Positions 1 through 64,000 of a stretch of DNA of 64,000 bases are shown in pieces. The translations under genes and the position numbers were made by a program. Origin of the DNA: Clostridiales bacterium (GTDB taxonomy: Bacteria > Bacillota > Clostridia > Oscillospirales > Oscillospiraceae). The stretch covers positions 1-64,000 of the forward strand of contig JAJQCW010000033.1 in assembly GCA_021202515.1 (NCBI GenBank), written 5' to 3'. Position 1 is the first letter of the stretch; every line of letters starts with the position of its first letter. The notes below the pieces were generated by a model, which worked only from the letters and a program-made list of their open reading frames with translations, did not search any database and was not told the origin of the DNA.

Positions 1-80
1 CGCTCCCCAGAACCGGAACTTTTCCAGTCCGATTGTCGGGGTTTTGCCGGGTTTTGACCCGCTCTCCTGAGCGCTTGGTT

Positions 81-110
81 AATATACCACGCTGATGATT
101 CGTTTGTCAA
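81..110 (-). promoter_or_regulatory. Leftward sigma-A promoter at the left edge
   Basis: On the minus strand there is TTGACA (105-110), an 18-base spacer and TATATT (81-86). Transcription would leave the window at its left edge. The transcribed leader (about 74 down to 1) holds short hairpins such as GCGCTC-AG-GAGAGC and GGGT-CAAA-ACCC. I do not recognise a riboswitch class in the part visible. Confidence 0.6.
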
Positions 111-250
111 CAGCTTTTTTTCGAAGATTTTGCGCTTTTTCTGACCGAGCCGTGTGTGTCCTCTTTTGCAGCTTATTTTGCATCGCTTACAGGCAGATGT
201 CCGCAAAGTACGGACAGAAAATGAAAAATCCGCAATTTTCACAATACACC

Positions 251-279
251 TTGCATTTTCTGTTTGAATGCACTATGAT
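251..279 (+). promoter_or_regulatory. Promoter of metA
   Basis: TTGCAT (251-256), a 17-base spacer and TATGAT (274-279) would start transcription near 286. This leaves a leader of about 137 nt before metA. The leader has a small GCCG-TTTTA-CGGC hairpin but does not match the SAM riboswitches I know. Positions 111-250 between the two divergent promoters show no other feature. Confidence 0.55.
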
Positions 280-422
280 AAAGCTATTCTAACCAACGTG
301 AGAAGGGAGGTTCCCGTTTTGACTGGAATGGTGCTGCGAATGCCGTTTTACGGCTCATACGATTCTGAATTTCTTCTGCCCGGTCAATGGGGCCAAACGA
401 TTTTATAAGGAGGAGCATTTTT

Positions 423-1358
423 ATGCCGATCAAAATTCCTGATTCCCTTCCCGCCAGAACAACTCTGGAAAACGAGAACATCTTTGTGATGACTGAGTTC
501 CGCGCCCTGCACCAGGACATCCGTCCGCTGAAGGTGCTGATTTTGAACCTGATGCCCACCAAAATCGTGACGGAGACCCAGTTTCTCCGCAAGCTCAGCA
601 ACACGCCTTTGCAAATTCAGGTGGAGTTCCTGAAAATGGCCTCTTACCAGCCCAGCCATGACCGCACCCACCTGGACTCCTTCTATACCACCTTCGATGA
701 GATCCGCCACCGTTATTATGACGGCATGATCATCACCGGCGCGCCTCTGGAGCACGTTCCCTGCGAGAGTGCCGCTTACTGGCCGGAGCTGTGCGAGGTC
801 ATGGACTGGACCACCACCCACGTTCACTCCACCATGCACGTCTGCTGGGGGGCCTTTGCCGGGCTGTACTACCACTATGGCGTGCCCAAGTACGACGTGG
901 ACCACAAGATCTTCGGCATCTTCCCCCACACTCCTGTGCCGGAGAAGAAGCAGTCTCCCCTGTTCCGGGGACTGGACGACGTGTTTTACGCGCCCCACTC
1001 CCGGGCCACTGAGGTCCATGAGGAGGACATCCGCAAAGTGCCGGAGCTGGAGATGATGTCCACCTCCCCCCAGGCCGGTGTGTTTATGGCCAAAAGCAAG
1101 GACAACAAGCGGTTCTTTATGCTGGGTCACCCGGAGTACGACGCGGACACTCTGGCAAATGAATACTGGCGGGACGTGAACAAGGGGCTGCCCATTGCCA
1201 TCCCGGAAAATTACTTCCCCAACGATGACCCCACCCAGCCACCGGTGGTCACCTGGCGTTCCACCGGTCAGATGATCTACAACAACTGGCTGAACTACTA
1301 CGTCTACCAGACCACCCCCTACGACCCCAAGGAGATCAGCCACAGGCAAACTATTTGA
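423..1358 (+). CDS. metA: Homoserine O-acetyltransferase, MetA family
   Basis: This enzyme acylates L-homoserine as the first committed step of methionine synthesis in the cytosol. The 311-residue product matches the MetA (HTS/HAT) family over its full length. It starts MPIKIPDSLPA as is typical, and carries the nucleophile region HVCWGAF (Cys near 141). The residue after GAPL is Glu (about 110). Work on Bacillus cereus and E. coli MetA links Glu here to acetyl-CoA and Gly to succinyl-CoA, so I predict acetyl specificity. That agrees with the metY homologue at 58343-59629. The ATG at 423 follows AAGGAGGAG; an upstream in-frame ATG at 387 has no such site and would add non-conserved residues. 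Confidence 0.95.
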   Translation: MPIKIPDSLPARTTLENENIFVMTEFRALHQDIRPLKVLILNLMPTKIVTETQFLRKLSNTPLQIQVEFLKMASYQPSHDRTHLDSFYTTFDEIRHRYYDGMIITGAPLEHVPCESAAYWPELCEVMDWTTTHVHSTMHVCWGAFAGLYYHYGVPKYDVDHKIFGIFPHTPVPEKKQSPLFRGLDDVFYAPHSRATEVHEEDIRKVPELEMMSTSPQAGVFMAKSKDNKRFFMLGHPEYDADTLANEYWRDVNKGLPIAIPENYFPNDDPTQPPVVTWRSTGQMIYNNWLNYYVYQTTPYDPKEISHRQTI

Positions 1359-1369
1359 CGACCTGACGC

Positions 1370-1396
1370 GCCCCTTTGTCCATGCTGTCAAGGGGC
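1370..1396. other. Inverted repeat after metA
   Basis: GCCCCTT (1370-1376) and AAGGGGC (1390-1396) form a 7-bp stem just after the metA stop. No T-run follows, so it is at best a weak terminator. Confidence 0.3.
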
Positions 1397-1540
1397 ACTT
1401 CCGGGGCGATGCGTCCATATCAACAGCGCACATCCGGTTTCAGGAAAAACGATGGACGTCCGCCAGATATCCGCTGGACATCCAACGGATGTCCGTTGGC
1501 GCAGTCCCCTGTGTTTGGGACTTTCCGGTTTTATGCGAAG

Positions 1541-1628
1541 AACCGGCGGTTTTTGCGCAGAGAACCGATGGTTTTCACTTGTGGAACCAGTGGTTTTGAC
1601 GGCGAGAACCGATGGTTTTTACTTGCCG
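1541..1628. repeat. Four 22-bp tandem units (AACCNNNGGTTTT core)
   Basis: The core AACC-NNN-GGTTTT begins at 1541, 1563, 1585 and 1607, an exact 22-base period. Units 2 and 4 are nearly alike and units 1 and 3 resemble each other, giving a 44-bp higher-order repeat. Each core is a small palindrome. A degenerate fifth unit may lie at about 1520-1540. The period is not a multiple of three, so this is not a repeat in a protein. Confidence 0.75.
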
Positions 1629-1856
1629 TCTCAGTAAAAAAATGGTGAAACAAAGGGAATTTTGACAAAATCAAAACCCACTGGGTTTTCCGGAAACCCA
1701 AAAAAGCCGATAAAGAAAAAGAGAAAGATAGAGATAGAGAGAAAGATAAATAGAAACAGAGAAAGACAGAGACAATTATAAAAATAAAAAGAAAGATATA
1801 GGCGACCAAACAGCAGCAAACCCCTTTTTTACAATCGTACTTCCCATACATGACCC

Positions 1857-1895
1857 AGCGGCGCACGACCCGACAAAAGCGGATGGTGCGCCGCT
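1857..1895 (+). other. 10-bp hairpin upstream of tsaE
   Basis: AGCGGCGCAC (1857-1866) and GTGCGCCGCT (1886-1895) are perfectly complementary across a 19-base loop and are followed by CTTTA. It may end transcription arriving from the left. It lies just upstream of the tsaE promoter. Confidence 0.45.
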
Positions 1896-1896
1896 C

Positions 1897-1926
1897 TTTA
1901 CATCCTTTGTGGAAATGTGGTATGAT
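1897..1926 (+). promoter_or_regulatory. Promoter of tsaE-tsaB-upp
   Basis: TTTACA (1897-1902), an 18-base spacer and TATGAT (1921-1926), with an extended -10 TGG directly before it. It lies about 35 bases ahead of tsaE. Confidence 0.55.
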
Positions 1927-1964
1927 ACCAGTACGAACAAGAAAAACGCTGGAGTTGGAAAACC

Positions 1965-2393
1965 ATGCAGTATCAAACCAATTCAGCCCCGGAGACCGAG
2001 GCGCTGGGCGCTAAGCTGGCCCAAAAGCTCCGCCCTGGGGACATCATCGCGTATACCGGCGACCTGGGGGCGGGCAAGACCGCCTTCACCCGCGGGCTGG
2101 CCCTGGGGCTGGGCATCACGGAACGGGTGACCTCCCCCACCTTCACCATCGTCAACGAGTACGAAGGGGGCAGGCTACCCCTGTTCCACTTCGACCTGTA
2201 CCGCCTCGGCTCCTCAGAAGAGCTGTACGACATCGGCTGGGAGGATTACCTGGCCCGTGACGGCGTCTGCGCCGTGGAGTGGAGCGAGGTGGCGGCAGAT
2301 GTGCTGGAAAGCGGCGTCATCCGGGTGGATCTGCGCCGGGGCGAGAGCGACGACCAGCGGGTCATCACCATCGAGGGGGTGGAGGAACGTTGA
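1965..2393 (+). CDS. tsaE: tRNA threonylcarbamoyladenosine biosynthesis ATPase TsaE
   Basis: TsaE is the small ATPase of the TsaB-TsaD-TsaE complex that makes the t6A modification at position 37 of ANN-decoding tRNAs. The 142-residue product has the Walker A motif GDLGAGKT (about 32-39). It also has the family motif TSPTFTIVNEY and the segment FHFDLYRL. The GTTGGAAAACC region gives only a weak ribosome binding site at this ATG. The gene overlaps tsaB by four bases and is followed by upp, so all three are probably one transcript. The partner tsaD is not in the window. Confidence 0.93.
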   Translation: MQYQTNSAPETEALGAKLAQKLRPGDIIAYTGDLGAGKTAFTRGLALGLGITERVTSPTFTIVNEYEGGRLPLFHFDLYRLGSSEELYDIGWEDYLARDGVCAVEWSEVAADVLESGVIRVDLRRGESDDQRVITIEGVEER

Positions 2394-3136
2394 ACATTTT
2401 AGCCATTGAATCCTCAGCCAAGGCCGCGTCGGTGGCCCTGTGCCGGGACGAGTTTCTGGTGGCGGAGTCCTACCAAAATAGCGGCCTGACCCACAGCAGC
2501 ACCCTGATGCCCATGTGTGAGGCGCTGCTGCGCAACTGCGGCACGGCGCTGGAGGATGTGGATTTGATCGCCGTAGCCAACGGCCCCGGCTCCTTTACCG
2601 GCCTGCGCATCGGCATTGCCACCGCCAAGGGGCTGGCCTGGCCGGGGGAACTGCCCTGCGCGGGGGTCTCCACCCTGGAGGCCATGGCCTGGAACCTGTG
2701 CGGTCTGGCGGAGGGCGTGGTCTGCTGCGCCATGGACGCCCGGCGAAATCAGGTCTACAACGCCTTGTTTCAATTGACCGAAAACGGCCCTGTCCGGCTG
2801 ACCGAGGACCGGGCCATCTCTCTGGAGCAGCTTTTTGGGGACGAAGAAGCTCGAAAAAAAATCCGGTTTGTGGTTGGCGATGGGGCACAAATGTGTTATG
2901 ATTATGGCAAGGAATTGGGGCTGGATCTGCGCCTGGTTCCCCCAAACCTCCGCTATCAGCACGCCTACGGCGTGGCCCGTTGCGCTCTGGAGCGGGCGCG
3001 GGCCGGAAAGACCGTCTCCGGCGGCGCGCTGGGGGCCAATTACCTGCGGCTGAGCCAGGCGGAGCGGGAACGATTGGCAAAGGAATCCGCCCAAAAACGG
3101 GAAGCGCAAGACCACACGGCAGAAAGGGAGAAGTGA
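2390..3136 (+). CDS. tsaB: tRNA threonylcarbamoyladenosine biosynthesis protein TsaB
   Basis: TsaB is the catalytically inactive ASKHA-fold partner of TsaD in t6A synthesis. The protein begins with the family signature [13 protein letters not shown] and has [20 protein letters not shown] near residues 64-83. I place the start at the TTG at 2390, preceded by GGAGG at 2381-2385. It overlaps the tsaE stop (TTGA), a usual coupling. The 248-residue length is normal. An open frame extends further upstream inside tsaE but has no family similarity. Confidence 0.92.
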
Positions 3137-3138
3137 AC

Positions 3139-3783
3139 ATGAATTATAAGGGAAACGACAAAATTCACATCCTTGAGCATCCGCTCATCAGCCACAAGCT
3201 GGCTATCCTCCGGGACGAAAATACCGGCACCCGGGAGTTCCGGGCTGTGGTGGCGGAGATCGCCAGCCTCATCACCTACGAGGCCACCCGCCGCTTACCC
3301 ACCAAAGAGGTAGAGGTGACCACTCCCTGCGGCGTGGCCAAGTGCCAGGTCCTCACCGGCAAAAAGGTGGCCATTGTCCCCATTCTGCGGGCGGGGCTGG
3401 GCATGGTGGACGGCGTGCTGTCCCTGCTGCCTTCGGCTAAGGTGGGCCACGTGGGGCTGTACCGGGACCCGGAGACCCTGGAGCCGGTGGAGTACTACTG
3501 CAAAATGCCGACGGACATCGCGGAGCGGGATGTCATCATCCTGGACCCCATGCTGGCAACCGGTGGCAGCGCCACCGCCGCCATTCAGTTCATGAAGGAC
3601 TATGGCTGCCGGAACATCGCCATGATGAACATCATAGCCGCCCCGGAGGGGCTGGATGTTATCGCCCGTGACCACCCGGACGTGGAGATCTACGTGGCTG
3701 CCCTGGACGACCACCTGAACGAGCACGGTTACATCGTCCCCGGTCTGGGCGACGCCGGAGACCGCATTTTTGGCACCAAGTAA
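3139..3783 (+). CDS. upp: Uracil phosphoribosyltransferase
   Basis: Upp salvages uracil to UMP using PRPP in the cytosol. The 214-residue product has the expected length. It carries [17 protein letters not shown], the PRPP-binding loop [12 protein letters not shown] (about 131-142) and the C-terminal [11 protein letters not shown]. The ATG at 3139 follows AAAGGGAGAA and lies two bases after tsaB, so it is probably co-transcribed. A terminator follows at 3842. Confidence 0.97.
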
Positions 3784-3841
3784 GGGAAATATCACACAAA
3801 TAGTTTGCCTGTCAAAAGCGCGACACCGCCGAACAGGTGAT

Positions 3842-3881
3842 AGGGCTGTGTCGGTTTGGAAAGGCCGACGCAGCCCTTTCT
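3842..3881 (+). terminator. Terminator after upp
   Basis: AGGGCTGTGTCGG pairs with CCGACGCAGCCCT with one G-T type mismatch, and is followed by a T-rich stretch TTTCTCT. It closes the tsaE-tsaB-upp transcript. Confidence 0.8.
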
Positions 3882-3912
3882 CTGTCCGAGCGGATTTTGG
3901 GGAAACCTGTCA

Positions 3913-3941
3913 TTTACAACTGGCCTGTTCCCTGATATAAT
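3913..3941 (+). promoter_or_regulatory. Promoter of the C39-like peptidase gene
   Basis: TTTACA (3913-3918), a 17-base spacer and a perfect TATAAT (3936-3941) with an extended TGA before it. It gives a leader of about 30 nt before the GTG start at 3978. Confidence 0.75.
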
Positions 3942-3977
3942 GAAATTCTGACAAATTCCAGAAAGTGAGGGGTTTCT

Positions 3978-5051
3978 GTGCAGAGGCAGCGGAAACGGCG
4001 GCCACCCCGACGGGATGTCGGGCACGAGAAAAAACGGCCCTGGATGCGAATTGAATATCTGCTGTGTGGCATTGCTCTGCTCTTTGCCCTCCACATGACC
4101 GGCGCGGCGGTCAGCCGAGTGACCTACGCCGTGGGAGAAGCCGCCCGGGACGCGGCGGAGGCCGAGGCCAACGAGCCGGAGTACGTCACCTTTATCCGGG
4201 GCGTGGTCAAGCACGTCGTCGAAGAGGAGAGCGAGGACGAGACCGATGAAGCAACGACAGTGGAGGAGATCGAGGTCGATATCACCCAGTTCGCCGGGGA
4301 CAGCGGTTATGCCGGAAAGATCTACGCTCTGCTGAACGAGTACCCCGACCAGGTGGAGACCATCCTCTCCTATTACGAAAACGCAACCTTGACCGTGGGC
4401 GGCCAGCAGACCACCATGGGAGAGCAGAGCGAGGACGCCATTCCGGAGCGACTGCTCCAGTTGGTCATCAATAACATCGAGACCATCGACTTTGTGGCCG
4501 ACTATCCGGCCAACCACGACCAGGACGTGAAGATCGACCTGAGCGCGGAGGCCAAGAGCGACGAGGTTCCCCTTTTGCTCCAGTGGGACGAGCGCTGGGG
4601 CTATGAAGAATACGGCGACGGTCTGCTGGGCTACACCGGCTGCGGCCCCACCTGCCTGGCGATGGTGGCCCTGTACCTGACCGGCGACGGGGATATCACC
4701 CCTCTGACAGTGGCCAACTACGCTGACCAGGCGGGGTACTACACCGACGGTGTCGGGTCCGCCTGGACGCTGATGAGCGAGGGCTGTGCGCATTTTGGCC
4801 TGACCGGTACGGAGATGTATGTCTCTGAGAGCGACATGGTGGAGATGCTGGAGGCGGGCCACCCGCTGATTTGCGCGGTGGGGCCGGGCGATTTCACCGC
4901 CTCCGGTCACTTTATCGTCATCTACGGCTACAGCGACGGGGCATTCCTGGTCAACGACCCCAACAGCCTGATTCGCAGCGGCCAGACCTGGAGCTATGAG
5001 ACGCTCAGCAGCCAAATAAAAAACATTTGGTATTATTCTGTCGAAAAATAA
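3978..5051 (+). CDS. Membrane-anchored C39-like peptidase
   Basis: This is a 357-residue type II membrane protein. A basic N-terminus (about 1-24) precedes one transmembrane helix (about 27-50). An acidic linker (about 70-110) follows, then an extracellular papain-like domain of the Peptidase_C39_2 type. The catalytic Cys is visible in GYTGCGPTCLAM and the catalytic His in ASGHFIVIYGY, followed by FLVNDPN. The family includes bacteriocin and signal-peptide processing proteases and cell-wall-associated enzymes; the substrate cannot be told here. The start is GTG after GTGAGGGG. It has its own promoter and is followed at 20 bases by the lyase gene. No bacteriocin gene is adjacent. Confidence 0.82.
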   Translation: MQRQRKRRPPRRDVGHEKKRPWMRIEYLLCGIALLFALHMTGAAVSRVTYAVGEAARDAAEAEANEPEYVTFIRGVVKHVVEEESEDETDEATTVEEIEVDITQFAGDSGYAGKIYALLNEYPDQVETILSYYENATLTVGGQQTTMGEQSEDAIPERLLQLVINNIETIDFVADYPANHDQDVKIDLSAEAKSDEVPLLLQWDERWGYEEYGDGLLGYTGCGPTCLAMVALYLTGDGDITPLTVANYADQAGYYTDGVGSAWTLMSEGCAHFGLTGTEMYVSESDMVEMLEAGHPLICAVGPGDFTASGHFIVIYGYSDGAFLVNDPNSLIRSGQTWSYETLSSQIKNIWYYSVEK

Positions 5052-5071
5052 CAAAAAGTTGAGGAAAACGG

Positions 5072-6109
5072 ATGCTGCATTTTGAATGTGATTACGCGGA
5101 AGGGGCGCACCCCCGTATTTTGGAACGCCTGCTGGAGACTAATCTGGAGCAGACCGACGGCTACGGGATGGACCCCCACTGTCAGCGAGCCAGAGAGCTG
5201 ATTTTGGCCCAGTGCCAGGCCCCTGACGCCGACGTTCACTTTTTGGTGGGCGGCACCCAGGTGAATACCGCCATTATCGCCGCAGGGCTGCGGCCCTGGC
5301 AGGGGGTGCTCTCCGCCGCCAGCGGCCACATCAATGTCCACGAGACCGGCGCGGTGGAGGCCACCGGCCACAAGGTCCTCGCCCTTCCCCACCGGGACGG
5401 CAAGGTGCGCGCTGCGGCCATCGAGCGGGCCATCAGCGACCACTACGCCGACGGCAACGCCGAGCATATGGTGCAGCCGGGGATGGTTTACCTGTCCAAC
5501 CCCACGGAGTACGGCACCCTCTACACCAAAGCGGAGTTGACCCAAATCAGCCAGGTCTGCCGCAAGTGGCACGTCCCCCTCTACGTGGACGGGGCCAGGC
5601 TGGGCTACGCCCTGGGCGCAGAGGGCAACGACCTGTTCCTGCCCGATTACGCTGCACTGTGCGACGCCTTCACCGTCGGCGGCACCAAGGTAGGGGCGCT
5701 GTTCGGAGAGGCGCTGGTCATCACCGACCCGGCTCTGAACCGGGATTTCCGCTATACCATCAAGCAGCGGGGCGGGATGCTGGCCAAAGGCCGTCTGCTG
5801 GGTATCCAGTTTGAAGTGCTCTTCGAGGATGGGCTGTACCAGGCCCTGGGAGAAAAGACGGACCGCCAGGCCATGGCCCTGCGCCGGGCCTTCGAGGAGA
5901 AGGACTGCGCCATGCTGCTGGACTCCCGCACCAACCAGCAGTTTCCCATTCTGTCCCGCGCTCAGCAGGCGGCGCTGGCGGAAAAATACCAGTTTTCCTA
6001 CTGGGAGCCGGTGGAGGAAGGCCGGGACGCGGTGCGGTTTTGCACCAGTTGGGCCACCACCGATGAGGCGCTGGAGCAGCTCATCGCGGATGTTCAGACG
6101 AAATTGTAA
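5072..6109 (+). CDS. ltaE: Low-specificity threonine aldolase-like PLP enzyme
   Basis: The 345-residue product belongs to the beta-eliminating lyase/threonine aldolase family of fold-type I PLP enzymes, which cleave L-threonine or related beta-hydroxy amino acids to glycine and an aldehyde. Visible landmarks are HINVHETGAVE, VYLSNPTEYGTLY, the aspartate in PLYVDGARLGYAL and the PLP lysine in FTVGGTKVGALFG (about 211). RBS GAGGAAAA precedes the ATG. It probably shares the promoter at 3913 and ends at the strong hairpin at 6116. The exact substrate is uncertain, since the close relatives are annotated only as aldolase or aminotransferase. Confidence 0.85.
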   Translation: MLHFECDYAEGAHPRILERLLETNLEQTDGYGMDPHCQRARELILAQCQAPDADVHFLVGGTQVNTAIIAAGLRPWQGVLSAASGHINVHETGAVEATGHKVLALPHRDGKVRAAAIERAISDHYADGNAEHMVQPGMVYLSNPTEYGTLYTKAELTQISQVCRKWHVPLYVDGARLGYALGAEGNDLFLPDYAALCDAFTVGGTKVGALFGEALVITDPALNRDFRYTIKQRGGMLAKGRLLGIQFEVLFEDGLYQALGEKTDRQAMALRRAFEEKDCAMLLDSRTNQQFPILSRAQQAALAEKYQFSYWEPVEEGRDAVRFCTSWATTDEALEQLIADVQTKL

Positions 6110-6115
6110 TAAAAA

Positions 6116-6149
6116 GTGTGGAAACGGGGCAATGTCCCCATTTCCACAC
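6116..6149 (+). terminator. Terminator after the aldolase gene
   Basis: GTGTGGAAA-C-GGGG, loop CAATGT, then CCCC-A-TTTCCACAC form a near-perfect 13-bp stem. The following tail is CTTTC, so the T-run is weak, but the stem is very stable. Confidence 0.75.
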
Positions 6150-6213
6150 CTTTCAAAATGTTTCTGTGAAATTCCTGTTGTCAGGCTTGGCTTGAAGTTT
6201 CCAAAACCCGGCG

Positions 6214-6242
6214 TTGACAAAGCCCCTGAAATCACCTATAAT
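6214..6242 (+). promoter_or_regulatory. Perfect consensus promoter, antisense RNA copy A
   Basis: TTGACA (6214-6219), a 17-base spacer and TATAAT (6237-6242) match the sigma-A consensus at all 12 positions. No plus-strand gene lies downstream; the product would be the short RNA at about 6249-6341. The same promoter occurs in copy B at 11103-11131. Confidence 0.85.
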
Positions 6243-6248
6243 ATAAAT

Positions 6249-6341
6249 AGAAAACGGGCGCTGTCCGACAACGGTTAGCCCAGCATCAGGTTTTTATGTT
6301 TAAGAAACCGTCACTTGGCAGAGTGGCGGTTTCTGCGTTTT
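6249..6341 (+). ncRNA. Candidate antisense antitoxin RNA, copy A
   Basis: The predicted RNA of about 93 nt runs from the perfect promoter to the terminator GAAACCG-T-CACT, loop, AGTG-G-CGGTTTC (6304-6333), followed by TGCGTTTT. Its 5' part holds GGGC, an inner stem around GTCCGAC, and GCCC, giving a hairpin. The 3' third is complementary to the last codons of the peptide gene on the other strand (6311-6388). The 5' region is conserved in copy B nearly base for base. The end points are estimated, and transcription is inferred from sequence only. Confidence 0.6.
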
Positions 6342-6388
6342 ACGATGATCGTCACCGTATAGGCTCCGATATGTAAAGTAATCCGCAT
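6311..6388 (-). CDS. 25-residue peptide, candidate type I toxin, copy A
   Basis: This is a very short gene, not a known family to me. The peptide begins MRITLHIGAYTVTII, a mostly apolar stretch, and ends in a strongly basic tail with KRRNRH. The ATG at 6388 is preceded by AAGGGGGTGAT, an almost complete match to the 16S anti-Shine-Dalgarno. That site can be hidden in a CCCC-GAAAA-GGGG hairpin. Copy B at 11205-11282 encodes the same residues 1-22, with seven silent and no replacement changes. Only the last three residues differ, where the gene overlaps the terminator stem. Small size, hydrophobic-plus-basic make-up and a convergent RNA resemble Fst, TxpA or BsrG toxins. Toxicity is inferred. 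Confidence 0.65.
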   Translation of the reverse strand: MRITLHIGAYTVTIIVKRRNRHSAK

Positions 6389-6465
6389 AGCATCACCCCC
6401 TTTTCGGGGAGTGGCCAACCGCCGCCGTAATGGACAACGCCCTAACTCCATCAGGAGCTATCCAC

Positions 6466-6494
6466 AGAATACCACAGATTTTTGCAAAAAGCAA
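6466..6494 (-). promoter_or_regulatory. Promoter of the peptide mRNA, copy A
   Basis: On the minus strand TTGCTT (-35, 6489-6494), 17 bases, then TATTCT (-10, 6466-6471), preceded by TGTGG, an extended -10. The same layout is kept in copy B although flanking bases differ. The mRNA would start near 6459, with a 5' leader of about 70 nt before the ATG. Confidence 0.55.
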
Positions 6495-6498
6495 CCAA

Positions 6499-6536
6499 AA
6501 GCGTGAGCCGACCCGTTTCCAGGTCAGCCCACGCTT
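6499..6536 (-). terminator. Terminator of the flavodiiron gene
   Basis: On the minus strand AAGCGTGGGCTGACC and GGGTCGGCTCACGCTT pair around TGGAAAC, and are followed by TTGGTTGCTTTTT. It ends transcription from 6563-7726. It lies directly upstream of the peptide promoter of copy A. Confidence 0.75.
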
Positions 6537-6562
6537 GTTTTGTGTGGTAATGTGGGTTTTGT

Positions 6563-7726
6563 TTACTTGCTCAGCAGCGCATCGACCATGGCTTCCATGT
6601 CCTTCACAGTGCTCTCCTTCATGGTGGAGCGGATGGAGACCAGCGGCTCTACCACGGTGCAGTTCTTGAACCCGTCGGCGTAAGCCTTCATCAGCCGCCC
6701 GGCGGCAGGCGCCCAGGAGCCGTTCTCCATGATGCCGATGGTGCGCTTCTGGTAGTTCTTGACCTTCAGGTGATAGAGGAAGTCCTCCATGCAGGGGAAC
6801 AGAGAGGCGTCGTAGGTGGGGGCGGCCAGAACCAGCTTGTCATAGCGGAAGGCGTCCTCGACGGCCTCGGACATGCTGTCCCGGGCCAGGTCGAACACGG
6901 AGACCTTCTGGCCCTTGCTCTCCAGCATTTCCGCCAGCTTCTTGGCGGCGATGGCGGTGTTGCCGTGGATGGAGGCATAGGCCAGGGTCACGCCCTCGTC
7001 CTCCGGGCGATAGCTGGACCAGATGTCATACTTTTCGATGTAATAGCCCAGATTCTCCATCAAAATGGGGCCGTGGAGGGGGCAGATGGTCTGGATGTCC
7101 AGCTTGGCGGCCTTTTTCAGCAGGGTCTGGACGGAGGGGCCGTACTTGCCCACGATGTTGAAGTAGTACCGGCGGGCTTCACAGGCCCAGTCCTCCTCCA
7201 CGTCCAGCGCGCCGAACTTACCGAAGCCATCGGCGGAGAACAGCACCTTTTCGGTGGATTCATACTCCATCATGACCTCCGGCCAGTGGATCATGGGGGC
7301 CATGATGAAGGTCAGGGTGTGGCTGCCCAGGGAGAGGGTATCCCCCTCCTTGACGGTCATCGTCCGGGGAGAGAAGTCCATGGTGAAGAACTGGGGCAGC
7401 ATCTGGACGGCTTTGGCGCTGGCCACCACCTGCATGGCGGGGTACTTTTCGCACAGGCGCTGGATGTTATAAGCGTGGTCCGGCTCCAGGTGGGACACCA
7501 CCAGATAGTCCGGGGTGCGGCCTCCAAGCTCCCGTTCCAGGTTGGCGAACCACTCCTCGCTGACCCGGCGGTCCGCCGTGTCCATCACGGCGACTTTTTC
7601 GTCCAAAATCAGATAGGAGTTATAAGAAACGCCGTTGGGGACGGGGTATTGGCTCTCAAACAGGTCGATCTTGTGGTCGTCACACCCGATGTACCGGATG
7701 GCGTCAGAAATGGTAACGTTGCTCAT
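6563..7726 (-). CDS. fprA: FprA-type flavodiiron protein
   Basis: Flavodiiron proteins reduce O2 to water or NO to N2O and protect anaerobes from oxidative or nitrosative stress in the cytosol. The 387-residue product has a metallo-beta-lactamase-fold diiron domain (about 1-250). Ligands are visible in HLEPDH (79-84), in MIHWPE, in FSADGFG and in PLHGP. A flavodoxin domain (about 255-387) follows, with the FMN loop YASIHGNT and a GSWAPAAG segment. No rubredoxin or flavin-reductase domain is fused. RBS AAGGAGG precedes the ATG at 7726. It lies 48 bases after comF on the same strand, but also has its own promoter. Confidence 0.95.
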   Translation of the reverse strand: MSNVTISDAIRYIGCDDHKIDLFESQYPVPNGVSYNSYLILDEKVAVMDTADRRVSEEWFANLERELGGRTPDYLVVSHLEPDHAYNIQRLCEKYPAMQVVASAKAVQMLPQFFTMDFSPRTMTVKEGDTLSLGSHTLTFIMAPMIHWPEVMMEYESTEKVLFSADGFGKFGALDVEEDWACEARRYYFNIVGKYGPSVQTLLKKAAKLDIQTICPLHGPILMENLGYYIEKYDIWSSYRPEDEGVTLAYASIHGNTAIAAKKLAEMLESKGQKVSVFDLARDSMSEAVEDAFRYDKLVLAAPTYDASLFPCMEDFLYHLKVKNYQKRTIGIMENGSWAPAAGRLMKAYADGFKNCTVVEPLVSIRSTMKESTVKDMEAMVDALLSK

Positions 7727-7768
7727 GGCTTTGTCCTCCTTATGAGAGAATTACAGTTCTACAAAAAG

Positions 7769-7797
7769 ACTATATCACATTTTACCGCCGTTGTCAC
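7769..7797 (-). promoter_or_regulatory. Promoter of the flavodiiron gene
   Basis: On the minus strand GTGACA (7792-7797), 17 bases, TATAGT (7769-7774). It overlaps the 3' end of comF. Confidence 0.5.
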
Positions 7798-8509
7798 CCA
7801 TCGTTTCACGATTTCCGCCCGTTTTCCCCACCCGGCCATAGGCGCTCCGGGCCAGGGTCAGACAGCAGATCTCCGCGGCTCCGGCCCGCCGCAGCACGGC
7901 GCTGGCCTCCTCCAACGTCGCGCCGGTGGTGATGACATCGTCTACCAGCAGCAGGCGTTTTCCCTCCAGAGGAACGCCGGATTTTGGACGGTAGACGCCC
8001 CGGACGTTTTCCCACCGCTGGGCGGCCTGTTCCGTGCCGGACTGAGGCGGCGTGTGGCGGAATTTCACCAGCGTCCGCTGGAGTGGCAGACCGCTGGAGC
8101 GGGACACGGCCAGCGCCAGCCGTTGTGCCTGGTCGTATCCCCGGCGCTGCCGCCGCCAGAAGCTCAGCGGCGCCCAGGTAATGCAGTCGAAGCGGGAATA
8201 GTCCGGGTCGTTGGCTTGCAGACAGTCCCACATCCACTCGCCGAAGGCCCAACTGTAGTGCCAGTGGCCCAGAAACTTGTAGCGGTGAAAAGCGGGCTTG
8301 AACGCCTCGGTGTAGTAGAGAGGCGAAAGACAGTGGTCAAAGTGAATCCCCTGCTGGGCGCAGTCCTCCCCGGTCCAGGGGACCAGTGACGCACAATCAG
8401 CGCAGAGCAGCGTTTCCCCTTCCTCCAGCGGACGCTGACAAAACAGACACTTGGATGGCCAGAGAAAATCTTTGACCAGCGCACCGGCACGGCGCAGATT
8501 TTTCACCAT
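7775..8509 (-). CDS. comF: ComF family phosphoribosyltransferase-like protein
   Basis: ComF-family proteins take part in DNA uptake during competence in Bacillus and have a type I phosphoribosyltransferase fold; their exact reaction is not settled. The 244-residue product has an N-terminal zinc motif, CLFC and CADC (about 18-37). The PRPP-binding loop LLLVDDVITTGAT lies near residues 183-195. RRRGYDQAQRLA and the region ending GKTGG are also typical. I choose ATG 8509, just after GGGGAGAGAGG; the open frame upstream has no family similarity. No other competence gene is in the window. Confidence 0.88.
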   Translation of the reverse strand: MVKNLRRAGALVKDFLWPSKCLFCQRPLEEGETLLCADCASLVPWTGEDCAQQGIHFDHCLSPLYYTEAFKPAFHRYKFLGHWHYSWAFGEWMWDCLQANDPDYSRFDCITWAPLSFWRRQRRGYDQAQRLALAVSRSSGLPLQRTLVKFRHTPPQSGTEQAAQRWENVRGVYRPKSGVPLEGKRLLLVDDVITTGATLEEASAVLRRAGAAEICCLTLARSAYGRVGKTGGNRETMGDNGGKM

Positions 8510-8620
8510 AAGCCTCTCTCCCCTTGCCGCTTTTCCATAGTATGACAGGATTCGACAAGGTTTGCAAGGGAGATGGGACAAAATTACCGGTTTGTGGCGA
8601 CAGGAAAGGTGAAAATTCCC

Positions 8621-8650
8621 TTGACTTCCCATAGGGAGGGGAATTATAAT
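8621..8650 (+). promoter_or_regulatory. Promoter of the riboswitch-antiporter unit
   Basis: TTGACT (8621-8626), 18 bases, perfect TATAAT (8645-8650). Transcription would start near 8657, at the base of the riboswitch. Confidence 0.7.
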
Positions 8651-8654
8651 AGCT

Positions 8655-8815
8655 GCGAAGTAAAGGGGAGTAGTTTGCACCGCCCAGGCGGTGCGGCGCG
8701 GCTCGTCAGCTCGTGTCGGGAGGGGTTCCCGAAACCGGGCCGCGCCCAGGGCTTTTGTCTGGAAACGAGACTTTTGCTGTGCGTTTTCACGTGCGGCGGG
8801 GGTCCCGCTTTTTTT
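8655..8815 (+). promoter_or_regulatory. yybP-ykoY (Mn2+) riboswitch with terminator
   Basis: The leader begins with the class hallmark AAAGGGGAGTAG (8662-8673). It continues with GGCTCGTCAGCTCG, a GGGAGG-GGTT-CCC type arm and closes near CTTTTGC (about 8772-8778). This fits the yybP-ykoY class, which senses Mn2+ and activates transcription of metal exporters. An intrinsic terminator GCGGG-GGT-CCCGC with seven T residues lies at 8796-8815 as the expression platform. I recognised it by sequence signature; the fold was not computed. Confidence 0.85.
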
Positions 8816-8854
8816 ATGACCCCGCATGATTCCATCACGAAAGAGGTCTTATTT

Positions 8855-9826
8855 ATGTTGATTCCGGTTCTGCTGTTTGCCGTCGGTCTGGTGCTGCTCA
8901 TCAAGGGCGGAGACTGGTTCGTGGACGGAGCCACGGGCATTGCCCGCCGGTTCCGTCTGCCGGAGCTGCTGATCGGGGCCACGGTGGTCTCCATCGGCAC
9001 CACCCTGCCGGAGGTTATGGTGTCTACCACGTCGGCGCTGTCCGGTCACAGCCAAATCGCCTACGGCAACGCCGTGGGTTCTGTCATCTGCAACACGGCG
9101 CTGATCGCCGCCCTGACCATCGCCGTCCGCCCCACAGAGGTGGATACCCGGACGCTGCGGACGCCGGTGGCCTTCTTCTTCGCGGCGGCGGCGTTTTACG
9201 CGGTGGTGGCCTACACCACCGGCGAGTTCAGCCGCATGGCGGGCGTACTGCTGCTGGTGTTCTTCGTGGTCTACATGGTGCTGACGGTGCATGAAATGAC
9301 CGGCGGCCCCCAGACCGCCCCCCAGCCGGGGGAAAAGATTCAGGAAGAGACCTCTCTGTGGCGGCTCATCTTCCTGCTGGCGGTGGGGGCAGCGCTGATC
9401 GCCGTGGGTGCGGACCTGCTGGTGGACAACGGCACCCTCATCGCCCAGGCGCTGGGCGTGCCGGAGTCGGTCATCGCCTTGACGCTGGTGGCCCTGGGGA
9501 CCTCTCTGCCGGAGCTGACCACCGCCATCACTGCCCTGGCCAAGGGCCACAGCGCCCTGTCTCTGGGCAACATCATCGGGGCCAACCTGTTCAACCTGGT
9601 GCTGGTCAGCGGTACGGCTGTGACCCTCTCCCCTTTCCACATCCCGGAGAACAGCACCCTGTTCGGCATCAACAGCTCGCTGGTGGTGGACCTGCCGGTG
9701 ATGCTGCTGGTCATGCTGATTCTGACTGTGCCGACTTTGAAACGGGGCAGGCTGACCCGCGCCCAGGGGGTCACGCTGCTGGCGATCTACACGGCGTTCT
9801 GCGTGTATCAGTTTACGATGGGATAA
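8855..9826 (+). CDS. Calcium/sodium antiporter, CaCA family (YrbG-like)
   Basis: The 323-residue product is an integral membrane cation exchanger with about ten helices in two inverted repeats. Each repeat has the family's ion-binding motif: GATVVSIGTTLPEVMVS in the first half and LTLVALGTSLPELTTA in the second. The conserved GNAVGSVICN and GNIIGANLFNLV follow them. I choose ATG 8855 after AAGAGG; an ATG at 8817 is less likely. The yybP-ykoY riboswitch upstream suggests that this member exports Mn2+, or exchanges it along with Ca2+. A terminator follows at 9845. Confidence 0.9.
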   Translation: MLIPVLLFAVGLVLLIKGGDWFVDGATGIARRFRLPELLIGATVVSIGTTLPEVMVSTTSALSGHSQIAYGNAVGSVICNTALIAALTIAVRPTEVDTRTLRTPVAFFFAAAAFYAVVAYTTGEFSRMAGVLLLVFFVVYMVLTVHEMTGGPQTAPQPGEKIQEETSLWRLIFLLAVGAALIAVGADLLVDNGTLIAQALGVPESVIALTLVALGTSLPELTTAITALAKGHSALSLGNIIGANLFNLVLVSGTAVTLSPFHIPENSTLFGINSSLVVDLPVMLLVMLILTVPTLKRGRLTRAQGVTLLAIYTAFCVYQFTMG

Positions 9827-9844
9827 CATGATAAAGCGTAAAAA

Positions 9845-9880
9845 AGGGGGCTGTACCTGCGGCGTGCGGGTACAGCCCTT
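9845..9880 (+). terminator. Terminator after the antiporter gene
   Basis: AGGGGGCTGTACC and GGGTACAGCCCTT pair around a TGCGGCGTGC loop and are followed by TTC. It is the only feature I see between 9827 and 9969. Confidence 0.75.
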
Positions 9881-9969
9881 TCAAATGGTTTTAGGGATGG
9901 AAGAAGTTCAATTTTCTGGCGTATAATCAGCCCGATGCCTTGATAAAGCTCAAACTACTATACCTGTTG

Positions 9970-10497
9970 TTAAAGAACGATAATGACGCTTGTCGATAAA
10001 TATTTGTTTGCGTCCGTTGTTTTGATCCACGCGAACTTGTATCCGCCGCTGATCGGGTACTTCACCTGGGTGTAGCTCCCCTTCGTGCCGAGTACCGTAA
10101 CTTTATCATACTTGCTGATGGAGCCGTAAGTTTTCGCGGTGCTGTTTCGGCGGTAAGTCGTGATCTTCTTCGTGGCCCATTTCGTTTTTCCTGTCGAAGA
10201 AAGAACGATCTTGCTCTTGGAGATCCAGCCGGTCTTTCTGCCGCTGGAAGTGGGGTAGGAAACCTTGATGCTGTTGGGATAACTGCTGGACGTGGCCACA
10301 ACGTACAATTCGTCAGAGGCGTAAATCGTGCCGGATTTCGTTTTTAGGCTGGCAGAACTGTAAGCGGTAGTGTTGCCGGAGGAGATGGTGTAGCACCGGA
10401 TGGTCGAGCTTGCGGCGTTGGCCGGAACCACCAGCATGGCGGCAAACGTCGCGGCAATCAGACAGAGGGACAGGAGCTTTTTCAGCTTTTTCTTCAT
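9970..10497 (-). CDS. Secreted protein with bacterial SH3-like repeats
   Basis: The 175-residue product starts with a signal peptide: a lysine-rich N-terminus, an apolar core (about 10-28) and a cleavage region PANAASS. The rest is Ser, Thr, Lys and Tyr rich, with two SH3b-like units (about 32-105 and 106-175). Each has the pattern of a variable loop, GTI/GSI, a tyrosine-rich strand and a final GW or AW, as in GRKTGWIS and GGYKFAWI. Such domains bind cell-wall peptides or glycans, but no catalytic domain is attached. ATG 10497 follows AAGGAGGT. The promoter lies within a 16-bp inverted repeat (10573-10613) and the gene is divergent from an XRE regulator. Confidence 0.75.
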   Translation of the reverse strand: MKKKLKKLLSLCLIAATFAAMLVVPANAASSTIRCYTISSGNTTAYSSASLKTKSGTIYASDELYVVATSSSYPNSIKVSYPTSSGRKTGWISKSKIVLSSTGKTKWATKKITTYRRNSTAKTYGSISKYDKVTVLGTKGSYTQVKYPISGGYKFAWIKTTDANKYLSTSVIIVL

Positions 10498-10567
10498 GAT
10501 GGTAAACCTCCTTATTTTCTTGGGCGTGGATGGATGGGATGGGAAAGGTTGGTTTCCTGCTAATGCC

Positions 10568-10613
10568 AGTATAGTACATAAATTTACTTGTGTCAATAGT
10601 AAATTTATGTACT
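10568..10613 (-). promoter_or_regulatory. Promoter embedded in a 16-bp perfect inverted repeat
   Basis: On the minus strand TTGACA (10591-10596), 17 bases, TATACT (10568-10573). The arm AGTACATAAATTTACT (10573-10588) fills the spacer, and its exact inverse AGTAAATTTATGTACT (10598-10613) lies just upstream of the -35. A protein bound to both arms would cover the promoter. The divergent XRE gene at 10765 is the obvious candidate regulator, by inference. Confidence 0.75.
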
Positions 10614-10764
10614 AAAAAATTTTCTTACAAAGAGGATTGTACGGCGCATAAAAGGAGAAAGAGTTCGAATAGCGGCTCTTTTAATAAAAATCTGTATTAA
10701 AACCTTAGTAAAAATTTGATTTAGGCTAGACTATTTTCATCCCTTCCCCGATGGAGATGAAAAA

Positions 10765-11007
10765 ATGAAGCCTATGTCTTATGTCCGGCGCATCCGTGAC
10801 CTGCGGGAAGACCACGACTATACACAGGAGTACGTCGCCAAAAAGCTGGGCACCTCTCAGACCATGTACGCCAGATATGAGCGGGCCGCCAATGAACTGC
10901 CGATTCATCACCTGTTGACGCTTTGTGAGTTGTATCACGTTTCAGCGGATTATATTTTGGGCTTGACGGACGAACCAGGCCCCTCCTCTGCGAAGGACTG
11001 CCGCTGA
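10765..11007 (+). CDS. XRE family helix-turn-helix regulator
   Basis: The 80-residue protein is essentially one lambda-repressor-like DNA-binding domain (about 6-68). IRDLREDHDYTQEYVAKKLG and TSQTMYARYERAANELP cover the helix-turn-helix, and LTLCELYHVSADYILGLTD is the usual C-terminal helix pair. There is no sensor domain. The start at 10765 follows GATGGAGATG; an internal ATG at 10774 is possible. Upstream (10614-10764) is AT-rich, and I could not find a convincing promoter. It is divergent from the SH3 gene, whose promoter carries a matching palindromic operator. Confidence 0.88.
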   Translation: MKPMSYVRRIRDLREDHDYTQEYVAKKLGTSQTMYARYERAANELPIHHLLTLCELYHVSADYILGLTDEPGPSSAKDCR

Positions 11008-11102
11008 AATGGATGAAAAGCGCGGAGAGAGGTTTTCCCCTTTCCGCGCTTTTCCGCTTGTTCTCAAAATTCTCTTTTACTGGAATTTGAAAACTCCCAG
11101 CG

Positions 11103-11131
11103 TTGACAAAACCAGAGAGATGAGGTATAAT
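11103..11131 (+). promoter_or_regulatory. Perfect consensus promoter, antisense RNA copy B
   Basis: TTGACA (11103-11108), 17 bases, TATAAT (11126-11131), again 12 of 12. The spacer sequence is unrelated to that in copy A, while the boxes and spacing are identical. Confidence 0.85.
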
Positions 11132-11137
11132 ATGAGC

Positions 11138-11235
11138 ATAGAAAACGGGCGTTGTCCGACAACGGTTAGCCCGGAAAAGGTTTTATGTTTCTATAGAGAA
11201 ACCGTCACCTGCCGGGGTGGCGGTTTCTGCGTTTC
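11138..11235 (+). ncRNA. Candidate antisense antitoxin RNA, copy B
   Basis: The predicted RNA of about 98 nt has the same plan as copy A. The 5' hairpin includes the 13-base near-palindrome GTTGTC-C-GACAAC between GGGC and GCCC. A variable middle follows, then the terminator GAAACCG-T-CACC, loop, GGTG-G-CGGTTTC (11198-11227). Relative to copy A one stem pair changes from T-A to C-G, a compensatory change. The 3' part is complementary to the end of the peptide gene 11205-11282. Confidence 0.6.
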
Positions 11236-11282
11236 ACAATAATCGTCACCGTATAGGCTCCGATATGCAAGGTGATTCGCAT
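11205..11282 (-). CDS. 25-residue peptide, candidate type I toxin, copy B
   Basis: This is the second copy of the short peptide gene. Residues 1-22 are identical to copy A, although codons 2, 3, 4, 5, 14, 15 and 16 differ at the third base. The end is PGR instead of SAK. The ATG at 11282 follows AAAGGGGGTGTT, with the site enclosed in CCCC-GATAAA-GGGG, so only the loop differs from copy A. The TGA lies in the shared terminator stem. It sits between the XRE gene and the pckA terminator. I do not recognise the family. Function as a membrane-acting toxin is inferred from architecture. Confidence 0.65.
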   Translation of the reverse strand: MRITLHIGAYTVTIIVKRRNRHPGR

Positions 11283-11361
11283 GGCAACACCCCCTTTATC
11301 GGGGAGTGGCTAACCGCCGCCGTAATGGACAACGCCCTAACTCCAATTAGGAGCTAACAGT

Positions 11362-11390
11362 ACAATACCACAGCTTTTTACAAAAAGCAA
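11362..11390 (-). promoter_or_regulatory. Promoter of the peptide mRNA, copy B
   Basis: On the minus strand TTGCTT (11385-11390), 17 bases, TATTGT (11362-11367), with TGTGG before the -10 as in copy A. The mRNA leader contains GGGCGTTGTCC (complement at 11327-11337), identical to the 5' region of the antisense RNA of this copy. Confidence 0.55.
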
Positions 11391-11414
11391 CAAAAAACCT
11401 CAGACAGCCAGAAC

Positions 11415-11447
11415 AAAGGCCCCCGGCGCGCTGCGCCGGGGGCCTTT
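11415..11447 (-). terminator. Terminator of pckA
   Basis: AAAGGCCCCCGGCGC and GCGCCGGGGGCCTTT form a perfect stem of about 15 bp around a short loop, with T-runs on both strands. It can act in both directions and separates pckA from the copy B locus. Confidence 0.9.
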
Positions 11448-11480
11448 TACGTTCGCTTATGCAGTCAAGCGCAGTTCAGC

Positions 11481-13085
11481 TTAGAGCTGAGGACCGGCGG
11501 CCACCAGGCTCTTGCCCAGGTCGTTGGTCTGATACTTGACGAAGTTGTTGATGAAGCGCTGAGCCAGATCCTTGGCCTTCTCCTCCCACTGGGAAGCGTC
11601 GGCGTAGGTGTCGCGGGGGTCCAGGATGGCGGGGTCAACGCCGGGCAGCTCGGTGGGGACCTCCAGGTTGAAGTAGGGGATCATCTTGGTGGGAGCGCCG
11701 TTGATGGAGCCGTCCAGGATGGCGTCGATGATGCCGCGGGTGTCCTTGATGGAGATACGCTTGCCGGTGCCGTTCCAGCCGGTGTTGACCAGATAAGCCT
11801 TGGCGCCGCTCTTCTCCATGCGCTTGACCAGCTCCTCACCGTACTTGGTGGGATGCAGCTCCAGGAAGGCCTGGCCGAAGCAGGCGGAGAAGGTGGGGGT
11901 GGGCTCGGTGATGCCGCGCTCGGTGCCGGCCAGCTTCGCGGTGAAGCCAGACAGGAAGTAGTACTGAGTCTGCTCCGGGGTCAGGACGGAGACAGGAGGC
12001 AGCACACCGAAGGCGTCGGCGGACAGGAAGATGACGTTCTTGGCGGCGGGGCCGGCGGACACGGGGCGCACGATCTTCTCGATGTGGTCGATGGGATAGG
12101 ACACGCGGGTGTTCTCGGTGACGCTCTTGTCGGCGAAGTCGATCTTGCCGTTCTCGTCCAGAGTGACGTTCTCCAGCAGGGCGTTGCGCTTGATGGCGTT
12201 GTAGATGTCAGGCTCGGACTCCTTGTCCAGGTTGATGACCTTGGCATAGCAGCCGCCCTCGAAGTTGAACACGCCGTTGTCGTCCCAGCCGTGCTCGTCG
12301 TCGCCGATCAGCAGACGCTTGGGGTCGGTGGACAGGGTGGTCTTGCCGGTGCCGGACAGACCGAAGAAGATGGCGGTGTTCTCGCCGTTCATGTCGGTGT
12401 TGGCGGAGCAGTGCATGGCGGCCACGCCCTTCAGGGGCAGGTAGTAGTTCATCATGGAGAACATGCCCTTCTTCATCTCGCCGCCGTACCAGGTGTTGAT
12501 GATGACGGACTCGCGGCTGGTGATGTTGAAGACAACGGCGGTCTCGGAGCGGAGGCCCAGCTCCTTGTAGTTCTCCACCTTGGCCTTGGAGGCGTTGTAG
12601 ATCACGAAGTCAGGCTCGAAGTTTTCCAGCTCCTCAGCGGTGGGCTGGATGAACATGTTCTTGATGAAGTGAGCCTGCCAGGCCACTTCCATGATGAAGC
12701 GGATGGCCATGCGGGTGTCCTTGTTGGTGCCGCAGAAAGCGTCCACCACGAACAGGCGCTTGTTGCACAGCTCGTCCTTGGCGATCTTCTTGACGGCGGC
12801 CCAGGTCTCCTCAGAGGCGGGGTGGTTGTCGTTGGGATAGCCCTCGGTGGTCCACCAGATGGTGTCTTTGGAGTTCTCATCCATGACGATGTACTTATCT
12901 TTAGGAGAACGCCCCGTGTAGATGCCGGTCATGACGTTGACAGCGCCAAGCTCGCTGACCTGGCCCTTTTCAAAGCCCTCCAGATCGGGCTTGGTCTCTT
13001 CCTCAAAGAGCATTTCGTAAGAGGGGTTGCGGACGATTTCTGTGGTTCCGGTGATGCCATACTGGGTCAAATCAATGTTTGCCAT
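11481..13085 (-). CDS. pckA: Phosphoenolpyruvate carboxykinase (ATP)
   Basis: PckA interconverts oxaloacetate plus ATP with PEP, CO2 and ADP. In anaerobes it often runs toward oxaloacetate for succinate formation or anaplerosis. The 534-residue product has the normal family length. It carries [11 protein letters not shown] (substrate), the kinase-1a P-loop [13 protein letters not shown] (about 243-255), the metal motif LIGDDEHGW and [27 protein letters not shown] precedes the ATG. It is a single-gene unit with its own promoter and a strong terminator. Confidence 0.97.
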
Positions 13086-13144
13086 ATTGCGTCTCTACCT
13101 CAGCTTTCTAGTAATTTTAGGTGGGCCACGTTAGCCCTGCTATA

Positions 13145-13174
13145 GTTATATAACAGAAAATGTCCCGCTGTCAA
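13145..13174 (-). promoter_or_regulatory. Promoter of pckA
   Basis: On the minus strand TTGACA (13169-13174), 18 bases, TATAAC (13145-13150); TATATA three bases upstream is an alternative -10. The stretch 13175-13322 behind it is AT-rich, with nothing else recognisable. Confidence 0.6.
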
Positions 13175-13322
13175 GCAGAATGTGGATTCTGGTCTAATTT
13201 TTTACGGTTTTCTTTCGTCCCTCGATGGAAATGAAGGGAAAACTTCATTCTTTTCTATGGTTCAGGGAAAAACTGCAATTTTTCGGTGATATTCAAAAAG
13301 AAAAAATACACAAAAAGTTCAA

Positions 13323-13363
13323 AAAACCGCCTGACTTTTTTGGTAAAAAATCAGGCGGTTTTG
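13323..13363 (-). terminator. Terminator of eno
   Basis: AACCGCCTGA and TCAGGCGGTT form a perfect 10-bp stem, with A/T runs in the loop and on both flanks. It serves the eno transcript on the minus strand. Confidence 0.8.
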
Positions 13364-13395
13364 GTGGTAGGTCCAATGTGCAGGTTTCGCTGGAA

Positions 13396-14742
<1,347 letters not shown>

Positions 14743-14808
14743 TTAGTTTGCGTTCTTCAATAAGAGAATATGATATTCTGGTTATCCCTTTTACTCAGCC
14801 GTGCGCCA

Positions 14809-14978
14809 GAAACCCCTCCGCCACCGCCTAAAGGCGGCGGCCCTCCTCCCCTTTCAGGGGAGGCAAGGGGGGATAGTGCTTGTTATTTGCAAAAAGCACT
14901 GCCTTTCGCAAATATGTACCTGCGTCCAGCTTCATCATAATTGCTCATTGCACATTGCACATTGCAAATTGATAATTG
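14809..14978. repeat. Composite interspersed repeat with ATTGCNN array
   Basis: It begins GAAACCCCTCCGCCACCGCC, has the CCCCTTTCAGGGG hairpin followed by GGATAGTGCTTG, and ends in an array of 7-bp ATTGCNN units (14939-14978). Related copies lie at 31814-32041, 43459-43683, 48386-48639, 57877-58243 and 62379-62674. No open reading frame of family character lies inside. The element sits between eno and the S10 operon. Confidence 0.75.
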
Positions 14979-14979
14979 A

Positions 14980-15125
14980 GCCGGGGACCGCTATGGCCCA
15001 GTCCCCGGCACAAGCTCCAAAAGAAGGGAGAAGTGAGAGAATCCTTTTGGAGAACGGTCAGCCGCCAACCGCCCCGTGAAAGTAGAGGAAGGAGGAGGAA
15101 ACGGAGAGGTTAGTTCTTGCTAACT
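14980..15125 (-). ncRNA. Possible structured minus-strand RNA or long eno leader
   Basis: A strong leftward promoter (15132-15160) would transcribe this stretch. On the minus strand it contains a GTTAG-CAAGAA-CTAAC hairpin, a pyrimidine-rich run, a CTCCAAAAG and CTTTTGGAG stem (about 15013-15054) and a final GCCGGGGAC and GTCCCCGGC stem (14980-15009). No T-run follows the last stem. The RNA may therefore be a stable small RNA, or only the start of a leader of about 430 nt reaching eno. It does not match 6S, SRP, tmRNA or RNase P RNA as I know them. Confidence 0.35.
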
Positions 15126-15131
15126 GGTGCA

Positions 15132-15160
15132 AGTATACGCCCTTCCTCCCCGCTTGTCAA
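15132..15160 (-). promoter_or_regulatory. Leftward promoter between eno and rpsJ
   Basis: On the minus strand TTGACA (15155-15160), 17 bases, TATACT (15132-15137). It is 435 bases from the eno start and back to back with the S10 operon promoter. Confidence 0.7.
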
Positions 15161-15240
15161 GGGGAAAAACGGAAAAATCTCCGGCAAAGCCCCGGCAATT
15201 TGATTTTTCCCGAAAATCGAAAAGTTTTTTCAAATTTTCC

Positions 15241-15269
15241 TTGACGACAAAGAAAAAGTGTAGTATGAT
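15241..15269 (+). promoter_or_regulatory. Promoter of the S10 ribosomal operon
   Basis: TTGACG (15241-15246), 17 bases, TATGAT (15264-15269). Transcription would start near 15276, giving a leader of about 270 nt before rpsJ. Confidence 0.7.
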
Positions 15270-15420
15270 ACGAAAAGCGCACTGGGAATGGTGCGCGTGC
15301 GATGACGCGGGAGATTGCGGACAAAGTCCGGTAACTTCCGCTGAGTATGTCCGAACCGGATTCGGGCGGCTGTGTTTTTGCGCTTTGTGTTCCGCGGTGC
15401 TGTGGGACCTCTGCGGCTCA

Positions 15421-15447
15421 GCCGACAGCTTCTGTCGGCTTTTGCTG
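15421..15447 (+). terminator. Attenuator hairpin in the S10 leader
   Basis: GCCGACAG-CTT-CTGTCGGC (15421-15439), followed by TTTTGCTGT. It lies inside the leader, about 110 bases before rpsJ. A conditional terminator in this position would let a ribosomal protein or another signal set operon output. It is probably part of a larger regulatory leader, whose alternative fold I cannot compute. Confidence 0.55.
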
Positions 15448-15547
15448 TGACCTGGCACGATACACGCGGCGTGGTGTACAAAAACTTCCCGCCCGGAGCC
15501 ACCGATTTTGGTCATGTACAATCATGTACGAAACAGGAGGAAAAACC

Positions 15548-15856
15548 ATGGCTAACCAATCTATCCGCATTCGCCTGAAGGCTTACGACCACCAGCTCAT
15601 CGACCAGAGCGCCGAGCGGATCGTCGAGACTGCCAAGCGCACCGGCGCTTCCGTCTCCGGCCCCATCCCGCTGCCCACCAAGAAAGAGGTCGTCACCATC
15701 CTGCGCGCCGTCCACAAGTACAAGGACTCCCGTGAGCAGTTTGAGCGCCGCACCCACAAGCGCCTGATCGACATCCAGAACCCCACCCCCAAGACGGTGG
15801 AGTCCCTGATGAATTTGCAGCTCCCGGCAGGCGTGGATATCGAGATCAAGCTGTAA
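15548..15856 (+). CDS. rpsJ: Ribosomal protein uS10
   Basis: S10 is a head protein of the 30S subunit and part of the NusB-NusE antitermination complex. The 102-residue product has the standard length and signature: [20 protein letters not shown] near the N-terminus, [20 protein letters not shown], and the loop [17 protein letters not shown]. The ATG follows AGGAGGAAAAACC; in-frame codons upstream belong to the leader. It is the first gene of the cluster and is preceded by a promoter and an attenuator. A gap of 167 bases separates it from rplC, which is longer than usual and holds no gene I can see. Confidence 0.98.
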
Positions 15857-16023
15857 TCGGCTGTCTCCGCAAGTCCCGCGTTGGACGCGGGCATCGCAAC
15901 TTTGTTGAACCCGTTTCCCGGCCTTTTTTTGAGAACCGGGAGGGTCATGTTGGAAGGCCCGGCAAGCCCAATCTGCCCCAGCGCCTTTCAACCAATAACC
16001 TTATTTAAGGAGGAAACATCAAA

Positions 16024-16755
16024 ATGGCCAATACGCAGAAGGCAATCATTGGCAAGAAGGTCGGCATGAGCCAGATCTTCGACGCCGATGGCAAGGTCAT
16101 TCCCGTCACTGTCATCGAAGCGGGCCCCTGCACCGTGGTGCAGAAAAAGACCGCCGAGAAGGACGGCTATGAAGCCGTTCAGTTGGGCTTCCTGCCCACC
16201 ACCGAAAAGCACCTGACCATGGCGCAGAAGGGCCACCTGAAAAAGGCGACCGACGAGAACCTGCGGGTGCTGAAGGAAGTCAAGTTCACCGACGCCGACA
16301 AGCTGGACGTGGGCGACGTGCTGCACGCGGACGTGTTCGCCGAGGGCGAGCACATCGACGCCACCGCCACCAGCAAGGGCAAGGGCTACGCCGGCGTTAT
16401 CAAGCGTCACGGCGCGCACCGCACCCCCATGAGCCACGGCGGCGGCCCTGTCCACCGTCATGCCGGTTCTATGGGCTCCACCTCTACCCCCTCCCGTATC
16501 CGCAAGGGCAAGATCGGCGCGGGTCAGATGGGCAACGAGCAGGTCACCATCAAGAACCTGGAAGTCGTCAAGGTCGATCCTGAGATCAACCTGATCGCCG
16601 TGCGGGGCGCCGTTCCCGGCCCCAAGGGCGGCATCGTGGTCCTGAAAGCCACCACCAAGGTCGTCAAGGCGAAGCAGGCCGGCGCGTCCATCAGCCTCAA
16701 TCCCCAGAAGGCTTCCGGTCGTAACCCGCAGAAGGCTTCCGCGAGAACGCACTGA
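16024..16755 (+). CDS. rplC: Ribosomal protein uL3
   Basis: L3 is an early-assembly 50S protein that reaches toward the peptidyl transferase centre. [10 protein letters not shown] at the N-terminus and the central [13 protein letters not shown] and [16 protein letters not shown] segments identify it. At 243 residues it is about 30 longer than usual. The excess is a C-terminal tail after residue 220 that contains NPQKASGR followed by NPQKASAR, a short internal duplication. RBS AAGGAGGAAAC precedes the ATG. Confidence 0.98.
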
Positions 16756-16776
16756 TAAAGGGAAGGAGAGATTTTC

Positions 16777-17397
16777 ATGCCTAAGGCTAACGTTTATGAT
16801 TTTTCCGGCAATCAGACCGGCGAAATCGAACTGAACGAGGCGATTTTCGGCATCGAGCCGAACGAAGCCGCCGTTCACGCAGTGGTCAAGAACCATCTGG
16901 CCAACTGCCGTCAGGGCACGCAGTCCGCTCTGACCCGCGCTGAGGTCTCCGGCGGCGGCAAGAAGCCCTGGAGACAGAAGGGCACCGGCCGCGCCCGTCA
17001 GGGCAGCACCCGCAGCCCCCAGTGGACCCACGGCGGCATCGTGTTCGCACCCAAGCCCCGTTCCTATCGCTACACCCTGAACAAGAAGCTCAAGCGCCTG
17101 GCGCTCAAGAGCGTCCTGTCCGACAAGGCCCAGAACGGCCGCGTCTTCGTCATCGACAGCCTGGAGATGGACGAGATCAAGACCAAGAAGATGGTCAACC
17201 TGCTGGGCGCTGTGGAAGCCGGCAAGTCCGTCGTCGTCACCGACGGCGTCAACGAGAACGTCGTCCTGTCCAGCCGCAACATCCCCGGCGTTGTCACCAC
17301 CCCCGCCGACATCCTGAACGTTTACGACATCGTCAACGCCAAGAGTCTGGTGGTTGACAAGGCCGCCCTGGCCACCATCGAGGAGGTTTACGCGTAA
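16777..17397 (+). CDS. rplD: Ribosomal protein uL4
   Basis: L4 lines the exit tunnel of the 50S subunit and is the autogenous repressor of the S10 operon in some bacteria. The 206-residue product shows the tunnel-loop region [20 protein letters not shown] (about 63-82) and the [13 protein letters not shown] segment. RBS GGAAGGAGAG precedes the ATG. Its stop overlaps the start of rplW by one base (TAATG). Confidence 0.98.
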
Positions 17398-17690
17398 TGA
17401 CTGCTTATGATATGATTCGGAAGCCCGTCGTTACCGAGGCTTCTATGGCCGCCACCGCTGAGCGCAAGTACACCTTCGTGGTGGATAAGCGCGCCACCAA
17501 GAACGAGATCGCCAAGGCTGTGGAAAAGCTCTTTGACGTGAAGGTGGAAAAGGTCAACACCATCAATTACGACGGCAAGAAAAAGCGCATGGGCGCGGGC
17601 CGTCCCGGCAAGCGTCCCGACTGGAAAAAGGCCATCGTCACGCTGACCGAGGACTCCAAGACCATTGAGCTGTTTGAAGAAATGGTGTAA
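17397..17690 (+). CDS. rplW: Ribosomal protein uL23
   Basis: L23 sits at the exit of the peptide tunnel and docks trigger factor and SRP. The 97-residue protein shows [31 protein letters not shown] and the basic loop [20 protein letters not shown]. It is translationally coupled to rplD by a one-base overlap and is followed at 14 bases by rplB. Confidence 0.97.
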
Positions 17691-17704
17691 GGAGGGTAAC
17701 GCAA

Positions 17705-18538
17705 ATGGCTATCAAAACGTATAAGCCCACGACCCCGGCGCGCCGCAACATGACTGTGTCCGCCTTCGAGGGCGTGGATAAAAAGGCCCGGCCTGAGCGC
17801 AGCCTCACCAAGAAGCTGAAAAAGAGCGCAGGCCGCAACAACACCGGCCGCATCACCGTCCGCCATCACGGCGGCGGCAACAAGAAGATCTACCGCATCA
17901 TCGACTTCAAGCGGGATAAGGCCGGCATGGCCACCGTTCTCCGCCTGGAGTACGATCCCAACCGCACCGCCAACATCGCCCTCATCCAGTATGAGGACGG
18001 CACCAAGGCTTATATCATCGCTCAGTCCGGCCTGAAGGCCGGCGACATGGTGGAGTCCGGCCCCGAGGCCGACATCAAGCCCGGCAACTGCCTGCCCCTG
18101 GCCAACATCCCCGTTGGCACCGTCATCTCCTGCATCGAAATGCACACCAACCACGGCGCACAGCTCGTGCGCGCCGCCGGTGAGCAGGCTCAGTTGATGG
18201 CCAAGGAGAACGGCTACGCCCAGGTCCGCCTGCCCTCCGGCGAGTACCGGCTCATCAAGCTGGACTGCCGCGCGGTCATCGGCGGCATCGGCAACGAGGA
18301 CCACGGCAACATCCACATCGGCAAGGCCGGTCGGAAGCGCCATATGGGCGTCCGTCCCACCGTCCGCGGCTCCGTGATGAACCCCAACGACCATCCCCAC
18401 GGCGGCGGCGAAGGCCGCGCCCCCGTTGGCCGTCCCGGTCCTGTCACTCCCTGGGGCAAACCCGCTCTGGGCTACAAGACCCGCGACAAGAAGAACCGTA
18501 CTGAGAAGTTTATCGTTCGCCATCGTAAGACGAAGTAA
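17705..18538 (+). CDS. rplB: Ribosomal protein uL2
   Basis: L2 is a highly conserved 50S protein needed for subunit joining and peptidyl transfer. The 277-residue product shows the N-terminal [16 protein letters not shown] and the RNA-binding [19 protein letters not shown]. The C-terminal loop [20 protein letters not shown] contains the conserved His implicated in activity. RBS AAGGAGGGTAAC precedes the ATG. Confidence 0.99.
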
Positions 18539-18552
18539 GGAGGCAAGCTGGA

Positions 18553-18822
18553 ATGAGCAGATCCGTTAAGAAAGGCCCCTTCTGCGCCCCCGAGCTGCTG
18601 AAGAGAGTCGATGAAATGAACAAGACGGGCGAGAAGAAGATCCTGAAAACCTGGAGCCGCAGCTCCACCATCTTCCCCTCCTTCGTCTCCCACACCTTCA
18701 ACGTTTACAACGGGAAGCGGTTCATCCCCGTCTATGTGACCGAGGATATGGTCGGCCACAAGCTGGGCGAGTTCGCTCCCACCCGTACCTTCAAGGGCCA
18801 CAGCGGTGGCAAGACCAAGTAA
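18553..18822 (+). CDS. rpsS: Ribosomal protein uS19
   Basis: S19 binds 16S rRNA in the 30S head beside S13. The 89-residue product has the usual [19 protein letters not shown] start, [20 protein letters not shown], and the end [35 protein letters not shown] partly overlaps the rplB stop. Confidence 0.98.
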
Positions 18823-18835
18823 GGAGGAGAGCAAA

Positions 18836-19174
18836 ATGAGTGAAGCAAAAGCAAGCCTGGACTTCGCGCGCATCTCTCCCCGCAAGGTGAATGTCGTCTG
18901 TGAGCTGATCCGGGGCAAGGACGTAGAGATGGCCACCGCCATCCTGGAGCACACCCCCAAGGCCGCCTCTGAGTACCTCATCAAGCTGGTCAAGAGCGCC
19001 GCAGCCAACGCCGAGAACAACCACGGCATGGACGCCGACAAGCTGGTGGTCAAGGCCGCCTACGCTGACGCCGGCATGACCATGAAGCGGATGCAGCCTG
19101 TTTCCAAGGGCCGCGGCTATCGCATCAACAAGAGAACTTCCCACATCACCGTCGTGGTGGCGGAGAAAGAATAA
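18836..19174 (+). CDS. rplV: Ribosomal protein uL22
   Basis: L22 is a 50S protein whose hairpin loop lines the exit tunnel; mutations there give macrolide resistance in other species. I start at ATG 18836, directly after AAGGAGGAGAGC, giving 112 residues as expected. The frame continues upstream into rpsS but without family similarity. ARISPRKVNVVCELIRGKDV, NNHGMDADKLVV and KRMQPVSKGRGYRINKRTSH are diagnostic. Confidence 0.97.
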   Translation: MSEAKASLDFARISPRKVNVVCELIRGKDVEMATAILEHTPKAASEYLIKLVKSAAANAENNHGMDADKLVVKAAYADAGMTMKRMQPVSKGRGYRINKRTSHITVVVAEKE

Positions 19175-19186
19175 GGAGGCAGATCT

Positions 19187-20017
19187 ATGGGACAGAAAGT
19201 GAATCCCCACGGTTTCCGCGTGGGTGTCATTAAGGACTGGGATTCCCGTTGGTATGCCCGCAGCGATAAGGTCGGTGACCTGGTCGTGGAGGACAACAAG
19301 ATCCGCAAGTACCTGAAAAAGACCATGTACGCCACCGGCGTGCCGAAGATCGAGATCGAGCGGGACAACTCCAAGGTGGTCATCTATGTCCACTGCGCCC
19401 GCCCCGGCATGATCATCGGCAAGGATACCACCGAGATCGAGCGCATCCGCGGCGAAGTCGAGAAGATGATCGGCAAGCCCGTCGTCCTCAACATCGTCGA
19501 GGTCAAGCGCAACGAGGTGGACACCACCGCGCAGTTGGTTGCCGAGAATATCGCTCAGCAGCTTGAGAAGCGTACTTCTTTCCGCCGCGCCATGAAGAAC
19601 TCCATCGGTCGCGCCATGCGCGCCGGCGCCAAGGGCATCAAAGTCACCCTGGCTGGCCGTCTGAACGGCGCTGAGATCGCCCGCAGCGAGTCCTATCACG
19701 AGGGCACCATCCCTCTGCAAACCCTCCGGGCTGACATCGACTACGGCTTCGCTGAGGCCGCCACCACCTATGGTCGCATCGGCATCAAGGTCTGGGTCTA
19801 CAAGGGAGAGGTCCTCCAGCAGACTCTGCGGACCACCCCCCGCACCATCGACCTGTCCAAGCCCTACCGGGAGCACAGCGACCGTCCCCGTCGTGGCCGC
19901 GGCTATCGCGGCGGCGACCGCCAGAACGGTGACCGTCGTTCTTCCTACAACAACAACCGCAGCAATAACCGCCAGAACGGTACTGGCGCACCTCGCAGAG
20001 AAGGAGGAGACCGCTGA
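19187..20017 (+). CDS. rpsC: Ribosomal protein uS3
   Basis: S3 lies at the mRNA entry of the 30S subunit. The 276-residue product starts [20 protein letters not shown]. It has the KH-domain motif [14 protein letters not shown] (about 67-80) and the C-terminal core [12 protein letters not shown]. It is longer than the common length of about 220 because of a tail after residue 228 rich in Arg, Gly, Asn and Gln ([11 protein letters not shown] and similar), probably disordered. The last base is shared with the rplP start (TGATG). Confidence 0.98.
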
Positions 20018-20442
20018 TGCTGCTGCCTAAGAGAGTAAAGTACCGCAAGCAGATGCGTGGCCGTATGACCGGCAAGGCGCTGCGCGGCAATGAAGTCAAC
20101 TATGGCGAATACGGCCTCCAGGCGCTGGAGCCGGCATGGATCACCTCCCGCCAGATCGAGGCCGCTCGTGTGGCCATGACCCGTTACACCAAGCGCGGCG
20201 GCAAGGTCTGGATCAAGATCTTCCCCGACAAGCCCGTCACCCAGCAGCCCGCCGAGACCCGAATGGGCAAAGGCAAAGGCTCCCCTGAGTACTGGGTCGC
20301 CGTGGTAAAGCCCGGCCGCGTCATGTTCGAGATCGGCGGCGTTTCCGAGGATGTCGCTAAGGAGGCCCTGCGTCTGGCCAGCCACAAGCTGCCCATCAAG
20401 ACCAAGGTCGTCAAGAAAGCGGTAGAGGAGGTTGAGGCGTAA
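20017..20442 (+). CDS. rplP: Ribosomal protein uL16
   Basis: L16 organises the A-site of the 50S subunit. The 141-residue product has [40 protein letters not shown] and the loop [20 protein letters not shown], all typical. It overlaps rpsC by one base upstream (TGATG) and rpmC by one base downstream (TAATG). Confidence 0.98.
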
Positions 20443-20645
20443 TGAAGGCAACTGAAGTTCGCGGCATGACTCCCGCCGAGCTGGAGACCAAGCTGGATGA
20501 GCTGAAGAAGGAGCTGTTCAACCTGCGCTTCCAGAACGCTACCAACCAGCTTCACAACCCCGGCAAGATCGCCGATGTCAAGAAGGACATCGCCCGCGTC
20601 AAAACCATCATCCGTGAGAAGCAGATCGCTTCCGCAGGCCGCTAA
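20442..20645 (+). CDS. rpmC: Ribosomal protein uL29
   Basis: L29 is a small two-helix 50S protein near the tunnel exit. The 67-residue product has the expected length and shows [20 protein letters not shown] and [18 protein letters not shown]. It is coupled to rplP by a TAATG overlap. Confidence 0.97.
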
Positions 20646-20661
20646 ATAGGAGGATTTATCA

Positions 20662-20919
20662 ATGGAAAGAACTTCTTCCCGTAAAACCAGAGTCGGCCTG
20701 GTCGTTTCTGATAAGATGGACAAAACCATCGTGGTGGCCATCGCCGACCGTGTGGCTCACCCGCTGTATAAGAAGATCGTCAAGCGCACCTACAAGCTCA
20801 AGGCCCATGACGAGAACAACGAAGCCCGCGTGGGCGACCGCGTTCGCGTGATGGAGACCCGCCCCCTGTCCAAGGATAAGCGCTGGAGACTGGTCGAGAT
20901 CGTCGAGAAAGCAAAGTAA
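20662..20919 (+). CDS. rpsQ: Ribosomal protein uS17
   Basis: S17 is a primary 16S-binding protein of the 30S body. The 85-residue product has [40 protein letters not shown] and the end [37 protein letters not shown] precedes the ATG. Confidence 0.98.
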
Positions 20920-20931
20920 GGAGGTACCGGT

Positions 20932-21300
20932 ATGATCCAGGAAGAAACCTATCTGAAGGTCGCCGACAATACCGGCGCCAAGGTGCTGAAAACCATCCGG
21001 GTGCTGGGCGGTTCCCGGCGGAAGTATGGCAACATCGGTGATGTGGTCGTCGCCTCTGTGCGCAAGGCCACGCCCGGCGGCCAGGTGAAGAAGGGCGACG
21101 TGGTCAAGGCCGTCATCGTCCGCACCGCCAGCGGCGTCCGCCGCGCCGACGGCTCCTATGTCCGTTTCGATGAGAACGCCGCCGTCATCATCAAGGAAGA
21201 CAAGACCCCCCAGGGCACCCGTATCTTTGGGCCGGTGGCTCGTGAGCTGCGCGACAAAGAGTATCTGAGGATCCTGTCCCTGGCTCCCGAAGTAATTTGA
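20932..21300 (+). CDS. rplN: Ribosomal protein uL14
   Basis: L14 forms an intersubunit bridge and is the docking site of silencing factor RsfS. The 122-residue product starts [20 protein letters not shown] and has [20 protein letters not shown] and [32 protein letters not shown] precedes the ATG. Confidence 0.99.
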
Positions 21301-21314
21301 GGAGGTACCCAGGC

Positions 21315-21641
21315 ATGAACAATATGAACGTAAAGCAGGGCGACAAGGTCGTCGTGCTGTCCGGCAAGGACAAGGGCACTGTGGGCGAGATCCTCGTCGC
21401 CATGCCCAAGAGCGGCAAGGCCGTCGTCAAGGGCGTCAACGTCTGCTCCTGCCACACCAAACCCCGTCGTCAGGGCGACGAGGGCGGCATCATCCAGAAG
21501 GAGTGCCCCATCTATGTGTCCAAAGTGATGCTGGTCTGCCCCAAGTGCGACAAGCCCACCCGCGTGGGTCACACCGTCAAGGATGTTGACGGCAAGAAGA
21601 AGAGCGTCCGCGTCTGCAAGAAGTGCGGCGCCGAAATCTGA
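21315..21641 (+). CDS. rplX: Ribosomal protein uL24
   Basis: L24 is an assembly initiator for the 50S subunit. I start at ATG 21315 (108 residues), after GAGGAGGTACCC, rather than at the upstream in-frame codon 21297. The KOW-type core [20 protein letters not shown] is followed by [11 protein letters not shown]. The C-terminal part holds two Cys pairs, CPKC and CKKC, that could bind zinc; this C-terminal form is common in Clostridia. Confidence 0.97.
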
Positions 21642-21660
21642 GAAAGGAGCGGAAACTGTA

Positions 21661-22200
21661 ATGCCTGAATTGAAGGATAAATACACGCAGGAAGTCGCTC
21701 CTGCTCTGATGCAGAAGTTCGGCTACAAGTCCGTCATGCAGATCCCCAAGCTGGAGAAGGTTGTCGTCAACTGCGGCGTGGGCGAGGCCAAGGAGAACGT
21801 CAAGGTGCTGGACGCCGTCGTCAACGACATCGCCACCATCACCGGCCAGAAGCCCGTCATCACCAAGGCCAAGAAGTCCATCGCCAACTTCAAGCTCCGT
21901 GAGGGTATGCCCATCGGCGTCAAGGTCACTCTGCGCCAGGACAAAATGTGGGAGTTTGTGGACCGCCTGTTCAACGTGGCCCTGCCCCGTGTCCGCGACT
22001 TCCGCGGCATCAACCCCGACGGCTTCGATGGCCGCGGCAACTATGCCCTGGGCGTCAAGGAGCAGTTGATCTTCCCCGAGATCGAGTACGACAAGATCGA
22101 CAAGATCCGCGGCATGACCATCGCCTTTGTCACCACTGCACAGACCGATGAAGAGGGCCGCGAGCTGCTGACCATGCTGGGCGCGCCCTTCACCAAGTAA
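21661..22200 (+). CDS. rplE: Ribosomal protein uL5
   Basis: L5 binds 5S rRNA and contacts the P-site tRNA. The 179-residue product shows [37 protein letters not shown], the loop [20 protein letters not shown] and [17 protein letters not shown]. The ATG at 21661 follows AAAGGAGCGG; the longer upstream frame runs into rplX. Confidence 0.98.
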
Positions 22201-22215
22201 GAGAGGAGAATACAC

Positions 22216-22401
22216 ATGGCTAAACTGTCTATGAAACTCAAGCAGCAGAGAGAGCCCAAGTTCTCCACTCGCCGCTACAACCGCTGCAAGATCTGCGGCC
22301 GTCCTCACGCTTACCTGCGGGACTACGGCGTCTGCCGTATCTGCTTCCGGGAGCTGGCCTATAAGGGCGAGATCCCCGGCGTGAAGAAAGCCTCCTGGTA
22401 A
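22216..22401 (+). CDS. rpsZ: Ribosomal protein uS14, zinc-binding type Z
   Basis: This is a 30S head protein of 61 residues, the short zinc (C+) form found in Gram-positive bacteria. The four zinc ligands are in CKICGRPH and [22 protein letters not shown] precedes the ATG. It is the last gene before the 418-base break in the cluster and is followed by a GC-rich hairpin at 22425-22457. Confidence 0.98.
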
Positions 22402-22424
22402 TCAACAAATCAGGATTTCCCATT

Positions 22425-22457
22425 CCGGTGCGGTGCGCCCAGCGCGTACCGCACCGG
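22425..22457 (+). terminator. GC-rich hairpin after rpsZ
   Basis: CCGGTGCGGT and ACCGCACCGG form a perfect 10-bp stem and are followed by TTTGCC. It may be a terminator or an RNA-processing site. It is the first of several structures in the gap 22402-22819, where I see no gene. Confidence 0.5.
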
Positions 22458-22580
22458 TTTGCCGGAACAATAACAAAATAAATCCGGCAGAAACCGGCGA
22501 AGGAGCGAGAAACAGAAACGCCCGGCACCGTGGAATATGCTTTCTTCTCAAAAAGAGGGGAAGTTGACCAGAGAGCCGAA

Positions 22581-22617
22581 GAAGTTTCTCCAAAAATTTG
22601 GAGACTTCTCCCCTTTT
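22581..22617 (+). terminator. Intrinsic terminator inside the ribosomal cluster
   Basis: GAAGTTTCTCCAAA and TTTGGAGACTTC pair with one mismatch around a three-base loop, and are followed by TCCCCTTTTTT. This looks like a genuine terminator, between rpsZ and rpsH, where other Firmicutes run straight through. Confidence 0.75.
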
Positions 22618-22622
22618 TTCTG

Positions 22623-22651
22623 TTGCTTTTTTCCGCCATTTCTGTTAGATT
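22623..22651 (+). promoter_or_regulatory. Possible second promoter, ahead of rpsH
   Basis: TTGCTT (22623-22628), 17 bases, TAGATT (22646-22651), with TGT before the -10 as an extended -10. It lies directly after the terminator. The match is modest, but the position is what a restart of transcription would need. Confidence 0.4.
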
Positions 22652-22776
22652 ATATACGAGCGTCAGCCGTCAAGGAGGACCTGCCCGGTGGCGGGCAGAG
22701 CTCTGCGAAACACTGGCGCCCGGAACAGTGGAGATACAGTCCAACCCGGTCGAAACTCCCTGTAACCTTTTTTGCG

Positions 22777-22806
22777 TCACCGGGGTAGTCTCGGTGATTA
22801 TTTTTT
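22777..22806 (+). terminator. Hairpin and T-run immediately before rpsH
   Basis: TCACCG and CGGTGA (22777-22797) enclose nine bases, followed by TTATTTTTT. The AGGAGG of rpsH starts at the end of the T-run. It has terminator form and may attenuate the spc part of the cluster or block rpsH initiation. Confidence 0.5.
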
Positions 22807-22819
22807 AGGAGGTCAGTTT

Positions 22820-23215
22820 ATGCACATCACAGATCCCATCGCTGATATGCTTACCCGTATTCGCAATGCGAGCAACGCCAAGCATACCACTGTTGATGTC
22901 CCCGCTTCCAACATGAAGAAGTCCATCGCCAAGATCCTGCTGGAGGAAGGTTATATCAAGAACTACCAGCTCATCGACGACGGGACCCAGGGCATCATCC
23001 GCATCACGCTGAAGTACAACGGCAATGAGAAGGCCATCACCGGCCTGCGCCGGGTGTCCAAGCCCGGTCTGCGCGTCTATGCGGGCGCCAGCGAGCTGCC
23101 TAAGGTCCTCCACGGCCTGGGCATTGCCATTGTTTCCACCTCTAAGGGCGTCATGACCGACAAGGCCGCGCGGGAAGCGCATATCGGCGGCGAGGTCCTG
23201 GCGTACGTCTGGTAA
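22820..23215 (+). CDS. rpsH: Ribosomal protein uS8
   Basis: S8 is a primary 16S-binding protein and, in E. coli, the repressor of the spc operon. The 131-residue product starts [20 protein letters not shown] and ends with [20 protein letters not shown] and YVW. The ATG at 22820 follows TAGGAGGTCAG. It is the first gene after the break with terminators and a possible promoter. Confidence 0.98.
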
Positions 23216-23230
23216 GGAGGGTATCGAACT

Positions 23231-23779
23231 ATGTCTCGAGTTGGCAGAATGCCTATCACCATCCCCGCCGGGGTGACGGTGAACGTTGCCGAGGGCAATG
23301 TCGTCACCGTGAAAGGCCCCAAGGGTGAGCTGACCCGCGGCTTTGCGCCGCAGATCGGCATCCAGGTGGAGGGTACGGAGATCATCTGCACCCGCCCCAA
23401 CGACGCCAAGGAAAACCGCGCCCTGCACGGCACCACCCGTTCCATCCTGAACGGCATGGTGGTGGGCGTTTCCACCGGCTTCACCAAGGAGCTCCAGGTC
23501 AACGGTATCGGCTACCGTGTGGCCAAGGAGGGCAAGACCCTGGTGATGAATATCGGTTACTCCCATCAGGTCAAGATGGACGAGGTCCCCGGTATCACCA
23601 TCGAAGTGCCCGATCCCAACAAGATCCTCATCAAGGGCTGCGACAAGCAGCAGGTCGGCCAGTTCGCCGCTGTTGTCCGCAGCAAGCGTCCTCCCGAGCC
23701 TTATAAGGGCAAGGGCATCAAGTATGCCGACGAAGTCATCCGCCGTAAGGAAGGCAAGACCGGCGCCAAGAAGAAGTAA
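23231..23779 (+). CDS. rplF: Ribosomal protein uL6
   Basis: L6 sits near the factor-binding site of the 50S subunit. The 182-residue product starts SRVGRMPITIPAGVTVNV, with VKGPKGELTRGF, LQVNGIGYRV and the C-terminal signature RPPEPYKGKGIKYADEVIRR. RBS AAGGAGGGTATCG precedes the ATG. Confidence 0.98.
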   Translation: MSRVGRMPITIPAGVTVNVAEGNVVTVKGPKGELTRGFAPQIGIQVEGTEIICTRPNDAKENRALHGTTRSILNGMVVGVSTGFTKELQVNGIGYRVAKEGKTLVMNIGYSHQVKMDEVPGITIEVPDPNKILIKGCDKQQVGQFAAVVRSKRPPEPYKGKGIKYADEVIRRKEGKTGAKKK

Positions 23780-23797
23780 TAAGGAGGTGTGCCAATT

Positions 23798-24157
23798 ATG
23801 ATTAATCGACCCAATACCAAGGCTCAGCGCCTGAAGCGCCATAAGCGCGTCCGTGCGAAGATCTCCGGCACGCCCGAGAGACCCCGCCTGAATGTTTTCC
23901 GCAGCGAGACCAACATCTACGCCCAGGTCATCGACGATGTCAACGGCGTGACCCTGGTCTCCGCTTCCTCCCTGGAGAAGGGCTTCACCTGCGAGGGCGA
24001 CAAGAAAGCCGCCGCCCGTCAGGTGGGCAAGACCGTGGCTGAGCGCGCCAAGGCCAAGGGCATCGACACCGTGGTGTTTGACCGCGGCGGTTATGTCTAT
24101 CACGGCCGCGTGCAGGCCCTGGCCGAAGGCGCCCGCGAGGGCGGCCTGCAATTCTAA
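23798..24157 (+). CDS. rplR: Ribosomal protein uL18
   Basis: L18 binds 5S rRNA together with L5. The 119-residue product has [35 protein letters not shown] and [21 protein letters not shown] use the ATG at 23798 after AAGGAGGTGTGCC; a GTG at 23789 falls inside that site. Confidence 0.97.
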
Positions 24158-24174
24158 GCGAAGGAGGAACGAAC

Positions 24175-24669
24175 ATGCCTAGATATGAAAAAGAGGCCAG
24201 CGAATATATTGAGAAGCTGGTTTATCTGAACCGCGTCAGCAAGACCGTCAAGGGCGGCCGTGTCATGAAGTTCTCCGCGCTGATGGTCATCGGCGACGGC
24301 AAGGGCCGCGTGGGTTATGGCCTGGGCAAGGCCGCTGAGGTGCCCGAAGCCATCCGCAAGGGCATTGAGGACGCCAAGAAGAACATGATCACCGTGTCCA
24401 TGTCCGGCACCACCATCCCCCACGAGGTCATCGGCGAGTTCTCCGCTGGCCGCGTGCTGATGAAGCCCGCTGCCCCCGGTACCGGCGTCATCGCCGGCGG
24501 CCCTGTCCGTGCCGTCATGGAGGCCGCTGGTATCTCCGACATCCGTACCAAGTGCCTGCGCTCCAACACCCCGCAGAACGTGGTCTCCGCCACCTTCGCC
24601 GGCCTGAAGAGCCTGCGTACTCCTGAGCAGGTCGCCAAGACCCGCGGCAAGAACGTGGAAGAGCTGTAA
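24175..24669 (+). CDS. rpsE: Ribosomal protein uS5
   Basis: S5 acts in mRNA unwinding and decoding fidelity, and its loop is a spectinomycin target. The 164-residue product shows [20 protein letters not shown] (loop region), [20 protein letters not shown]-like sequence with [15 protein letters not shown], and [35 protein letters not shown] precedes the ATG. Confidence 0.98.
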
Positions 24670-24682
24670 GGAGGAACCGACA

Positions 24683-24865
24683 ATGGCAAATCTGAAAATT
24701 AAGCTCGTCAAGAGCCTGAACGGTCGCATCGCCCCCCACAAGGCGACTGCCGCCGCCCTGGGCCTGCGGAAGATCGGGGACGTGACTGTCCAGCCCGACA
24801 ACGCCGCCACCAGGGGCAAGATCGCACAGATCGGTTACCTGCTCCAGGTCACCGAAGAACAGTAA
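24683..24865 (+). CDS. rpmD: Ribosomal protein uL30
   Basis: L30 is a small 50S protein present in most Firmicutes. The 60-residue product shows [35 protein letters not shown] and [30 protein letters not shown] precedes the ATG. Confidence 0.97.
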
Positions 24866-24878
24866 GGAGGGCCAGAAC

Positions 24879-25319
24879 ATGGAACTTTACAACCTGTCTC
24901 CCGCGCCCGGCTCCACCTCCGCCCCCAAGCGCAAGGGCCGCGGCGCCGGTTCCGGCAACGGTAAGACCGCTGGCCGTGGTCACAAGGGCCAGAAGGCCCG
25001 TTCCGGCGGCGGCGTCCGCATCGGGTTCGAGGGCGGCCAGATGCCTCTGGCCCGCCGTATCCCCAAGCGCGGCTTTAACAACATCTTTGCCAAGCGCCTG
25101 GACGCTGTCAACGTCTCCGCGCTGAACAAGTTTGAGGACGGCTCCACCGTCAACCTCCAGACCCTGCTGGACGCGGGGGTCCTGACCCAGTGCAAGTACG
25201 GCGTGAAAGTGCTGGGCAACGGTGAGATCACAAAGAAGCTGACCGTCCAGGCCACTGCTTTCTCCGCCTCCGCCAAGGAGAAGATCGAAGCCGCAGGAGG
25301 AAAGGCTGAGGTGATCTAA
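24879..25319 (+). CDS. rplO: Ribosomal protein uL15
   Basis: L15 is a late-assembly 50S protein. The 146-residue product has the Gly/Arg-rich start with [40 protein letters not shown] and the C-terminal GGKAEVI. RBS AAGGAGGGCCAG precedes the ATG. Its stop directly abuts the secY start. Confidence 0.98.
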
Positions 25320-26618
25320 ATGATTGAGACGATTCGCAACGCCTGGAAGGTTCCAGAACTGCGCAGAAAACTCATCTACGTTGCTTTCATCTTGGTCATT
25401 TTCCGCCTGGGGAACAACATCCCCGTCCCCTTCATCGACACCACCGGGTTGGAGAGCTACTTCACTGCCGCTTCCAACAACATCCTGGGCCTGATGAACG
25501 TCATGTCCGGCGGTTCCTACAGCCGGGCCACCATGCTGGCGCTGTCCATCCAGCCTTATATCAACGCCTCCATCATCATCCAGTTGCTGACCGTTGCCAT
25601 TCCCGCCCTGGAGCGGATGCAGCGGGAAGGCGGCGAGGCTGGGCGGAAACGCCTGGAGCAGATCACCCGGTACACCACCCTGGGTCTGGGCCTGCTGCAA
25701 GGCTTCGGCTACTATATGCTGATCCGTTACAACAGCCTGCTGGAGGATGAGTCCATTTGGGCGGCCATCGTCATCATCGCCACCTTTACCGCCGGTTCCG
25801 TCTTTGTCATGTGGCTGGGCGAGCAGATCACCGAGAACGGTGTGGGCAACGGCATTTCCATTCTGCTGTTCGCCGGTATCATCTCCCGTGTGCCCAACGC
25901 TGTCTACTATATGTACGTGGGCGCGAAGAACTGGATCAGCGGCGACACCGACGCTGACCTGGTGCTGCACCCCGCCTTTATCCCGGTCATCATCATCGGT
26001 GTGGCGGCGATCCTCATCGCTGTAGTGTTCATCACCCTGTCCGAGCGGCGCATCCCCGTCCAGTACGCCAAGCGCGTGGTGGGCCGGAAGATGTACGGCG
26101 GTCAGTCCACCACCATCCCCATGAAGGTGAATATGTCCGGCGTTATGCCCATCATCTTCGCCCAGACCATCGCCTCCCTGCCCGCCACCATCGCGGCCTT
26201 TGTGCCCAGCCTGGCCAACTCCTGGTTCATGCAGGTGTTTGACACGGATACGGTGCTCTACAACGTGATTTACGTGCTGCTCATCGTCGGGTTCGCCTAC
26301 TTCTACGCCACGATTCAGTTCAACCCCGTGGAAGTGGCCAACAACCTGAAAAAGCAGGGCGGCTTTATCCCCGGCTTCCGGGCGGGCCGTCCCACCGCCG
26401 AGTTCCTGAGCAAGGTGCTGAACCGCATCACTCTGTTCGGCGCGATCTACCTGGCGGTCATCGCCGTCATCCCCAACATCACCGGCGCGATCTTCAACGT
26501 CTCTGCCCTGGCAATCGGCGGCACCTCCGTTCTGATCGTCGTTTCCGTGGCGCTGGAGACCCAGCGGGCGCTGGAAGCGCAGATGATGATGAAGCAGTAC
26601 AAAGGCTTCCTGGGCTAA
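25320..26618 (+). CDS. secY: Protein translocase channel SecY
   Basis: SecY is the pore of the Sec translocon in the plasma membrane. The 432-residue product has ten predicted membrane helices. Landmarks are RKLIYVAFILVIFRLGNNIP (helix 1), the plug region FTAASNNILGLMNVMSGGSY, EQITENGVGNGISILLFAGI and the cytosolic loop SERRIPVQYAKRVVGRKMYG (about 241-260). The ATG lies one base after the rplO stop, and GGTGATC inside rplO serves as RBS. Confidence 0.98.
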   Translation: MIETIRNAWKVPELRRKLIYVAFILVIFRLGNNIPVPFIDTTGLESYFTAASNNILGLMNVMSGGSYSRATMLALSIQPYINASIIIQLLTVAIPALERMQREGGEAGRKRLEQITRYTTLGLGLLQGFGYYMLIRYNSLLEDESIWAAIVIIATFTAGSVFVMWLGEQITENGVGNGISILLFAGIISRVPNAVYYMYVGAKNWISGDTDADLVLHPAFIPVIIIGVAAILIAVVFITLSERRIPVQYAKRVVGRKMYGGQSTTIPMKVNMSGVMPIIFAQTIASLPATIAAFVPSLANSWFMQVFDTDTVLYNVIYVLLIVGFAYFYATIQFNPVEVANNLKKQGGFIPGFRAGRPTAEFLSKVLNRITLFGAIYLAVIAVIPNITGAIFNVSALAIGGTSVLIVVSVALETQRALEAQMMMKQYKGFLG

Positions 26619-26636
26619 GAGAAAGGTGGAAGAGCA

Positions 26637-27269
26637 ATGAAACTGATTCTTTTGGGCGCACCCGGCGCGGGTAAAGGCACCCAGGCTGAGATCATCAGCA
26701 AGAAGCTGAACATCCCCACCATTTCCACCGGCAACATCCTCCGGGCCGCTGTGAAAAACGGCACCCCCGTGGGGCTGAAAGCCAAGGAGTATATGGACGC
26801 CGGCAAGCTGGTGCCCGATGAGGTCATCATCGGCGTCATCAACGAGCGGCTCCAGGAGGCGGACTGCCAGAAGGGTTATATCCTGGACGGCGTGCCCCGC
26901 ACCATCGCTCAGGCCGAGGCTATGGAGGCCGCAGGCATCACCTTCGACGCCGTGGTATCCATCGAGGTCTCCGACGAGGAGATCGAGCAGCGCATGACCG
27001 GGCGCCGTACCTGCCTGGCCTGCGGCGCCACCTACCATGTGGTGGCCAACCCGCCCAAGGTGGACGGCGTCTGCGACCTGTGCGGTCAGGCTCTGACCCA
27101 GCGCAAGGACGACAAGCCCGAAACCGTCAAGGCCCGCCTGGTCACCTACCACGAGCAGACCGAGCCGCTGAAGGGCTTCTACGAGGCCCGTGGCCTGCTG
27201 AAGGTCGTCCCCAACCAGGGCGGCATCGAGGCCACCAACGCCGCGATCATGAAAGTCCTGGGCGAATAA
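26637..27269 (+). CDS. adk: Adenylate kinase, zinc-lid type
   Basis: Adk interconverts ATP plus AMP with two ADP. The 210-residue product has the P-loop [14 protein letters not shown] (about 4-17), the NMP-binding [10 protein letters not shown] and [12 protein letters not shown]. The lid has two Cys pairs, CLAC and CDLC, that bind zinc, as in Gram-positive adenylate kinases. RBS GAAAGGTGGAAG precedes the ATG. The last base overlaps the map start (TAATG). Confidence 0.98.
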
Positions 27270-28090
27270 TGGCTGCGGTACTGCGTCTGGTGCCGGTGGA
27301 AGAACACCGGCGGAAGATGATGCGCAAGGCCGGTAAGCTCTCCGGCGAGGCGCGAGCTTACGCCGCCTCGCTGGTGCGGCCCGGCATCACCACCAAGGAG
27401 ATCGACAAAGCGCTCTATAAGTTCATCCGCAGCCACGGCGGGTACCCCAACTTCTACCACCTGTACGGTTTCCGGGGCAGCGCCTGTATGTCCATCAACG
27501 ATGAGATCATTCACGGCGTTCCCGGCAACCGGCGGCTGGAGGAGGGAGACATCATCTCCATCGACACGGGGGCCTGCGTGGGGGATTACCACCTGGATAA
27601 ACAGGGCGCGCCCCACGGCGGATTCCACGGCGACTGCGCCGGGACCTACCCGGTGGGCAAAATCAGCCCGGAGGCCCAGCGGCTCATCGACGTGACGGAG
27701 CAGTCCTTCTGGGAGGGCATCCGCAACGCCGTGGCCGGGAATCGGGTCTCGGACATCTCCAGAGGCGTGCAGCAGTACGTGGAGGGCAATGGATTTTCCA
27801 TTGTCCGGGAGTTTGTGGGCCATGGCATCGGCAACGAGGTCCATCTGGCCCCGGAGGTCCCCAACTACGTGCTAAACCACTACCCGGAGGGCAACCCCAG
27901 GCTGAAAAAAGACATGACCATCGCCGTAGAGCCGATGGTCAACGCCGGAACGGCAAAAATTCGCAAGAAAATTATGCCCGACGGCTGGGAAGTGATCCTG
28001 ACCGCAGACGGCCAGCTCGCTGCCCATTACGAAAATACCATTCTCATCACAGAGGGAGAACCTGAGGTCCTGACCCTGTGCGGAGACTGA
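27269..28090 (+). CDS. map: Type I methionine aminopeptidase
   Basis: Map removes the initiator methionine from nascent proteins. The 273-residue product has the pita-bread fold signature. Metal ligands are in SIDTGACVGDYH, FHGDCAGTYPVG, GHGIGNEVHLAPEVPN and MTIAVEPMVN. It carries a slightly longer middle segment (about 102-116, HLDKQGAPHGGFHGD) than compact family members, with extra His residues. The ATG overlaps the adk stop. Confidence 0.96.
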   Translation: MAAVLRLVPVEEHRRKMMRKAGKLSGEARAYAASLVRPGITTKEIDKALYKFIRSHGGYPNFYHLYGFRGSACMSINDEIIHGVPGNRRLEEGDIISIDTGACVGDYHLDKQGAPHGGFHGDCAGTYPVGKISPEAQRLIDVTEQSFWEGIRNAVAGNRVSDISRGVQQYVEGNGFSIVREFVGHGIGNEVHLAPEVPNYVLNHYPEGNPRLKKDMTIAVEPMVNAGTAKIRKKIMPDGWEVILTADGQLAAHYENTILITEGEPEVLTLCGD

Positions 28091-28093
28091 TAT

Positions 28094-28375
28094 ATGCAAG
28101 ACATCCACCCCTACGAAATCGTTCTCTCCTTAGCCGGCCATGATGAAGGAAAGCTGTTCGTTGCCATTGGCAGCGACGGCGACTATCTCTTGCTGGCGGA
28201 CGGAAAGGGGAGAAAGCTGGACGCGCCCAAACGGAAAAAGCGCAAGCATCTCCGGGGCGTGGGAACCAGCGCACATCCGGCAATCCAACGATTGCAGAGA
28301 GGCGAGCCGGTCACTGATAAGCAAATCCGTTGTGCCCTGGCCGCCTTCCGCGAATCAGAACATCCCAACTTTTAG
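28094..28375 (+). CDS. KOW-domain RNA-binding protein
   Basis: This 93-residue basic protein belongs to the small group of KOW-motif proteins, related to eukaryotic eL14/eL6, found between map and infA in Clostridia. The KOW-like core is IVLSLAGHDEGKLFVAIGSD (about 9-28) and is followed by the basic stretch APKRKKRKHLRG. The role in translation is inferred from position. The ATG lies three bases after the map stop and the end is 12 bases before infA. Confidence 0.85.
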   Translation: MQDIHPYEIVLSLAGHDEGKLFVAIGSDGDYLLLADGKGRKLDAPKRKKRKHLRGVGTSAHPAIQRLQRGEPVTDKQIRCALAAFRESEHPNF

Positions 28376-28387
28376 GAGGCCGCTCTC

Positions 28388-28606
28388 ATGTCCAAAGAAG
28401 ATATGATCGAACTGGAGGGTGTTGTCGTTGAGGCGCTGCCCAATACCACCTTTATGGTTGACATTGGCAAGGGCCACACCATTCTGGCCCACATCTCCGG
28501 CAAGCTCCGCATGAACTATATCAGGATCCTCCCTGGGGATAAGGTGACAGTCCAGATGTCCCCTTATGATCTGACCCGCGGCCGGATCACCTGGAGAAGC
28601 AAATGA
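28388..28606 (+). CDS. infA: Translation initiation factor IF-1
   Basis: IF-1 binds the A-site during initiation. The 72-residue OB-fold protein starts [20 protein letters not shown] and has [20 protein letters not shown] and [20 protein letters not shown], matching the bacterial family at full length. RBS TTAGGAGGCCGC precedes the ATG. Confidence 0.98.
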
Positions 28607-28691
28607 ACCTGATCCACATCGTCGTCAGGTGCGGTGGAGGAAGCCCTCTGGACAAGGGAACCCTTCACGCAGCAAAACAGGAGGTAAAACG

Positions 28692-28805
28692 ATGAAAGTA
28701 AGACCGTCCGTTAAGCCCATGTGCGAAAAGTGCAAGATCATCAAGCGCAAGGGCAGAGTTATGGTGATTTGTGAAAATCCCAAACACAAACAGCGTCAAG
28801 GCTAA
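28692..28805 (+). CDS. rpmJ: Ribosomal protein bL36
   Basis: This is the smallest 50S protein, 37 residues, starting [20 protein letters not shown]. It is the zinc-binding (C+) form, with CEKC and a later Cys and His in ICENPKH. RBS CAGGAGGTAAAAC precedes the ATG. The 85 bases before it (28607-28691) show nothing recognisable. Confidence 0.97.
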
Positions 28806-28824
28806 TAAGGAGGTGTATTGATAA

Positions 28825-29193
28825 ATGGCACGTATTTCCGGCATCGACCTGCCCCGTGATAAACGAATCGAGATCGGCCTGACCTATATCTATGGTATCG
28901 GCCTGACCAGCTCCAAGAAGATCCTGGCCGCCACCGGCATCAACCCCGACACCCGCGTTCGGGACCTGACCGAGGCAGAAGAGTCCGCCCTGCGTGAAGA
29001 GATCGGCAAGCACTACACCGTCGAAGGTGATCTGCGCCGTAACGTCGCTATGGACATCAAGCGCCTCATCGAAATCGGCTCCTATCGTGGCACCCGTCAC
29101 CGCAAGAGCCTGCCCGTCCGTGGTCAGCATTCCAAGAACAATGCCCGTACCCGCAAGGGCCCCAAGAAGACCATTGCTAACAAGAAGAAGTAA
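28825..29193 (+). CDS. rpsM: Ribosomal protein uS13
   Basis: S13 forms the intersubunit bridges B1a and B1b and contacts the P-site tRNA. The 122-residue product has [33 protein letters not shown] and the C-terminal [34 protein letters not shown] precedes the ATG. Confidence 0.98.
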
Positions 29194-29207
29194 AGGAGGG
29201 ATATACA

Positions 29208-29603
29208 ATGGCCGCTAACAAGAAGAAGGTCGTGCGCAAGCGCAAAGACCGTAAGAGTGTGGAGAAGGGCGCAGTGCATATCCGCTCCTCTTTCAACAAC
29301 ACAATGGTTACCATCACCGACACCCAGGGCAACGCCCTTTCCTGGGCTTCCTCCGGCGAGATGGGCTTCCGTGGTTCCCGGAAATCCACTCCCTACGCCG
29401 CCCAGACCGCTGCCGAGACCGCTGCCAAGGCCGCTATGGAGTTTGGCCTGAAGAGCGTCGAGGTCTATGTGAAGGGTCCCGGCGCCGGCCGTGAGGCTGC
29501 CATCCGTGCGCTCCAGGCCGCCGGTCTGGAGGTCACCATGATCAAGGATGTCACCCCCGTTCCCCATAATGGCTGCCGTCCTCCCAAGAGAAGACGTGTC
29601 TGA
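29208..29603 (+). CDS. rpsK: Ribosomal protein uS11
   Basis: S11 lies in the 30S platform. The 131-residue product has the basic N-terminus [14 protein letters not shown], then [39 protein letters not shown] and the end [29 protein letters not shown] precedes the ATG. Confidence 0.98.
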
Positions 29604-29628
29604 TCGCAGCAAAGGAGGATATTGAAAC

Positions 29629-30234
29629 ATGGCAAGAAATATGCAGCCCATTGCCAAGCGCTGCAAGGCGCTGGGCCTGTCCCCCGCAGTGATGGGGTAT
29701 TCCAAAAAAACCACCAACCGCAACCCCAAGGGCCAGATGCGTCGCAAGCAGTCTGAGTACGGGATGCAGCTCAACGAGAAGCAGAAGGTCAAGTTCGTCT
29801 ATGGCGTTCAGGAGAAGCAGTTCCACGCCTACTACGAGAAGGCCGCTGCCGCCAAGGGCATCACCGGCGAGGTCCTGCTGACCACCCTGGAGCGCCGCCT
29901 GGACAACGTGGTGTTCCGCGCCGGTTTCGCTATGACCCGCCGCGAGGCCCGTCAGTTGGTTTCCCATGGCCATTTCCTGGTCAACGGCAAGTCGGTCAAC
30001 ATCCCCTCCTACCTCATCAAGGCTGGGGACACCGTCGAGGTCAAGGCCAAGAGCCGCTCTTCCGTGAAGTTCAAGCGCTTCCTGGGCGAGGACGCCATCG
30101 CCGTCACCCTGCCCGCGTGGATCGATCGCCCTGTCAAGGACGACCTGAAGGTTAATATTGTTCGTCTGCCTGAGCGTGCCGACATCGACTTCCCCGTGGA
30201 AGAGCACCTCATCGTCGAGCTTTACTCTAAGTAA
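29629..30234 (+). CDS. rpsD: Ribosomal protein uS4
   Basis: S4 nucleates 30S assembly and acts in fidelity. The 201-residue product shows KQKVKFVYGVQEKQFHAYYE and the S4 RNA-binding domain LERRLDNVVFRAGFAMTRRE then ARQLVSHGHFLVNGKSVNIP (about 92-132). There is no N-terminal zinc cluster, so it is the C-minus form. RBS AAAGGAGGATATTG precedes the ATG. Confidence 0.97.
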   Translation: MARNMQPIAKRCKALGLSPAVMGYSKKTTNRNPKGQMRRKQSEYGMQLNEKQKVKFVYGVQEKQFHAYYEKAAAAKGITGEVLLTTLERRLDNVVFRAGFAMTRREARQLVSHGHFLVNGKSVNIPSYLIKAGDTVEVKAKSRSSVKFKRFLGEDAIAVTLPAWIDRPVKDDLKVNIVRLPERADIDFPVEEHLIVELYSK

Positions 30235-30313
30235 TTAGTAACCCTCAGATATTGGTGAGCTGTCAAACCAACAAGGTACGTCTCGTACCGCAGATGAGGA
30301 GGGTAAAACTTAT

Positions 30314-31264
30314 ATGGTAGAAATCGAAAAGCCGCGCATTGAGTGCATCGAAGACCCTGGCGACAATTCGTATGGTAAATATGTTGTCGAGCCGCTGGAG
30401 CGGGGGTATGGTACGACCCTGGGCAACGCCCTGCGCCGTATCCTGCTCAGCTCCCTGCCCGGCACCGCCGTGACTACCATCAAAATCGCCGGTGTGCAGC
30501 ACGAGTTCTGTACCATCCCCGGCGTGAAGGAAGACGTAACGCAGATCGTCCTCAACGTCAAGCAGATCATCGCCAAGCTGCACGGCAACGGCACCAAGCG
30601 GGTGTATATCCAGGCCAGCGGCGAGGGCAAAGTCACCGCCGGGGACATCAAGTCCGACGGCGAGGTGGAGATCCTCAACCCGGATCTGCTCATCGCCACC
30701 CTGGGCGCTGACGCTACCCTGAACATGGAACTGACCCTGAGCCAGGGCCGGGGCTATGTGCCCGCCGAGCGGAACAAGCCCGCGCAGACCATCATCGGCG
30801 TTATCCCGGTAGATTCCATCTATTCCCCGGTCATCAAGGTCAACTACACGGTGGAGAACACCCGTGTTGGCAACATGACCGACTACGATAAATTGACCCT
30901 GGAGGTCTGGACGGACGGCACCATCTCCGCGCGGGACGCCGTTTCGCTGGGCGCAAAGATCCTCTGCGACCACTTCGTCCTCTTTACCGACCTGTCTGAC
31001 ACAGTGGGCACCCGCTCCACCGTGGTGGAAAAGCCGGAGACCCAGCACGACAAGATGCTGGAAATGACCATCGAAGAGCTGGACCTGTCCGTGCGCTCCT
31101 TCAACTGCCTGAAGCGCGCCAACATCAACACCGTCGAGGACCTGATCTCCAAGACCGAGGACGAGATGATGAAGGTTCGGAACCTGGGCCGCAAGAGCCT
31201 GGAAGAGGTCATGAACAAGCTGGCCATGATGGGCCTGAGCCTGTCCAAAGAGGAGAACAACTGA
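30314..31264 (+). CDS. rpoA: RNA polymerase alpha subunit
   Basis: Alpha nucleates RNA polymerase assembly, and its C-terminal domain binds UP elements and activators. The 316-residue product has the dimerisation segment [20 protein letters not shown] and [16 protein letters not shown]. The alpha-CTD (about 245-310) shows [20 protein letters not shown] and [17 protein letters not shown] 79-base gap separates it from rpsD; RBS GATGAGGAGGGTAA precedes the ATG. Confidence 0.98.
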
Positions 31265-31358
31265 CCTGCCTCCCCTACCGGGGCCTTGCGGCCCCTGGGG
31301 GGCGACCCACGCAACTATTACGCCTGAACCCTCAGGCTGCCCGAAGGAGTGAACAATC

Positions 31359-31700
31359 ATGTCCGGTTATCGTAAACTTGGCAAGACTTCCGATCAGCGG
31401 AAGGCCATGCTGCGGCAGTTGACCACCGACCTGCTGACCTACGGCAAGATCAAGACCACTGTCACCCGCGCCAAGGAAGTCCAGTCCATCGCTGAGAAGA
31501 TGATCACCCTGGCCAAGAAGAACGACCTGGCCGCTTATCGTCAGGCTCTGGCCTATCTGACCGTGGAGGATACCGCCAAGAAGCTCTTCGACCAGATCGG
31601 TCCCCAGTACGCCGACCGCAACGGCGGTTACACCCGTGTGGTGCGCATCGGCTGCCGCCGGGGCGACGCCGCTGAGCTGGCTTACCTGGAGCTGGTGTAA
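31359..31700 (+). CDS. rplQ: Ribosomal protein bL17
   Basis: L17 surrounds the tunnel exit. The 113-residue product begins [20 protein letters not shown] and has [20 protein letters not shown], and ends with [35 protein letters not shown] precedes the ATG. It closes the cluster and is followed by a strong terminator. Confidence 0.98.
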
Positions 31701-31723
31701 ACCAGAAGGTTTCCGAAACAAGT

Positions 31724-31758
31724 AAAACGTCCGACTGTTTGACAGCCGGACGTTTTTT
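31724..31758 (+). terminator. Terminator of the ribosomal cluster
   Basis: AAACGTCCG and CGGACGTTT pair around a 13-base loop and are followed by TTTTTGTTG. It is the end of the rpsJ to rplQ region. Confidence 0.9.
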
Positions 31759-31813
31759 GTTGTTTTTACTGTTGGGTATTCCCTTAAATCAGACTTATCG
31801 CTAATTTCAGCGT

Positions 31814-32041
31814 GAAACCCCTCCACCATGCTTCGCATGGTCCCCCTCCGCCGTCAAGCGGCACTTCCGAAGCTGCGCTTCTCCCTGCGACACCGCCTAA
31901 AGGCGGCGGCCCTCCTCCCCTTTGCGACTCGCATGGCCCCAAAGGGCCATAGCTCCCTGCATTTGCGCTAAAAGAGGAGTTGGCCATTCGGCCAGCGCTT
32001 CACAGGGGCGGCAAGAGAGGATAGTGCTTGTCGTTTGGTGC
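31814..32041. repeat. Composite interspersed repeat, long copy
   Basis: It starts GAAACCCCTCCACCATGC and continues with TTCGCATGG, CCGCCGTCAAGCGGCACTTCC, several small palindromes, GGGGCGGCAAGAG and GGATAGTGCTTGTC. It has no terminal ATTGCNN array. Together with the AT-rich flank up to 32138 it fills the gap between rplQ and thiD. I see no gene. Confidence 0.75.
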
Positions 32042-32138
32042 GTTTTTTGTTCGACAGATGTGGAACTTCAGCAGAAAATTTCACATTCTAGCCACTAAAA
32101 TGTGTGGTTGATTCAAAGGGATAATCGGATTTCAATTT

Positions 32139-32933
32139 TCAGTTGAGTGACTGGTTCCACCCGTGCCACAGGGGACCACTCCCCTGCCCCAGGTCCAGCA
32201 TGGCCTCCAGCGCCCCGGTGAGGTAGGCTTTGGCCTCGGCCACCGCGTTCTCCAGCGTCAGGCCCTTCGCCAGGCCGCTGGCGATGGCGGAGGAGAGGGT
32301 GCAGCCGGTGCCGTGGGTGTTGGGGTTGTCGATGCGCTGGCCCCTGTACCAGTGGGCCTCGCCCTGCCAGTAGAGCAGGTCGTTGGCGTCGCCGGTGCTG
32401 TGTCCCCCCTTACAGAGGACGGCGCAGCCACATTCCTCGCTGATGACGCGGGCGGCGGCGACCATATCCTCCGCCGTGTGGATGCTGCGCCCGGAGAGCA
32501 CCTCCGCCTCGGCCAGGTTGGGGGTTGCCAGAGTCGCCAGAGGGAGCAGGCGGCTTTTCAGCGTTTGAATGGCCTCTTCCGAAATAAGCCTGGAGCCGGA
32601 GGTGGACACCATCACCGGGTCCACCACCAGGTTTTCCACACGGTACTCGGTCAACTTATCCGCAATCGTTTCGATCAGCGGCGCGGAGGACACCATCCCG
32701 GTTTTGACTGCCTGGGGGCGGATGTCGGTGAATACGCAGTCGAGCTGCCGGGCCAGAAAGTCCGGCGTGACCTCCTGTACCCCATAAACGCCGGTGGTGT
32801 TCTGGGCGGTCAGGGCGGTGATACAGCTCATGCCGTAGACCCCGCAACAGGTCATGGTTTTCAGGTCGGCCTGGATACCGGCCCCGCCGGAGCAGTCGCT
32901 CCCGGCGATGGTCAGCGCAATGGGCAGCTTCAT
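32139..32933 (-). CDS. thiD: Hydroxymethylpyrimidine/phosphomethylpyrimidine kinase
   Basis: ThiD phosphorylates HMP and HMP-P to HMP-PP for thiamine synthesis. The 264-residue ribokinase-fold product begins with ALTIAGSDCSGGAGIQADLK (substrate site). It has VVDPVMVSTSGSRL and the anion hole GTGCTLSSAIASGLAKG near the end. The ATG at 32933 overlaps the thiE stop (ATGA), which shows coupling; the open frame continuing upstream lies inside thiE. It is the last gene of thiC-thiE-thiD. Confidence 0.96.
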   Translation of the reverse strand: MKLPIALTIAGSDCSGGAGIQADLKTMTCCGVYGMSCITALTAQNTTGVYGVQEVTPDFLARQLDCVFTDIRPQAVKTGMVSSAPLIETIADKLTEYRVENLVVDPVMVSTSGSRLISEEAIQTLKSRLLPLATLATPNLAEAEVLSGRSIHTAEDMVAAARVISEECGCAVLCKGGHSTGDANDLLYWQGEAHWYRGQRIDNPNTHGTGCTLSSAIASGLAKGLTLENAVAEAKAYLTGALEAMLDLGQGSGPLWHGWNQSLN

Positions 32934-33586
32934 AGTGTCCTCCCCTCCCCTACTGTCTGTTTCGCCAGGGCCAGCATGTGCCGGGTGGCGGCGGCTGGGT
33001 CTGGCTGTGCAAACAGAGCGCTGATGACGGCCACGCCGTCGATGCCCGTCCCCGCCAGGGACAGCACGTTGTCCGCATTGATGCCGCCGATGGCCACCAC
33101 CGGCAGGGGCGTGGCGGCGCAAATCTCGGAAAGCCCCTGATGGGTCAGCACCGTCACGTTGGGCTTGGTGTGGCTGCCGAACACCGCGCCGGAGCCGAAG
33201 TAGTCGCACCCCGCCGCAAGCGCGGCTTTGGCCTCGGCTACGTTGTGGACGCTGGTGCCGATCCACTTGTCCGGCCCCAGAATGGCCCTGGCCTGTTGAA
33301 TGGCCATGTCGTCCTGGCCCACATGAACGCCGTCGGCGTCCACCGCCTTGGCAACGGCCACGTTGTCGTTGATGATGAGGGGCACATCATACCTGGCGCA
33401 GAGGGGCTTTAGCTCCCAAGCCAGCCGGAGAAAATCCTTGTCCTCCAGCTCCTTTTCCCGAAGCTGGAGGCAGGTGGCCCCGGCGGAAAGCACCTGCTCC
33501 ACCGGTTCCGTCAGCGACTGGCCGGGGCGGAGCCAGCTCCGGTCAGTGATGGCGTAGAGGAGCATTGCCTCACGGACAGATCTCAT
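32930..33586 (-). CDS. thiE: Thiamine-phosphate synthase
   Basis: ThiE joins HMP-PP and thiazole phosphate to thiamine phosphate. The 218-residue TIM-barrel protein shows AGATCLQLREKELEDKDFL, IINDNVAVAKAVDADGVHVG then QDDMAIQQAR, GTSVHNVAEAKAALAAGCDY, and IGGINADNV. RBS AAGGCGGTGAC precedes the ATG. A heptamer-repeat hairpin separates it from thiC by 149 bases. Confidence 0.97.
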   Translation of the reverse strand: MRSVREAMLLYAITDRSWLRPGQSLTEPVEQVLSAGATCLQLREKELEDKDFLRLAWELKPLCARYDVPLIINDNVAVAKAVDADGVHVGQDDMAIQQARAILGPDKWIGTSVHNVAEAKAALAAGCDYFGSGAVFGSHTKPNVTVLTHQGLSEICAATPLPVVAIGGINADNVLSLAGTGIDGVAVISALFAQPDPAAATRHMLALAKQTVGEGRTL

Positions 33587-33602
33587 TGTGTCACCGCCTT
33601 TT

Positions 33603-33674
33603 TAATTAGCAATTAGCAATGTGCAATGTGCAATGGTGGGGAAACCAGTCATTGCTAATTGCACATTGCACATT
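33603..33674. repeat. Facing ATTGCNN arrays between thiC and thiE
   Basis: TAGCAAT/GTGCAAT units (33603-33635) face ATTGCTA/ATTGCAC units (33651-33674) across a short spacer. This makes an imperfect hairpin of about 70 bp in the thi transcript. Confidence 0.7.
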
Positions 33675-33735
33675 CAGCAGCCCTCCCCAAGGCGGAGGAC
33701 TGCCGTATAGTGGTTCGATTCAGGGAACAACGACC

Positions 33736-35040
33736 TTACAGGATATCAATGTACTCCCCTGCCAGCGCCTTGTTCATGCTGCGCACGGCGCAGAACTTGC
33801 CGCACATGGAGCAGGTGTCGTCGTGCTCCGGGCTGCGGTCGGCGCGGATGGCTTTGGCGGTCTCCGGGTCGATGGCGCACTCCCACTGGGCGTCCCAGTC
33901 CAGCTTCTGCCGGGCCTCGGCCATTTTGTCGTCGATGTCTCTGGCGTGGGGGATGCCCTTGGCGATGTCGGCGGCGTGGGCGGCGATGCGGCTGGCGATG
34001 ATGCCCTGCTTCACGTCCTCCACGTTGGGCAGCGCCAGATGCTCCGCCGGGGTGACGTAGCACAGGAAGGCCGCGCCGGACATGGCGGCAATGGCCCCGC
34101 CGATGGCGGAGGTGATGTGGTCGTAGCCGGGGGCGATGTCCGTCACCAGCGGGCCGAGGACGTAGAAGGGCGCGCCCATGCAGATGGTCTGCTGGACCTT
34201 CATGTTGGCGGCGATCTGGTCCATGGGGACGTGGCCCGGCCCTTCCACCATCACCTGCACGTCCTTCTCCCAGGCTCGCTTGGTCAGCTCGCCCAGGCGC
34301 ACCAGCTCCTCGATCTGGCACACGTCGGTGGCGTCAGCCAGACAACCGGGGCGGCAGGCGTCGCCCAGGGAGATGGTCACGTCGTACTCCCGGCAGATGT
34401 CCAGAATCTCGTCGTAGTACTCATAGAAGGGATTCTCGTTGCCGGTCATGCACATCCAGGCGAAGATCAGGCTGCCGCCCCGGGAGACGATGTTCATCTT
34501 CCGCTTGTGCTTGCGGATCTGCTCGATGGTCTTGCGGGTGATGCCACAGTGGAGGGTGACGAAGTCCACGCCGTTTTCCGCGTGGAGCCGCACCACGTCG
34601 ATGAGGTCTTTGGCGGAAAGAGTGGCCAGGTCCCGCTGGTAATGGATGACCGCGTCATAGACCGGCACCGTGCCGATCATGGCGGGGCACTCGTGGGTCA
34701 GCTTGCAGCGGAAGGGCTCGGTGTTGCCGTGGCTGGACAGGTCCATGATGGCCTCGGCCCCCATGTTGACCGCCTCCATCACCTTCTGCATTTCGATGTT
34801 GTAGTCTTTGCAGTCCCTGGAGACGCCCAGGTTCACGTTGATTTTGGTGCGGAGCATGGAACCGACGCCCTCCGGGTTCAGACAGGTGTGGTTCTTGTTG
34901 GCGGGGATGACCACCTTACCGGCGGCCACCAGCTCCCGGAGCTTCTCCGGCTCCATGTACTCCTTCTCGGCCACGGTTTTCAGCTCCGGGGTCAGGATGC
35001 CCTGGCGGGCGGCGTCCATCTGTGTGGTGTAAGTTCTCAT
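33736..35040 (-). CDS. thiC: Phosphomethylpyrimidine synthase
   Basis: ThiC is the radical SAM enzyme that rearranges aminoimidazole ribotide to HMP-P. The 434-residue product has the shorter form typical of Clostridia, without the N-terminal extension. The 4Fe-4S site is the C-terminal CSMCGKFC, and the substrate region shows [20 protein letters not shown] and [31 protein letters not shown] precedes the ATG. A TPP riboswitch with terminator precedes it; thiE and thiD follow. Thiazole-forming genes thiGHFS are not in the window. Confidence 0.98.
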
Positions 35041-35088
35041 GGCAATGTGTTCCTTTCTTTTTTGAGAAATTGCCGCCGCGGGAGGAAA

Positions 35089-35125
35089 GAAAAAAGCTGT
35101 GAGACTGCCATTGACACTCTCACAG
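35089..35125 (-). terminator. Regulated terminator of the thiC leader
   Basis: On the minus strand CGCTGTGAGA and TCTCACAGC pair, followed by TTTTTTC. It lies between the TPP aptamer and thiC and is the expression platform. Confidence 0.85.
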
Positions 35126-35142
35126 CGGTTTTACCGTGATCC

Positions 35143-35229
35143 ATATCCCTACGCTGGCATTATCCAAACAGGTCGTCAGGGTCGAGACGGGTCTGCGTCT
35201 CCTCTCAGCCTGCATCCGCAAGCTCCCCT
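35143..35229 (-). promoter_or_regulatory. TPP riboswitch
   Basis: On the minus strand the class signature is complete. GGGGAGC opens the aptamer and GCTGAGAGGAGAC is the pyrimidine-sensor helix. GACCCTGACGACCTG follows, then GGATAATGCCAGCGTAGGGA. It should end thiC-thiE-thiD transcription when thiamine pyrophosphate is present. Confidence 0.95.
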
Positions 35230-35244
35230 TTGGGTTGTACCTCT

Positions 35245-35273
35245 ATCTTATACCTGCGCGGGGAAATATGCAA
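35245..35273 (-). promoter_or_regulatory. Promoter of thiC-thiE-thiD
   Basis: On the minus strand TTGCAT (35268-35273), 17 bases, TAAGAT (35245-35250). It starts transcription just ahead of the TPP aptamer. Confidence 0.5.
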
Positions 35274-35345
35274 GGTTTTTTTCAGTAGTTGGGGGTTGCG
35301 TTTCGTCACAGAATCGGTGCAGGAAGAAATGTTTTCTCGCTCACC

Positions 35346-35414
35346 TGTAGGGGCGGCCCTTGGCCGCCCGCAGAAACCACTATCTTACCCAGGGCGGCGG
35401 AGCGCCGCCCTACA
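35346..35414. repeat. Palindromic repeat, GTAGGGGCGGCC family, copy 1
   Basis: The left arm TGTAGGGGCGGCCCTTGGCC and a right arm ending GCCGCCCTACA flank about 25 unrelated bases. Each arm is itself partly palindromic. Copies lie at 44969, 46776, 49694 and 52068. Confidence 0.8.
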
Positions 35415-35470
35415 AAAAAGTGAAAGTTTTCCACACAATTTGGAATTGCTTTCACATTTGTTTCGTTTGT

Positions 35471-36247
35471 TCAACGTTTGGCCTCCCGGCTGATGAGGAA
35501 ATAGGGCAGCGCCACGAACCCCCCGCCGCCGATGCAGTTGCCCACCGTCACCAGCAGCAGATTCGTAACGTAGCCCGCCAGAGTGACGCTCTCCCCCATG
35601 GGGTTCAGCAGGGCCACGCCGATGATGCTCATGTTGGCAACGCTGTGCTCAAAGCCGCAGGTCATGAAAATCAGGATACACCAGACCACCATCACCAGCT
35701 TGGCGCACTCGTTTTGCAGCCGGAAGCTGCACCACACCGCCAGACACACGCAGATGTTGCACAGGATGCCGCGTACCACCATCTCCACCGGTGAAAGGGC
35801 CACCTTCGCGGCGGCGGAGGCGGCGAAATAGGCGGCGACGGCCTCCGTGCTGCCCGCGCCGGAGAGGGCGTAGAGGGCGATCGTTAGCCAGGAACCGGCC
35901 AGGTTCCCCAGCCAGCAGACCGCCCACAGCGTCAGCGTTTGGCCCCACCTGACCTCCCCCGCCAGAGAAGCCGCCGTCATGGTCAGGTTGTTGCCGGTGA
36001 ACAGCTCGCACCCGGCGGTGATGACCAGGCTCAGTGCCGCTGAAAAGGTCAGCGCCGCCAGCAGCTTGGGCGCGCCGAACCCGGCGGCGGTCAGCAGCCC
36101 GCCCACGGTCATGGATAGCAGACTGCCGAAGGTGATGAACATCCCCGCCAGCATGGAGGAGACGAAAAAGCCCAGCGGGTTGCGCTCCAGCAGCTTTATC
36201 TTAGCGCGGGCGGCGTTGCAGAGGGCGGAATAGGTGTCCTGATACAT
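35471..36247 (-). CDS. Formate/nitrite transporter family channel
   Basis: FNT proteins are pentameric membrane channels for formate, nitrite or hydrosulfide. The 258-residue product has six predicted helices and the family motifs AGCELFTGNNLTMTA (about 79-93) and CGFEHSVANM (about 199-208); the latter contains the central His. It cannot be assigned to FocA, NirC or HSC type from sequence by eye. RBS AAAGGGGAAC precedes the ATG. It is a single-gene unit. Confidence 0.9.
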   Translation of the reverse strand: MYQDTYSALCNAARAKIKLLERNPLGFFVSSMLAGMFITFGSLLSMTVGGLLTAAGFGAPKLLAALTFSAALSLVITAGCELFTGNNLTMTAASLAGEVRWGQTLTLWAVCWLGNLAGSWLTIALYALSGAGSTEAVAAYFAASAAAKVALSPVEMVVRGILCNICVCLAVWCSFRLQNECAKLVMVVWCILIFMTCGFEHSVANMSIIGVALLNPMGESVTLAGYVTNLLLVTVGNCIGGGGFVALPYFLISREAKR

Positions 36248-36299
36248 GGTGCAGTTCCCCTTTATGTTCTCTGTTGGTTCACTTTTTGTAACTATGGGG

Positions 36300-36329
36300 A
36301 TGATAGCATAAGGCCCCTTTGCCTGTCAA
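36300..36329 (-). promoter_or_regulatory. Promoter of the FNT channel gene
   Basis: On the minus strand TTGACA (36324-36329), 18 bases, TATCAT (36300-36305), about 50 bases ahead of the start. Confidence 0.65.
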
Positions 36330-36430
36330 TGGGAGTATCAACACAATATTTCTGTCCGCGAACAGGCTGTGTTTTGGACGAAAAACCCGAACTGTGGGCC
36401 GTTCTCCCGCCCGTTTGACAGAAAAGGGCC

Positions 36431-36459
36431 TTGTTATTTTCCAAAAGAGCTTATATAAT
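36431..36459 (+). promoter_or_regulatory. Promoter of the DUF4364 gene
   Basis: TTGTTA (36431-36436), 17 bases, perfect TATAAT (36454-36459). A direct repeat AAGAGTACA AAGAGTACA follows the -10 in the start region. Confidence 0.65.
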
Positions 36460-36503
36460 AAAGAGTACAAAGAGTACAAACCGATTGTAAAGGAGGGAGC
36501 GCA

Positions 36504-37037
36504 ATGCCCCGTGGGTTTATTCGCGGCCCGTTGGATGTCCGCTTATTGATTCTCTATATCCTGGCCCGGCTCAGCCTGCCCATCGACAGGGACCACCTGC
36601 TGGACCTGGCCCTCTGCGACGAGGGAATCGACTACTTCCAGTTCGCTGAGGCCCTGACCAGCCTCATCAACACCGGCCACGTCCAGGAGGACGAAAATCA
36701 CCTGCTGGCCATCACCCAGAAGGGGCGGGCCAACGGTTCGGTCTGCGAGGATGAGCTGGCCTACTCCGTCCGGCTCAAATGCGACCGCAGCACGGCGGAG
36801 ATGAACAAGATCCTCCAGCGGCGGAACCAGGTGCGCGCTTCCCTGCTCCCCCGGTCGGACGGCGGCGTCACCGTGCGCATGGCGCTGGACGACGACACGG
36901 GCAACCTGATGACCCTGGAGATGCTGGCCCCCGACCAGAAGGAGGGGGAGCGTCTGGCGGCGGCCTTCCGGGACCGGCCCGACATCCTGTATAACACACT
37001 TCTCTCTGTTTTATTAGACGAACCAAAGGACGGCTGA
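36504..37037 (+). CDS. DUF4364 family winged-helix protein
   Basis: The 177-residue protein matches the DUF4364 family of Clostridia, thought to be winged-helix regulators. The N-terminal half (about 5-90) starts GFIRGPLDVRLLILYILARL and has YFQFAEALTSLINTGHVQED, a helix-turn-helix-like segment, then LLAITQKGRANG. The C-terminal half has alternating strands and no known ligand site. RBS AAAGGAGGGAGCG precedes the ATG. It is followed at four bases by the CmpB-type gene, so both are probably one transcript. Confidence 0.85.
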   Translation: MPRGFIRGPLDVRLLILYILARLSLPIDRDHLLDLALCDEGIDYFQFAEALTSLINTGHVQEDENHLLAITQKGRANGSVCEDELAYSVRLKCDRSTAEMNKILQRRNQVRASLLPRSDGGVTVRMALDDDTGNLMTLEMLAPDQKEGERLAAAFRDRPDILYNTLLSVLLDEPKDG

Positions 37038-37041
37038 TATC

Positions 37042-38022
37042 ATGCAGGAACCCCTGCTGTTTGGGACGCCGCTGACGCTGGCGTTCCTCTACTTCGTCTG
37101 GTACTCTGTGCTGGGCTGGGCCATGGAGACTACCTACTGTTCCATCGGGCAAAAGCACTTTGTCAACCGGGGCTTTCTCCATGGCCCCTTCTGCCCCATC
37201 TACGGGGTGGGCGCGCTGCTGATGGTGTTGGGCCTGAGCCACTTCATGGGGAACATCCCCCTGTTCCTGGCGGCGTCCATCGTCACCATGTCCGCCTGGG
37301 AGTACTTTGTGGGCTGGGTGCTGGAAACAACCACCCACATCAAATATTGGGATTATTCCAACGAAAAATACAACCTCAAGGGCCGCATCTGCCTGAGAAA
37401 TTCCCTGATTTGGGGGCTGGTGTCCTATGTGGCCCTGTACTGGATTCACCCCCAAACCGTGCGGTTGTTCAGCGGCCTGAGCAGCACCGCCCGGTGGGTG
37501 CTCACCGGGGTGCTGGCGGCAGTGCTGCTGACCGATACCGTTACCACCATCCGCAGCCTGGCTCTGACCACCATGTTCCTGAACCGGGCCGAGGCCACTC
37601 GGCTGGAGATGGAGGCCAAGCGAAAGGAGCTGCGGCAACTCAGCCAGCAGCGGGCGGAAGAACTGCGTCAGGTCAGCCAGCAGCGGGCGGAAGAACTGCG
37701 TCAGGTCAGCCAGCAACGGGCGGAAGAACTGCGTCAGGTCAGCCAACAGCGCACAGAAGAGCTGCGCCAGACCAGCCAGCAGAAGGTGGAAGAACTGGCC
37801 CTCCAGACCGCTCTGCTCAAGCTGGAGCTGCAACAGAAAAACCTGCTGGAAGAGGCCGCCCACCACTCCCGGCGGTTCTTCCGGCATTATAACAGCATGA
37901 CCTCCACCGCCTACCGCCGCTCCTTGCAGCGCATCCGCCAGAGCGGGGAGCAGTTCCGGGAGTACCGCGCCCAGCGCATGAAAGAGCTCAAGCAGAAAAA
38001 CCAAACGAGGAAGGATGACTAA
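37042..38022 (+). CDS. CmpB-type membrane protein with 11-residue coiled-coil repeats
   Basis: Residues 1-185 match the PF06541 family (labelled putative ABC transporter permease, CmpB). They have about five membrane helices and the motifs FVWYSVLGWAMETTYCSI, NRGFLHGPFCPIYGVGA and WEYFVGWVLETTTHIKYWDY. The rest is a long cytosolic coiled coil. It contains four 33-bp repeats (37645-37776), each encoding QQRAEELRQVS, followed by a degenerate unit. Units 1 and 2 are identical in DNA. The true function of the family is unknown. The end overlaps an alternative start of the next gene. Confidence 0.82.
   Translation: MQEPLLFGTPLTLAFLYFVWYSVLGWAMETTYCSIGQKHFVNRGFLHGPFCPIYGVGALLMVLGLSHFMGNIPLFLAASIVTMSAWEYFVGWVLETTTHIKYWDYSNEKYNLKGRICLRNSLIWGLVSYVALYWIHPQTVRLFSGLSSTARWVLTGVLAAVLLTDTVTTIRSLALTTMFLNRAEATRLEMEAKRKELRQLSQQRAEELRQVSQQRAEELRQVSQQRAEELRQVSQQRTEELRQTSQQKVEELALQTALLKLELQQKNLLEEAAHHSRRFFRHYNSMTSTAYRRSLQRIRQSGEQFREYRAQRMKELKQKNQTRKDD
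37645..37776 (+). repeat. 33-bp minisatellite, four units
   Basis: Units begin at 37645, 37678, 37711 and 37744. Unit 2 is identical to unit 1, unit 3 differs by one base, and unit 4 is more diverged. The frame is kept. The 11-residue period fits a hendecad coiled coil. Confidence 0.9.
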
Positions 38023-38023
38023 C

Positions 38024-38659
38024 ATGACACCCAAGGAAATTTCCTATGAACATCTCGCCCGCACCATCCTGAAAAACATGGAGAAGCGGAACTTCACCGG
38101 CAGCTACGCTCCCACCGCCGAGGACGCTGTGGAGCAGATCAAGGCCCTGCTGCAACCCGGCCTGACCGTGGCCAACGGCGGCAGCATGACTCTGGGAGAG
38201 CTGAGCTTCCAGGAGCTGGCGGAGCGGGCGGGCTGCACCTACATCGACCGGGCCGCCGCCAAGACCCCCCAGGAGAAGCGGGAGATTTACGCCCGGACCA
38301 CCCTCAGCGACCTGTACTTCCTCAGCGCCAACGCCATCACCGTGGCGGGGGAGCTGGTGAACGTGGACGGCACCGGCAATCGGGTGGCCTGCCTGACCTA
38401 CGGCCCGGAGCGGGTGGTGGTCGTGGCCGGGATGAACAAGGTCTGCAAGGACCTGCCCTCCGCCATGGAGCGCATCAAGGTGCAGGCCGCGCCCCCCAAC
38501 TGCGTCCGGCTGGACATGAAAACGCCTTGCAGCGTCACCGGCGTCTGCGCCGACTGCCACAGCGAGGACTGCATCTGCTGCGCCACCGTCATCACCCGGC
38601 ACAACCGGACCCCTGGCCGCATCCATGTGATACTGGTGGGGGAGGAATTAGGGTTCTGA
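38024..38659 (+). CDS. LUD-domain (lactate utilisation-like) protein
   Basis: The 211-residue product matches the LUD domain (former DUF162), seen in LutB/LutC lactate utilisation proteins and in many stand-alone clostridial proteins of unknown role. Landmarks are TVANGGSMTLGELSFQELAE, YFLSANAITVAGELVNVDGT, GNRVACLTYGPERVVVVAGM and NKVCKDLPSAMERIK. A Cys-rich C-terminal segment, CSVTGVCADCHSEDCICC (about 166-183), could hold a metal or cluster. I take the ATG at 38024, nine bases after GAGGAAGG; ATG 38015 is too close to that site. Confidence 0.8.
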   Translation: MTPKEISYEHLARTILKNMEKRNFTGSYAPTAEDAVEQIKALLQPGLTVANGGSMTLGELSFQELAERAGCTYIDRAAAKTPQEKREIYARTTLSDLYFLSANAITVAGELVNVDGTGNRVACLTYGPERVVVVAGMNKVCKDLPSAMERIKVQAAPPNCVRLDMKTPCSVTGVCADCHSEDCICCATVITRHNRTPGRIHVILVGEELGF

Positions 38660-38674
38660 GTGTTCCCAAATACC

Positions 38675-38708
38675 GCAAAAAGGACAGCCCGCAGGCTGTC
38701 CTTTTTGC
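38675..38708. terminator. Bidirectional terminator
   Basis: GCAAAAAGGACAGCC and GGCTGTCCTTTTTGC form a perfect 15-bp stem around four bases. It ends both the LUD transcript (plus) and the rluD transcript (minus). Confidence 0.9.
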
Positions 38709-38727
38709 ATATCCAAATGACGTAAAA

Positions 38728-39636
38728 TCACAGCTTTTTCAACCGTTCGATGGTCTTGACAAAATACTCCGGCAGAGGACATTCCACCTCCACCGGCTCC
38801 CCGGTGGTGGGGTGAATAAACCGCAGCCGTTTGGCGTGGAGGCATTGTCCCGCCAGTCCCGGATAGGGCTTCTTGCTGCCGTAGACCGTGTCCCCCAGAA
38901 GGGGGTGGTGGAGGTAGGCCATGTGGACGCGGATCTGGTGGGTGCGGCCCGTCTCCAACTGGCACTCCACACGGGTATAGCCGTTGTACCGCTCCAGCAC
39001 CCGCCAGTGGGTGACGGCCCGCTTGCCTCCGGCGGTGACGGCCATTTTTTTGCGGTCCGTCCTGTGCCGGGCGATGGGAGCGTCCACTGTGCCGGAATCT
39101 TCGGTTAAATTGCCAACCACGATGGCCTCGTAGGTGCGGGCCAGGGTGTGGTCCTGGAGCTGAGCGGCCAGGGCCAGGTGTGCGTTGTCGTTCTTGGCCA
39201 CGATGATGAGGCCGCTGGTGTCCCGGTCAATGCGGTGGACAATGCCAGGACGCAGCACGCCGTTGATTCCAGAGAGTGATTTTCCACAGTGATATAACAG
39301 TGCGTTGACGAGCGTTCCGTCTGGGTGGCCCGGCGCGGGGTGGACTACCATGCCCACCGGCTTGTTGACCACCACCACGTCGTCGTCCTCATAGACGATT
39401 TCCAGGGAAATGTCCTGGGGAACCACGTCCAGCGGCTCCGGCTCCGGCAGCGTGACCTCCAGCAGGTCGCCCACCTCCAGCCGGGCATTTTTTTTGAGTT
39501 TTTTGCCGCAGGAGGTCACCAGACCCTGTTCCAGCAAACGCTGGGCGGCGGAGCGGGTCAGCCCCTCCACAGAGCGGGCCAGGAACTGGTCTGCCCGTTC
39601 TCCGGCGCAGTCGGCGGTCAGGGTCAGGGCGCTCAT
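38728..39636 (-). CDS. Pseudouridine synthase, RluA/RluD family
   Basis: This enzyme isomerises uridines in 23S rRNA or tRNA. The 302-residue product has an N-terminal S4 domain (about 12-75) and a catalytic domain. The catalytic Asp is in GIVHRIDRDTSGLIIVAKND, and GRTHQIRVHMAYLHHPLLGD is also typical. RluD is the closest label, but RluA-family members with S4 domains are hard to separate by eye. I start at ATG 39636, which overlaps the lspA stop (ATGA); longer frames run into lspA. Confidence 0.93.
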   Translation of the reverse strand: MSALTLTADCAGERADQFLARSVEGLTRSAAQRLLEQGLVTSCGKKLKKNARLEVGDLLEVTLPEPEPLDVVPQDISLEIVYEDDDVVVVNKPVGMVVHPAPGHPDGTLVNALLYHCGKSLSGINGVLRPGIVHRIDRDTSGLIIVAKNDNAHLALAAQLQDHTLARTYEAIVVGNLTEDSGTVDAPIARHRTDRKKMAVTAGGKRAVTHWRVLERYNGYTRVECQLETGRTHQIRVHMAYLHHPLLGDTVYGSKKPYPGLAGQCLHAKRLRFIHPTTGEPVEVECPLPEYFVKTIERLKKL

Positions 39637-40121
39637 TTCCACAGATCCCTCTCGCCCTTCGGCTCTTTCGGCTCCAGCTTCTCCCAGAAGAAGAACACGT
39701 AGCACAGCACTAAAATGCCGCCCACCACCACGCAGCAGTCCGCCACGTTGAACACCGCGAAGTTGACGAACAGCACTTGGATCATGTCGGTGACGTAACC
39801 CAGAAACAGCCGGTCAATAAGATTGCCCGCGGCTCCGGCCATGACCAGGGTCAGGGGCCACTTTCCCCAAGGGTGCGTAAAAATCAGGTTTTTTGCCAGC
39901 ACGACAGCCAGAGCGACGGTGGCTGCCAGCGACACGATGGTCAGCAGCCCCGTCCGCCCGCTGAAGGAGGAAAAGGCCATACCGGTGTTCTGCACATAGG
40001 TCAGCCCCACCACGCCGGGGAGGAGCACCACCTGCTCCCCTAGGGCGAGAGCGGCGCGGGTGGCGGCCTTAACGCCCTGGTCCAGGCCCACCAGCAGCCC
40101 GGCCACGATAAAGTACCACAT
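39633..40121 (-). CDS. lspA: Lipoprotein signal peptidase
   Basis: LspA removes signal peptides of prolipoproteins in the membrane. The 162-residue product has four helices. It has the family motifs YVQNTGMAFSSFSG, VMAGAAGNLIDRLFLGYVTD with the first catalytic Asp, and FAVFNVADCCVVVGGIL with the second. It starts next to the helicase stop (four bases) and overlaps the pseudouridine synthase gene, so the three genes form an operon. Confidence 0.96.
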   Translation of the reverse strand: MWYFIVAGLLVGLDQGVKAATRAALALGEQVVLLPGVVGLTYVQNTGMAFSSFSGRTGLLTIVSLAATVALAVVLAKNLIFTHPWGKWPLTLVMAGAAGNLIDRLFLGYVTDMIQVLFVNFAVFNVADCCVVVGGILVLCYVFFFWEKLEPKEPKGERDLWK

Positions 40122-40125
40122 AGGC

Positions 40126-42150
40126 TTATCCTTTCCGCCGGTCGCTGAGGTAATAGGGCTTCATCAGCGACTTCTGCTCAGTAGAGTCTTTCTGCCGCTC
40201 CGGGCGCTCCGTCCGGGGCGGGCGGTTCTTTTTGCCCTGGTTGGCCGGATGCTGCCGGGACTTGTTTCCGCCAGTCTGCTTTTGGGCGGCGGCGGACTTG
40301 GAGGGCTGCTGCCGGGTCTGTTTTCCGCCAGACTGCTTTTGAGGGGCAGATTTCCCAACCGATTGCTTTTGAGGTGCGGATTTCTGCTTGCCCTCCTGCT
40401 GTTGCGGGGCGGATTCCGGCTTCTGCCGGGAGGTTTGCTTGCCGGAGGACTTTTTGCCGGACTTTCCGGCGCTTTTCCCAGTGGATTCCGGCTCCTCCCG
40501 CCGCTCCGGGCGGTACTTTTCGGGGATCTCCTTCCGGTCCGAGAACAGCCGGTCGGTGGCGTCCCGTGCAGGGGCGTCCAGCTTTCGGCTGGTGTCCACG
40601 GTGCGGCTGCCGAAGGTCTCCTTTAGCTCCACGTTGGGCAGCAGCGAGACGCTGCTCAGGGAGGGGATGACTTTTTTCTCTGGGCGCTTGTACCGCCGAT
40701 GGAGAATGTCGTTGCTGTCGAAGGTGCGGGCCGGTTCGGCGGGCTGCTCCTCCCGCTTGGGCAGCAGGTCGGGGATGGGCACCACCGGCTCCGGTTGCGC
40801 CGGTTTCTGGGCCTTTTTGCCCTTCTTCTTGGTTTTGGATTTTTCAGGCGCAGAAGCGCTCTCAATGGGAGCGGTGGCAGTCTCCTGAGGGACGGATTTG
40901 GTCTGGCGGGCGGCATTTGCCTCCCGGCGAGCCTTCGCCAGTTCCCGGGCGGCGGCGCGGGCCTCCTCGTCCTCTGGGTTGCGGACCTTGCCCCCCTTGT
41001 CCTTGGCCGGAGGGTCAAAGTTCTGCATGGGCCAGGGGTGGTCCTTCACCTGGGGGACCTTTTTGCCCATGAGCTTTTCGATGTCCTTGAGCAGGGGCTG
41101 CTCGTTGAAGTCGCAGAAGGCGATGGCAAGCCCGCCGCGGCCCGCCCGCCCCGTCCGGCCAATGCGGTGAACGTAGGTCTCCGGCACTTCGGGCAGGTTG
41201 TAGTTGACGACACAGGCCAGCTCCTCGATGTCCAGCCCCCGGGCGGCGATGTCGGTGGCTACCAGCACGCGGATGTTCCCCGCCTTGAACCCGGCTAGGG
41301 CCTCCTGCCGGGCGGTCTGGCTCTTGTTGCCGTGGATGGCGGCGGCGGAGACGCCGGCCTTCTGCAAGTCCTTGCTGACCTTGTTGGCCCCGTGTTTGGT
41401 ACGGGTAAAGACCAGTACCGAGGACAACTCCTGTTCCTCCAGCAGAGAGACCAGCAGTTTGGTCTTGTTGACCCGGTCCACCAGATAGACCTGCTGGCGG
41501 ATGGCGTCCACGGTGCTGTTCACCGGGTCTACCGCCACCCGGACGGGTTTGTAGAGCAGGCTGTTCACCAGTTGGGTGATTTCCTCCGGCATGGTGGCGG
41601 AGAAAAACAGGGTCTGCTTCTTTTTGGGCAGCCACTGGAGGATTTTTTTCACATCGTGGATAAAGCCCATGTCCAGCATCCGGTCGGCCTCGTCCAACAC
41701 GAAAATCTCCAGCCTGGACAAGTCGAGATACCCCTGCTGGTACAGGTCGGCCAAACGGCCAGGGGTGGCCACCAGCACGTCGGCGCCTTTTTGAATGGCC
41801 TCCACCTGGGGGGCCTGGCCCACGCCGCCGAAGATGACCACGCTGTTGACGTTTAAATACTTCCCGTAGTTGACAAAACACTCCTGGTTCTGGATCGCCA
41901 GCTCACGGGTGGGAGTGAGGACCAGGGCGCGGATGGGCCGCCCCTCCACGGGGGTTTGGCTCAGCCGCTGGAGAATGGGAGCGGCGAAGGCGCAGGTCTT
42001 GCCGGTGCCGGTGCGGGCGCAGCCCAACACATCCCGGCCCTCCAGCGCCGGGGGAATAGCCCCCGCCTGGATCGCGGTGGGCTGGGTGTAGCCCTGTTCC
42101 GTCAGGGCCTTGACGATGGGGTCAATGAGATGACAGTCTTGAAAATTCAA
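40126..42150 (-). CDS. DEAD-box RNA helicase with long basic tail
   Basis: This is an RhlE/CshA-type RNA helicase of 674 residues, likely for ribosome assembly or RNA turnover. The core (about 1-370) shows the Q motif region PTAIQAGAIPPAL, ARTGTGKT (motif I), PTRELAIQ (Ia), VLDEADRMLDMGF (II), FFSATM (III), ATDIAARGLDIEE (V) and HRIGRTGRAGRGG (VI). The last 300 residues are a disordered Lys, Gln, Ser and Pro-rich tail with short repeats such as APQKQSVGK and APQKQSGGK. The start is a TTG at 42150 after AGAAAGAAG. Confidence 0.92.
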   Translation of the reverse strand: MNFQDCHLIDPIVKALTEQGYTQPTAIQAGAIPPALEGRDVLGCARTGTGKTCAFAAPILQRLSQTPVEGRPIRALVLTPTRELAIQNQECFVNYGKYLNVNSVVIFGGVGQAPQVEAIQKGADVLVATPGRLADLYQQGYLDLSRLEIFVLDEADRMLDMGFIHDVKKILQWLPKKKQTLFFSATMPEEITQLVNSLLYKPVRVAVDPVNSTVDAIRQQVYLVDRVNKTKLLVSLLEEQELSSVLVFTRTKHGANKVSKDLQKAGVSAAAIHGNKSQTARQEALAGFKAGNIRVLVATDIAARGLDIEELACVVNYNLPEVPETYVHRIGRTGRAGRGGLAIAFCDFNEQPLLKDIEKLMGKKVPQVKDHPWPMQNFDPPAKDKGGKVRNPEDEEARAAARELAKARREANAARQTKSVPQETATAPIESASAPEKSKTKKKGKKAQKPAQPEPVVPIPDLLPKREEQPAEPARTFDSNDILHRRYKRPEKKVIPSLSSVSLLPNVELKETFGSRTVDTSRKLDAPARDATDRLFSDRKEIPEKYRPERREEPESTGKSAGKSGKKSSGKQTSRQKPESAPQQQEGKQKSAPQKQSVGKSAPQKQSGGKQTRQQPSKSAAAQKQTGGNKSRQHPANQGKKNRPPRTERPERQKDSTEQKSLMKPYYLSDRRKG

Positions 42151-42237
42151 ACAAATACTTCTTTCTTCGGTTCAGAATTGCCTGCATAAAGAATTGCTCC
42201 ATACCGGACGCAGGCAGTCCGGCGAGAGGGCGGTGTT

Positions 42238-43185
42238 TTACAGGAAGATGGTCACGGCGCTGTACCCCAGGCCCAGCACCAGCATGACCCAGAACCACAC
42301 CGACCTGCGGCAGGCCCGCGCCTTCTCCTGGGGGCGGAAGGGCAGCGGCCCCGGCTCCATGTGATAGCCCCGGCGCACCGCCAGAAACATGGCGATGGCG
42401 ATGCCGATGGAGAGGTAGATGAACACGCTGGCCACCAAAAATGCCTCGTCGGGCAGGTTTAGCTGCATCACCACGCTAAAGCCGTTGATGAGCATGTGCA
42501 GTAAAATGGTGTCCCGGATGGAGCCGGTGAGCAGCACGACAGCCCCGAACACCAGACCCAGCACAAAGGCGTAAGCCGTCTGATAGAGATTGGCGTGGAA
42601 CAGGGCGAAGGCCAGAGCGGACAGCACCACCGCCGATACGTCCCCCAGCCCCAGCAGCCGCCGCAGCAAGATGCGCCGGAAAAGCAGCTCTTCCATCACC
42701 GGGGCCACCAGCACAAAGGCCACCGCCGTCAGCCAAATGGGGAGCGATGCGCTAAAAGAATCCACCACATTGGTGGTGGCCTGGCTCGACAGGCGCTCCA
42801 GAACGGTGATGACCAGGGAGGTCACCAGCGAACAGCCGTAGCCCACGCCGAAGGAGAACACCGTGGCCTGTACGAACTCCCACAGGCTCAGCCGGTCCAC
42901 CGGAATGGGGTTGCCCTTGGGCATTTTCCGCAGCACCAGCGGGAAGATGACCAGCCCCGGCAGGTAGACCGACACGTCGTTGATGGCCAGGGCCAACACC
43001 GGCCCCCAGAAGGCGTCCCAGTAGTATTGGGGGAAAAACCGCGCCGCTGCGTAGTACAGCCCCGCGCCCAGGCACTGGGTCAGTGCGACCACCAGAATCA
43101 CGCTGATGGAAAACCGGCTGTAGCACTTGCGCAGTTCCCGCCTGCTCATGGGTTTGGGAACATACGGTGTCATTTCCTGTGTCAT
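42238..43185 (-). CDS. CPBP family intramembrane metalloprotease
   Basis: This is a 315-residue membrane protein of the CPBP (CAAX-processing/bacteriocin-immunity, Abi) family. It has about eight helices. The active-site motifs are visible: EELLFRRILLRR (EExxxR, about 188-199), FALFHANLYQ (FxxxH) and HMLIN. Members cleave or protect membrane substrates, and some confer bacteriocin immunity. No bacteriocin is adjacent, so the substrate is unknown. I start at ATG 43185 after GAGGTGGGAG. Confidence 0.87.
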   Translation of the reverse strand: MTQEMTPYVPKPMSRRELRKCYSRFSISVILVVALTQCLGAGLYYAAARFFPQYYWDAFWGPVLALAINDVSVYLPGLVIFPLVLRKMPKGNPIPVDRLSLWEFVQATVFSFGVGYGCSLVTSLVITVLERLSSQATTNVVDSFSASLPIWLTAVAFVLVAPVMEELLFRRILLRRLLGLGDVSAVVLSALAFALFHANLYQTAYAFVLGLVFGAVVLLTGSIRDTILLHMLINGFSVVMQLNLPDEAFLVASVFIYLSIGIAIAMFLAVRRGYHMEPGPLPFRPQEKARACRRSVWFWVMLVLGLGYSAVTIFL

Positions 43186-43341
43186 TTCTCCCACCTCGTT
43201 TGCGTCTGGTCGTGCCTGTGGAGAGCGCTGAGGGGTCTCCCTCTCCCCTGCCGCAGCAGGTTTGCCGCCGATGGTATTATAACAGTTTTTCCGGCGTTTG
43301 ACAACGGCTGAAAACACAGGTGGGATATTTCATGGAGATGC

Positions 43342-43381
43342 AAAAACGGGAGCGCCGCAGAACTTCGTCTGCAACGCTCCC
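43342..43381 (-). terminator. Terminator of the racemase transcript
   Basis: On the minus strand GGGAGCG-TT-GCAGA, loop, TCTGC-GG-CGCTCCC is followed by GTTTTTG. It lies about 300 bases after the racemase gene, beyond the composite repeat. Confidence 0.65.
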
Positions 43382-43458
43382 AATGCTTAAAGTTTATGAA
43401 TTGCACCTTGCTAATCTGGATATCCATTTGAATCAGTCTTATCAATAATTACAGCCGG

Positions 43459-43683
43459 GAAACCCCTCCACCATGCTTCGCATGGTCCCTCTCCGCCGTC
43501 AAGCGGCACTTCCACTACGCTCCCTGCCCTTTCAGGGGCGGCAAGAGGGGTGGTCGATTACTGAATGGCAGTTCTCTGTGGAATACCTGTTCTATGCTGA
43601 GTAGAAATGCTGACCAAACAGCAAACACTATCTGAGCTAACAGCTCATTTCATTGCACATTGCAAATTGCAAATTGCAAATTG
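43459..43683. repeat. Composite interspersed repeat with ATTGCNN array
   Basis: It starts GAAACCCCTCCACCATGC and includes the CCGCCGTCAAGCGGCACTTCC hairpin, CCCTTTCAGGGGCGGC and GAGGGGTGGTC. About 100 bases containing GCTGACCAAACAGC and GAGCTAACAGCTC follow, then an array of ATTGCAC and ATTGCAA units (43651-43683). It abuts the stop of the racemase gene. The same element lies inverted at 48386-48639. Confidence 0.8.
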
Positions 43684-43686
43684 TAT

Positions 43687-44808
43687 TCACACCGCTGCTG
43701 CGCTGACCGCCCGGGACAGCTCCTCCTCGGAAAACGGCACGGAAATGCTCTCCGCCTGGCGGTTCAGGTGCAGCTTAGTCACATAGCTGCTGGTGTAGGC
43801 CCGCATCAGGGCGAAATACCCCAGCCGGAACTCGATGGTGTCTCCCACCCGGTAGTCCACTTCGCTGTCCTCCACGTCCAGCATCAGGTGGTCGCTGCTG
43901 GCCCCAAGGATGTGGATGCCCTCGTCGATGGGCCACATGGTCTCCACGTCGATGTCCTGCTTGCCCAGGGCGCAAATGGCCTTCATCCGCACACCCCGGT
44001 CGGTGAAGCTGGGGGAGTTGCCATAGCTGTCCACCCCCACGGTGCCCCAGGGCAGGGAGGGCTTCTCTTTCAGCTCAATGATTTCCGCCTGTAGGCGGAA
44101 AGCGTCGTTGTAAGTGCCGTCCAGATAGCGGTACTTGGCCCGTTCCCGGCCAAAGAGCAGGCTCTCCCCCAGCCGCAGCAGGTTGACCTCTTTGGGGATA
44201 CCGCCCCGGAACATCAAATCGAGGGTGGCGGAGTTGCCGCCGCTGATGCAGGGGGTGGCGTGGATTTCCTCCGCCACCTGGGTCAGCAGGGTCAGCTTTT
44301 CCGTGTCCGGCTGGATGAAGGAGAAACAGGTCAGGTTGGTGCCCATGCCGTACAGCTCCAGTTCCGGCGTCCGTCGGGCGTAGTCCGCAGCGGCGCGGAT
44401 GTCATCCATGGAGAGGAACCCCTCCCGGATGTCTCCCAGGTCGTACATCAGCACTACCTTGTGGGTTTTCCGCAGGGCGCGGCAGGCCCGTGCCAGGGCT
44501 TTCAGCGTGTCCAGCTCGGAGTTCAGCGACACGTCCGCCCAGCGCACCACGTCCTCCGCCTCGGAACACATGGGCATCCGGATCAGCCACTTTTCGCAGG
44601 GCATCCAGGCCAGCTTTTTCAGGTTGGCTACGCGGGAGTCCCCAATGCGGGAAATGCCGTTGTCGATATAGATTTTGGCGATTTCCGGGTCGCCGCACAC
44701 CACCTTGGTAATACCGGTGATTTCAATGCCATATTGCCCGCAGTAGGCCACCATCTGGCGCACATTTGCCGCTATTTTTTCGTGGTCGATCGTCAGCAGC
44801 GGATACAT
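43687..44808 (-). CDS. Alanine/ornithine racemase family PLP enzyme
   Basis: The 373-residue product has the alanine-racemase TIM-barrel fold. It resembles the ornithine racemase of Clostridium sticklandii along its length: the start MYPLLTIDHEKIAANVRQMV, the PLP lysine in GIEITGITKVVCGDPEIAK (about 35), SLNSELDTLKAL, LMYDLGDIREGF, LYGMGTNLTCF, ISGGNSATL, LRLGESLLFGRE and LGASSDHLMLDV. It may interconvert L- and D-ornithine for fermentation or cell-wall use. The arginine cluster next door makes ornithine a sensible substrate. RBS GAAGGAGGAAGG precedes the ATG. Confidence 0.85.
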   Translation of the reverse strand: MYPLLTIDHEKIAANVRQMVAYCGQYGIEITGITKVVCGDPEIAKIYIDNGISRIGDSRVANLKKLAWMPCEKWLIRMPMCSEAEDVVRWADVSLNSELDTLKALARACRALRKTHKVVLMYDLGDIREGFLSMDDIRAAADYARRTPELELYGMGTNLTCFSFIQPDTEKLTLLTQVAEEIHATPCISGGNSATLDLMFRGGIPKEVNLLRLGESLLFGRERAKYRYLDGTYNDAFRLQAEIIELKEKPSLPWGTVGVDSYGNSPSFTDRGVRMKAICALGKQDIDVETMWPIDEGIHILGASSDHLMLDVEDSEVDYRVGDTIEFRLGYFALMRAYTSSYVTKLHLNRQAESISVPFSEEELSRAVSAAAV

Positions 44809-44968
44809 CGCAGCCTTCCTCCTTCGCAGTATAAAACGTAAAAAGACGATTGAAGTTCCATTTACTCAGCTTTGACACGCTCCACTCCACAAACAGGCAC
44901 TGCACCAAATGAAAAACCGATGTTCCGCTGAACAGGTGTGTACATGGTTCGGTTTTCGCTACCGTAAC

Positions 44969-45037
44969 TGTAGGGGCGGCCCTTGGCCGCCCGGGGTAAG
45001 CAGGTGGTCGCACGGGCGGCCAAGGGCCGCCCCTACA
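44969..45037. repeat. Palindromic repeat, GTAGGGGCGGCC family, copy 2
   Basis: The arms TGTAGGGGCGGCCCTTGGCC and GGCCAAGGGCCGCCCCTACA are almost exact inverse copies around 29 bases. It lies in the leader of the racemase gene. Confidence 0.9.
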
Positions 45038-45102
45038 AGAGCGAAGTAATGGTTTCGGGCAGAGTGGTTACAACCAGTCAAAAAGGAATCGCCAAAAAAC
45101 GC

Positions 45103-45134
45103 AAAAAAAGAGACCCTGTTTGCACAGAGCCTCT
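45103..45134 (-). terminator. Attenuator-like hairpin in the racemase leader
   Basis: On the minus strand AGAGG-CT-CTGT, GCAA, ACAG-GG-TCTCT is followed by TTTTTTTGCG. It begins only about 10 bases after the predicted start of transcription from 45151-45179. Confidence 0.6.
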
Positions 45135-45150
45135 TCGCTTCGTTGAGGTT

Positions 45151-45179
45151 ATTATAGCAGAACGGGCGGAAAAATGCAA
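45151..45179 (-). promoter_or_regulatory. Leftward promoter upstream of the racemase gene
   Basis: On the minus strand TTGCAT (45174-45179), 17 bases, perfect TATAAT (45151-45156). It gives a leader of about 335 nt that carries a terminator and a palindromic repeat. Confidence 0.65.
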
Positions 45180-45240
45180 GACAGAAAACAAAATCTTTCA
45201 AAAATATTCTGCGGACGTGCGGCATTGGGGCGGCCAACCT

Positions 45241-45335
45241 TATAAATATTCAATTATACCCGTATATTCCGCATAATTATGCAGTATTTATGAATATTGA
45301 ACAGTTTACAGAAAAAATTCTTGAATGATTATGCA
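45241..45335. promoter_or_regulatory. Cluster of candidate ARG boxes
   Basis: This AT-rich stretch upstream of argG holds several sites close to the arginine-repressor pattern TGAAT-wwww-ATTCA. TGAATGATTATGCA (45322-45335) has one mismatch and lies nine bases before the -35. GCATAATTATGC (45271-45282) is a perfect palindrome, and TATAAATATTCAATTATA lies at 45241-45258. Binding by ArgR is inferred; argR is not in the window. Confidence 0.45.
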
Positions 45336-45344
45336 AAATTGTGC

Positions 45345-45373
45345 TTGCAATCTCCGGGGAACCGTGTTAGTAT
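45345..45373 (+). promoter_or_regulatory. Promoter of the arginine cluster
   Basis: TTGCAA (45345-45350), 17 bases, TAGTAT (45368-45373), with TGT before the -10 as an extended -10. It lies about 50 bases ahead of argG. Confidence 0.6.
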
Positions 45374-45430
45374 TTATCACGATGAACGGCAGGGCCGTTC
45401 CCAGTAAGTTTTTGAAGGAGACGTTCTATC

Positions 45431-46648
45431 ATGGCTGAAGTCAAAAAAGTAGTTCTCGCCTATTCCGGCGGTTTGGATACGTCCATTATCATTCCCTGGC
45501 TGAAAGAAAATTATAACGATCCCGAAATCATCGCTGTGTCCGGCAACGTGGGCCAGGCCGACGAGCTGGAGGGTCTGGAGGAAAAGGCGCTGAAAACCGG
45601 CGCGTCCAAGCTCATCGTGGCCGACCTGACCGACGAGATGGTCAACGACGTCATCATCCCCTCCGTCAAGGCCGGGGCCAAGTACGAGACCTATCTGCTG
45701 GGCACCGCTTTTGCCCGTCCCGTTATCGGCAAGGCCCTGGCGAAGATCGCCCTGGAAGAGGGCGCGGACGCCATCTGCCACGGCTGCACCGGCAAGGGCA
45801 ACGACCAGGTCCGGTTCGAGCTGGCCATCAAGCGCTTCGCCCCCGGCATGAAGATCATTGCCCCCTGGCGTGAGTGGGACATCAAGAGCCGTGACGAGGA
45901 GATCGACTACGCCGAGGCCCACAACGTCCCTCTGAAGATCAACCGGGAGACCAACTACTCCAAGGACAAGAACCTGTGGCACCTGTCCCACGAGGGCCTG
46001 GACCTGGAGAACCCCGCCAACGAGCCGGATTACGACAAGCCCGGCTTCCTGGAGATGGGCATCTCCCCCATCCAGGCGCCTGACAAGCCCACTTACATCA
46101 CCCTGGACTTCGAGCAGGGCGTGCCGGTCGCCATCAACGGCGAGAAGAAGAGCGCCACCGACATCATCCGGGACCTGAACGTCTACGGCGGTCAGAACGG
46201 CATCGGCATCATCGACATCGTGGAGAACCGTCTGGTGGGCATGAAGGACCGGGGCGTCTACGAGACGCCGGGCGGCACCATCCTGTATGCGGCTCACGAC
46301 CTGCTGGAGACCCTCTGCGTGGACAAGGACACCATGCACGAGAAGCAGAAACTGGCTGTGGACTTCGCTGACCTGGTTTACAACGGCAAGTGGTACTCCC
46401 CCCTGCGGGAAGCCCTCTCCGCCTTCGTGGACAAGACCCAGGAATTCGTCACCGGCACCGTCAAGCTCAAGCTGTACAAGGGCAACATCATCCCCGCCGG
46501 CATGACCTCCCCCTACTCCCTGTACTCCGAGGATCTGGCTACCTTCGACGAGTCCGACTACGACCAGAAGGACTCCGCCGGGTTCATCAACCTGTGGGGC
46601 CTGCCCACCAAGGTCCAGGCGCTGCGGGAGATGGGCAAGCTGAAATAA
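45431..46648 (+). CDS. argG: Argininosuccinate synthase
   Basis: ArgG joins citrulline and aspartate with ATP. The 405-residue product has the PP-loop [20 protein letters not shown] (about 8-27), [13 protein letters not shown], and the C-terminal [20 protein letters not shown]. The ATG follows GAAGGAGACG. It has its own promoter with ARG-box-like sites and a terminator at 46696, so it may be made apart from argH. Confidence 0.98.
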
Positions 46649-46695
46649 GTTTCCCAATTCAGCATTTTCTCTGGGAAAGAACCTTTCTGATTTGG

Positions 46696-46730
46696 AATTG
46701 CCGCACTTTCCCAAGTGCGGCAATTTTTCC
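46696..46730 (+). terminator. Terminator after argG
   Basis: AATTGCCGCACTT and AAGTGCGGCAATT form a perfect 13-bp stem, followed by TTTCC. Confidence 0.85.
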
Positions 46731-46775
46731 TATGAAAAAGCAAAAACGCACACGGCTTTGTTTTGCTGCCGTATG

Positions 46776-46803
46776 TGTAAGGGCGGCAAGGGCCGCCCCT
46801 ACA
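46776..46803. repeat. Palindromic repeat, short copy 3
   Basis: TGTAAGGGCGGC directly joins AAGGGCCGCCCCTACA, a collapsed copy without the middle spacer. ATTGCNN units follow at 46863-46896, just before argH. Confidence 0.65.
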
Positions 46804-46862
46804 GGGAGCAGAAGGAATTTCCAAGCGATGTGTTTTAGCGGCGCATATGGTTGAAATTTTGA

Positions 46863-46896
46863 CCATTGCTCATTGCACATTGCAAATTGCTCATTG
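46863..46896. repeat. ATTGCNN heptamer array before argH
   Basis: Units ATTGCTC, ATTGCAC, ATTGCAA and ATTGCTC follow one another with a 7-base period. The array lies 38 bases ahead of the argH start. Confidence 0.75.
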
Positions 46897-46933
46897 AAAA
46901 AAGTCTCCCACCTGTGGGAAGGAGTGACCGCTT

Positions 46934-48331
46934 ATGAAGCTCTGGGCCGGACGGTTCCAGAAGGAAACCAACACCTTAGTCAACGACTTTAACGCCTCCA
47001 TCGGCTTTGACGCCCGTCTCTATCAGCAGGACATCACCGGCTCCATCGCCCATGCCACCATGCTGGGGGAGCAGGGCATCATCTCCCAGGAGGACGCCGC
47101 CGAGATCATCAACGGCCTGAAAGCGATTCTGGCCGACATCGAGGCGGGCGAGGTGGAGTTCTCGTTGGACAACGAGGACATCCACATGAACATTGAGACC
47201 ATCCTGACCCAGCGCATTGGCGACGCGGGCAAGCGGCTCCACACGGGCCGCAGCCGCAACGACCAGGTTGCGGTGGACTTCCGCCTGTTCGTCAAGGAGG
47301 AGATCCCCGTCATCATCGGTCAGATTTTGGACCTGGAGAAGGTCCTCATCCGCAAGGCGGAGGAAAATCTGACCACCGTCATGCCCGGCTACACCCACCT
47401 CCAGCGGGCGCAGCCCACCACCTTCGCCCACTATATGATGGCTTACGCCAACATGCTCCGCCGGGACGTGACCCGCTTCGAGGACTGCCTGGAGCGGATG
47501 GACGAGTGTCCTCTGGGCGCTGGCGCGCTGGCTACCTCCACCTATCCCGTGGACCGGGAGCGCACTGCCCAACTGCTGGGCTTCAAAAAACCCACCGACA
47601 ACTCCCTGGACTCCGTCTCTGACCGGGATTACGCCATTGAGTTCCTGTCCGCCTGCTCCCTGCTGATGATGCACCTGTCCCGGTTCTCCGAGGAGGTCAT
47701 CCTGTGGTGCAGTTGGGAGTTCAAGTTCGTGGATTTGGATGACGCCTATTCCACCGGTTCCTCCATCATGCCCCAGAAGAAAAACCCCGACGTGGCCGAG
47801 CTGGTGCGGGGCAAGACGGGCCGTGTCTACGGCGACTTGGTCTCCCTGCTGACGGTGATGAAGGGCCTGCCCCTGGCCTACAACAAGGACATGCAGGAGG
47901 ACAAGGAGCCGGTGTTCGACGCCATCGACACCGTGGAGATGTGCGTGCCGGTGTTCGCCGCCATGCTGGACACCCTGACCGTCCGGCCTAAGAATATGTC
48001 CAAGGCGGCGGCTGGCGGCTTCATCAACGCCACCGACTGCGCCGACTACCTGACCAAGCGGGGAATGCCCTTCCGGGAGGCTTACATGATCGTGGGTCGG
48101 CTGGTGAATATGTGCATCAAGTCCGGCGAGACGCTGGAGACCCTGACCCTCCGGGACTTCCGGGCCATCTCCGAGCTGTTCGACTCCGACATCTACGAGG
48201 CGCTGGAGCTGAAACGCTGTGTCCACGAGCGCAAGGTGTTGGGTGGCCCGTCCGCTGAGGACGTGACCCGGCAAATTGGCGCTATCAAGGACTTTGTGGC
48301 CCAGCACACCCCGGAACAGACGGAAGGATAA
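46934..48331 (+). CDS. argH: Argininosuccinate lyase
   Basis: ArgH splits argininosuccinate into arginine and fumarate. The 465-residue product has the family start LWAGRFQKETNTLVNDFNAS and the substrate loops HTGRSRNDQVAVDFRLFV and MPGYTHLQRAQPTTFAHYMM. The fumarase/lyase signature is GSSIMPQKKNPDVAELVRGK (about 279-298). RBS GGAAGGAGTGACC precedes the ATG. It lies 285 bases after argG, across a terminator and repeats. Confidence 0.98.
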   Translation: MKLWAGRFQKETNTLVNDFNASIGFDARLYQQDITGSIAHATMLGEQGIISQEDAAEIINGLKAILADIEAGEVEFSLDNEDIHMNIETILTQRIGDAGKRLHTGRSRNDQVAVDFRLFVKEEIPVIIGQILDLEKVLIRKAEENLTTVMPGYTHLQRAQPTTFAHYMMAYANMLRRDVTRFEDCLERMDECPLGAGALATSTYPVDRERTAQLLGFKKPTDNSLDSVSDRDYAIEFLSACSLLMMHLSRFSEEVILWCSWEFKFVDLDDAYSTGSSIMPQKKNPDVAELVRGKTGRVYGDLVSLLTVMKGLPLAYNKDMQEDKEPVFDAIDTVEMCVPVFAAMLDTLTVRPKNMSKAAAGGFINATDCADYLTKRGMPFREAYMIVGRLVNMCIKSGETLETLTLRDFRAISELFDSDIYEALELKRCVHERKVLGGPSAEDVTRQIGAIKDFVAQHTPEQTEG

Positions 48332-48385
48332 CAGAATCGCTTCTGACAGCAGGGCGAGTGGAAACACTTGCCCTTCTGCATTTTT

Positions 48386-48639
48386 AATGAGCAATTTGCA
48401 ATTTGCAATGTGCAATGTGAAATGAGCTGTTAGCTTTTAGCCATTAGCTGTTAGCTCAGATAGTGCTTGCCGTTTGGTCAGCATATTTGTCCTGCGCAGT
48501 ACAAGTTTTCTGTGGAGAACTGCGGTTTGACAACTGACCACCCCTCTTACCTCCCCTGAAAGGGCAGGGAGGGGCGAAGCTCCGGAAGTGCCGCTTGACG
48601 GCGGAGGTGGCACGGCGTAAGCCGTGACGGAGGGGTTTC
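48386..48639. repeat. Composite interspersed repeat, inverted copy
   Basis: It starts with an array of TTTGCAA/GTGCAAT units (48386-48420), then GAGCTGTTAGC, GATAGTGCTTGCCGTTTGG and GACCACCCCTCTTAC. It continues with the CCCTGAAAGGGC and GGAAGTGCCGCTTGACGGCGG hairpins and ends GAGGGGTTTC. It is the reverse of the copy at 43459-43683 and separates argH from argC. I see no gene between 48332 and 48713. Confidence 0.8.
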
Positions 48640-48713
48640 GGCTGTACTGGCTGATGAGACCGATTCAAGAGGACAACAAAAACAAACGACCCAACACCCA
48701 AACGGAGGCGCCT

Positions 48714-49652
48714 ATGAAACCGAAAATTTACATCGACGGCCAGGCCGGTACCACCGGCCTGCAAATCATGGACCGGCTCGCCGCCCGGAACGACATCGAA
48801 CTGATGCGCATTGACGACGACAAGCGCCACGACAACGCGGAGCGGGCGCGGCTCATCAACAGCGCCGACCTGGTGTTTCTGTGCCTGCCGGACAAGGCCG
48901 CTGTGGAGGCGGTGTCTCTGGTGAGCAACCCCGCCACCCGCATTATCGACGCCTCCACCGCCCACCGGACGAACCCGGCGTGGGTCTACGGCTTCCCGGA
49001 GCTGGCCCCCGGCCAGAAGGAGAAGATCATCCAGTCCAAGCGGGTGGCGAACCCCGGCTGTCACGCCACGGGGCTGATCTCCTCCACCGCGCCGCTGGTG
49101 CAGGCGGGCATTTTGCCCACCGATTACCCCCTGACCTGCTATTCCCTGACCGGGTACTCCGGCGGCGGCAAGGGCATGATCGCGGACTACGAGGCGGCGG
49201 AGCGGGACGTGAAGCTGTCCTCCCCCCGCATTTACGGCCTGACCCTGAACCACAAGCACATCCCGGAGATGCAGAAGGTCTGCGGTCTGGACGCCGCGCC
49301 GGTGTTCTGCCCGGTGGTGGACGACTATTATAAAGGCATGGCCACCACCATCCTGCTCCACAACGCCAAGCTGAACGGAAACCCCACCACCGAGGACATC
49401 CGTCAGGCATTGTTGGCGCATTATGCCGGTTCCGCACTTGTTTCGGTGGCTGAACTGGGGTATAATGAACCTATGATCGCCGCCAACACCTTGGCAGGGA
49501 AGGACACTCTCCAGTTGGTGGTCTGCGGCAACGATAAGCAGACCACCGTCACCGCCCTGTTCGACAACCTGGGCAAAGGGGCCTCCGGCGCGGCGGTGCA
49601 GAACATGAACCTGATGCTGGGCTTCGAGGAAACGGCCAGTTTGAGCTTGTAA
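48714..49652 (+). CDS. argC: N-acetyl-gamma-glutamyl-phosphate reductase, short type
   Basis: ArgC reduces N-acetylglutamyl phosphate to the semialdehyde with NADPH. The 312-residue product is the shorter (type 2) form. It has the nucleotide site YIDGQAGTTGLQIMDRL (about 5-21), the catalytic Cys in RVANPGCHATGLISSTAPLV and GYSGGGKGMI, and HKHIPEMQ. I use ATG 48714, after GGAGGCGCC; the frame reaches further back into the repeat without a site. A gap with a composite repeat separates it from argH. Confidence 0.96.
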   Translation: MKPKIYIDGQAGTTGLQIMDRLAARNDIELMRIDDDKRHDNAERARLINSADLVFLCLPDKAAVEAVSLVSNPATRIIDASTAHRTNPAWVYGFPELAPGQKEKIIQSKRVANPGCHATGLISSTAPLVQAGILPTDYPLTCYSLTGYSGGGKGMIADYEAAERDVKLSSPRIYGLTLNHKHIPEMQKVCGLDAAPVFCPVVDDYYKGMATTILLHNAKLNGNPTTEDIRQALLAHYAGSALVSVAELGYNEPMIAANTLAGKDTLQLVVCGNDKQTTVTALFDNLGKGASGAAVQNMNLMLGFEETASLSL

Positions 49653-49693
49653 AAGGAAAAAACAGTATTTGGTTATCCTTTTGCTATCGTGTG

Positions 49694-49764
49694 TGTAGGG
49701 GCGGCCCTTGGCCGCCCAGAATTAAGTAGGCGGTTCCTGCGGGCGGCCACGGGCCGCCCCTACA
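49694..49764. repeat. Palindromic repeat, copy 4
   Basis: The arms TGTAGGGGCGGCCCTTGGCC and GGCCACGGGCCGCCCCTACA face each other around about 30 bases, between argC and argJ. Confidence 0.9.
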
Positions 49765-49863
49765 GGTATATGGAAATGATTCTGAGTAAAGCTCTTTCGG
49801 TTTGACTCAAAGGAAGAACCACAAAACCCGACAGCCGTTTTGCGGCGGAATGGAGGAAAGAAT

Positions 49864-51084
49864 ATGAGACAGATTTCCGGCGGCGTCTGCGCCGCGAAGG
49901 GCTTCACGGCAGCCGGCATCCACGCCGGGGTCAAGGCCGGCAGCAGCCCGGAGAAAAATGACCTGGCGCTGATTTTGTCCGAGACGGAGTGTTCCGCCGC
50001 GGCCATGTACACCACCAACCGGGTGAAGTGCGCCCCCATCTACGTGACGATGGCCCACCTGGAGGATGGCGCCGCCTGGGGCGTGGTTGCCAACTCCGGC
50101 AACGCCAACGCCTGCACACCCCTAAGCCATGAGAAGGCCGACGAGATGTGCGCGGCGGCGGCAGCCGCCACGGGCCGCGCCCCGCGGGACTTCGTGGTGG
50201 CCTCCACCGGCGTCATCGGGCAGGAGCTGAACATCGACGCCATCACCAGCGCCATGCCCGCTCTGGCAAATAAGCTCAGCCGGGATGGTTCCACCGACGC
50301 CGCCAACGCCATCATGACCACCGACACCAAGCGCAAGGAGATCGCGGTAGAGGTGGAGCTGGGGGATAAAATCGTCACCCTGGGCGGCATTGCCAAAGGC
50401 TCCGGTATGATCCACCCCAACATGGGGACGCTGCTGTGCTTCCTGACCTCTGACTGCGCCATCACCCCGGAGATGCTCAACACCATGCTCCATGAGGTGC
50501 TGCCCCGCACCATCAACCGGGTCACCATCGACGGGGACACCTCCACCAACGACACCTGCGCCATCCTCTGCAACGGTCTGGCGGGGAACGACCTGATCGA
50601 GTGGAAGGACAACAACTATACGGCCTTCAAAGCCGCGCTGACCGAGGTGCTGACCTACCTGGCCCGCGCCATCGCCGCCGATGGCGAAGGGGCCAGCCGC
50701 CTGCTGACCTGCACCGTCCACGGCTCCCGCAGTGAGGACGCCGCCGAGCGGCTGAGCAAGGCCGTCACCGGTTCTTCTCTGGTCAAGGCCGCCATGTTCG
50801 GCGCGGATGCCAACTGGGGCCGAGTGCTGTGTGCCATGGGCTACTCCAAGGCCCCCTTCCGCCCGGAGCGGGTGGACGTGAAGTTCTGCTCCTGCGCCGG
50901 GGAAATTCTGGTGTGCAAGGGCGGCGTGGAAGTCGTCTTTGACGAGGACAAGGCCAAGGAAATTCTCTCTCAGGAGGAGGTCATCATCGACATCGACCTG
51001 AACGAGGGGGACAACTACGCCACCTGCTGGGGCTGCGATTTGACCTATGATTATGTGAAAATCAACGGGGATTACCGCACCTGA
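49864..51084 (+). CDS. argJ: Bifunctional glutamate N-acetyltransferase/amino-acid acetyltransferase
   Basis: ArgJ recycles the acetyl group from N-acetylornithine to glutamate and can also use acetyl-CoA, so no separate argA is needed. The 406-residue precursor self-cleaves before the Thr in KGSGMIHPNMGTLLCFLTSD (Thr about 185). Other landmarks are NSGNANACT, TTDTKRKE and GDTSTNDTC. ATG 49864 follows TGGAGGAAAG. It is followed at 40 bases by argB. Confidence 0.97.
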   Translation: MRQISGGVCAAKGFTAAGIHAGVKAGSSPEKNDLALILSETECSAAAMYTTNRVKCAPIYVTMAHLEDGAAWGVVANSGNANACTPLSHEKADEMCAAAAAATGRAPRDFVVASTGVIGQELNIDAITSAMPALANKLSRDGSTDAANAIMTTDTKRKEIAVEVELGDKIVTLGGIAKGSGMIHPNMGTLLCFLTSDCAITPEMLNTMLHEVLPRTINRVTIDGDTSTNDTCAILCNGLAGNDLIEWKDNNYTAFKAALTEVLTYLARAIAADGEGASRLLTCTVHGSRSEDAAERLSKAVTGSSLVKAAMFGADANWGRVLCAMGYSKAPFRPERVDVKFCSCAGEILVCKGGVEVVFDEDKAKEILSQEEVIIDIDLNEGDNYATCWGCDLTYDYVKINGDYRT

Positions 51085-51124
51085 TTTGGAAAACTGCAAC
51101 GACAACGAAAGGTTTGTTAAAACA

Positions 51125-51979
51125 ATGGCTTACGACTATGTGGCCAGGGCCAAAGTGCTGGCTGAGGCCCTCCCTTACATCCAAAAATACAGCGGCAAGA
51201 CCGTTGTGGTGAAATACGGCGGCAACGCCATGGTGTCCGAGGAGCTGCGGGACGCAGTGATGAGCGACGTGATTTTGCTCCATCTGGTGGGCATCCATGT
51301 GGTGCTGGTCCACGGCGGCGGGCCGGAGATCAACGCCATGCTGAAAAAAATCGGCAAGGAGTCCAAGTTTGTGGACGGCCTGCGCTACACCGACCAGGAG
51401 ACCATCGACGTGGTGCAGGAGGTGCTGTGCGGCAAGGTGAACAAGAACCTGGTGGCCGCGCTGAACCGCCGGGGCGGCAAGGCCATGGGCCTCTGCGGTA
51501 TCGACGGTGGTCTGTTCCAGGCCAAAATCAAGGACCCCAAATATGGACTGGTGGGAGAAATTACCCACGTAAACCCCGCCGTGGTGGTGGACTGCCTGGA
51601 GAAAGGGTACATTCCCGTCATCTCCACCGTGGCCCAGGGCTGCGACGCCGAGTGCTCCTATAACATCAACGCAGACACCGCTGCCTCCAAGCTGGCGATT
51701 GCATTGAAGGCGGAAAAGCTGGTGCTGCTCACCGACGTGCGGGGCCTGCTGATGGACCCCAAGGACGAGAGCACTCTCATCCCCGAAATTCGGATGTCCG
51801 ACGTGCCCATGCTGAAGAAGAAGGGCGTCATCTCCGGCGGCATGATCCCCAAGGTGGAGTGCTGCGTGGAGGCCGTTCGCTGGGGGGTCAAGCGCAGCCA
51901 TATTCTGGACGGGCGTATCCCCCATTCCATCCTCATCGAGCTGCTGTCCGACCAGCCCATGGGGACCATGATGCTGTAA
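51125..51979 (+). CDS. argB: Acetylglutamate kinase
   Basis: ArgB phosphorylates N-acetylglutamate and is commonly the arginine-inhibited step. The 284-residue product has VVKYGGNAMVSEELRD, VLVHGGGPEINAMLKKIG, GLCGIDGGLF, ECSYNINADTAASKLAIALK and VISGGMIPKVECCVEAV. The N-terminal extension (VARAKVLAEALPYIQKYSGK) is typical of the arginine-sensitive hexameric form. The ATG at 51125 is the family start; an upstream TTG is unlikely. Confidence 0.97.
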   Translation: MAYDYVARAKVLAEALPYIQKYSGKTVVVKYGGNAMVSEELRDAVMSDVILLHLVGIHVVLVHGGGPEINAMLKKIGKESKFVDGLRYTDQETIDVVQEVLCGKVNKNLVAALNRRGGKAMGLCGIDGGLFQAKIKDPKYGLVGEITHVNPAVVVDCLEKGYIPVISTVAQGCDAECSYNINADTAASKLAIALKAEKLVLLTDVRGLLMDPKDESTLIPEIRMSDVPMLKKKGVISGGMIPKVECCVEAVRWGVKRSHILDGRIPHSILIELLSDQPMGTMML

Positions 51980-52067
51980 AGCCCCGAAAATGCGCGAAAA
52001 TCCATGTTTGAGAATCCCTTTTTGCTCCGCTTAAACTGTTTGACCCGGAAACTCCACTGTACTTCCC

Positions 52068-52136
52068 TGTAGGGGCGGCCCGTGGCCGCCCGCAGCATCA
52101 ACTCTGTTATCCGGGCGGCCAAGGGCCGCCCCTACA
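52068..52136. repeat. Palindromic repeat, copy 5
   Basis: The arms TGTAGGGGCGGCCCGTGGCC and GGCCAAGGGCCGCCCCTACA lie around about 29 bases, between argB and argD. Confidence 0.9.
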
Positions 52137-52241
52137 TAATGCGATGGTGCACAACCAAACGATGTGCAGGAAGTGCAGCGGAAGTGACATTTGACAGCGG
52201 AGAACTTTCCCCCATCCTTTCTCCGAAAGAAGGTTCCTTCC

Positions 52242-53429
52242 ATGACATTTGAAGAATTAAAGGCGCTGGACCACCAGTACACCATGCAGACCTATGGCCG
52301 CTTCGACGTGGCGCTGGACCACGGCCAGGGTTCCACCCTCTACGGTCTGGAGGGCGAGGAATACATCGACTTTGCCAGCGGCATCGGCGTGGCCTCCCTG
52401 GGCTACGGCCACCCCGCCTGGCTGGAGGCGGTGGAGACCCAGGCCCACAAGCTGGCCCACGCCTCCAACCTGTTTTACACCGAGCCTTATGCCCGTCTGG
52501 CGGAAAAGCTCTGCACCCGCTCCGGCATGGCGGCGGCGTTCTTCGCCAACGGCGGCGGCGAGGCCAACGAGGGCATCATCAAGCTGGCCCGGAAATACTC
52601 CTTTGACAAGTACGGCAAAGGCCGCGCCAACATTATCACCCTCCACAACTCCTTCCATGGCCGCACCATCACCACCCTCCAGGCCACGGGACAGGACGTG
52701 TTCCACAACTATTTCTTCCCCTTCACCGAAGGCTTCCGTTACGCCGAGGCCAACGACCTGGCCTCCGTCCAGGCCCAGGCCGGGGAGGACACCTGCGCCG
52801 TGTTCCTGGAGCTGATCCAGGGCGAGGGCGGCGTGCTGCCGCTGGACAAGAAATTTGTGCAGGACCTGGCCGCCTACTGCGCGGAAAACGACTACCTGCT
52901 GCTGGTGGACGAGGTGCAGACCGGCATTGGCCGCACCGGTTCCCTGTTCTGCTTCCAGCAGTATGGCATCCAGCCCGACGCCGTGACCTTTGCCAAGGGC
53001 ATAGCCGGGGGCCTGCCCATGGCGGGTGTGCTGTGCAACGAGAAGTGCCGGAACGTCCTTGGCCCCGGCACCCACGCCACCACCTTCGGCGGCAACCCCA
53101 TCGCCGCCGCCGCTGCCTGCGCCGTGCTGGACACCATCGACGGCGACTTTCTGGCCGCGGTCAACGAGAAGGGCGAATACCTCCGCTCTGCCATCACCGC
53201 CCTTGACGCGCCTTGTGTGGAGACCGTCCGGGGCATGGGCCTGATGGTGGGCATTGTCCTCAAGGACGGCGTGGACCGTTCCGCCCTGGTCAAACAAATC
53301 TACGACAGCAACGTGCTGGTGCTCACCGCCGGACCCAAGACCATCCGGCTGCTGCCGCCGCTGGTCATCACCCAGGCGGAGATGGACCGGGGGCTGGCCG
53401 TGCTGAAAACCGTCCTCTGCGGCGCATAA
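52242..53429 (+). CDS. argD: Acetylornithine aminotransferase
   Basis: ArgD transfers the amino group of glutamate to N-acetylglutamate semialdehyde, using PLP. The 395-residue class III aminotransferase has IDFASGIGVASLGYGHPAWL, FFANGGGEANEGIIKLARKY, HGRTITTLQATG, LLLVDEVQTGIGRTGSLFCF and the PLP lysine in PDAVTFAKGIAGGLPM (about 250). The ATG follows AAAGAAGG. The acetyltransferase gene begins four bases after its stop. Confidence 0.97.
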   Translation: MTFEELKALDHQYTMQTYGRFDVALDHGQGSTLYGLEGEEYIDFASGIGVASLGYGHPAWLEAVETQAHKLAHASNLFYTEPYARLAEKLCTRSGMAAAFFANGGGEANEGIIKLARKYSFDKYGKGRANIITLHNSFHGRTITTLQATGQDVFHNYFFPFTEGFRYAEANDLASVQAQAGEDTCAVFLELIQGEGGVLPLDKKFVQDLAAYCAENDYLLLVDEVQTGIGRTGSLFCFQQYGIQPDAVTFAKGIAGGLPMAGVLCNEKCRNVLGPGTHATTFGGNPIAAAAACAVLDTIDGDFLAAVNEKGEYLRSAITALDAPCVETVRGMGLMVGIVLKDGVDRSALVKQIYDSNVLVLTAGPKTIRLLPPLVITQAEMDRGLAVLKTVLCGA

Positions 53430-53433
53430 ACCA

Positions 53434-54045
53434 ATGGATGCTTACGAACTGATGCACTCTGGGGAACTGTACTTTCCCAATGATGAGAGCCTGATGACCC
53501 AGCAGGCCCAGTATATGGAGCTGCTCTACGACTACAACCAGACCCGTCCCTCTCAGGGGGCGCTGCGGGAACAGTTGCTCCGGCAGATGTTCGCGGACAT
53601 CGGCGAGGGCTGTTACATCGAGCCGCCCCTCCGCGCCAACTGGGGCGGCCATCACGTCCACTTCGGCAGGAACATTTATGCCAACTTCAACCTGACCCTG
53701 GTGGACGACACCCACATCTACGTGGGGGACTGCACCATGTTCGGCCCCAACGTTACCGTTGCCACGGCGGGCCACCCCGTCCTGCCGGAGCTGCGGGAGC
53801 AGGGTATCCAGTACAACGCCCCGGTTCACATCGGGCGCAACTGCTGGCTGGGAGCGGGCGTGGTCGTCCTGCCCGGCGTCACCATCGGGGACAACACCGT
53901 GGTGGGCGCAGGGAGCATTGTGACCAAAGACCTGCCCGCCAACGTGGTGGCGGTGGGCAACCCCTGCCGGGTACTGCGGCCCATCGGCGAGAAAGACCGG
54001 GAGGTCTATTTTCGGAACCGGCCCATCCCGGCGGCGTTCCGATAA
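53434..54045 (+). CDS. Sugar O-acetyltransferase, maltose acetyltransferase family
   Basis: The 203-residue product is a left-handed beta-helix (hexapeptide-repeat) acetyltransferase of the Maa/LacA/NodL family, using acetyl-CoA. An N-terminal cap (about 1-60, with HSGELYFPNDESLMTQQAQY) is followed by hexapeptide turns. These include FGRNIYANFNLTLVDDTHIY, the catalytic His region TVATAGHPVLPEL, and IGDNTVVGAGSIVTKDLPAN. It lies four bases after argD and before argF, so it is co-transcribed with arginine genes. Its substrate is unclear, and a link to acetylornithine is not supported by family knowledge. Confidence 0.9.
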   Translation: MDAYELMHSGELYFPNDESLMTQQAQYMELLYDYNQTRPSQGALREQLLRQMFADIGEGCYIEPPLRANWGGHHVHFGRNIYANFNLTLVDDTHIYVGDCTMFGPNVTVATAGHPVLPELREQGIQYNAPVHIGRNCWLGAGVVVLPGVTIGDNTVVGAGSIVTKDLPANVVAVGNPCRVLRPIGEKDREVYFRNRPIPAAFR

Positions 54046-54189
54046 ATGTGCAATGTGCAATGAGCAATTTGCAATTATAAGGGAATCTGGATGTTGGAAG
54101 TTTTTTGTAAAAGATACTGTTGTCGGTATCGTTCCCACAGGACAACGATGGATGAAAACCCGGCCATTGCACATTGCTAATTGCTAATT
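54044..54189. repeat. Element of about 145 bp flanked by facing heptamer arrays
   Basis: GTGCAAT-type units at the left end face ATTGCAC/ATTGCTA units at the right end. The middle, read on the minus strand, shares CCGGGTTTTCA and TTGTCCTGTGGGAA with the element at 55144-55282. This points to a miniature inverted-repeat element. It sits between the acetyltransferase gene and argF. Confidence 0.75.
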
Positions 54190-54210
54190 CTACTTAGAAG
54201 GTACCTTTCC

Positions 54211-55140
54211 ATGACAAAACATCTGCTGAAAATGCTGGACCTGTCCCCGGACGACATCTATGAGATTTTGAACCTGGCGGACCAGTTGAAATACGACCAG
54301 CGCCACGGCATCCCTCATCGGCTGCTGGAGGGCAAGACCCTGGTCACCATCTACGAAAAGCGCTCCACCCGCACCCGCATCAGCTTCGAGACGGGGATGT
54401 TCCAGCTTGGGGGCCTTGCCATGTACCTCTCCGGCAAGGAGAGCCAGGTGGGACGGGGCGAGCCCATGGAGGACACCGCCCGCACCCTGAGCCGCTACTG
54501 TGACGGCATTATGATGCGCACCTTCCGCCAGGAGGACCTGGAGCAACTGGCCCGGTACGCCACGGTGCCGGTCATCAACGGCATGACTGACTTCTCCCAC
54601 CCCTGCCAGGTGCTGGCCGACCTGATGACCATTCGGGAGCGGTTCGCCCACCTGGACGGGCTGAAGCTGGCCTACATCGGGGACGGGGACAATATGTGTC
54701 ACTCCCTCACCGTGGGCGGGCTGAAATGCGGCATGGAGGTGGCGGTGGCAACTCCCCACGACTATCGCCCCAAACAGGAGATCCTGGACTTCGCCGCCTC
54801 CGACCCGGAGTTTGCCTTCACCCTGACCGAGGACCCCAGAGAGGCGGTCAAAGACGCCGACGTGGTGTTTACCGACGTGTGGGTGTCCATGGGCAAGGAG
54901 GACGAGGCCGAGGAGCGGCGCAAAGCCTTCCAGGGCTTCCAGGTGGACGACGAGCTGCTGACCCTTGCCGCCCCCGGCTGCATGGTGCAGCACTGTCTCC
55001 CCGCCCACCGGGGGGAGGAGATCACCGCCGAAGTGTTCGAGGCCCACGCCGACGAAATTTTCGACGAGGCGGAGAACCGCCTCCATGTGCAAAAGGCGAT
55101 TATGTGCCTGCTGCTGGGAGCAAAGAGCGAAGAAGACTGA
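54211..55140 (+). CDS. argF: Ornithine carbamoyltransferase
   Basis: ArgF makes citrulline from ornithine and carbamoyl phosphate. The 309-residue product has the carbamoyl-phosphate site EKRSTRTRISFETG (about 47-60), DFSHPCQVLADLMTI, IGDGDNMCHSL and the ornithine loop QHCLPAHRGEEI. I start at ATG 54211, after AGAAGGTACC; the frame upstream lies in the repeat. With argG, H, C, J, B and D it completes the route from glutamate to arginine. Confidence 0.97.
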   Translation: MTKHLLKMLDLSPDDIYEILNLADQLKYDQRHGIPHRLLEGKTLVTIYEKRSTRTRISFETGMFQLGGLAMYLSGKESQVGRGEPMEDTARTLSRYCDGIMMRTFRQEDLEQLARYATVPVINGMTDFSHPCQVLADLMTIRERFAHLDGLKLAYIGDGDNMCHSLTVGGLKCGMEVAVATPHDYRPKQEILDFAASDPEFAFTLTEDPREAVKDADVVFTDVWVSMGKEDEAEERRKAFQGFQVDDELLTLAAPGCMVQHCLPAHRGEEITAEVFEAHADEIFDEAENRLHVQKAIMCLLLGAKSEED

Positions 55141-55143
55141 AAT

Positions 55144-55282
55144 TAATGTGCAATGTGCAATGACCGGGTTTTCAGCCGTTGCTGTCCTGTGGGAAGGGTG
55201 CCGATAGCAATACCTTTGCGGGAAGCTGTCAGCGTCCAGTTTCTCCATAATTGCAAATTGCACACTGCAAATTGCTAATTGT
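55144..55282. repeat. Heptamer-flanked element after argF
   Basis: Left units GTGCAAT (55147-55163), middle CCGGGTTTTCAGCCGTTGC then TGTCCTGTGGGAAGGGTGCC, right units ATTGCAA/ATTGCAC/ATTGCTA (55249-55282). It is related to the elements at 54044 (opposite orientation) and 56651. Confidence 0.8.
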
Positions 55283-55290
55283 GTAAAAAA

Positions 55291-55334
55291 GCGGGCCGTG
55301 CCAAAACAACTGTTTGGCCGCGGTCCCTTTTTTT
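55291..55334 (+). terminator. Terminator of the arginine cluster
   Basis: GGGCCGTGCCAAA and TTTGGCCGCGGTCCC pair with mismatches, followed by seven T residues. It ends transcription before the CobW gene. Confidence 0.75.
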
Positions 55335-55346
55335 GCACTTTTTCTC

Positions 55347-55374
55347 TTGCTTTTTTTCCGAAACTGGCTAAAAT
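55347..55374 (+). promoter_or_regulatory. Possible promoter of the first CobW gene
   Basis: TTGCTT (55347-55352), 16 bases, TAAAAT (55369-55374). No clear zinc-regulator palindrome is visible next to it. Confidence 0.4.
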
Positions 55375-55413
55375 AAGAGTCACACTATGAAACACCAAAG
55401 GAAGTATTGTATT

Positions 55414-56616
55414 ATGACGACAATCGACATTATCTCCGGCTTTTTGGGCGCGGGGAAAACCACCCTCATCAAAAAACTCATCAGCGAAGCCTTCCAGGGC
55501 CAGAAGCTGGTGCTCATCGAGAACGAGTTCGGTGAAATTGGCATCGACGGCGGCTTCCTCAAGGACGCCGGTATTCAAATCACGGAGATGAACTCCGGCT
55601 GCATCTGCTGCTCCCTGGTGGGCGACTTCGGCCAGGCCCTGCGCCAGGTGCTGGAGCAGTACCACCCCGACCGCATCCTCATCGAGCCATCCGGCGTGGG
55701 CAAGCTCTCCGACGTGTCCAAGGCCGTGGGCCGCGTGGCCGAGGAGACCGACATGAAGCTGGGCAGCGCCGTTACCGTGGTCAACGCCAAAAAGTGCAAG
55801 ATGTATATGAAGAACTTCGGTGAGTTCTTCAACGACCAGGTGGAGCACGCGGGGACGGTCATCCTCAGCCGCACCCAGGACATGAGCGAGGCCAAGCTCC
55901 AGGAGGTCATCGACCTGATCCGCACCAAGAACCCCCGCGCCACCATCGTCACCACCCCCTGGGACGACCTGACCGGTGGGCAGATCCTCTCCGCCATCGC
56001 CGGGGGCGACTCCCTGGCCGACGAGCTGATGGCCCTGCTCCACGCCCAGGACGACGGCCACGACGAGCATCACCATCACCACTACGATGAAAACGGCGTG
56101 TGTTCCTGTGGTCATCACCACGACGATGATGAGGATGAGGAGCACGAGCATCATCATCACCATCATGACCACGATGAGGAAGGCCACGAGCACCATCACC
56201 ATCACGACCATGATGAGGACGAGGAGCATGAGCATCACCACCATCATGACCACGATGAGGAAGGCCACGAGCATCACCATCACGACCATGACGAGTGCGG
56301 CTGCGGCCATCACCATCATCACCACCACCACGGCCACGACGCCGACGAGGTGTTCACCTCCTGGGGCATGGAGTCCCCGCGGAAGTTCACCGAGGCGGAA
56401 ATCAAGACCGCTTTGGAGGCCCTGGATACCGGCGCTTACGGCGCGGTGCTGCGCTCCAAGGGTATCGTCCCCTGCGTGGACGGCACCTGGCTCCACTTCG
56501 ACATGGTGCCGGGCGAGATTGAAATTCGCCGGGGCAGCGCGGACTACACCGGGCGGCTCTGCGTCATCGGCTCCCAACTGAAAGAGGAGCAGGTGCAAGC
56601 GCTGTTCAACCTGTAA
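55414..56616 (+). CDS. CobW/COG0523 metal-chaperone GTPase, His-rich
   Basis: This is a G3E-family GTPase that delivers a metal, most often zinc, to target proteins. The 400-residue product has Walker A GFLGAGKTTLIKKL (about 9-22), the hallmark metal motif GCICC (about 65-69) and a C-terminal CobW_C domain (about 305-400). Between them (about 215-305) is an extraordinary stretch of His, Asp and Glu with CSCGHHH and CGCGHHH. It is built from near-repeats of GHEHHHHHDHDEDEEHE type. It is probably a metal-storage or sensor loop. I start at ATG 55414 after AAAGGAAG, not at 55387. Confidence 0.9.
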   Translation: MTTIDIISGFLGAGKTTLIKKLISEAFQGQKLVLIENEFGEIGIDGGFLKDAGIQITEMNSGCICCSLVGDFGQALRQVLEQYHPDRILIEPSGVGKLSDVSKAVGRVAEETDMKLGSAVTVVNAKKCKMYMKNFGEFFNDQVEHAGTVILSRTQDMSEAKLQEVIDLIRTKNPRATIVTTPWDDLTGGQILSAIAGGDSLADELMALLHAQDDGHDEHHHHHYDENGVCSCGHHHDDDEDEEHEHHHHHHDHDEEGHEHHHHHDHDEDEEHEHHHHHDHDEEGHEHHHHDHDECGCGHHHHHHHHGHDADEVFTSWGMESPRKFTEAEIKTALEALDTGAYGAVLRSKGIVPCVDGTWLHFDMVPGEIEIRRGSADYTGRLCVIGSQLKEEQVQALFNL

Positions 56617-56650
56617 AACAGGTTATCCCTTTGCTCAGCCGTGCCGTTTG

Positions 56651-56800
56651 AATTAGCAATTAGCAATTAGCAATGTGCAATGGTCGGGTTTCCTAACCGT
56701 TGCTGTAGACCGGGCAGCTGAAAAATAATACCTTCAGCAGGAAAAGCACAGCATTGGGTTCCACCTGTAATTGCACATTGCTCATTGCACATTGCACATT
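56651..56800. repeat. Heptamer-flanked element between the two CobW genes
   Basis: TAGCAAT/GTGCAAT units (56651-56682) and ATTGCAC/ATTGCTC units (56769-56800) face each other. The middle starts TCGGGTTTCCTAACCGTTGC, similar to the elements at 54044 and 55144. I see no gene between 56617 and 56928. Confidence 0.8.
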
Positions 56801-56928
56801 TAACCGACTTTGCCCAAGGCAGATGGACAGCATTTGTAGCTGAACAAAAGACAAAAACTCACCTCCCTTTCTCCCTGGCGGGAGGAAGGGAGATTTCCCA
56901 CGTTTTCTGCCGCGAATGGAGGTTCCCC

Positions 56929-57876
56929 ATGGCCCAAAATCCAATCCCTGTTTATTTAATTGCCGGTTTTCTGGACGGCGGCAAGACCAATTTCATCGCC
57001 CCCATGCTCTCCGGCAAGGACTTCACCGAGGACGAACACACCCTCTTAATTGTCACCGAAGAGGGCGAGGAGGAATACGACCTGGACGCCCTGCGTCGGC
57101 GGGACGTGCGGGTGGAATATATCGACGGCGAGGAGGAGTTCACCCGGGAGCGCCTGGCCAAGCTGGACGCCAAGTATCAACCCTCCCAAATCGTCATCGA
57201 ATATAACGGCATGTGGCAAATCGCCGCCACCCAGGACGTTTTCCCCGACCACTGGACGCTGTACCAGATCGTGACCATCATCGAGTCCCCCACCTTCAAC
57301 AGCTACGCCAAAAACATGGCCAGCCTGATGATGGAGAAGCTGCGGCTGGCGGACCTCATCGTGTTTAACCGCTGCACCGACGAGCTGGCCCCCATGCTCC
57401 GCCAGCGGAACATCAAACTGCTCAACCGCCGGGCGGAGATCTACCTGGAGTTCGACGGCGAGCGGATGGAGGAATACGACGACGGCAGCGTCTGCCCCTT
57501 CGACCTGTCCAAGCCGGTGCTGGAGCTGAGCGACGAGGACTTCGGCTTCTGGTACACCGACTGCCAGGACAAGCCCGACCGCTACGAGGGCAAGCTGGTG
57601 CGGTTCCACGGCATGGTGGCCCAGTCCCCCAAGTTCCCCAGAGGGTCCTACGCGGTGGGGCGGTTCGCTATGGTGTGCTGCGCCCAGGACACCGCTTTTC
57701 TGGGGATGCTCTGCTACGGCCCGGAGCAGAAGAAGCTGAAAAACAAGGACTGGGTGGAGGTCACCGCCCGCGTCCGCATCAAGAACCTGCGGGTGCTGGG
57801 CGGCGAAGGCCCGGTGCTGTACACCACCGAGGTCAAGCCCGCCACAGCCCCGGAGGACGCGATGGTTTACTTCTAA
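56929..57876 (+). CDS. CobW-like GTPase fused to a DUF1980-type OB domain
   Basis: The 315-residue product starts with a G3E-type P-loop GFLDGGKTNF (about 12-21). It lacks the GCxCC metal motif of true COG0523 chaperones and has NRCT in place of NKxD. The C-terminal third (about 205-315) matches the DUF1980/TIGR03943 C-terminal domain, with YEGKLVRFHGMVAQSPKF and the hallmark GRFAMVCCAQDT. That domain is normally linked to a YcgQ/YcgR permease system regulated with zinc homeostasis. The pairing with the His-rich CobW gene suggests a metal-related job. ATG 56929 follows TGGAGG. Confidence 0.82.
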   Translation: MAQNPIPVYLIAGFLDGGKTNFIAPMLSGKDFTEDEHTLLIVTEEGEEEYDLDALRRRDVRVEYIDGEEEFTRERLAKLDAKYQPSQIVIEYNGMWQIAATQDVFPDHWTLYQIVTIIESPTFNSYAKNMASLMMEKLRLADLIVFNRCTDELAPMLRQRNIKLLNRRAEIYLEFDGERMEEYDDGSVCPFDLSKPVLELSDEDFGFWYTDCQDKPDRYEGKLVRFHGMVAQSPKFPRGSYAVGRFAMVCCAQDTAFLGMLCYGPEQKKLKNKDWVEVTARVRIKNLRVLGGEGPVLYTTEVKPATAPEDAMVYF

Positions 57877-58243
57877 TGTGCAATTAGCAATTAGCAATGT
57901 GCAATTATGCGGGAATCCGGCCGTTTGCCATCGCCTTGCGGCGAGGGGGATTGCACTTGCCGTTTGGCAAATGAATTTACCAGCAGAGTACAAGTTTTTC
58001 CACAGAGAGCTATCGTTCGCTAACTGACCACCCCTCTTGTCTCCCTCAAGGGTACCCAGACGAAGCCCAGCGAAGCGGGTTCGGCTGGGAGAGGAGGCGT
58101 GACGGAATGGACGAGACCTGCCGCTTGCGGCGGGGTGAGGGATATGCAGTCCACGCCGACGAGGGAGGAGGGCCACCGCCTTTAGACGGTGGCGCAGGGA
58201 GGGGCAACGCCCCGGAAGTGCCGCTTGACGGCGGAGGGGTTTC
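57877..58243. repeat. Composite interspersed repeat, longest copy
   Basis: It starts directly after the stop codon with GTGCAAT/TAGCAAT units (57877-57908). It continues with ACTTGCCGTTTGGCAAA, GACCACCCCTCTTG and a middle with small palindromes, CACCGCCTTTAGACGGTGG, GGAAGTGCCGCTTGACGGCGG, and ends GAGGGGTTTC. No gene is seen in 57877-58342. Confidence 0.8.
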
Positions 58244-58273
58244 TCATCACGGAATATCTCGCGCCAAACCAAA

Positions 58274-58313
58274 AAACACCTGAACCCAACCACAAGATTG
58301 GATTCAGGTGTTT
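58274..58313 (-). terminator. Terminator of metY
   Basis: AAACACCTGAA and TTCAGGTGTTT form a perfect 11-bp stem around an 18-base loop, with further T residues on the minus strand. Confidence 0.8.
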
Positions 58314-58342
58314 CTGCTTCACTCAGAGAAAATTTGGGATGT

Positions 58343-59629
58343 TTACTCGATGCCGTCCAGGGCCTGGGCCAGGTCGGCGATCAAATCGTCCTTGTCCTCC
58401 AGGCCGCAGGACATCCGCACCAGCTCGGCGGGAACACCGGCGGCTTTCAACTGCTCGTCGTTCATCTGGCGGTGGGTGGAGGTGGCCGGGTTCAGGCAGC
58501 AGGTCCGGGCGTCGGCCACGTGGGTCTCGATGGCGGCCAGCTTCAGCCCCTTCATAAAGGCGCTGGCGGCCTCCCGTCCTCCCTTCAGGCCGAAGGACAC
58601 CACGCCGCAGCCGCCGTTGGGCAGGTACTTCTGGGCCAGCTCGTGGTAGGGGTCGCCGGGCAGGTCGGAATAGATGACATAGGCCACCTTGGGGTGGTTC
58701 TGGAGGAACTCAGCCACAGCCCGGCCGTTTTCCACATGGCGGGCCATGCGGACGTGCAGGGATTCCAGACCCAGGTTCAGCAGGAAAGCGTTCTGGGGGG
58801 ACTGGATGCAGCCGAAGTCCCGCATGAGCTGGGCGGTGCATTTGGTGATAAAAGCTCCGCCCTGGCCGAATTTCTCGGCGTAGGTGATGCCGTGATAGGA
58901 CTCATCCGGGGTGCAGAGGCCGGGGAACTTGTCGGCGTGGGCCATCCAGTCGAAGTTGCCGGAGTCCACAATGGCGCCGCCCACAGCGGCTCCGTGGCCG
59001 TCCATATACTTGGTGGTGGAGTGGGTGACGATGTCCGCACCCCACTCGAAGGGGCGGCAGTTCACCGGGGTGGGGAAGGTGTTGTCCACGATGAGGGGTA
59101 CCCCGTGGGCGTGGGCGGCTTTGGCGAACTTCTCGATGTCCAGCACCGTCAGGGCGGGGTTGGCGATGGTCTCGCCGAACACGGCGCGGGTGTTGTCCTG
59201 GAACGCGGCGTTCAGCTCCTCCTCGGTGCAGTCCGGGGAGACGAAGGTGGTGGTGATGCCCATTTTCGCCATGGTGACGGAAATCAGGTTAAAGGTGCCG
59301 CCGTAGATGGAGGAGGAGGCCACGATGTGGCTGCCGCACTCGCAGATGTTGAACAGGGCGAAGAAGTTGGCCGCCTGGCCGGAGGAGGTCAGCATACCGG
59401 CGGTGCCGCCCTCCATGTCCGCGATTTTAGCCGCCACCATGTCGTTGGTGGGGTTTTGCAGCCGGGTGTAGAAGTAACCGGCCTCCTCCAGGTCGAAGAG
59501 CTTGCCCATGTCCTCGCTGGTGTCGTACTTGAAGGTGGTAGACTGGATGATGGGGATCTGGCGGGGCTGGCCGTTGCCGGGGGTGTAGCCGGACTGGACG
59601 CATTTGGTGTTGATTTTGTAGTTGCTCAT
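58343..59629 (-). CDS. metY: O-acetylhomoserine sulfhydrylase
   Basis: MetY makes homocysteine from O-acetylhomoserine and sulfide, using PLP. The 428-residue product belongs to the Cys/Met metabolism PLP family and is in the longer MetY size class. It shows TKCVQSGYTPGNGQPRQIPI, FYTRLQNPTNDMVAAKIADM, VDNTFPTPVNCRPFEWGADI, the PLP lysine in HSTTKYMDGHGAAVGG (about 208) and ATSTHRQMNDEQL. I start at ATG 59629 after AGAAGG. Together with metA it gives direct sulfhydrylation from homoserine; the two genes are 57 kb apart. Confidence 0.95.
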   Translation of the reverse strand: MSNYKINTKCVQSGYTPGNGQPRQIPIIQSTTFKYDTSEDMGKLFDLEEAGYFYTRLQNPTNDMVAAKIADMEGGTAGMLTSSGQAANFFALFNICECGSHIVASSSIYGGTFNLISVTMAKMGITTTFVSPDCTEEELNAAFQDNTRAVFGETIANPALTVLDIEKFAKAAHAHGVPLIVDNTFPTPVNCRPFEWGADIVTHSTTKYMDGHGAAVGGAIVDSGNFDWMAHADKFPGLCTPDESYHGITYAEKFGQGGAFITKCTAQLMRDFGCIQSPQNAFLLNLGLESLHVRMARHVENGRAVAEFLQNHPKVAYVIYSDLPGDPYHELAQKYLPNGGCGVVSFGLKGGREAASAFMKGLKLAAIETHVADARTCCLNPATSTHRQMNDEQLKAAGVPAELVRMSCGLEDKDDLIADLAQALDGIE

Positions 59630-59681
59630 GGTGCATACCTTCTTTTTGACAGGATGAATTTCAAAATTTTCTATCACAGTG

Positions 59682-59711
59682 AGTATAGCATTTTTCCAGG
59701 GCGGATGTCAA
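59682..59711 (-). promoter_or_regulatory. Promoter of metY
   Basis: On the minus strand TTGACA (59706-59711), 18 bases, TATACT (59682-59687), about 50 bases before the ATG. No SAM riboswitch or T-box fits in that distance. Confidence 0.7.
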
Positions 59712-59730
59712 TGTAAGGCGTACATTTCCC

Positions 59731-59759
59731 TTGACAGTCCCCCTCTCCGCCGGTATAAT
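59731..59759 (+). promoter_or_regulatory. Perfect consensus promoter of thiW-thiM
   Basis: TTGACA (59731-59736), 17 bases, TATAAT (59754-59759), matching at all 12 positions. A terminator in the leader follows at once, as expected where control is by attenuation. Confidence 0.85.
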
Positions 59760-59772
59760 AAACCCAGAGTGA

Positions 59773-59833
59773 CAGCGAAAGCGCCACGAAGGGGCATACC
59801 ACCGCGGGTATGGGTCTTCGTAGTGCTTTTTTT
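59773..59833 (+). promoter_or_regulatory. Terminator-embedded leader, possible HMP-PP (thiS-type) riboswitch
   Basis: The lower stem CACGAAG/CTTCG-TA-GTG (59785-59791 with 59816-59825) and upper stem CATACC/GGTATG (59795-59800 with 59807-59812) are separated by an internal loop GGG opposite GGT, and are followed by GCTTTTTTT. The whole is an intrinsic terminator with a structured bulge. The HMP-PP riboswitch (thiS motif) is known for an aptamer embedded in a terminator stem near thiamine genes, and both adjacent genes are thiamine salvage genes. I could not compare it with the consensus base by base. It is not a TPP riboswitch. Confidence 0.5.
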
Positions 59834-59866
59834 CATTCCTACCAAACGAGAAAAGGAGAACCGAGT

Positions 59867-60385
59867 ATGAACCATTCTTCCACCAAAAAACTGGCCCTGG
59901 CCGCGTTGCTGGCCGCCTGCGCCGTCGTGGGCAGCCTCTTTTCCTTCCCGGTGCTGGGGTCCCGGTGCGCGCCGGTGCAGCACATGGTCAATATCATCTG
60001 CGCCGTGTTCCTGGGTCCCGCCTACGGCGTCACCGTGGCCTTTGTGGCCAGTCTGTTGCGCAATCTGCTGGGCCTGGGCAGCCTGATGGCCTTTCCGGGA
60101 TCTATGATCGGGGCGCTGCTCTGTGGTATGATGTACTATAAGACCAAAAACCTCCCTCTGACGCTGATCGCTGAGGTGTTCGGCACCGGCGTGTTGGGCG
60201 GGCTGTGCGCCTACCCGGTGGCGATTTTCCTGATGGGCAAGTCCGCCGGGGACATCGCTTTCTACGCCTACATCGTCCCCTTCCTGGTCTCCACCGTGGG
60301 CGGCTCCATCATTGCGGGGCTGGTGCTGACGGCGCTGGAGCGCTCCGGCGCGATGGCCTCCATGCAGGCCATTGTGGAGCGGTGA
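59867..60385 (+). CDS. thiW: ThiW family thiazole-precursor ECF transporter S component
   Basis: ThiW is the substrate-binding membrane subunit of an energy-coupling-factor transporter, predicted to import hydroxyethylthiazole. The 172-residue product has about five helices. It shows the family's start LALAALLAACAVVGSLFSFP and VQHMVNIICAVFLGPAYGVT, GLGSLMAFPGSMIGALLCGM and TGVLGGLCAYPVAIFLMGK. I use ATG 59867, after AAAAGGAGAACC. The next gene is thiM, the kinase for the imported thiazole. The shared ECF energising subunits are not in the window. Confidence 0.92.
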   Translation: MNHSSTKKLALAALLAACAVVGSLFSFPVLGSRCAPVQHMVNIICAVFLGPAYGVTVAFVASLLRNLLGLGSLMAFPGSMIGALLCGMMYYKTKNLPLTLIAEVFGTGVLGGLCAYPVAIFLMGKSAGDIAFYAYIVPFLVSTVGGSIIAGLVLTALERSGAMASMQAIVER

Positions 60386-60387
60386 CG

Positions 60388-61191
60388 GTGGATTGCACCC
60401 CGCTGGCCCGGCTGCGGCGGGAAGAGCCGTTGATCCACTGCGTCTCCAACCTGGTCACGGTGCAGGACTGCGCCAACCTGCTGCTGGCGGCAGGCGGACG
60501 GCCCATCATGGCTCAGGAGCCACAGGAAATGGCGGAGATCAGCGGCCAGTGTGCCGCCACGGTGCTGAACACCGGCACCCCCAGCGACAGCAAATACCTG
60601 GCCTGTACGATGGCGGGCCAGACTGCCAACCGCCTGGGTCATCCCATCGTGCTGGACCCGGTTGGCGTGGGGGCCTCGGCCTACCGGCTGGAGCGGGTCT
60701 CTAGGCTGCTGGAGGAAGTCACCCCAACCGTCGTCCGGGGCAACCTGGGGGAGGTGCAGGCGCTGCTGCGCCTCGCCAGTCAGGAGAGCGGCGTGGACTG
60801 CGCCTCCGACGGGGGGCTGGCCCAGCGGCAGGACTGCGCCCTGCGGCTGGCGCGGGCGCTGGACTGCACGGTGTTCCTCTCCGGCGCGGTGGACGTGGTG
60901 ACAGACGGCCAGCGGCTGGCGCTGCTCTCCGGCGGCTCCGCCCGGATGCGCCAGATCACCGGGGCGGGCTGTATGCTGTCGGTGCTGCTGGGAGGTTTCG
61001 CCGCCGTGACGGAATCCCCCTATGCCGCCGCCCTCTGCGCCGGGGCCTTCTGGAAGGGCTGCGCCGCCTACGCCGAAAAGCAGGGGCCGGGGATGGGCCG
61101 GTTCCACGCCGCCCTGTTCGACGGGGCCAGCCTGCTGGAGCCGGAGCAGATACCGGAGCTGTGCCGGGTGGAGGAATTAATGTGCAATTAG
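60388..61191 (+). CDS. thiM: Hydroxyethylthiazole kinase
   Basis: ThiM phosphorylates hydroxyethylthiazole for thiamine synthesis. The 267-residue ribokinase-fold product has PLIHCVSNLVTVQDCANLLL, GGRPIMAQEPQEM, VLDPVGVGASAYR, VRGNLGEVQAL, FLSGAVDVVTDG and the catalytic GAGCMLSVLLGGFAA (about 192-206). The start is GTG 60388, two bases after thiW; GTG 60382 is an alternative. The last four residues (LMCN) and the TAG stop come from the ATTGCNN repeat that follows. Confidence 0.92.
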   Translation: MDCTPLARLRREEPLIHCVSNLVTVQDCANLLLAAGGRPIMAQEPQEMAEISGQCAATVLNTGTPSDSKYLACTMAGQTANRLGHPIVLDPVGVGASAYRLERVSRLLEEVTPTVVRGNLGEVQALLRLASQESGVDCASDGGLAQRQDCALRLARALDCTVFLSGAVDVVTDGQRLALLSGGSARMRQITGAGCMLSVLLGGFAAVTESPYAAALCAGAFWKGCAAYAEKQGPGMGRFHAALFDGASLLEPEQIPELCRVEELMCN

Positions 61192-61213
61192 CAATGTGCA
61201 ATGTGCAATTATG
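61176..61213. repeat. Heptamer array overlapping the thiM stop
   Basis: GTGCAAT and TAGCAAT units with a 7-base period. The first unit provides the end of the thiM reading frame. Confidence 0.8.
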
Positions 61214-61278
61214 GAGACGAGACGCTGGTGCTCAGCGGAAAACCACAATTTTTATTGGACCGATAGAAAGGAACTGCC

Positions 61279-61506
61279 ATGAATCCACAGAGAGAAACAG
61301 AACTGAAAACCATCCTGGCCCAACTGGAGGACCTGAACCAGCGGCTGGCGCTGCTCCAGGAGCAGGAGGAAAACGCCAAAATGATATTGCCCAAGAAAAG
61401 CCCGGAGCGCAAGGCGGCGGACGAGCGCATCGACGCCATTGACGACGCCTATGACAGCGTCACCGACGCCATCCACTCCCTGGAGGAGCTGTTCGAGGAG
61501 GAGTGA
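61279..61506 (+). CDS. Small coiled-coil protein of unknown function
   Basis: The 75-residue protein is highly charged and almost entirely helical. Residues 5-32 (ETELKTILAQLEDLNQRLAL and onward) and 48-75 (DERIDAIDDAYDSVTDAIHS and onward) form two helices that could pair as a hairpin. I do not recognise the family. There is no signal peptide or membrane segment. RBS GAAAGGAACTGCC precedes the ATG, and a terminator follows at 61537. It may be co-transcribed with thiM across the repeat. Confidence 0.7.
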   Translation: MNPQRETELKTILAQLEDLNQRLALLQEQEENAKMILPKKSPERKAADERIDAIDDAYDSVTDAIHSLEELFEEE

Positions 61507-61536
61507 ATCGTCTCCCCGCCCCCCTGCCCGCCTGTC

Positions 61537-61577
61537 AAAATCCCGACCACTGCCTTGCACAGAGGTCGGGATTTTTG
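61537..61577 (+). terminator. Terminator after the small coiled-coil gene
   Basis: AAAATCCCGACC and GGTCGGGATTTTT form a 12-bp stem around 15 bases, with T residues following. Confidence 0.85.
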
Positions 61578-61590
61578 TGCAAAACTTTTG

Positions 61591-61620
61591 CTTACATCGG
61601 CGGTTTTGGCGTGGTATACT
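61591..61620 (+). promoter_or_regulatory. Promoter of the DUF2798 gene
   Basis: CTTACA (61591-61596), 18 bases, TATACT (61615-61620), with TGG before it as an extended -10. Confidence 0.5.
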
Positions 61621-61666
61621 ATCACCGTACAAAATCATAACTGCGTGTAGCACACAGGATGTTCGC

Positions 61667-61716
61667 AAGGCGTATGCCCTTTTTCCGGCTGACGGAAGGG
61701 GGAATACGCCTTTTTT
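61667..61716 (+). terminator. Attenuator hairpin ahead of the DUF2798 gene
   Basis: AAGGCGTAT/ATACGCCTT forms the lower stem, with an inner CCCTTTTTCCG/CGGAAGGGG arm, followed by TTTTT. It lies within a leader of about 150 nt that also has GTGT-AGC-ACAC and GCG...CGC pairings (61641-61666). A conditional terminator is likely; I do not recognise the sensor class. Confidence 0.65.
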
Positions 61717-61774
61717 GTTCGACTTGAACTGCGCTCCGTTTGTGCAAAACCACTGCTGAAAGAGGAGAGTATTT

Positions 61775-62278
61775 ATGCCAAAAACAAAAGCGCAGGGAAT
61801 TATTTTCGGCCTGCTCATGTCCTACGCCATGGCCTACGGCATGGAGGTCTACAACGTGGCCATCAAGGAGGGCGCGACGCTGGCCGCCGGCGGCCTGAGC
61901 AACATGACCAACATCGTGTTTTGGGACGCCCTCGTCGAAGCGTCCTACATGGGTATTTTCGTGTTCATCGTCTCCAACCTGTACGGCAACCGCTTCGGGG
62001 CGGCCTTCGCCGCCAAGCACAGCGACCCGGAAAAAGATAATCCGTATGTCTGCCAGTTGCTCCGCCAGGGGGCGACGGTGGCGGTCATGTGCCCCTCCAT
62101 GAGCCTCATCGCCTCGGTGCTGTTCAACGTCTGTCTGGCGGGCGCGCCGGTGACGCAGCTCCCCGCCATCTGGGTGGGGACGGTGCTGAAAAACTTCCCC
62201 ATGGCCTTCTTCTGGAACTTCTTCGCCGCCGCTCCCTTCACTCACTGGCTGTTCGGCAAGCTGTTCCCCAACAAGTAA
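61775..62278 (+). CDS. DUF2798 family membrane protein
   Basis: The 167-residue product consists of two similar halves, each with two membrane helices (about 8-28, 48-68, 88-110, 125-150). It matches the DUF2798 family of small membrane proteins of unknown function. FGLLMSYAMAYGMEVYNVAI and MCPSMSLIASVLFNVCLAGA mark equivalent helices in the two halves. RBS AAAGAGGAGAG precedes the ATG. It is a single-gene unit between two terminators, controlled by a leader with an attenuator. Confidence 0.78.
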   Translation: MPKTKAQGIIFGLLMSYAMAYGMEVYNVAIKEGATLAAGGLSNMTNIVFWDALVEASYMGIFVFIVSNLYGNRFGAAFAAKHSDPEKDNPYVCQLLRQGATVAVMCPSMSLIASVLFNVCLAGAPVTQLPAIWVGTVLKNFPMAFFWNFFAAAPFTHWLFGKLFPNK

Positions 62279-62288
62279 AAACATGAGA

Positions 62289-62334
62289 CGAAACCGCGTA
62301 ATTTGGCACTTGCCGGGTCACGCGGTTTCGCTTT
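62289..62334 (+). terminator. Terminator of the DUF2798 gene
   Basis: CGAAACCGCGT and ACGCGGTTTCG form a perfect 11-bp stem around 20 bases, followed by CTTT. Confidence 0.75.
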
Positions 62335-62378
62335 AGAATAGGAAATAAGGGGATATCTTATTTATCCAGCATTGCGTT

Positions 62379-62674
62379 GAAACCCCTCCACCATGCTTCG
62401 CATGGTCCCCCTCCGCCGTCAAGCGGCACTTCCGGGGCTTGGCCCCTCCCTGCCCTTTCAGGGGCGGCAAGAGGGGTGGTCTATTACAGAATGAAGGTTC
62501 TTTAAGGGAACGGGATTTTTGACACAACGCTGAGCAAATAGAGTGAAGAGACATGGGTAACACTTTTCAATAAAGGCGAAACAAAGAGAATAATATAATG
62601 CTGAGACACCCCCTTTCGGCAGGCGGCTGGTTGCCCGCTTAATTGCACATTGCACATTGCACATTGCTAATTGA
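62379..62674. repeat. Composite interspersed repeat with ATTGCNN array
   Basis: It starts GAAACCCCTCCACCATGC and includes CCGCCGTCAAGCGGCACTTCC, GGGGCTTGGCCCC, CCCTTTCAGGGGCGGC and GAGGGGTGGTC. About 150 diverged bases follow, then ATTGCAC/ATTGCTA units at 62641-62674. Apart from the ECF promoter it fills the gap before the sigma gene. Confidence 0.8.
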
Positions 62675-62708
62675 CATTGCCCTTCTGCAAAAAAATTTTC
62701 ACAAACGC

Positions 62709-62734
62709 TGTAACAACCCCGCCCTCCCCGCGTC
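62709..62734 (+). promoter_or_regulatory. ECF-type autoregulatory promoter
   Basis: TGTAAC (62709-62714), 16 bases, CGTC (62731-62734) match the usual ECF promoter plan (TGNAAC, N16, CGTN). It lies just ahead of the sigma gene, as expected for self-activation. Confidence 0.55.
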
Positions 62735-62758
62735 TTATAGTTGAAAGGGGTGAGAAAG

Positions 62759-63253
62759 ATGTCAGAACTGGAACAGCTCTATCGCCGGTACTACAAGGAC
62801 GTGTACCTGTACCTGAAAGCCCTGACCGGCGACGCCGCCGTAGCCGAAGAGCTGACGGCGGAGACCTTCCTCCGGGCCTGCGCCCACGCGGAGCGGTTCC
62901 GGGGCGACTGCGACATCCGCACCTGGCTGTGCCAAATCGCAAAAAACCTGTATTTTTCCCACCACCGGCGGCAAAAGCGCCTGGTTCCCCTGCCGGAGGA
63001 ATTCGACCCGCCGGACCCCTACACCAACATCGAGCAGGACTACGAAAACAAAGAGTCCCTCCAGCGGGTGCGGCGGCACCTGGAGGGGATGCAGGAGACC
63101 TATCGGCAGGTGTTCACCCTCCGGGTGTTCTCGGAGCTGTCCTACGCCCAGATCGCCGCCCTGTTCGGACGGACGGAGGGCTGGGCGCGGGTGACCTTCC
63201 TGCGAGCCAAGCGAAAGCTGCAACAACAGATGGCAAAGGAGGAACAAATATGA
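62759..63253 (+). CDS. ECF RNA polymerase sigma factor
   Basis: The 164-residue product has region 2 (about 5-75: LYRRYYKDVYLYLKALTGDA, AEELTAETFLRACAHAERFR, IRTWLCQIAKNLYFSHHRRQ) and region 4 (about 105-158: TYRQVFTLRVFSELSYAQIA then ALFGRTEGWARVTFLRAKRK). A variable linker lies between them. The ATG at 62759 follows AAAGGGGTGAG; a TTG at 62741 falls in that site. It overlaps the anti-sigma gene by four bases (ATGA), so the two are made together. The regulon is unknown. Confidence 0.93.
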   Translation: MSELEQLYRRYYKDVYLYLKALTGDAAVAEELTAETFLRACAHAERFRGDCDIRTWLCQIAKNLYFSHHRRQKRLVPLPEEFDPPDPYTNIEQDYENKESLQRVRRHLEGMQETYRQVFTLRVFSELSYAQIAALFGRTEGWARVTFLRAKRKLQQQMAKEEQI

Positions 63254-64000
63254 ACCCTATTACCTGTAACATTATCCGGGACCTGCTCCCCCTTTACGCC
63301 GAGGGCGAGGCCAGCGCCGACACCCAGGCTCTGGTGGAGGAGCATCTGGCGGAATGCCCCGCCTGTGCCGCCCAGTTGAATGAATTGAAGGCGCCGCTGG
63401 CGGTCCCCCCAGAGACTGAGCAGCGCATTATGGCCAAGCTGCGCCGGAAGCGGCGGAACCGGCTCATCCGCAATAGCATCATCGCCGTGATTTTGGTGGT
63501 GTTGCTGGTGGTGCTGCCTGTGGTCAGCGTCATGCAGGACACCGCCGTGGAGCTGGACGCTTCGGACATTCTGGTGGAGACCACCAGCACCGGCCAGACC
63601 CGGCTCCAGCTCAGCGACCGGGCCAGAGGCGGCACCCTCAACGTCATTTATACCCAGGATGAAGAAGGCAACGCCACCGCCTACGTCTCTCTCCAGACCA
63701 ACACCCGGCTGTCCCTGTTGACCTGGCGGTTTTACGGCCTGTTTTACGGCTGGGATTCTTACAGCCGGGACGAACTGATGGATATTTACAGCGTTGCTTG
63801 GACGCTCACCGACGGCACGCTTACGGAAGTGGAAACCGACTACGCCTTATCCCACGGGGCTTTGGACAGCGTGGTGCTCAGCGACGCCTTCGTCGCAGTA
63901 TATTACCAGCCGGGCATAGAGGTGGAGACCGGACCGTTCAGCGTCTATATGAACGGCCTGACCGACGCAGCCTACGAGACTGCCACCTCCGGCGGCCAGT
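63250..64000 (+). CDS. Anti-sigma factor with zinc finger, partial at window end
   Basis: The gene is open at the right edge, with 250 residues visible. The N-terminus is a zf-HC2 anti-sigma domain: CNIIRDLLPLYAEGEASADT, then EEHLAECPACAAQL, with His and two Cys in the HxxxCxxC pattern (about 32-39). A basic stretch (RRKRRNRLIR) and one membrane helix follow (about 75-94). The rest, about 155 residues so far, is an extracellular domain with beta-strand character and no family I recognise. It should hold the upstream sigma factor at the membrane. Confidence 0.88.
   Translation, partial: MNPITCNIIRDLLPLYAEGEASADTQALVEEHLAECPACAAQLNELKAPLAVPPETEQRIMAKLRRKRRNRLIRNSIIAVILVVLLVVLPVVSVMQDTAVELDASDILVETTSTGQTRLQLSDRARGGTLNVIYTQDEEGNATAYVSLQTNTRLSLLTWRFYGLFYGWDSYSRDELMDIYSVAWTLTDGTLTEVETDYALSHGALDSVVLSDAFVAVYYQPGIEVETGPFSVYMNGLTDAAYETATSGGQ

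Follow-up and report, generated by a model that had tools for sequence, protein, structure and literature searches.

Two short loci in the window, by which we mean the whole 64,000-nt stretch of Clostridiales DNA analyzed here, raise the question of what a gene for a peptide of only 25 residues is doing opposite a perfect promoter that points towards it. The loci, at 6211–6499 (copy 1) and 11100–11395 (copy 2), are 84% identical, and each carries a 25-codon frame on the minus strand, MRITLHIGAYTVTIIVKRRNRHSAK plus stop at 6311–6388 in copy 1 and MRITLHIGAYTVTIIVKRRNRHPGR plus stop at 11205–11282 in copy 2, directly preceded in both by the strong Shine-Dalgarno (SD) sequence AAAGGGGGTG. The convergent promoter on the plus strand, TTGACA-17-TATAAT, was placed by promoter scan at 6214–6242 and 11103–11131 with 12 of 12 consensus bases in both copies, within a region (6100–11500) that holds eight promoter-like sites against 2.3 ± 1.5 in shuffles. 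A first-pass annotation had described these elements together with seven silent third-position differences in codons 1–22, and the description holds: the silent differences fall in codons 2, 3, 4, 5, 14, 15 and 16, and the residue changes between the copies lie in the final three codons.

Our preferred reading, to which we assign a probability of about three in four, is that both copies are type I toxin-antitoxin-like modules, in which a clamp of the mRNA and a hairpin over its SD would shut translation, an antisense RNA would restrain expression and the peptide, once freed, would harm the cell. A weak minus-strand promoter would produce an mRNA of ~210 nt for the 25-residue cationic peptide; its 5' leader is predicted to pair with its own 3' tail over ~25 bp and, together with the local hairpin over the SD, to prevent translation of the full-length RNA. 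On the plus strand a much stronger promoter, beginning at the mRNA end, would drive an antisense RNA of ~100 nt complementary to the 3' half of the mRNA, with a putative terminator inside the final codons of the ORF. The 5' end of this RNA would necessarily be a copy of the leader, so that it would compete with the leader for the tail; most likely the resulting duplex would be cut (by RNase III type cleavage), the SD would be kept closed, or both. If antisense synthesis failed or the locus were lost, any mRNA that had been opened, for example by 3' trimming, would be translated, and the peptide would harm the cell, probably at the membrane.

The peptide is encoded at 219 distinct loci, mostly in gut Clostridia of the Oscillospiraceae type. 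DNA searches match 16 of the 32 genomes of the genus, the own genome included, and a peptide-profile search matches 54 of 250 family genomes at E < 1e-3, a figure that rises to 97 of 250 at E ≤ 0.05, the surplus consisting largely of hits to residues 3–14 inside long frames. Matches at the class level were not counted as relatives; they comprise the own genome, six matches to residues 3–14 in frames of 691–1128 aa and one match of 14 residues. None of the 114 profile matches at E < 1e-3 contains an in-frame stop, but coverage is below 21 of 25 positions in 10 of them. Peptide lengths in the family range from 25 to 28 aa, and 202 distinct frames (1566 pairs) give a dN/dS of 0.12, which bears out the earlier suggestion of selection on the peptide; on comparative grounds this is a small peptide gene under purifying selection. 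Broken frames within otherwise conserved DNA, which the first-pass annotation had named as the sign to look for against its proposal, are mostly lacking: of 196 units picked solely on the N-terminal motif, the SD and the antisense promoter, 194 have a frame of the usual length and two are shorter or longer open variants, but the C-terminal frame is broken in at least two other copies outside this filter (L029 and L154). More than one distinct peptide unit is present in 19 of the fetched loci. Units also occur in tandem arrays and on phage contigs, with matches in 19 IMG/VR contigs, whereas the 25-aa query finds no match at E ≤ 1 among INPHARED phages.

The antisense promoter is conserved well beyond the window. 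Among the 215 of the 219 loci with sufficient sequence for scoring, 208 retain 10 or more of the 12 consensus bases ~100 nt past the peptide stop, 140 being perfect, while the opposite strand of the same stretch, taken as a control, reaches this level in 18 of 215. The comparison thus points to a conserved antisense promoter, whose predicted RNA would overlap the 3' part of the mRNA. Of 211 loci, 135 have a sense promoter that scores at least 9 of 12; it is weak, 7 of 12, in the window copies, where the candidates TTGCTT-17-TATTCT (6466–6494, minus strand) and TTGCTT-17-TATTGT (11362–11390, minus strand) were read from the sequence, the latter being absent from the promoter-scan list and similar in the genus alignment. 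(The end coordinates given for the two loci by the first-pass annotation, 6494 and 11390, coincide with the −35 element of this candidate promoter, which was not named there.) As for the SD, it lies in a local hairpin at 6394–6413 in the copy 1 fold and, as GGGGGTG at 11288–11294, in a hairpin at 11288–11308 of the minimum free energy (MFE) structure of copy 2 (CAC-U-CCCC / GGGG-GUG, loop GAUAAA), both on the minus strand. In 192 of 203 loci its core takes part in local pairing, a count that drops to 100 once the sequence upstream of the SD is shuffled. That the hairpin is predicted in both forms counts against the preferred reading.

The putative mRNAs, with ends joined, would run on the minus strand over 6250–6459 in copy 1 (MFE −93.3 kcal/mol, z = −6.6) and over 11141–11355 in copy 2 (~215 nt, MFE −96.4 kcal/mol, z = −6.4), where the closing helix measures ~25 bp. 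The leader elements lie at 6413–6442 and 11308–11337 and the tail elements, each with a terminator-like hairpin, at 6256–6281 and 11147–11172, followed in copy 2 by CGTTTTCTAT; read on the plus strand, these tails are the 5' elements of the antisense RNA, that of copy 2 being a copy of the leader. From the promoter and hairpins, the antisense RNAs are predicted on the plus strand at 6249–6344 and 11138–11238, the second of ~100 nt with a 5' hairpin and a terminator hairpin (fold z = −3.2). A palindromic central hairpin overlaps the stop codon at 6304–6333, as seen in sequence, genus alignment and fold, and at 11198–11227; we take the latter as the antisense terminator, a weak U tract (TGCGTTTC) coming next on the plus strand within codons K17–R18.

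Comparison across the family argues for the clamp. The outer end-to-end helix emerged unprompted when RNAalifold was applied to 70 representatives, and all nine of its pairs have compensatory double changes. In the named structure 93.3% of cells pair, against 36–56% in slid controls, and double-change cells number 128 against 33.3 in shuffles (0 of 500). Differences between leader and tail preserve G-U pairing in 313 cases and go the opposite way in 58 (193 pairs), or 115 versus 29 when counted by cluster (78 clusters); pairings of foreign leader and antisense are also somewhat asymmetric (70.5 versus 46.2), and strand-biased C-to-T mutation could add to the effect. At least 10 leader:tail pairs are present in the MFE structure of 194 of 203 loci, and still in that of 147 when the tail is exchanged for one taken at random from another locus. 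The covariation thus speaks for a 5'-3' closing helix in its outer part, the inner helices being weaker: RNAalifold joins the SD region, and not the inner leader, to the inner tail, and double changes occur in one of five and two of three pairs of the inner helices, one of which pairs in 81.8% of cells. A duplex between the leader and the antisense 5' end was dropped as the main contact because cognate pairs are no better than foreign ones (median energies −32.2 and −31.8, shuffled −28.8).

The same inverted repeats flank a core of ~190 bp that is present in multiple copies, several of them at contig ends, and could therefore be taken for the termini of a small MITE-like mobile element with a passenger frame. 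We regard this as very improbable, since the repeats lie inside and not outside both promoters, diverge between loci yet match within each locus, and have the asymmetry of G-U type that RNA pairing explains; the coding constraint and the occupied orthologous site also speak against it. A more serious contender, albeit an unlikely one, is that the mRNA terminates at the shared hairpin in its centre, in the manner of par/Fst, with no end-to-end clamp and with the inverted repeats reflecting protein operators or gene conversion. This hairpin (helix 4) is indeed the best paired of all helices (98.6% of cells, double changes in 5 of 11 pairs) and could stop transcription both ways; moreover, the U content that follows it, 3.4 per 9, is near the 4.4 per 9 found after the supposed mRNA terminator (antisense average 2.8), an excess so modest that the mRNA end assigned here is provisional. 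However, the leader/tail asymmetry is unexpected for a DNA operator or gene conversion, and in both copies the tail hairpin with its U run is listed as terminator-like whereas the central hairpin is not.

In its geometry the predicted module is best read as nearest to TxpA/RatA and BsrG/SR4 of Bacillus subtilis, combined with an end-to-end closure of the hok or AapA kind. In the B. subtilis systems, according to PMC7430163, the genes are convergent, the antisense lies over the 3' part of the toxin mRNA, the SD sits in a short helix, the SR4 promoter is stronger than that of bsrG and SR4 makes a further contact with the 3' part of helix P1 in bsrG. The convergent layout, the position of the antisense, its stronger promoter and the SD in a short helix recur here, as judged by sequence and prediction, but the peptide is unrelated, having a beta-like pattern and 25–28 aa instead of 38–59 aa (no Pfam or NCBIfam match at E ≤ 1 relates the window peptide to TxpA or BsrG), the predicted antisense RNA begins at the mRNA 3' end and is contained over its whole length in the mRNA, and there are locus-matched inverted repeats. 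In hok/Sok and AapA/IsoA the full-length mRNA is closed by long-distance pairing of its ends and by local hairpins masking the SD, and translation requires 3' processing (PMC6733600). The predicted closure and SD hairpin of our loci are similar, whereas the antisense would cover the 3' half of the mRNA and the peptide is unrelated. In hok/Sok and AapA/IsoA the antisense faces the leader or start region.

The par/Fst locus of pAD1 and the Fst/Ldr systems, as presented in PMC7472228, have convergent promoters, a small peptide with charged tail, an SD hairpin and a shared palindromic hairpin, all features with counterparts here; in par, direct repeats in the DNA allow the start site to be covered by the antitoxin (PMC7472228). 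An Fst-type par locus was nevertheless rejected, given that the repeats are inverted and not direct, the leader resembles the 5' end of the antisense and cognate duplexes are no better; the window peptide also has no Pfam match to Fst at E ≤ 1. The type I proposal of the first-pass annotation survives in its broad form, with a selected peptide, an SD-masking hairpin, a strong convergent antisense promoter, many and often tandem copies and, in the same RNA chassis, hydrophobic peptides of a kind familiar among type I toxins; it does not in its likeness to Fst, nor does the peptide appear to be a clear transmembrane helix. New here are the leader-tail pairing, the sharing of the chassis with other kinds of peptide, the change of peptide at one site and the beta-like pattern.

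The peptide family had not been recognized from the sequence, and at E ≤ 1 the window peptide indeed has no match in Pfam, NCBIfam, PHROGs or PADLOC nor, as a profile, among solved structures, while Rfam models score below every gathering threshold over 4000–14000. One relative has weak matches to PHROGs (E 0.48) and to Pfam YrzI (E 0.06, 12 residues); the latter is a lead, for which the literature titles and abstract openings found contain no link of YrzI with toxin-antitoxin systems. The peptide is not described in the titles or abstract openings of the literature found, and five peptide strings are absent from the full texts, both searches covering open-access journal papers. Its hydrophobic moment, calculated for 108 cores, is 0.46 at beta angles versus 0.19 at alpha and 0.26 in shuffled sequence, and its best 15-residue hydropathy is 1.3–1.4 versus 2.3–2.7 for two other kinds of peptide, variants B and C; the pattern appears beta-strand-like rather than that of a clear transmembrane helix. 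Membrane-acting type I toxins usually, though not universally, have a hydrophobic transmembrane alpha helix, according to PMC8309996, and the peptide, if toxic, would depart from this rule.

This character of a putative toxin lends some weight to a reading in which the same RNA control governs a non-toxic small peptide (a membrane-active regulator, signal or antimicrobial precursor) or a dual-function RNA. We consider it improbable, if the strongest of the alternatives. It would suit the fixed chromosomal site that units occupy next to a housekeeping-type gene, in the own genome and in all five close relatives with enough sequence. It sits less well with the phage contigs and tandem arrays, and the perfect antisense promoter of 140 of 215 loci suggests a product needing restraint. 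The hydrophobic variants B and C, of which 14 units were folded, speak against it too, as they use the same RNA chassis and some resemble Hol_Tox (PF16935): the best variant B peptide (TM-type) reaches E 1.6e-4 and 21.9 bits, below the cut-off of 23.3, the other variant B peptides E 0.1–0.3 or nothing, and the window peptide has no match. Where a peptide-type and a TM-type unit lie 400 bp apart, 79 of 90 bases are identical around the antisense start and 45 of 87 in the ORFs.

The peptides of type I modules are short and unrelated, which makes such modules difficult to detect. Here the shared part looks like the regulatory RNA and not the toxin, which offers a route to finding them, and in gut Clostridia the covariation gives evidence that mRNA can be clamped end to end. 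We would go further only tentatively, at somewhat less than even odds: an RNA chassis of gut Clostridia not described before, with an end-clamped mRNA and an antisense from its 3' end, may have acquired three or more unrelated toxic peptides, swapped in place between close species, one of them the first type I toxin to act as an amphipathic beta strand and not as a transmembrane helix. Close species do differ in the type of peptide at one orthologous site, a change that, if the peptides are toxic, would allow a direct test of whether toxins are replaced while the control unit stays constant.

Both window loci, copy 1 (6211-6499) and copy 2 (11100-11395), which are 84% identical and carry 25-codon ORFs on the minus strand, have in their sequence all the features described in the first-pass annotation, which had proposed a type I toxin-antitoxin-like system in two copies. 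According to our reading of the translations, copy 1 is flanked by an aldolase-like gene (end 6109) and a flavodiiron-like gene (end 6563), and copy 2 neighbours a phosphoenolpyruvate carboxykinase-like gene (end 11481). A small ORF judged from its translation to be helix-turn-helix-like (10765-11007, plus strand) lies directly upstream of copy 2. The minus-strand ORF at 9970-10596 encodes a secreted-looking protein with, by eye, repeated segments, and it has a near-consensus promoter-like site (10596-10568).

Comparison of the distinct units pooled from all loci (219, near-identical strains being counted separately) shows selection on the peptide, conserved placement of the antisense promoter and conserved helices. 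The consensus peptide of the 202 distinct frames is MRITLHIGAFTVTIIVKSRNRHSAK, and a longer start, MPITLTFHI..., is frequent among peptide frames. Selection on the peptide, as claimed earlier from the window, is borne out by a dN/dS of 0.12 across the 202 frames (pS 0.34 and pN 0.052 in 1566 pairs of 3-15% divergence). Intact frames, which this claim leads one to expect, were found in the units picked by N-terminal motif, Shine-Dalgarno (SD) sequence and antisense promoter alone, since 194 of these 196 have the normal frame and the remaining two have open frames that are shorter or longer; at least two copies outside this filter, the loci L029 and L154, have a frame broken near the C-terminus and are candidate decayed units. 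Hydrophobic and polar residues alternate in the peptide core, the mean moment of which is 0.46 with beta angles, 0.19 with alpha angles and 0.26 with beta angles after shuffling (108 cores). In one genome, G203, L159 (39 aa) and other loci have a longer and different C-terminus, and several peptide matches span residues 1-16 or 1-17 only.

The antisense promoter was scored as the best TTGACA-16..18-TATAAT match on the opposite strand within 180 nt past the stop codon. Across 215 loci (4 of the 219 were left out for short flanks) the score is 12 in 140, 11 in 54, 10 in 14 and 7-9 in 7, whereas the sense strand of the same stretch peaks at 8, with 10 or more in 18/215, and shuffled stretches average 7.8. 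The antisense -35 element lies at a median of 100 nt from the stop codon. The sense promoter is weaker than the antisense one, reaching at least 9/12 in 135 of 211 loci.

The leader, namely the 5' element of the predicted toxin mRNA, resembles the antisense 5' element, which is the mRNA tail read on the opposite strand; the median local score is 10.5 within a locus, 7.0 between loci and 6.0 after shuffling (203 loci, with 16/219 left out for short flanks or a promoter score below 10). The leader would thus be complementary to the mRNA's own tail, provided that the mRNA extends that far. Among 193 distinct pairs of leader (L) and antisense element (A), differences that keep G-U pairing (102 with L=T/A=C and 211 with L=G/A=A) far outnumber the opposite ones (18 and 40), and in 78 clusters the corresponding counts are 41+74 versus 10+19, with 74 transversions. 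Because the asymmetry also appears in foreign leader/antisense pairings (70.5 versus 46.2), this bias is partly compositional, and a C-to-T bias could add to it.

With the first 70 of 112 representatives, RNAalifold recovered the outer leader:tail helix unprompted; its partner for the inner tail was the SD region, not the inner leader, and in this alternative the SD would be covered by the tail. In the structure that we specified, 93.3% of cells pair, against 36-56% in slid controls, and both sides have changed in 128 cells versus 33.3 in shuffles (0/500), the columns not being independent; double changes occur in 9/9 pairs of the outer helix and in 1/5 and 2/3 of the inner helices. Minimum-energy folds have their ends closed by at least 10 pairs in 194/203 loci, and in 147/203 with a foreign tail. 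Both window mRNAs are predicted to fold end-to-end (z = -6.4 and -6.6) and have a terminator-like tail hairpin; U content is 4.4/9 after the tail hairpin, modestly above the 3.4/9 that follows the central hairpin. The SD core lies in a local hairpin, most frequently with a GAAA loop, in 192/203 loci with a GGRGG core, compared with 100/203 when the upstream part is shuffled. The stop codon lies within the stem of the predicted antisense terminator. The U-rich stretch past this stem is complementary to the codons that immediately precede the stop, which are Val-Lys-Arg in both window copies and Asn-Lys runs in variant B, a second peptide type, so that the antisense RNA may partly dictate the basic C-terminus of the peptide.

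The locus is taken to work by analogy with TxpA/RatA or BsrG/SR4, for which PMC7430163 describes an antisense RNA targeting the 3' part of the mRNA and an SD held in a helix, combined with a long-distance mRNA clamp of the kind described for AapA3 or hok in PMC6733600. Both RNAs would exist with the predicted ends, and the antisense RNA would act via duplex cleavage or by holding the SD shut. Translation might then be opened by 3' trimming or by loss of the antisense RNA, and the peptide would presumably be toxic to the cell.

Two other peptide types occur within the same chassis, in which antisense promoter, leader, tail and hairpins keep their positions: variant B (for example MTTSEVLQLLLVIISACSLVIQSYNNKK and MVTYSELFQLLMFLVAFAGLILQLSKRK) and variant C (for example MWRDRGKQFLRFLVWTVILTCILSIKAR; L184, L186, L187, L196, L068 and L234). 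The best variant B peptide matches Hol_Tox at 21.9 bits, under the cut-off of 23.3, and other B peptides give E values of 0.1-0.3 only or weak SLATT_6 matches; two members of variant C searched in Pfam had no family match. On contig C61 of the window's genome, units of the window type (variant A) and of variant B lie 400 bp apart and are alike at 79/90 bases around the antisense start versus 45/87 in their ORFs (global alignment). Fourteen folded units (9 B, 5 C) form 16-32 leader:tail pairs, counts that are descriptive since the units were preselected by leader/tail likeness.

These loci are genuine and widespread in these bacteria, with a putative function as toxins. In the window's genome the window peptide type occurs four times, twice on C28 and once on each of C20 and C61. 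The same genome has at least four variant B units with a Hol_Tox-like transmembrane-type peptide, on C61 (L012), C20 (L014), C32 (L013, with a diverged leader) and C33 (L015). DNA matches occur in 16/32 genomes of the genus, its own included. A profile of seven peptides matched 54/250 genomes of the family sample at E < 1e-3; none of these 114 matches has in-frame stops, and 10 span under 21/25 positions. At E <= 0.05 the number rises to 97/250, the surplus being largely 12-residue matches within long frames. In the order sample 16/295 genomes match at E <= 5e-4, of which three belong to the same family, eight others are taken as real or plausible (G277, G375, G388, G413, G528, G540, G545 and, weaker, G488) and five as chance; in the class sample 8/391 match, the own genome being the only convincing one. 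Among the best 80 of 183 named relatives, titles are mostly Oscillospiraceae, Oscillibacter, Clostridiales and similar, and also include Agathobaculum, Yanshouia, Clostridium porci and bins titled Lachnospiraceae, Eisenbergiella or Acetatifactor. For a Vescimonas fastidiosa replicon, the gene table, itself incomplete, has no entry at the peptide match. The peptide also matches 19 IMG/VR loci, and one of these units (L259, 5001-5075) lies within the tail gene cluster of a clear phage, upstream of the tape-measure gene. Several copies in relatives sit at contig ends, so these repeats appear to interrupt the assemblies and the copy counts may be too low.

No unit was found at the aldolase site in 14 distant orthologues (48-61% identity, four with less than 550 bp available). 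The site is occupied in the window's genome and in 5/5 close relatives whose sequence extends far enough downstream (aldolase identity 90-97%; a further relative had 63 bp). Three of these six genomes have MRITLHIGAYTVTII there and three have MPITLTFHILQWTVTIRVTKRNRHRAG, one of the latter as a tandem pair. Two sequence types alternate in close relatives at one chromosomal site (window 6110-6562 and the orthologous sites L269-L274).
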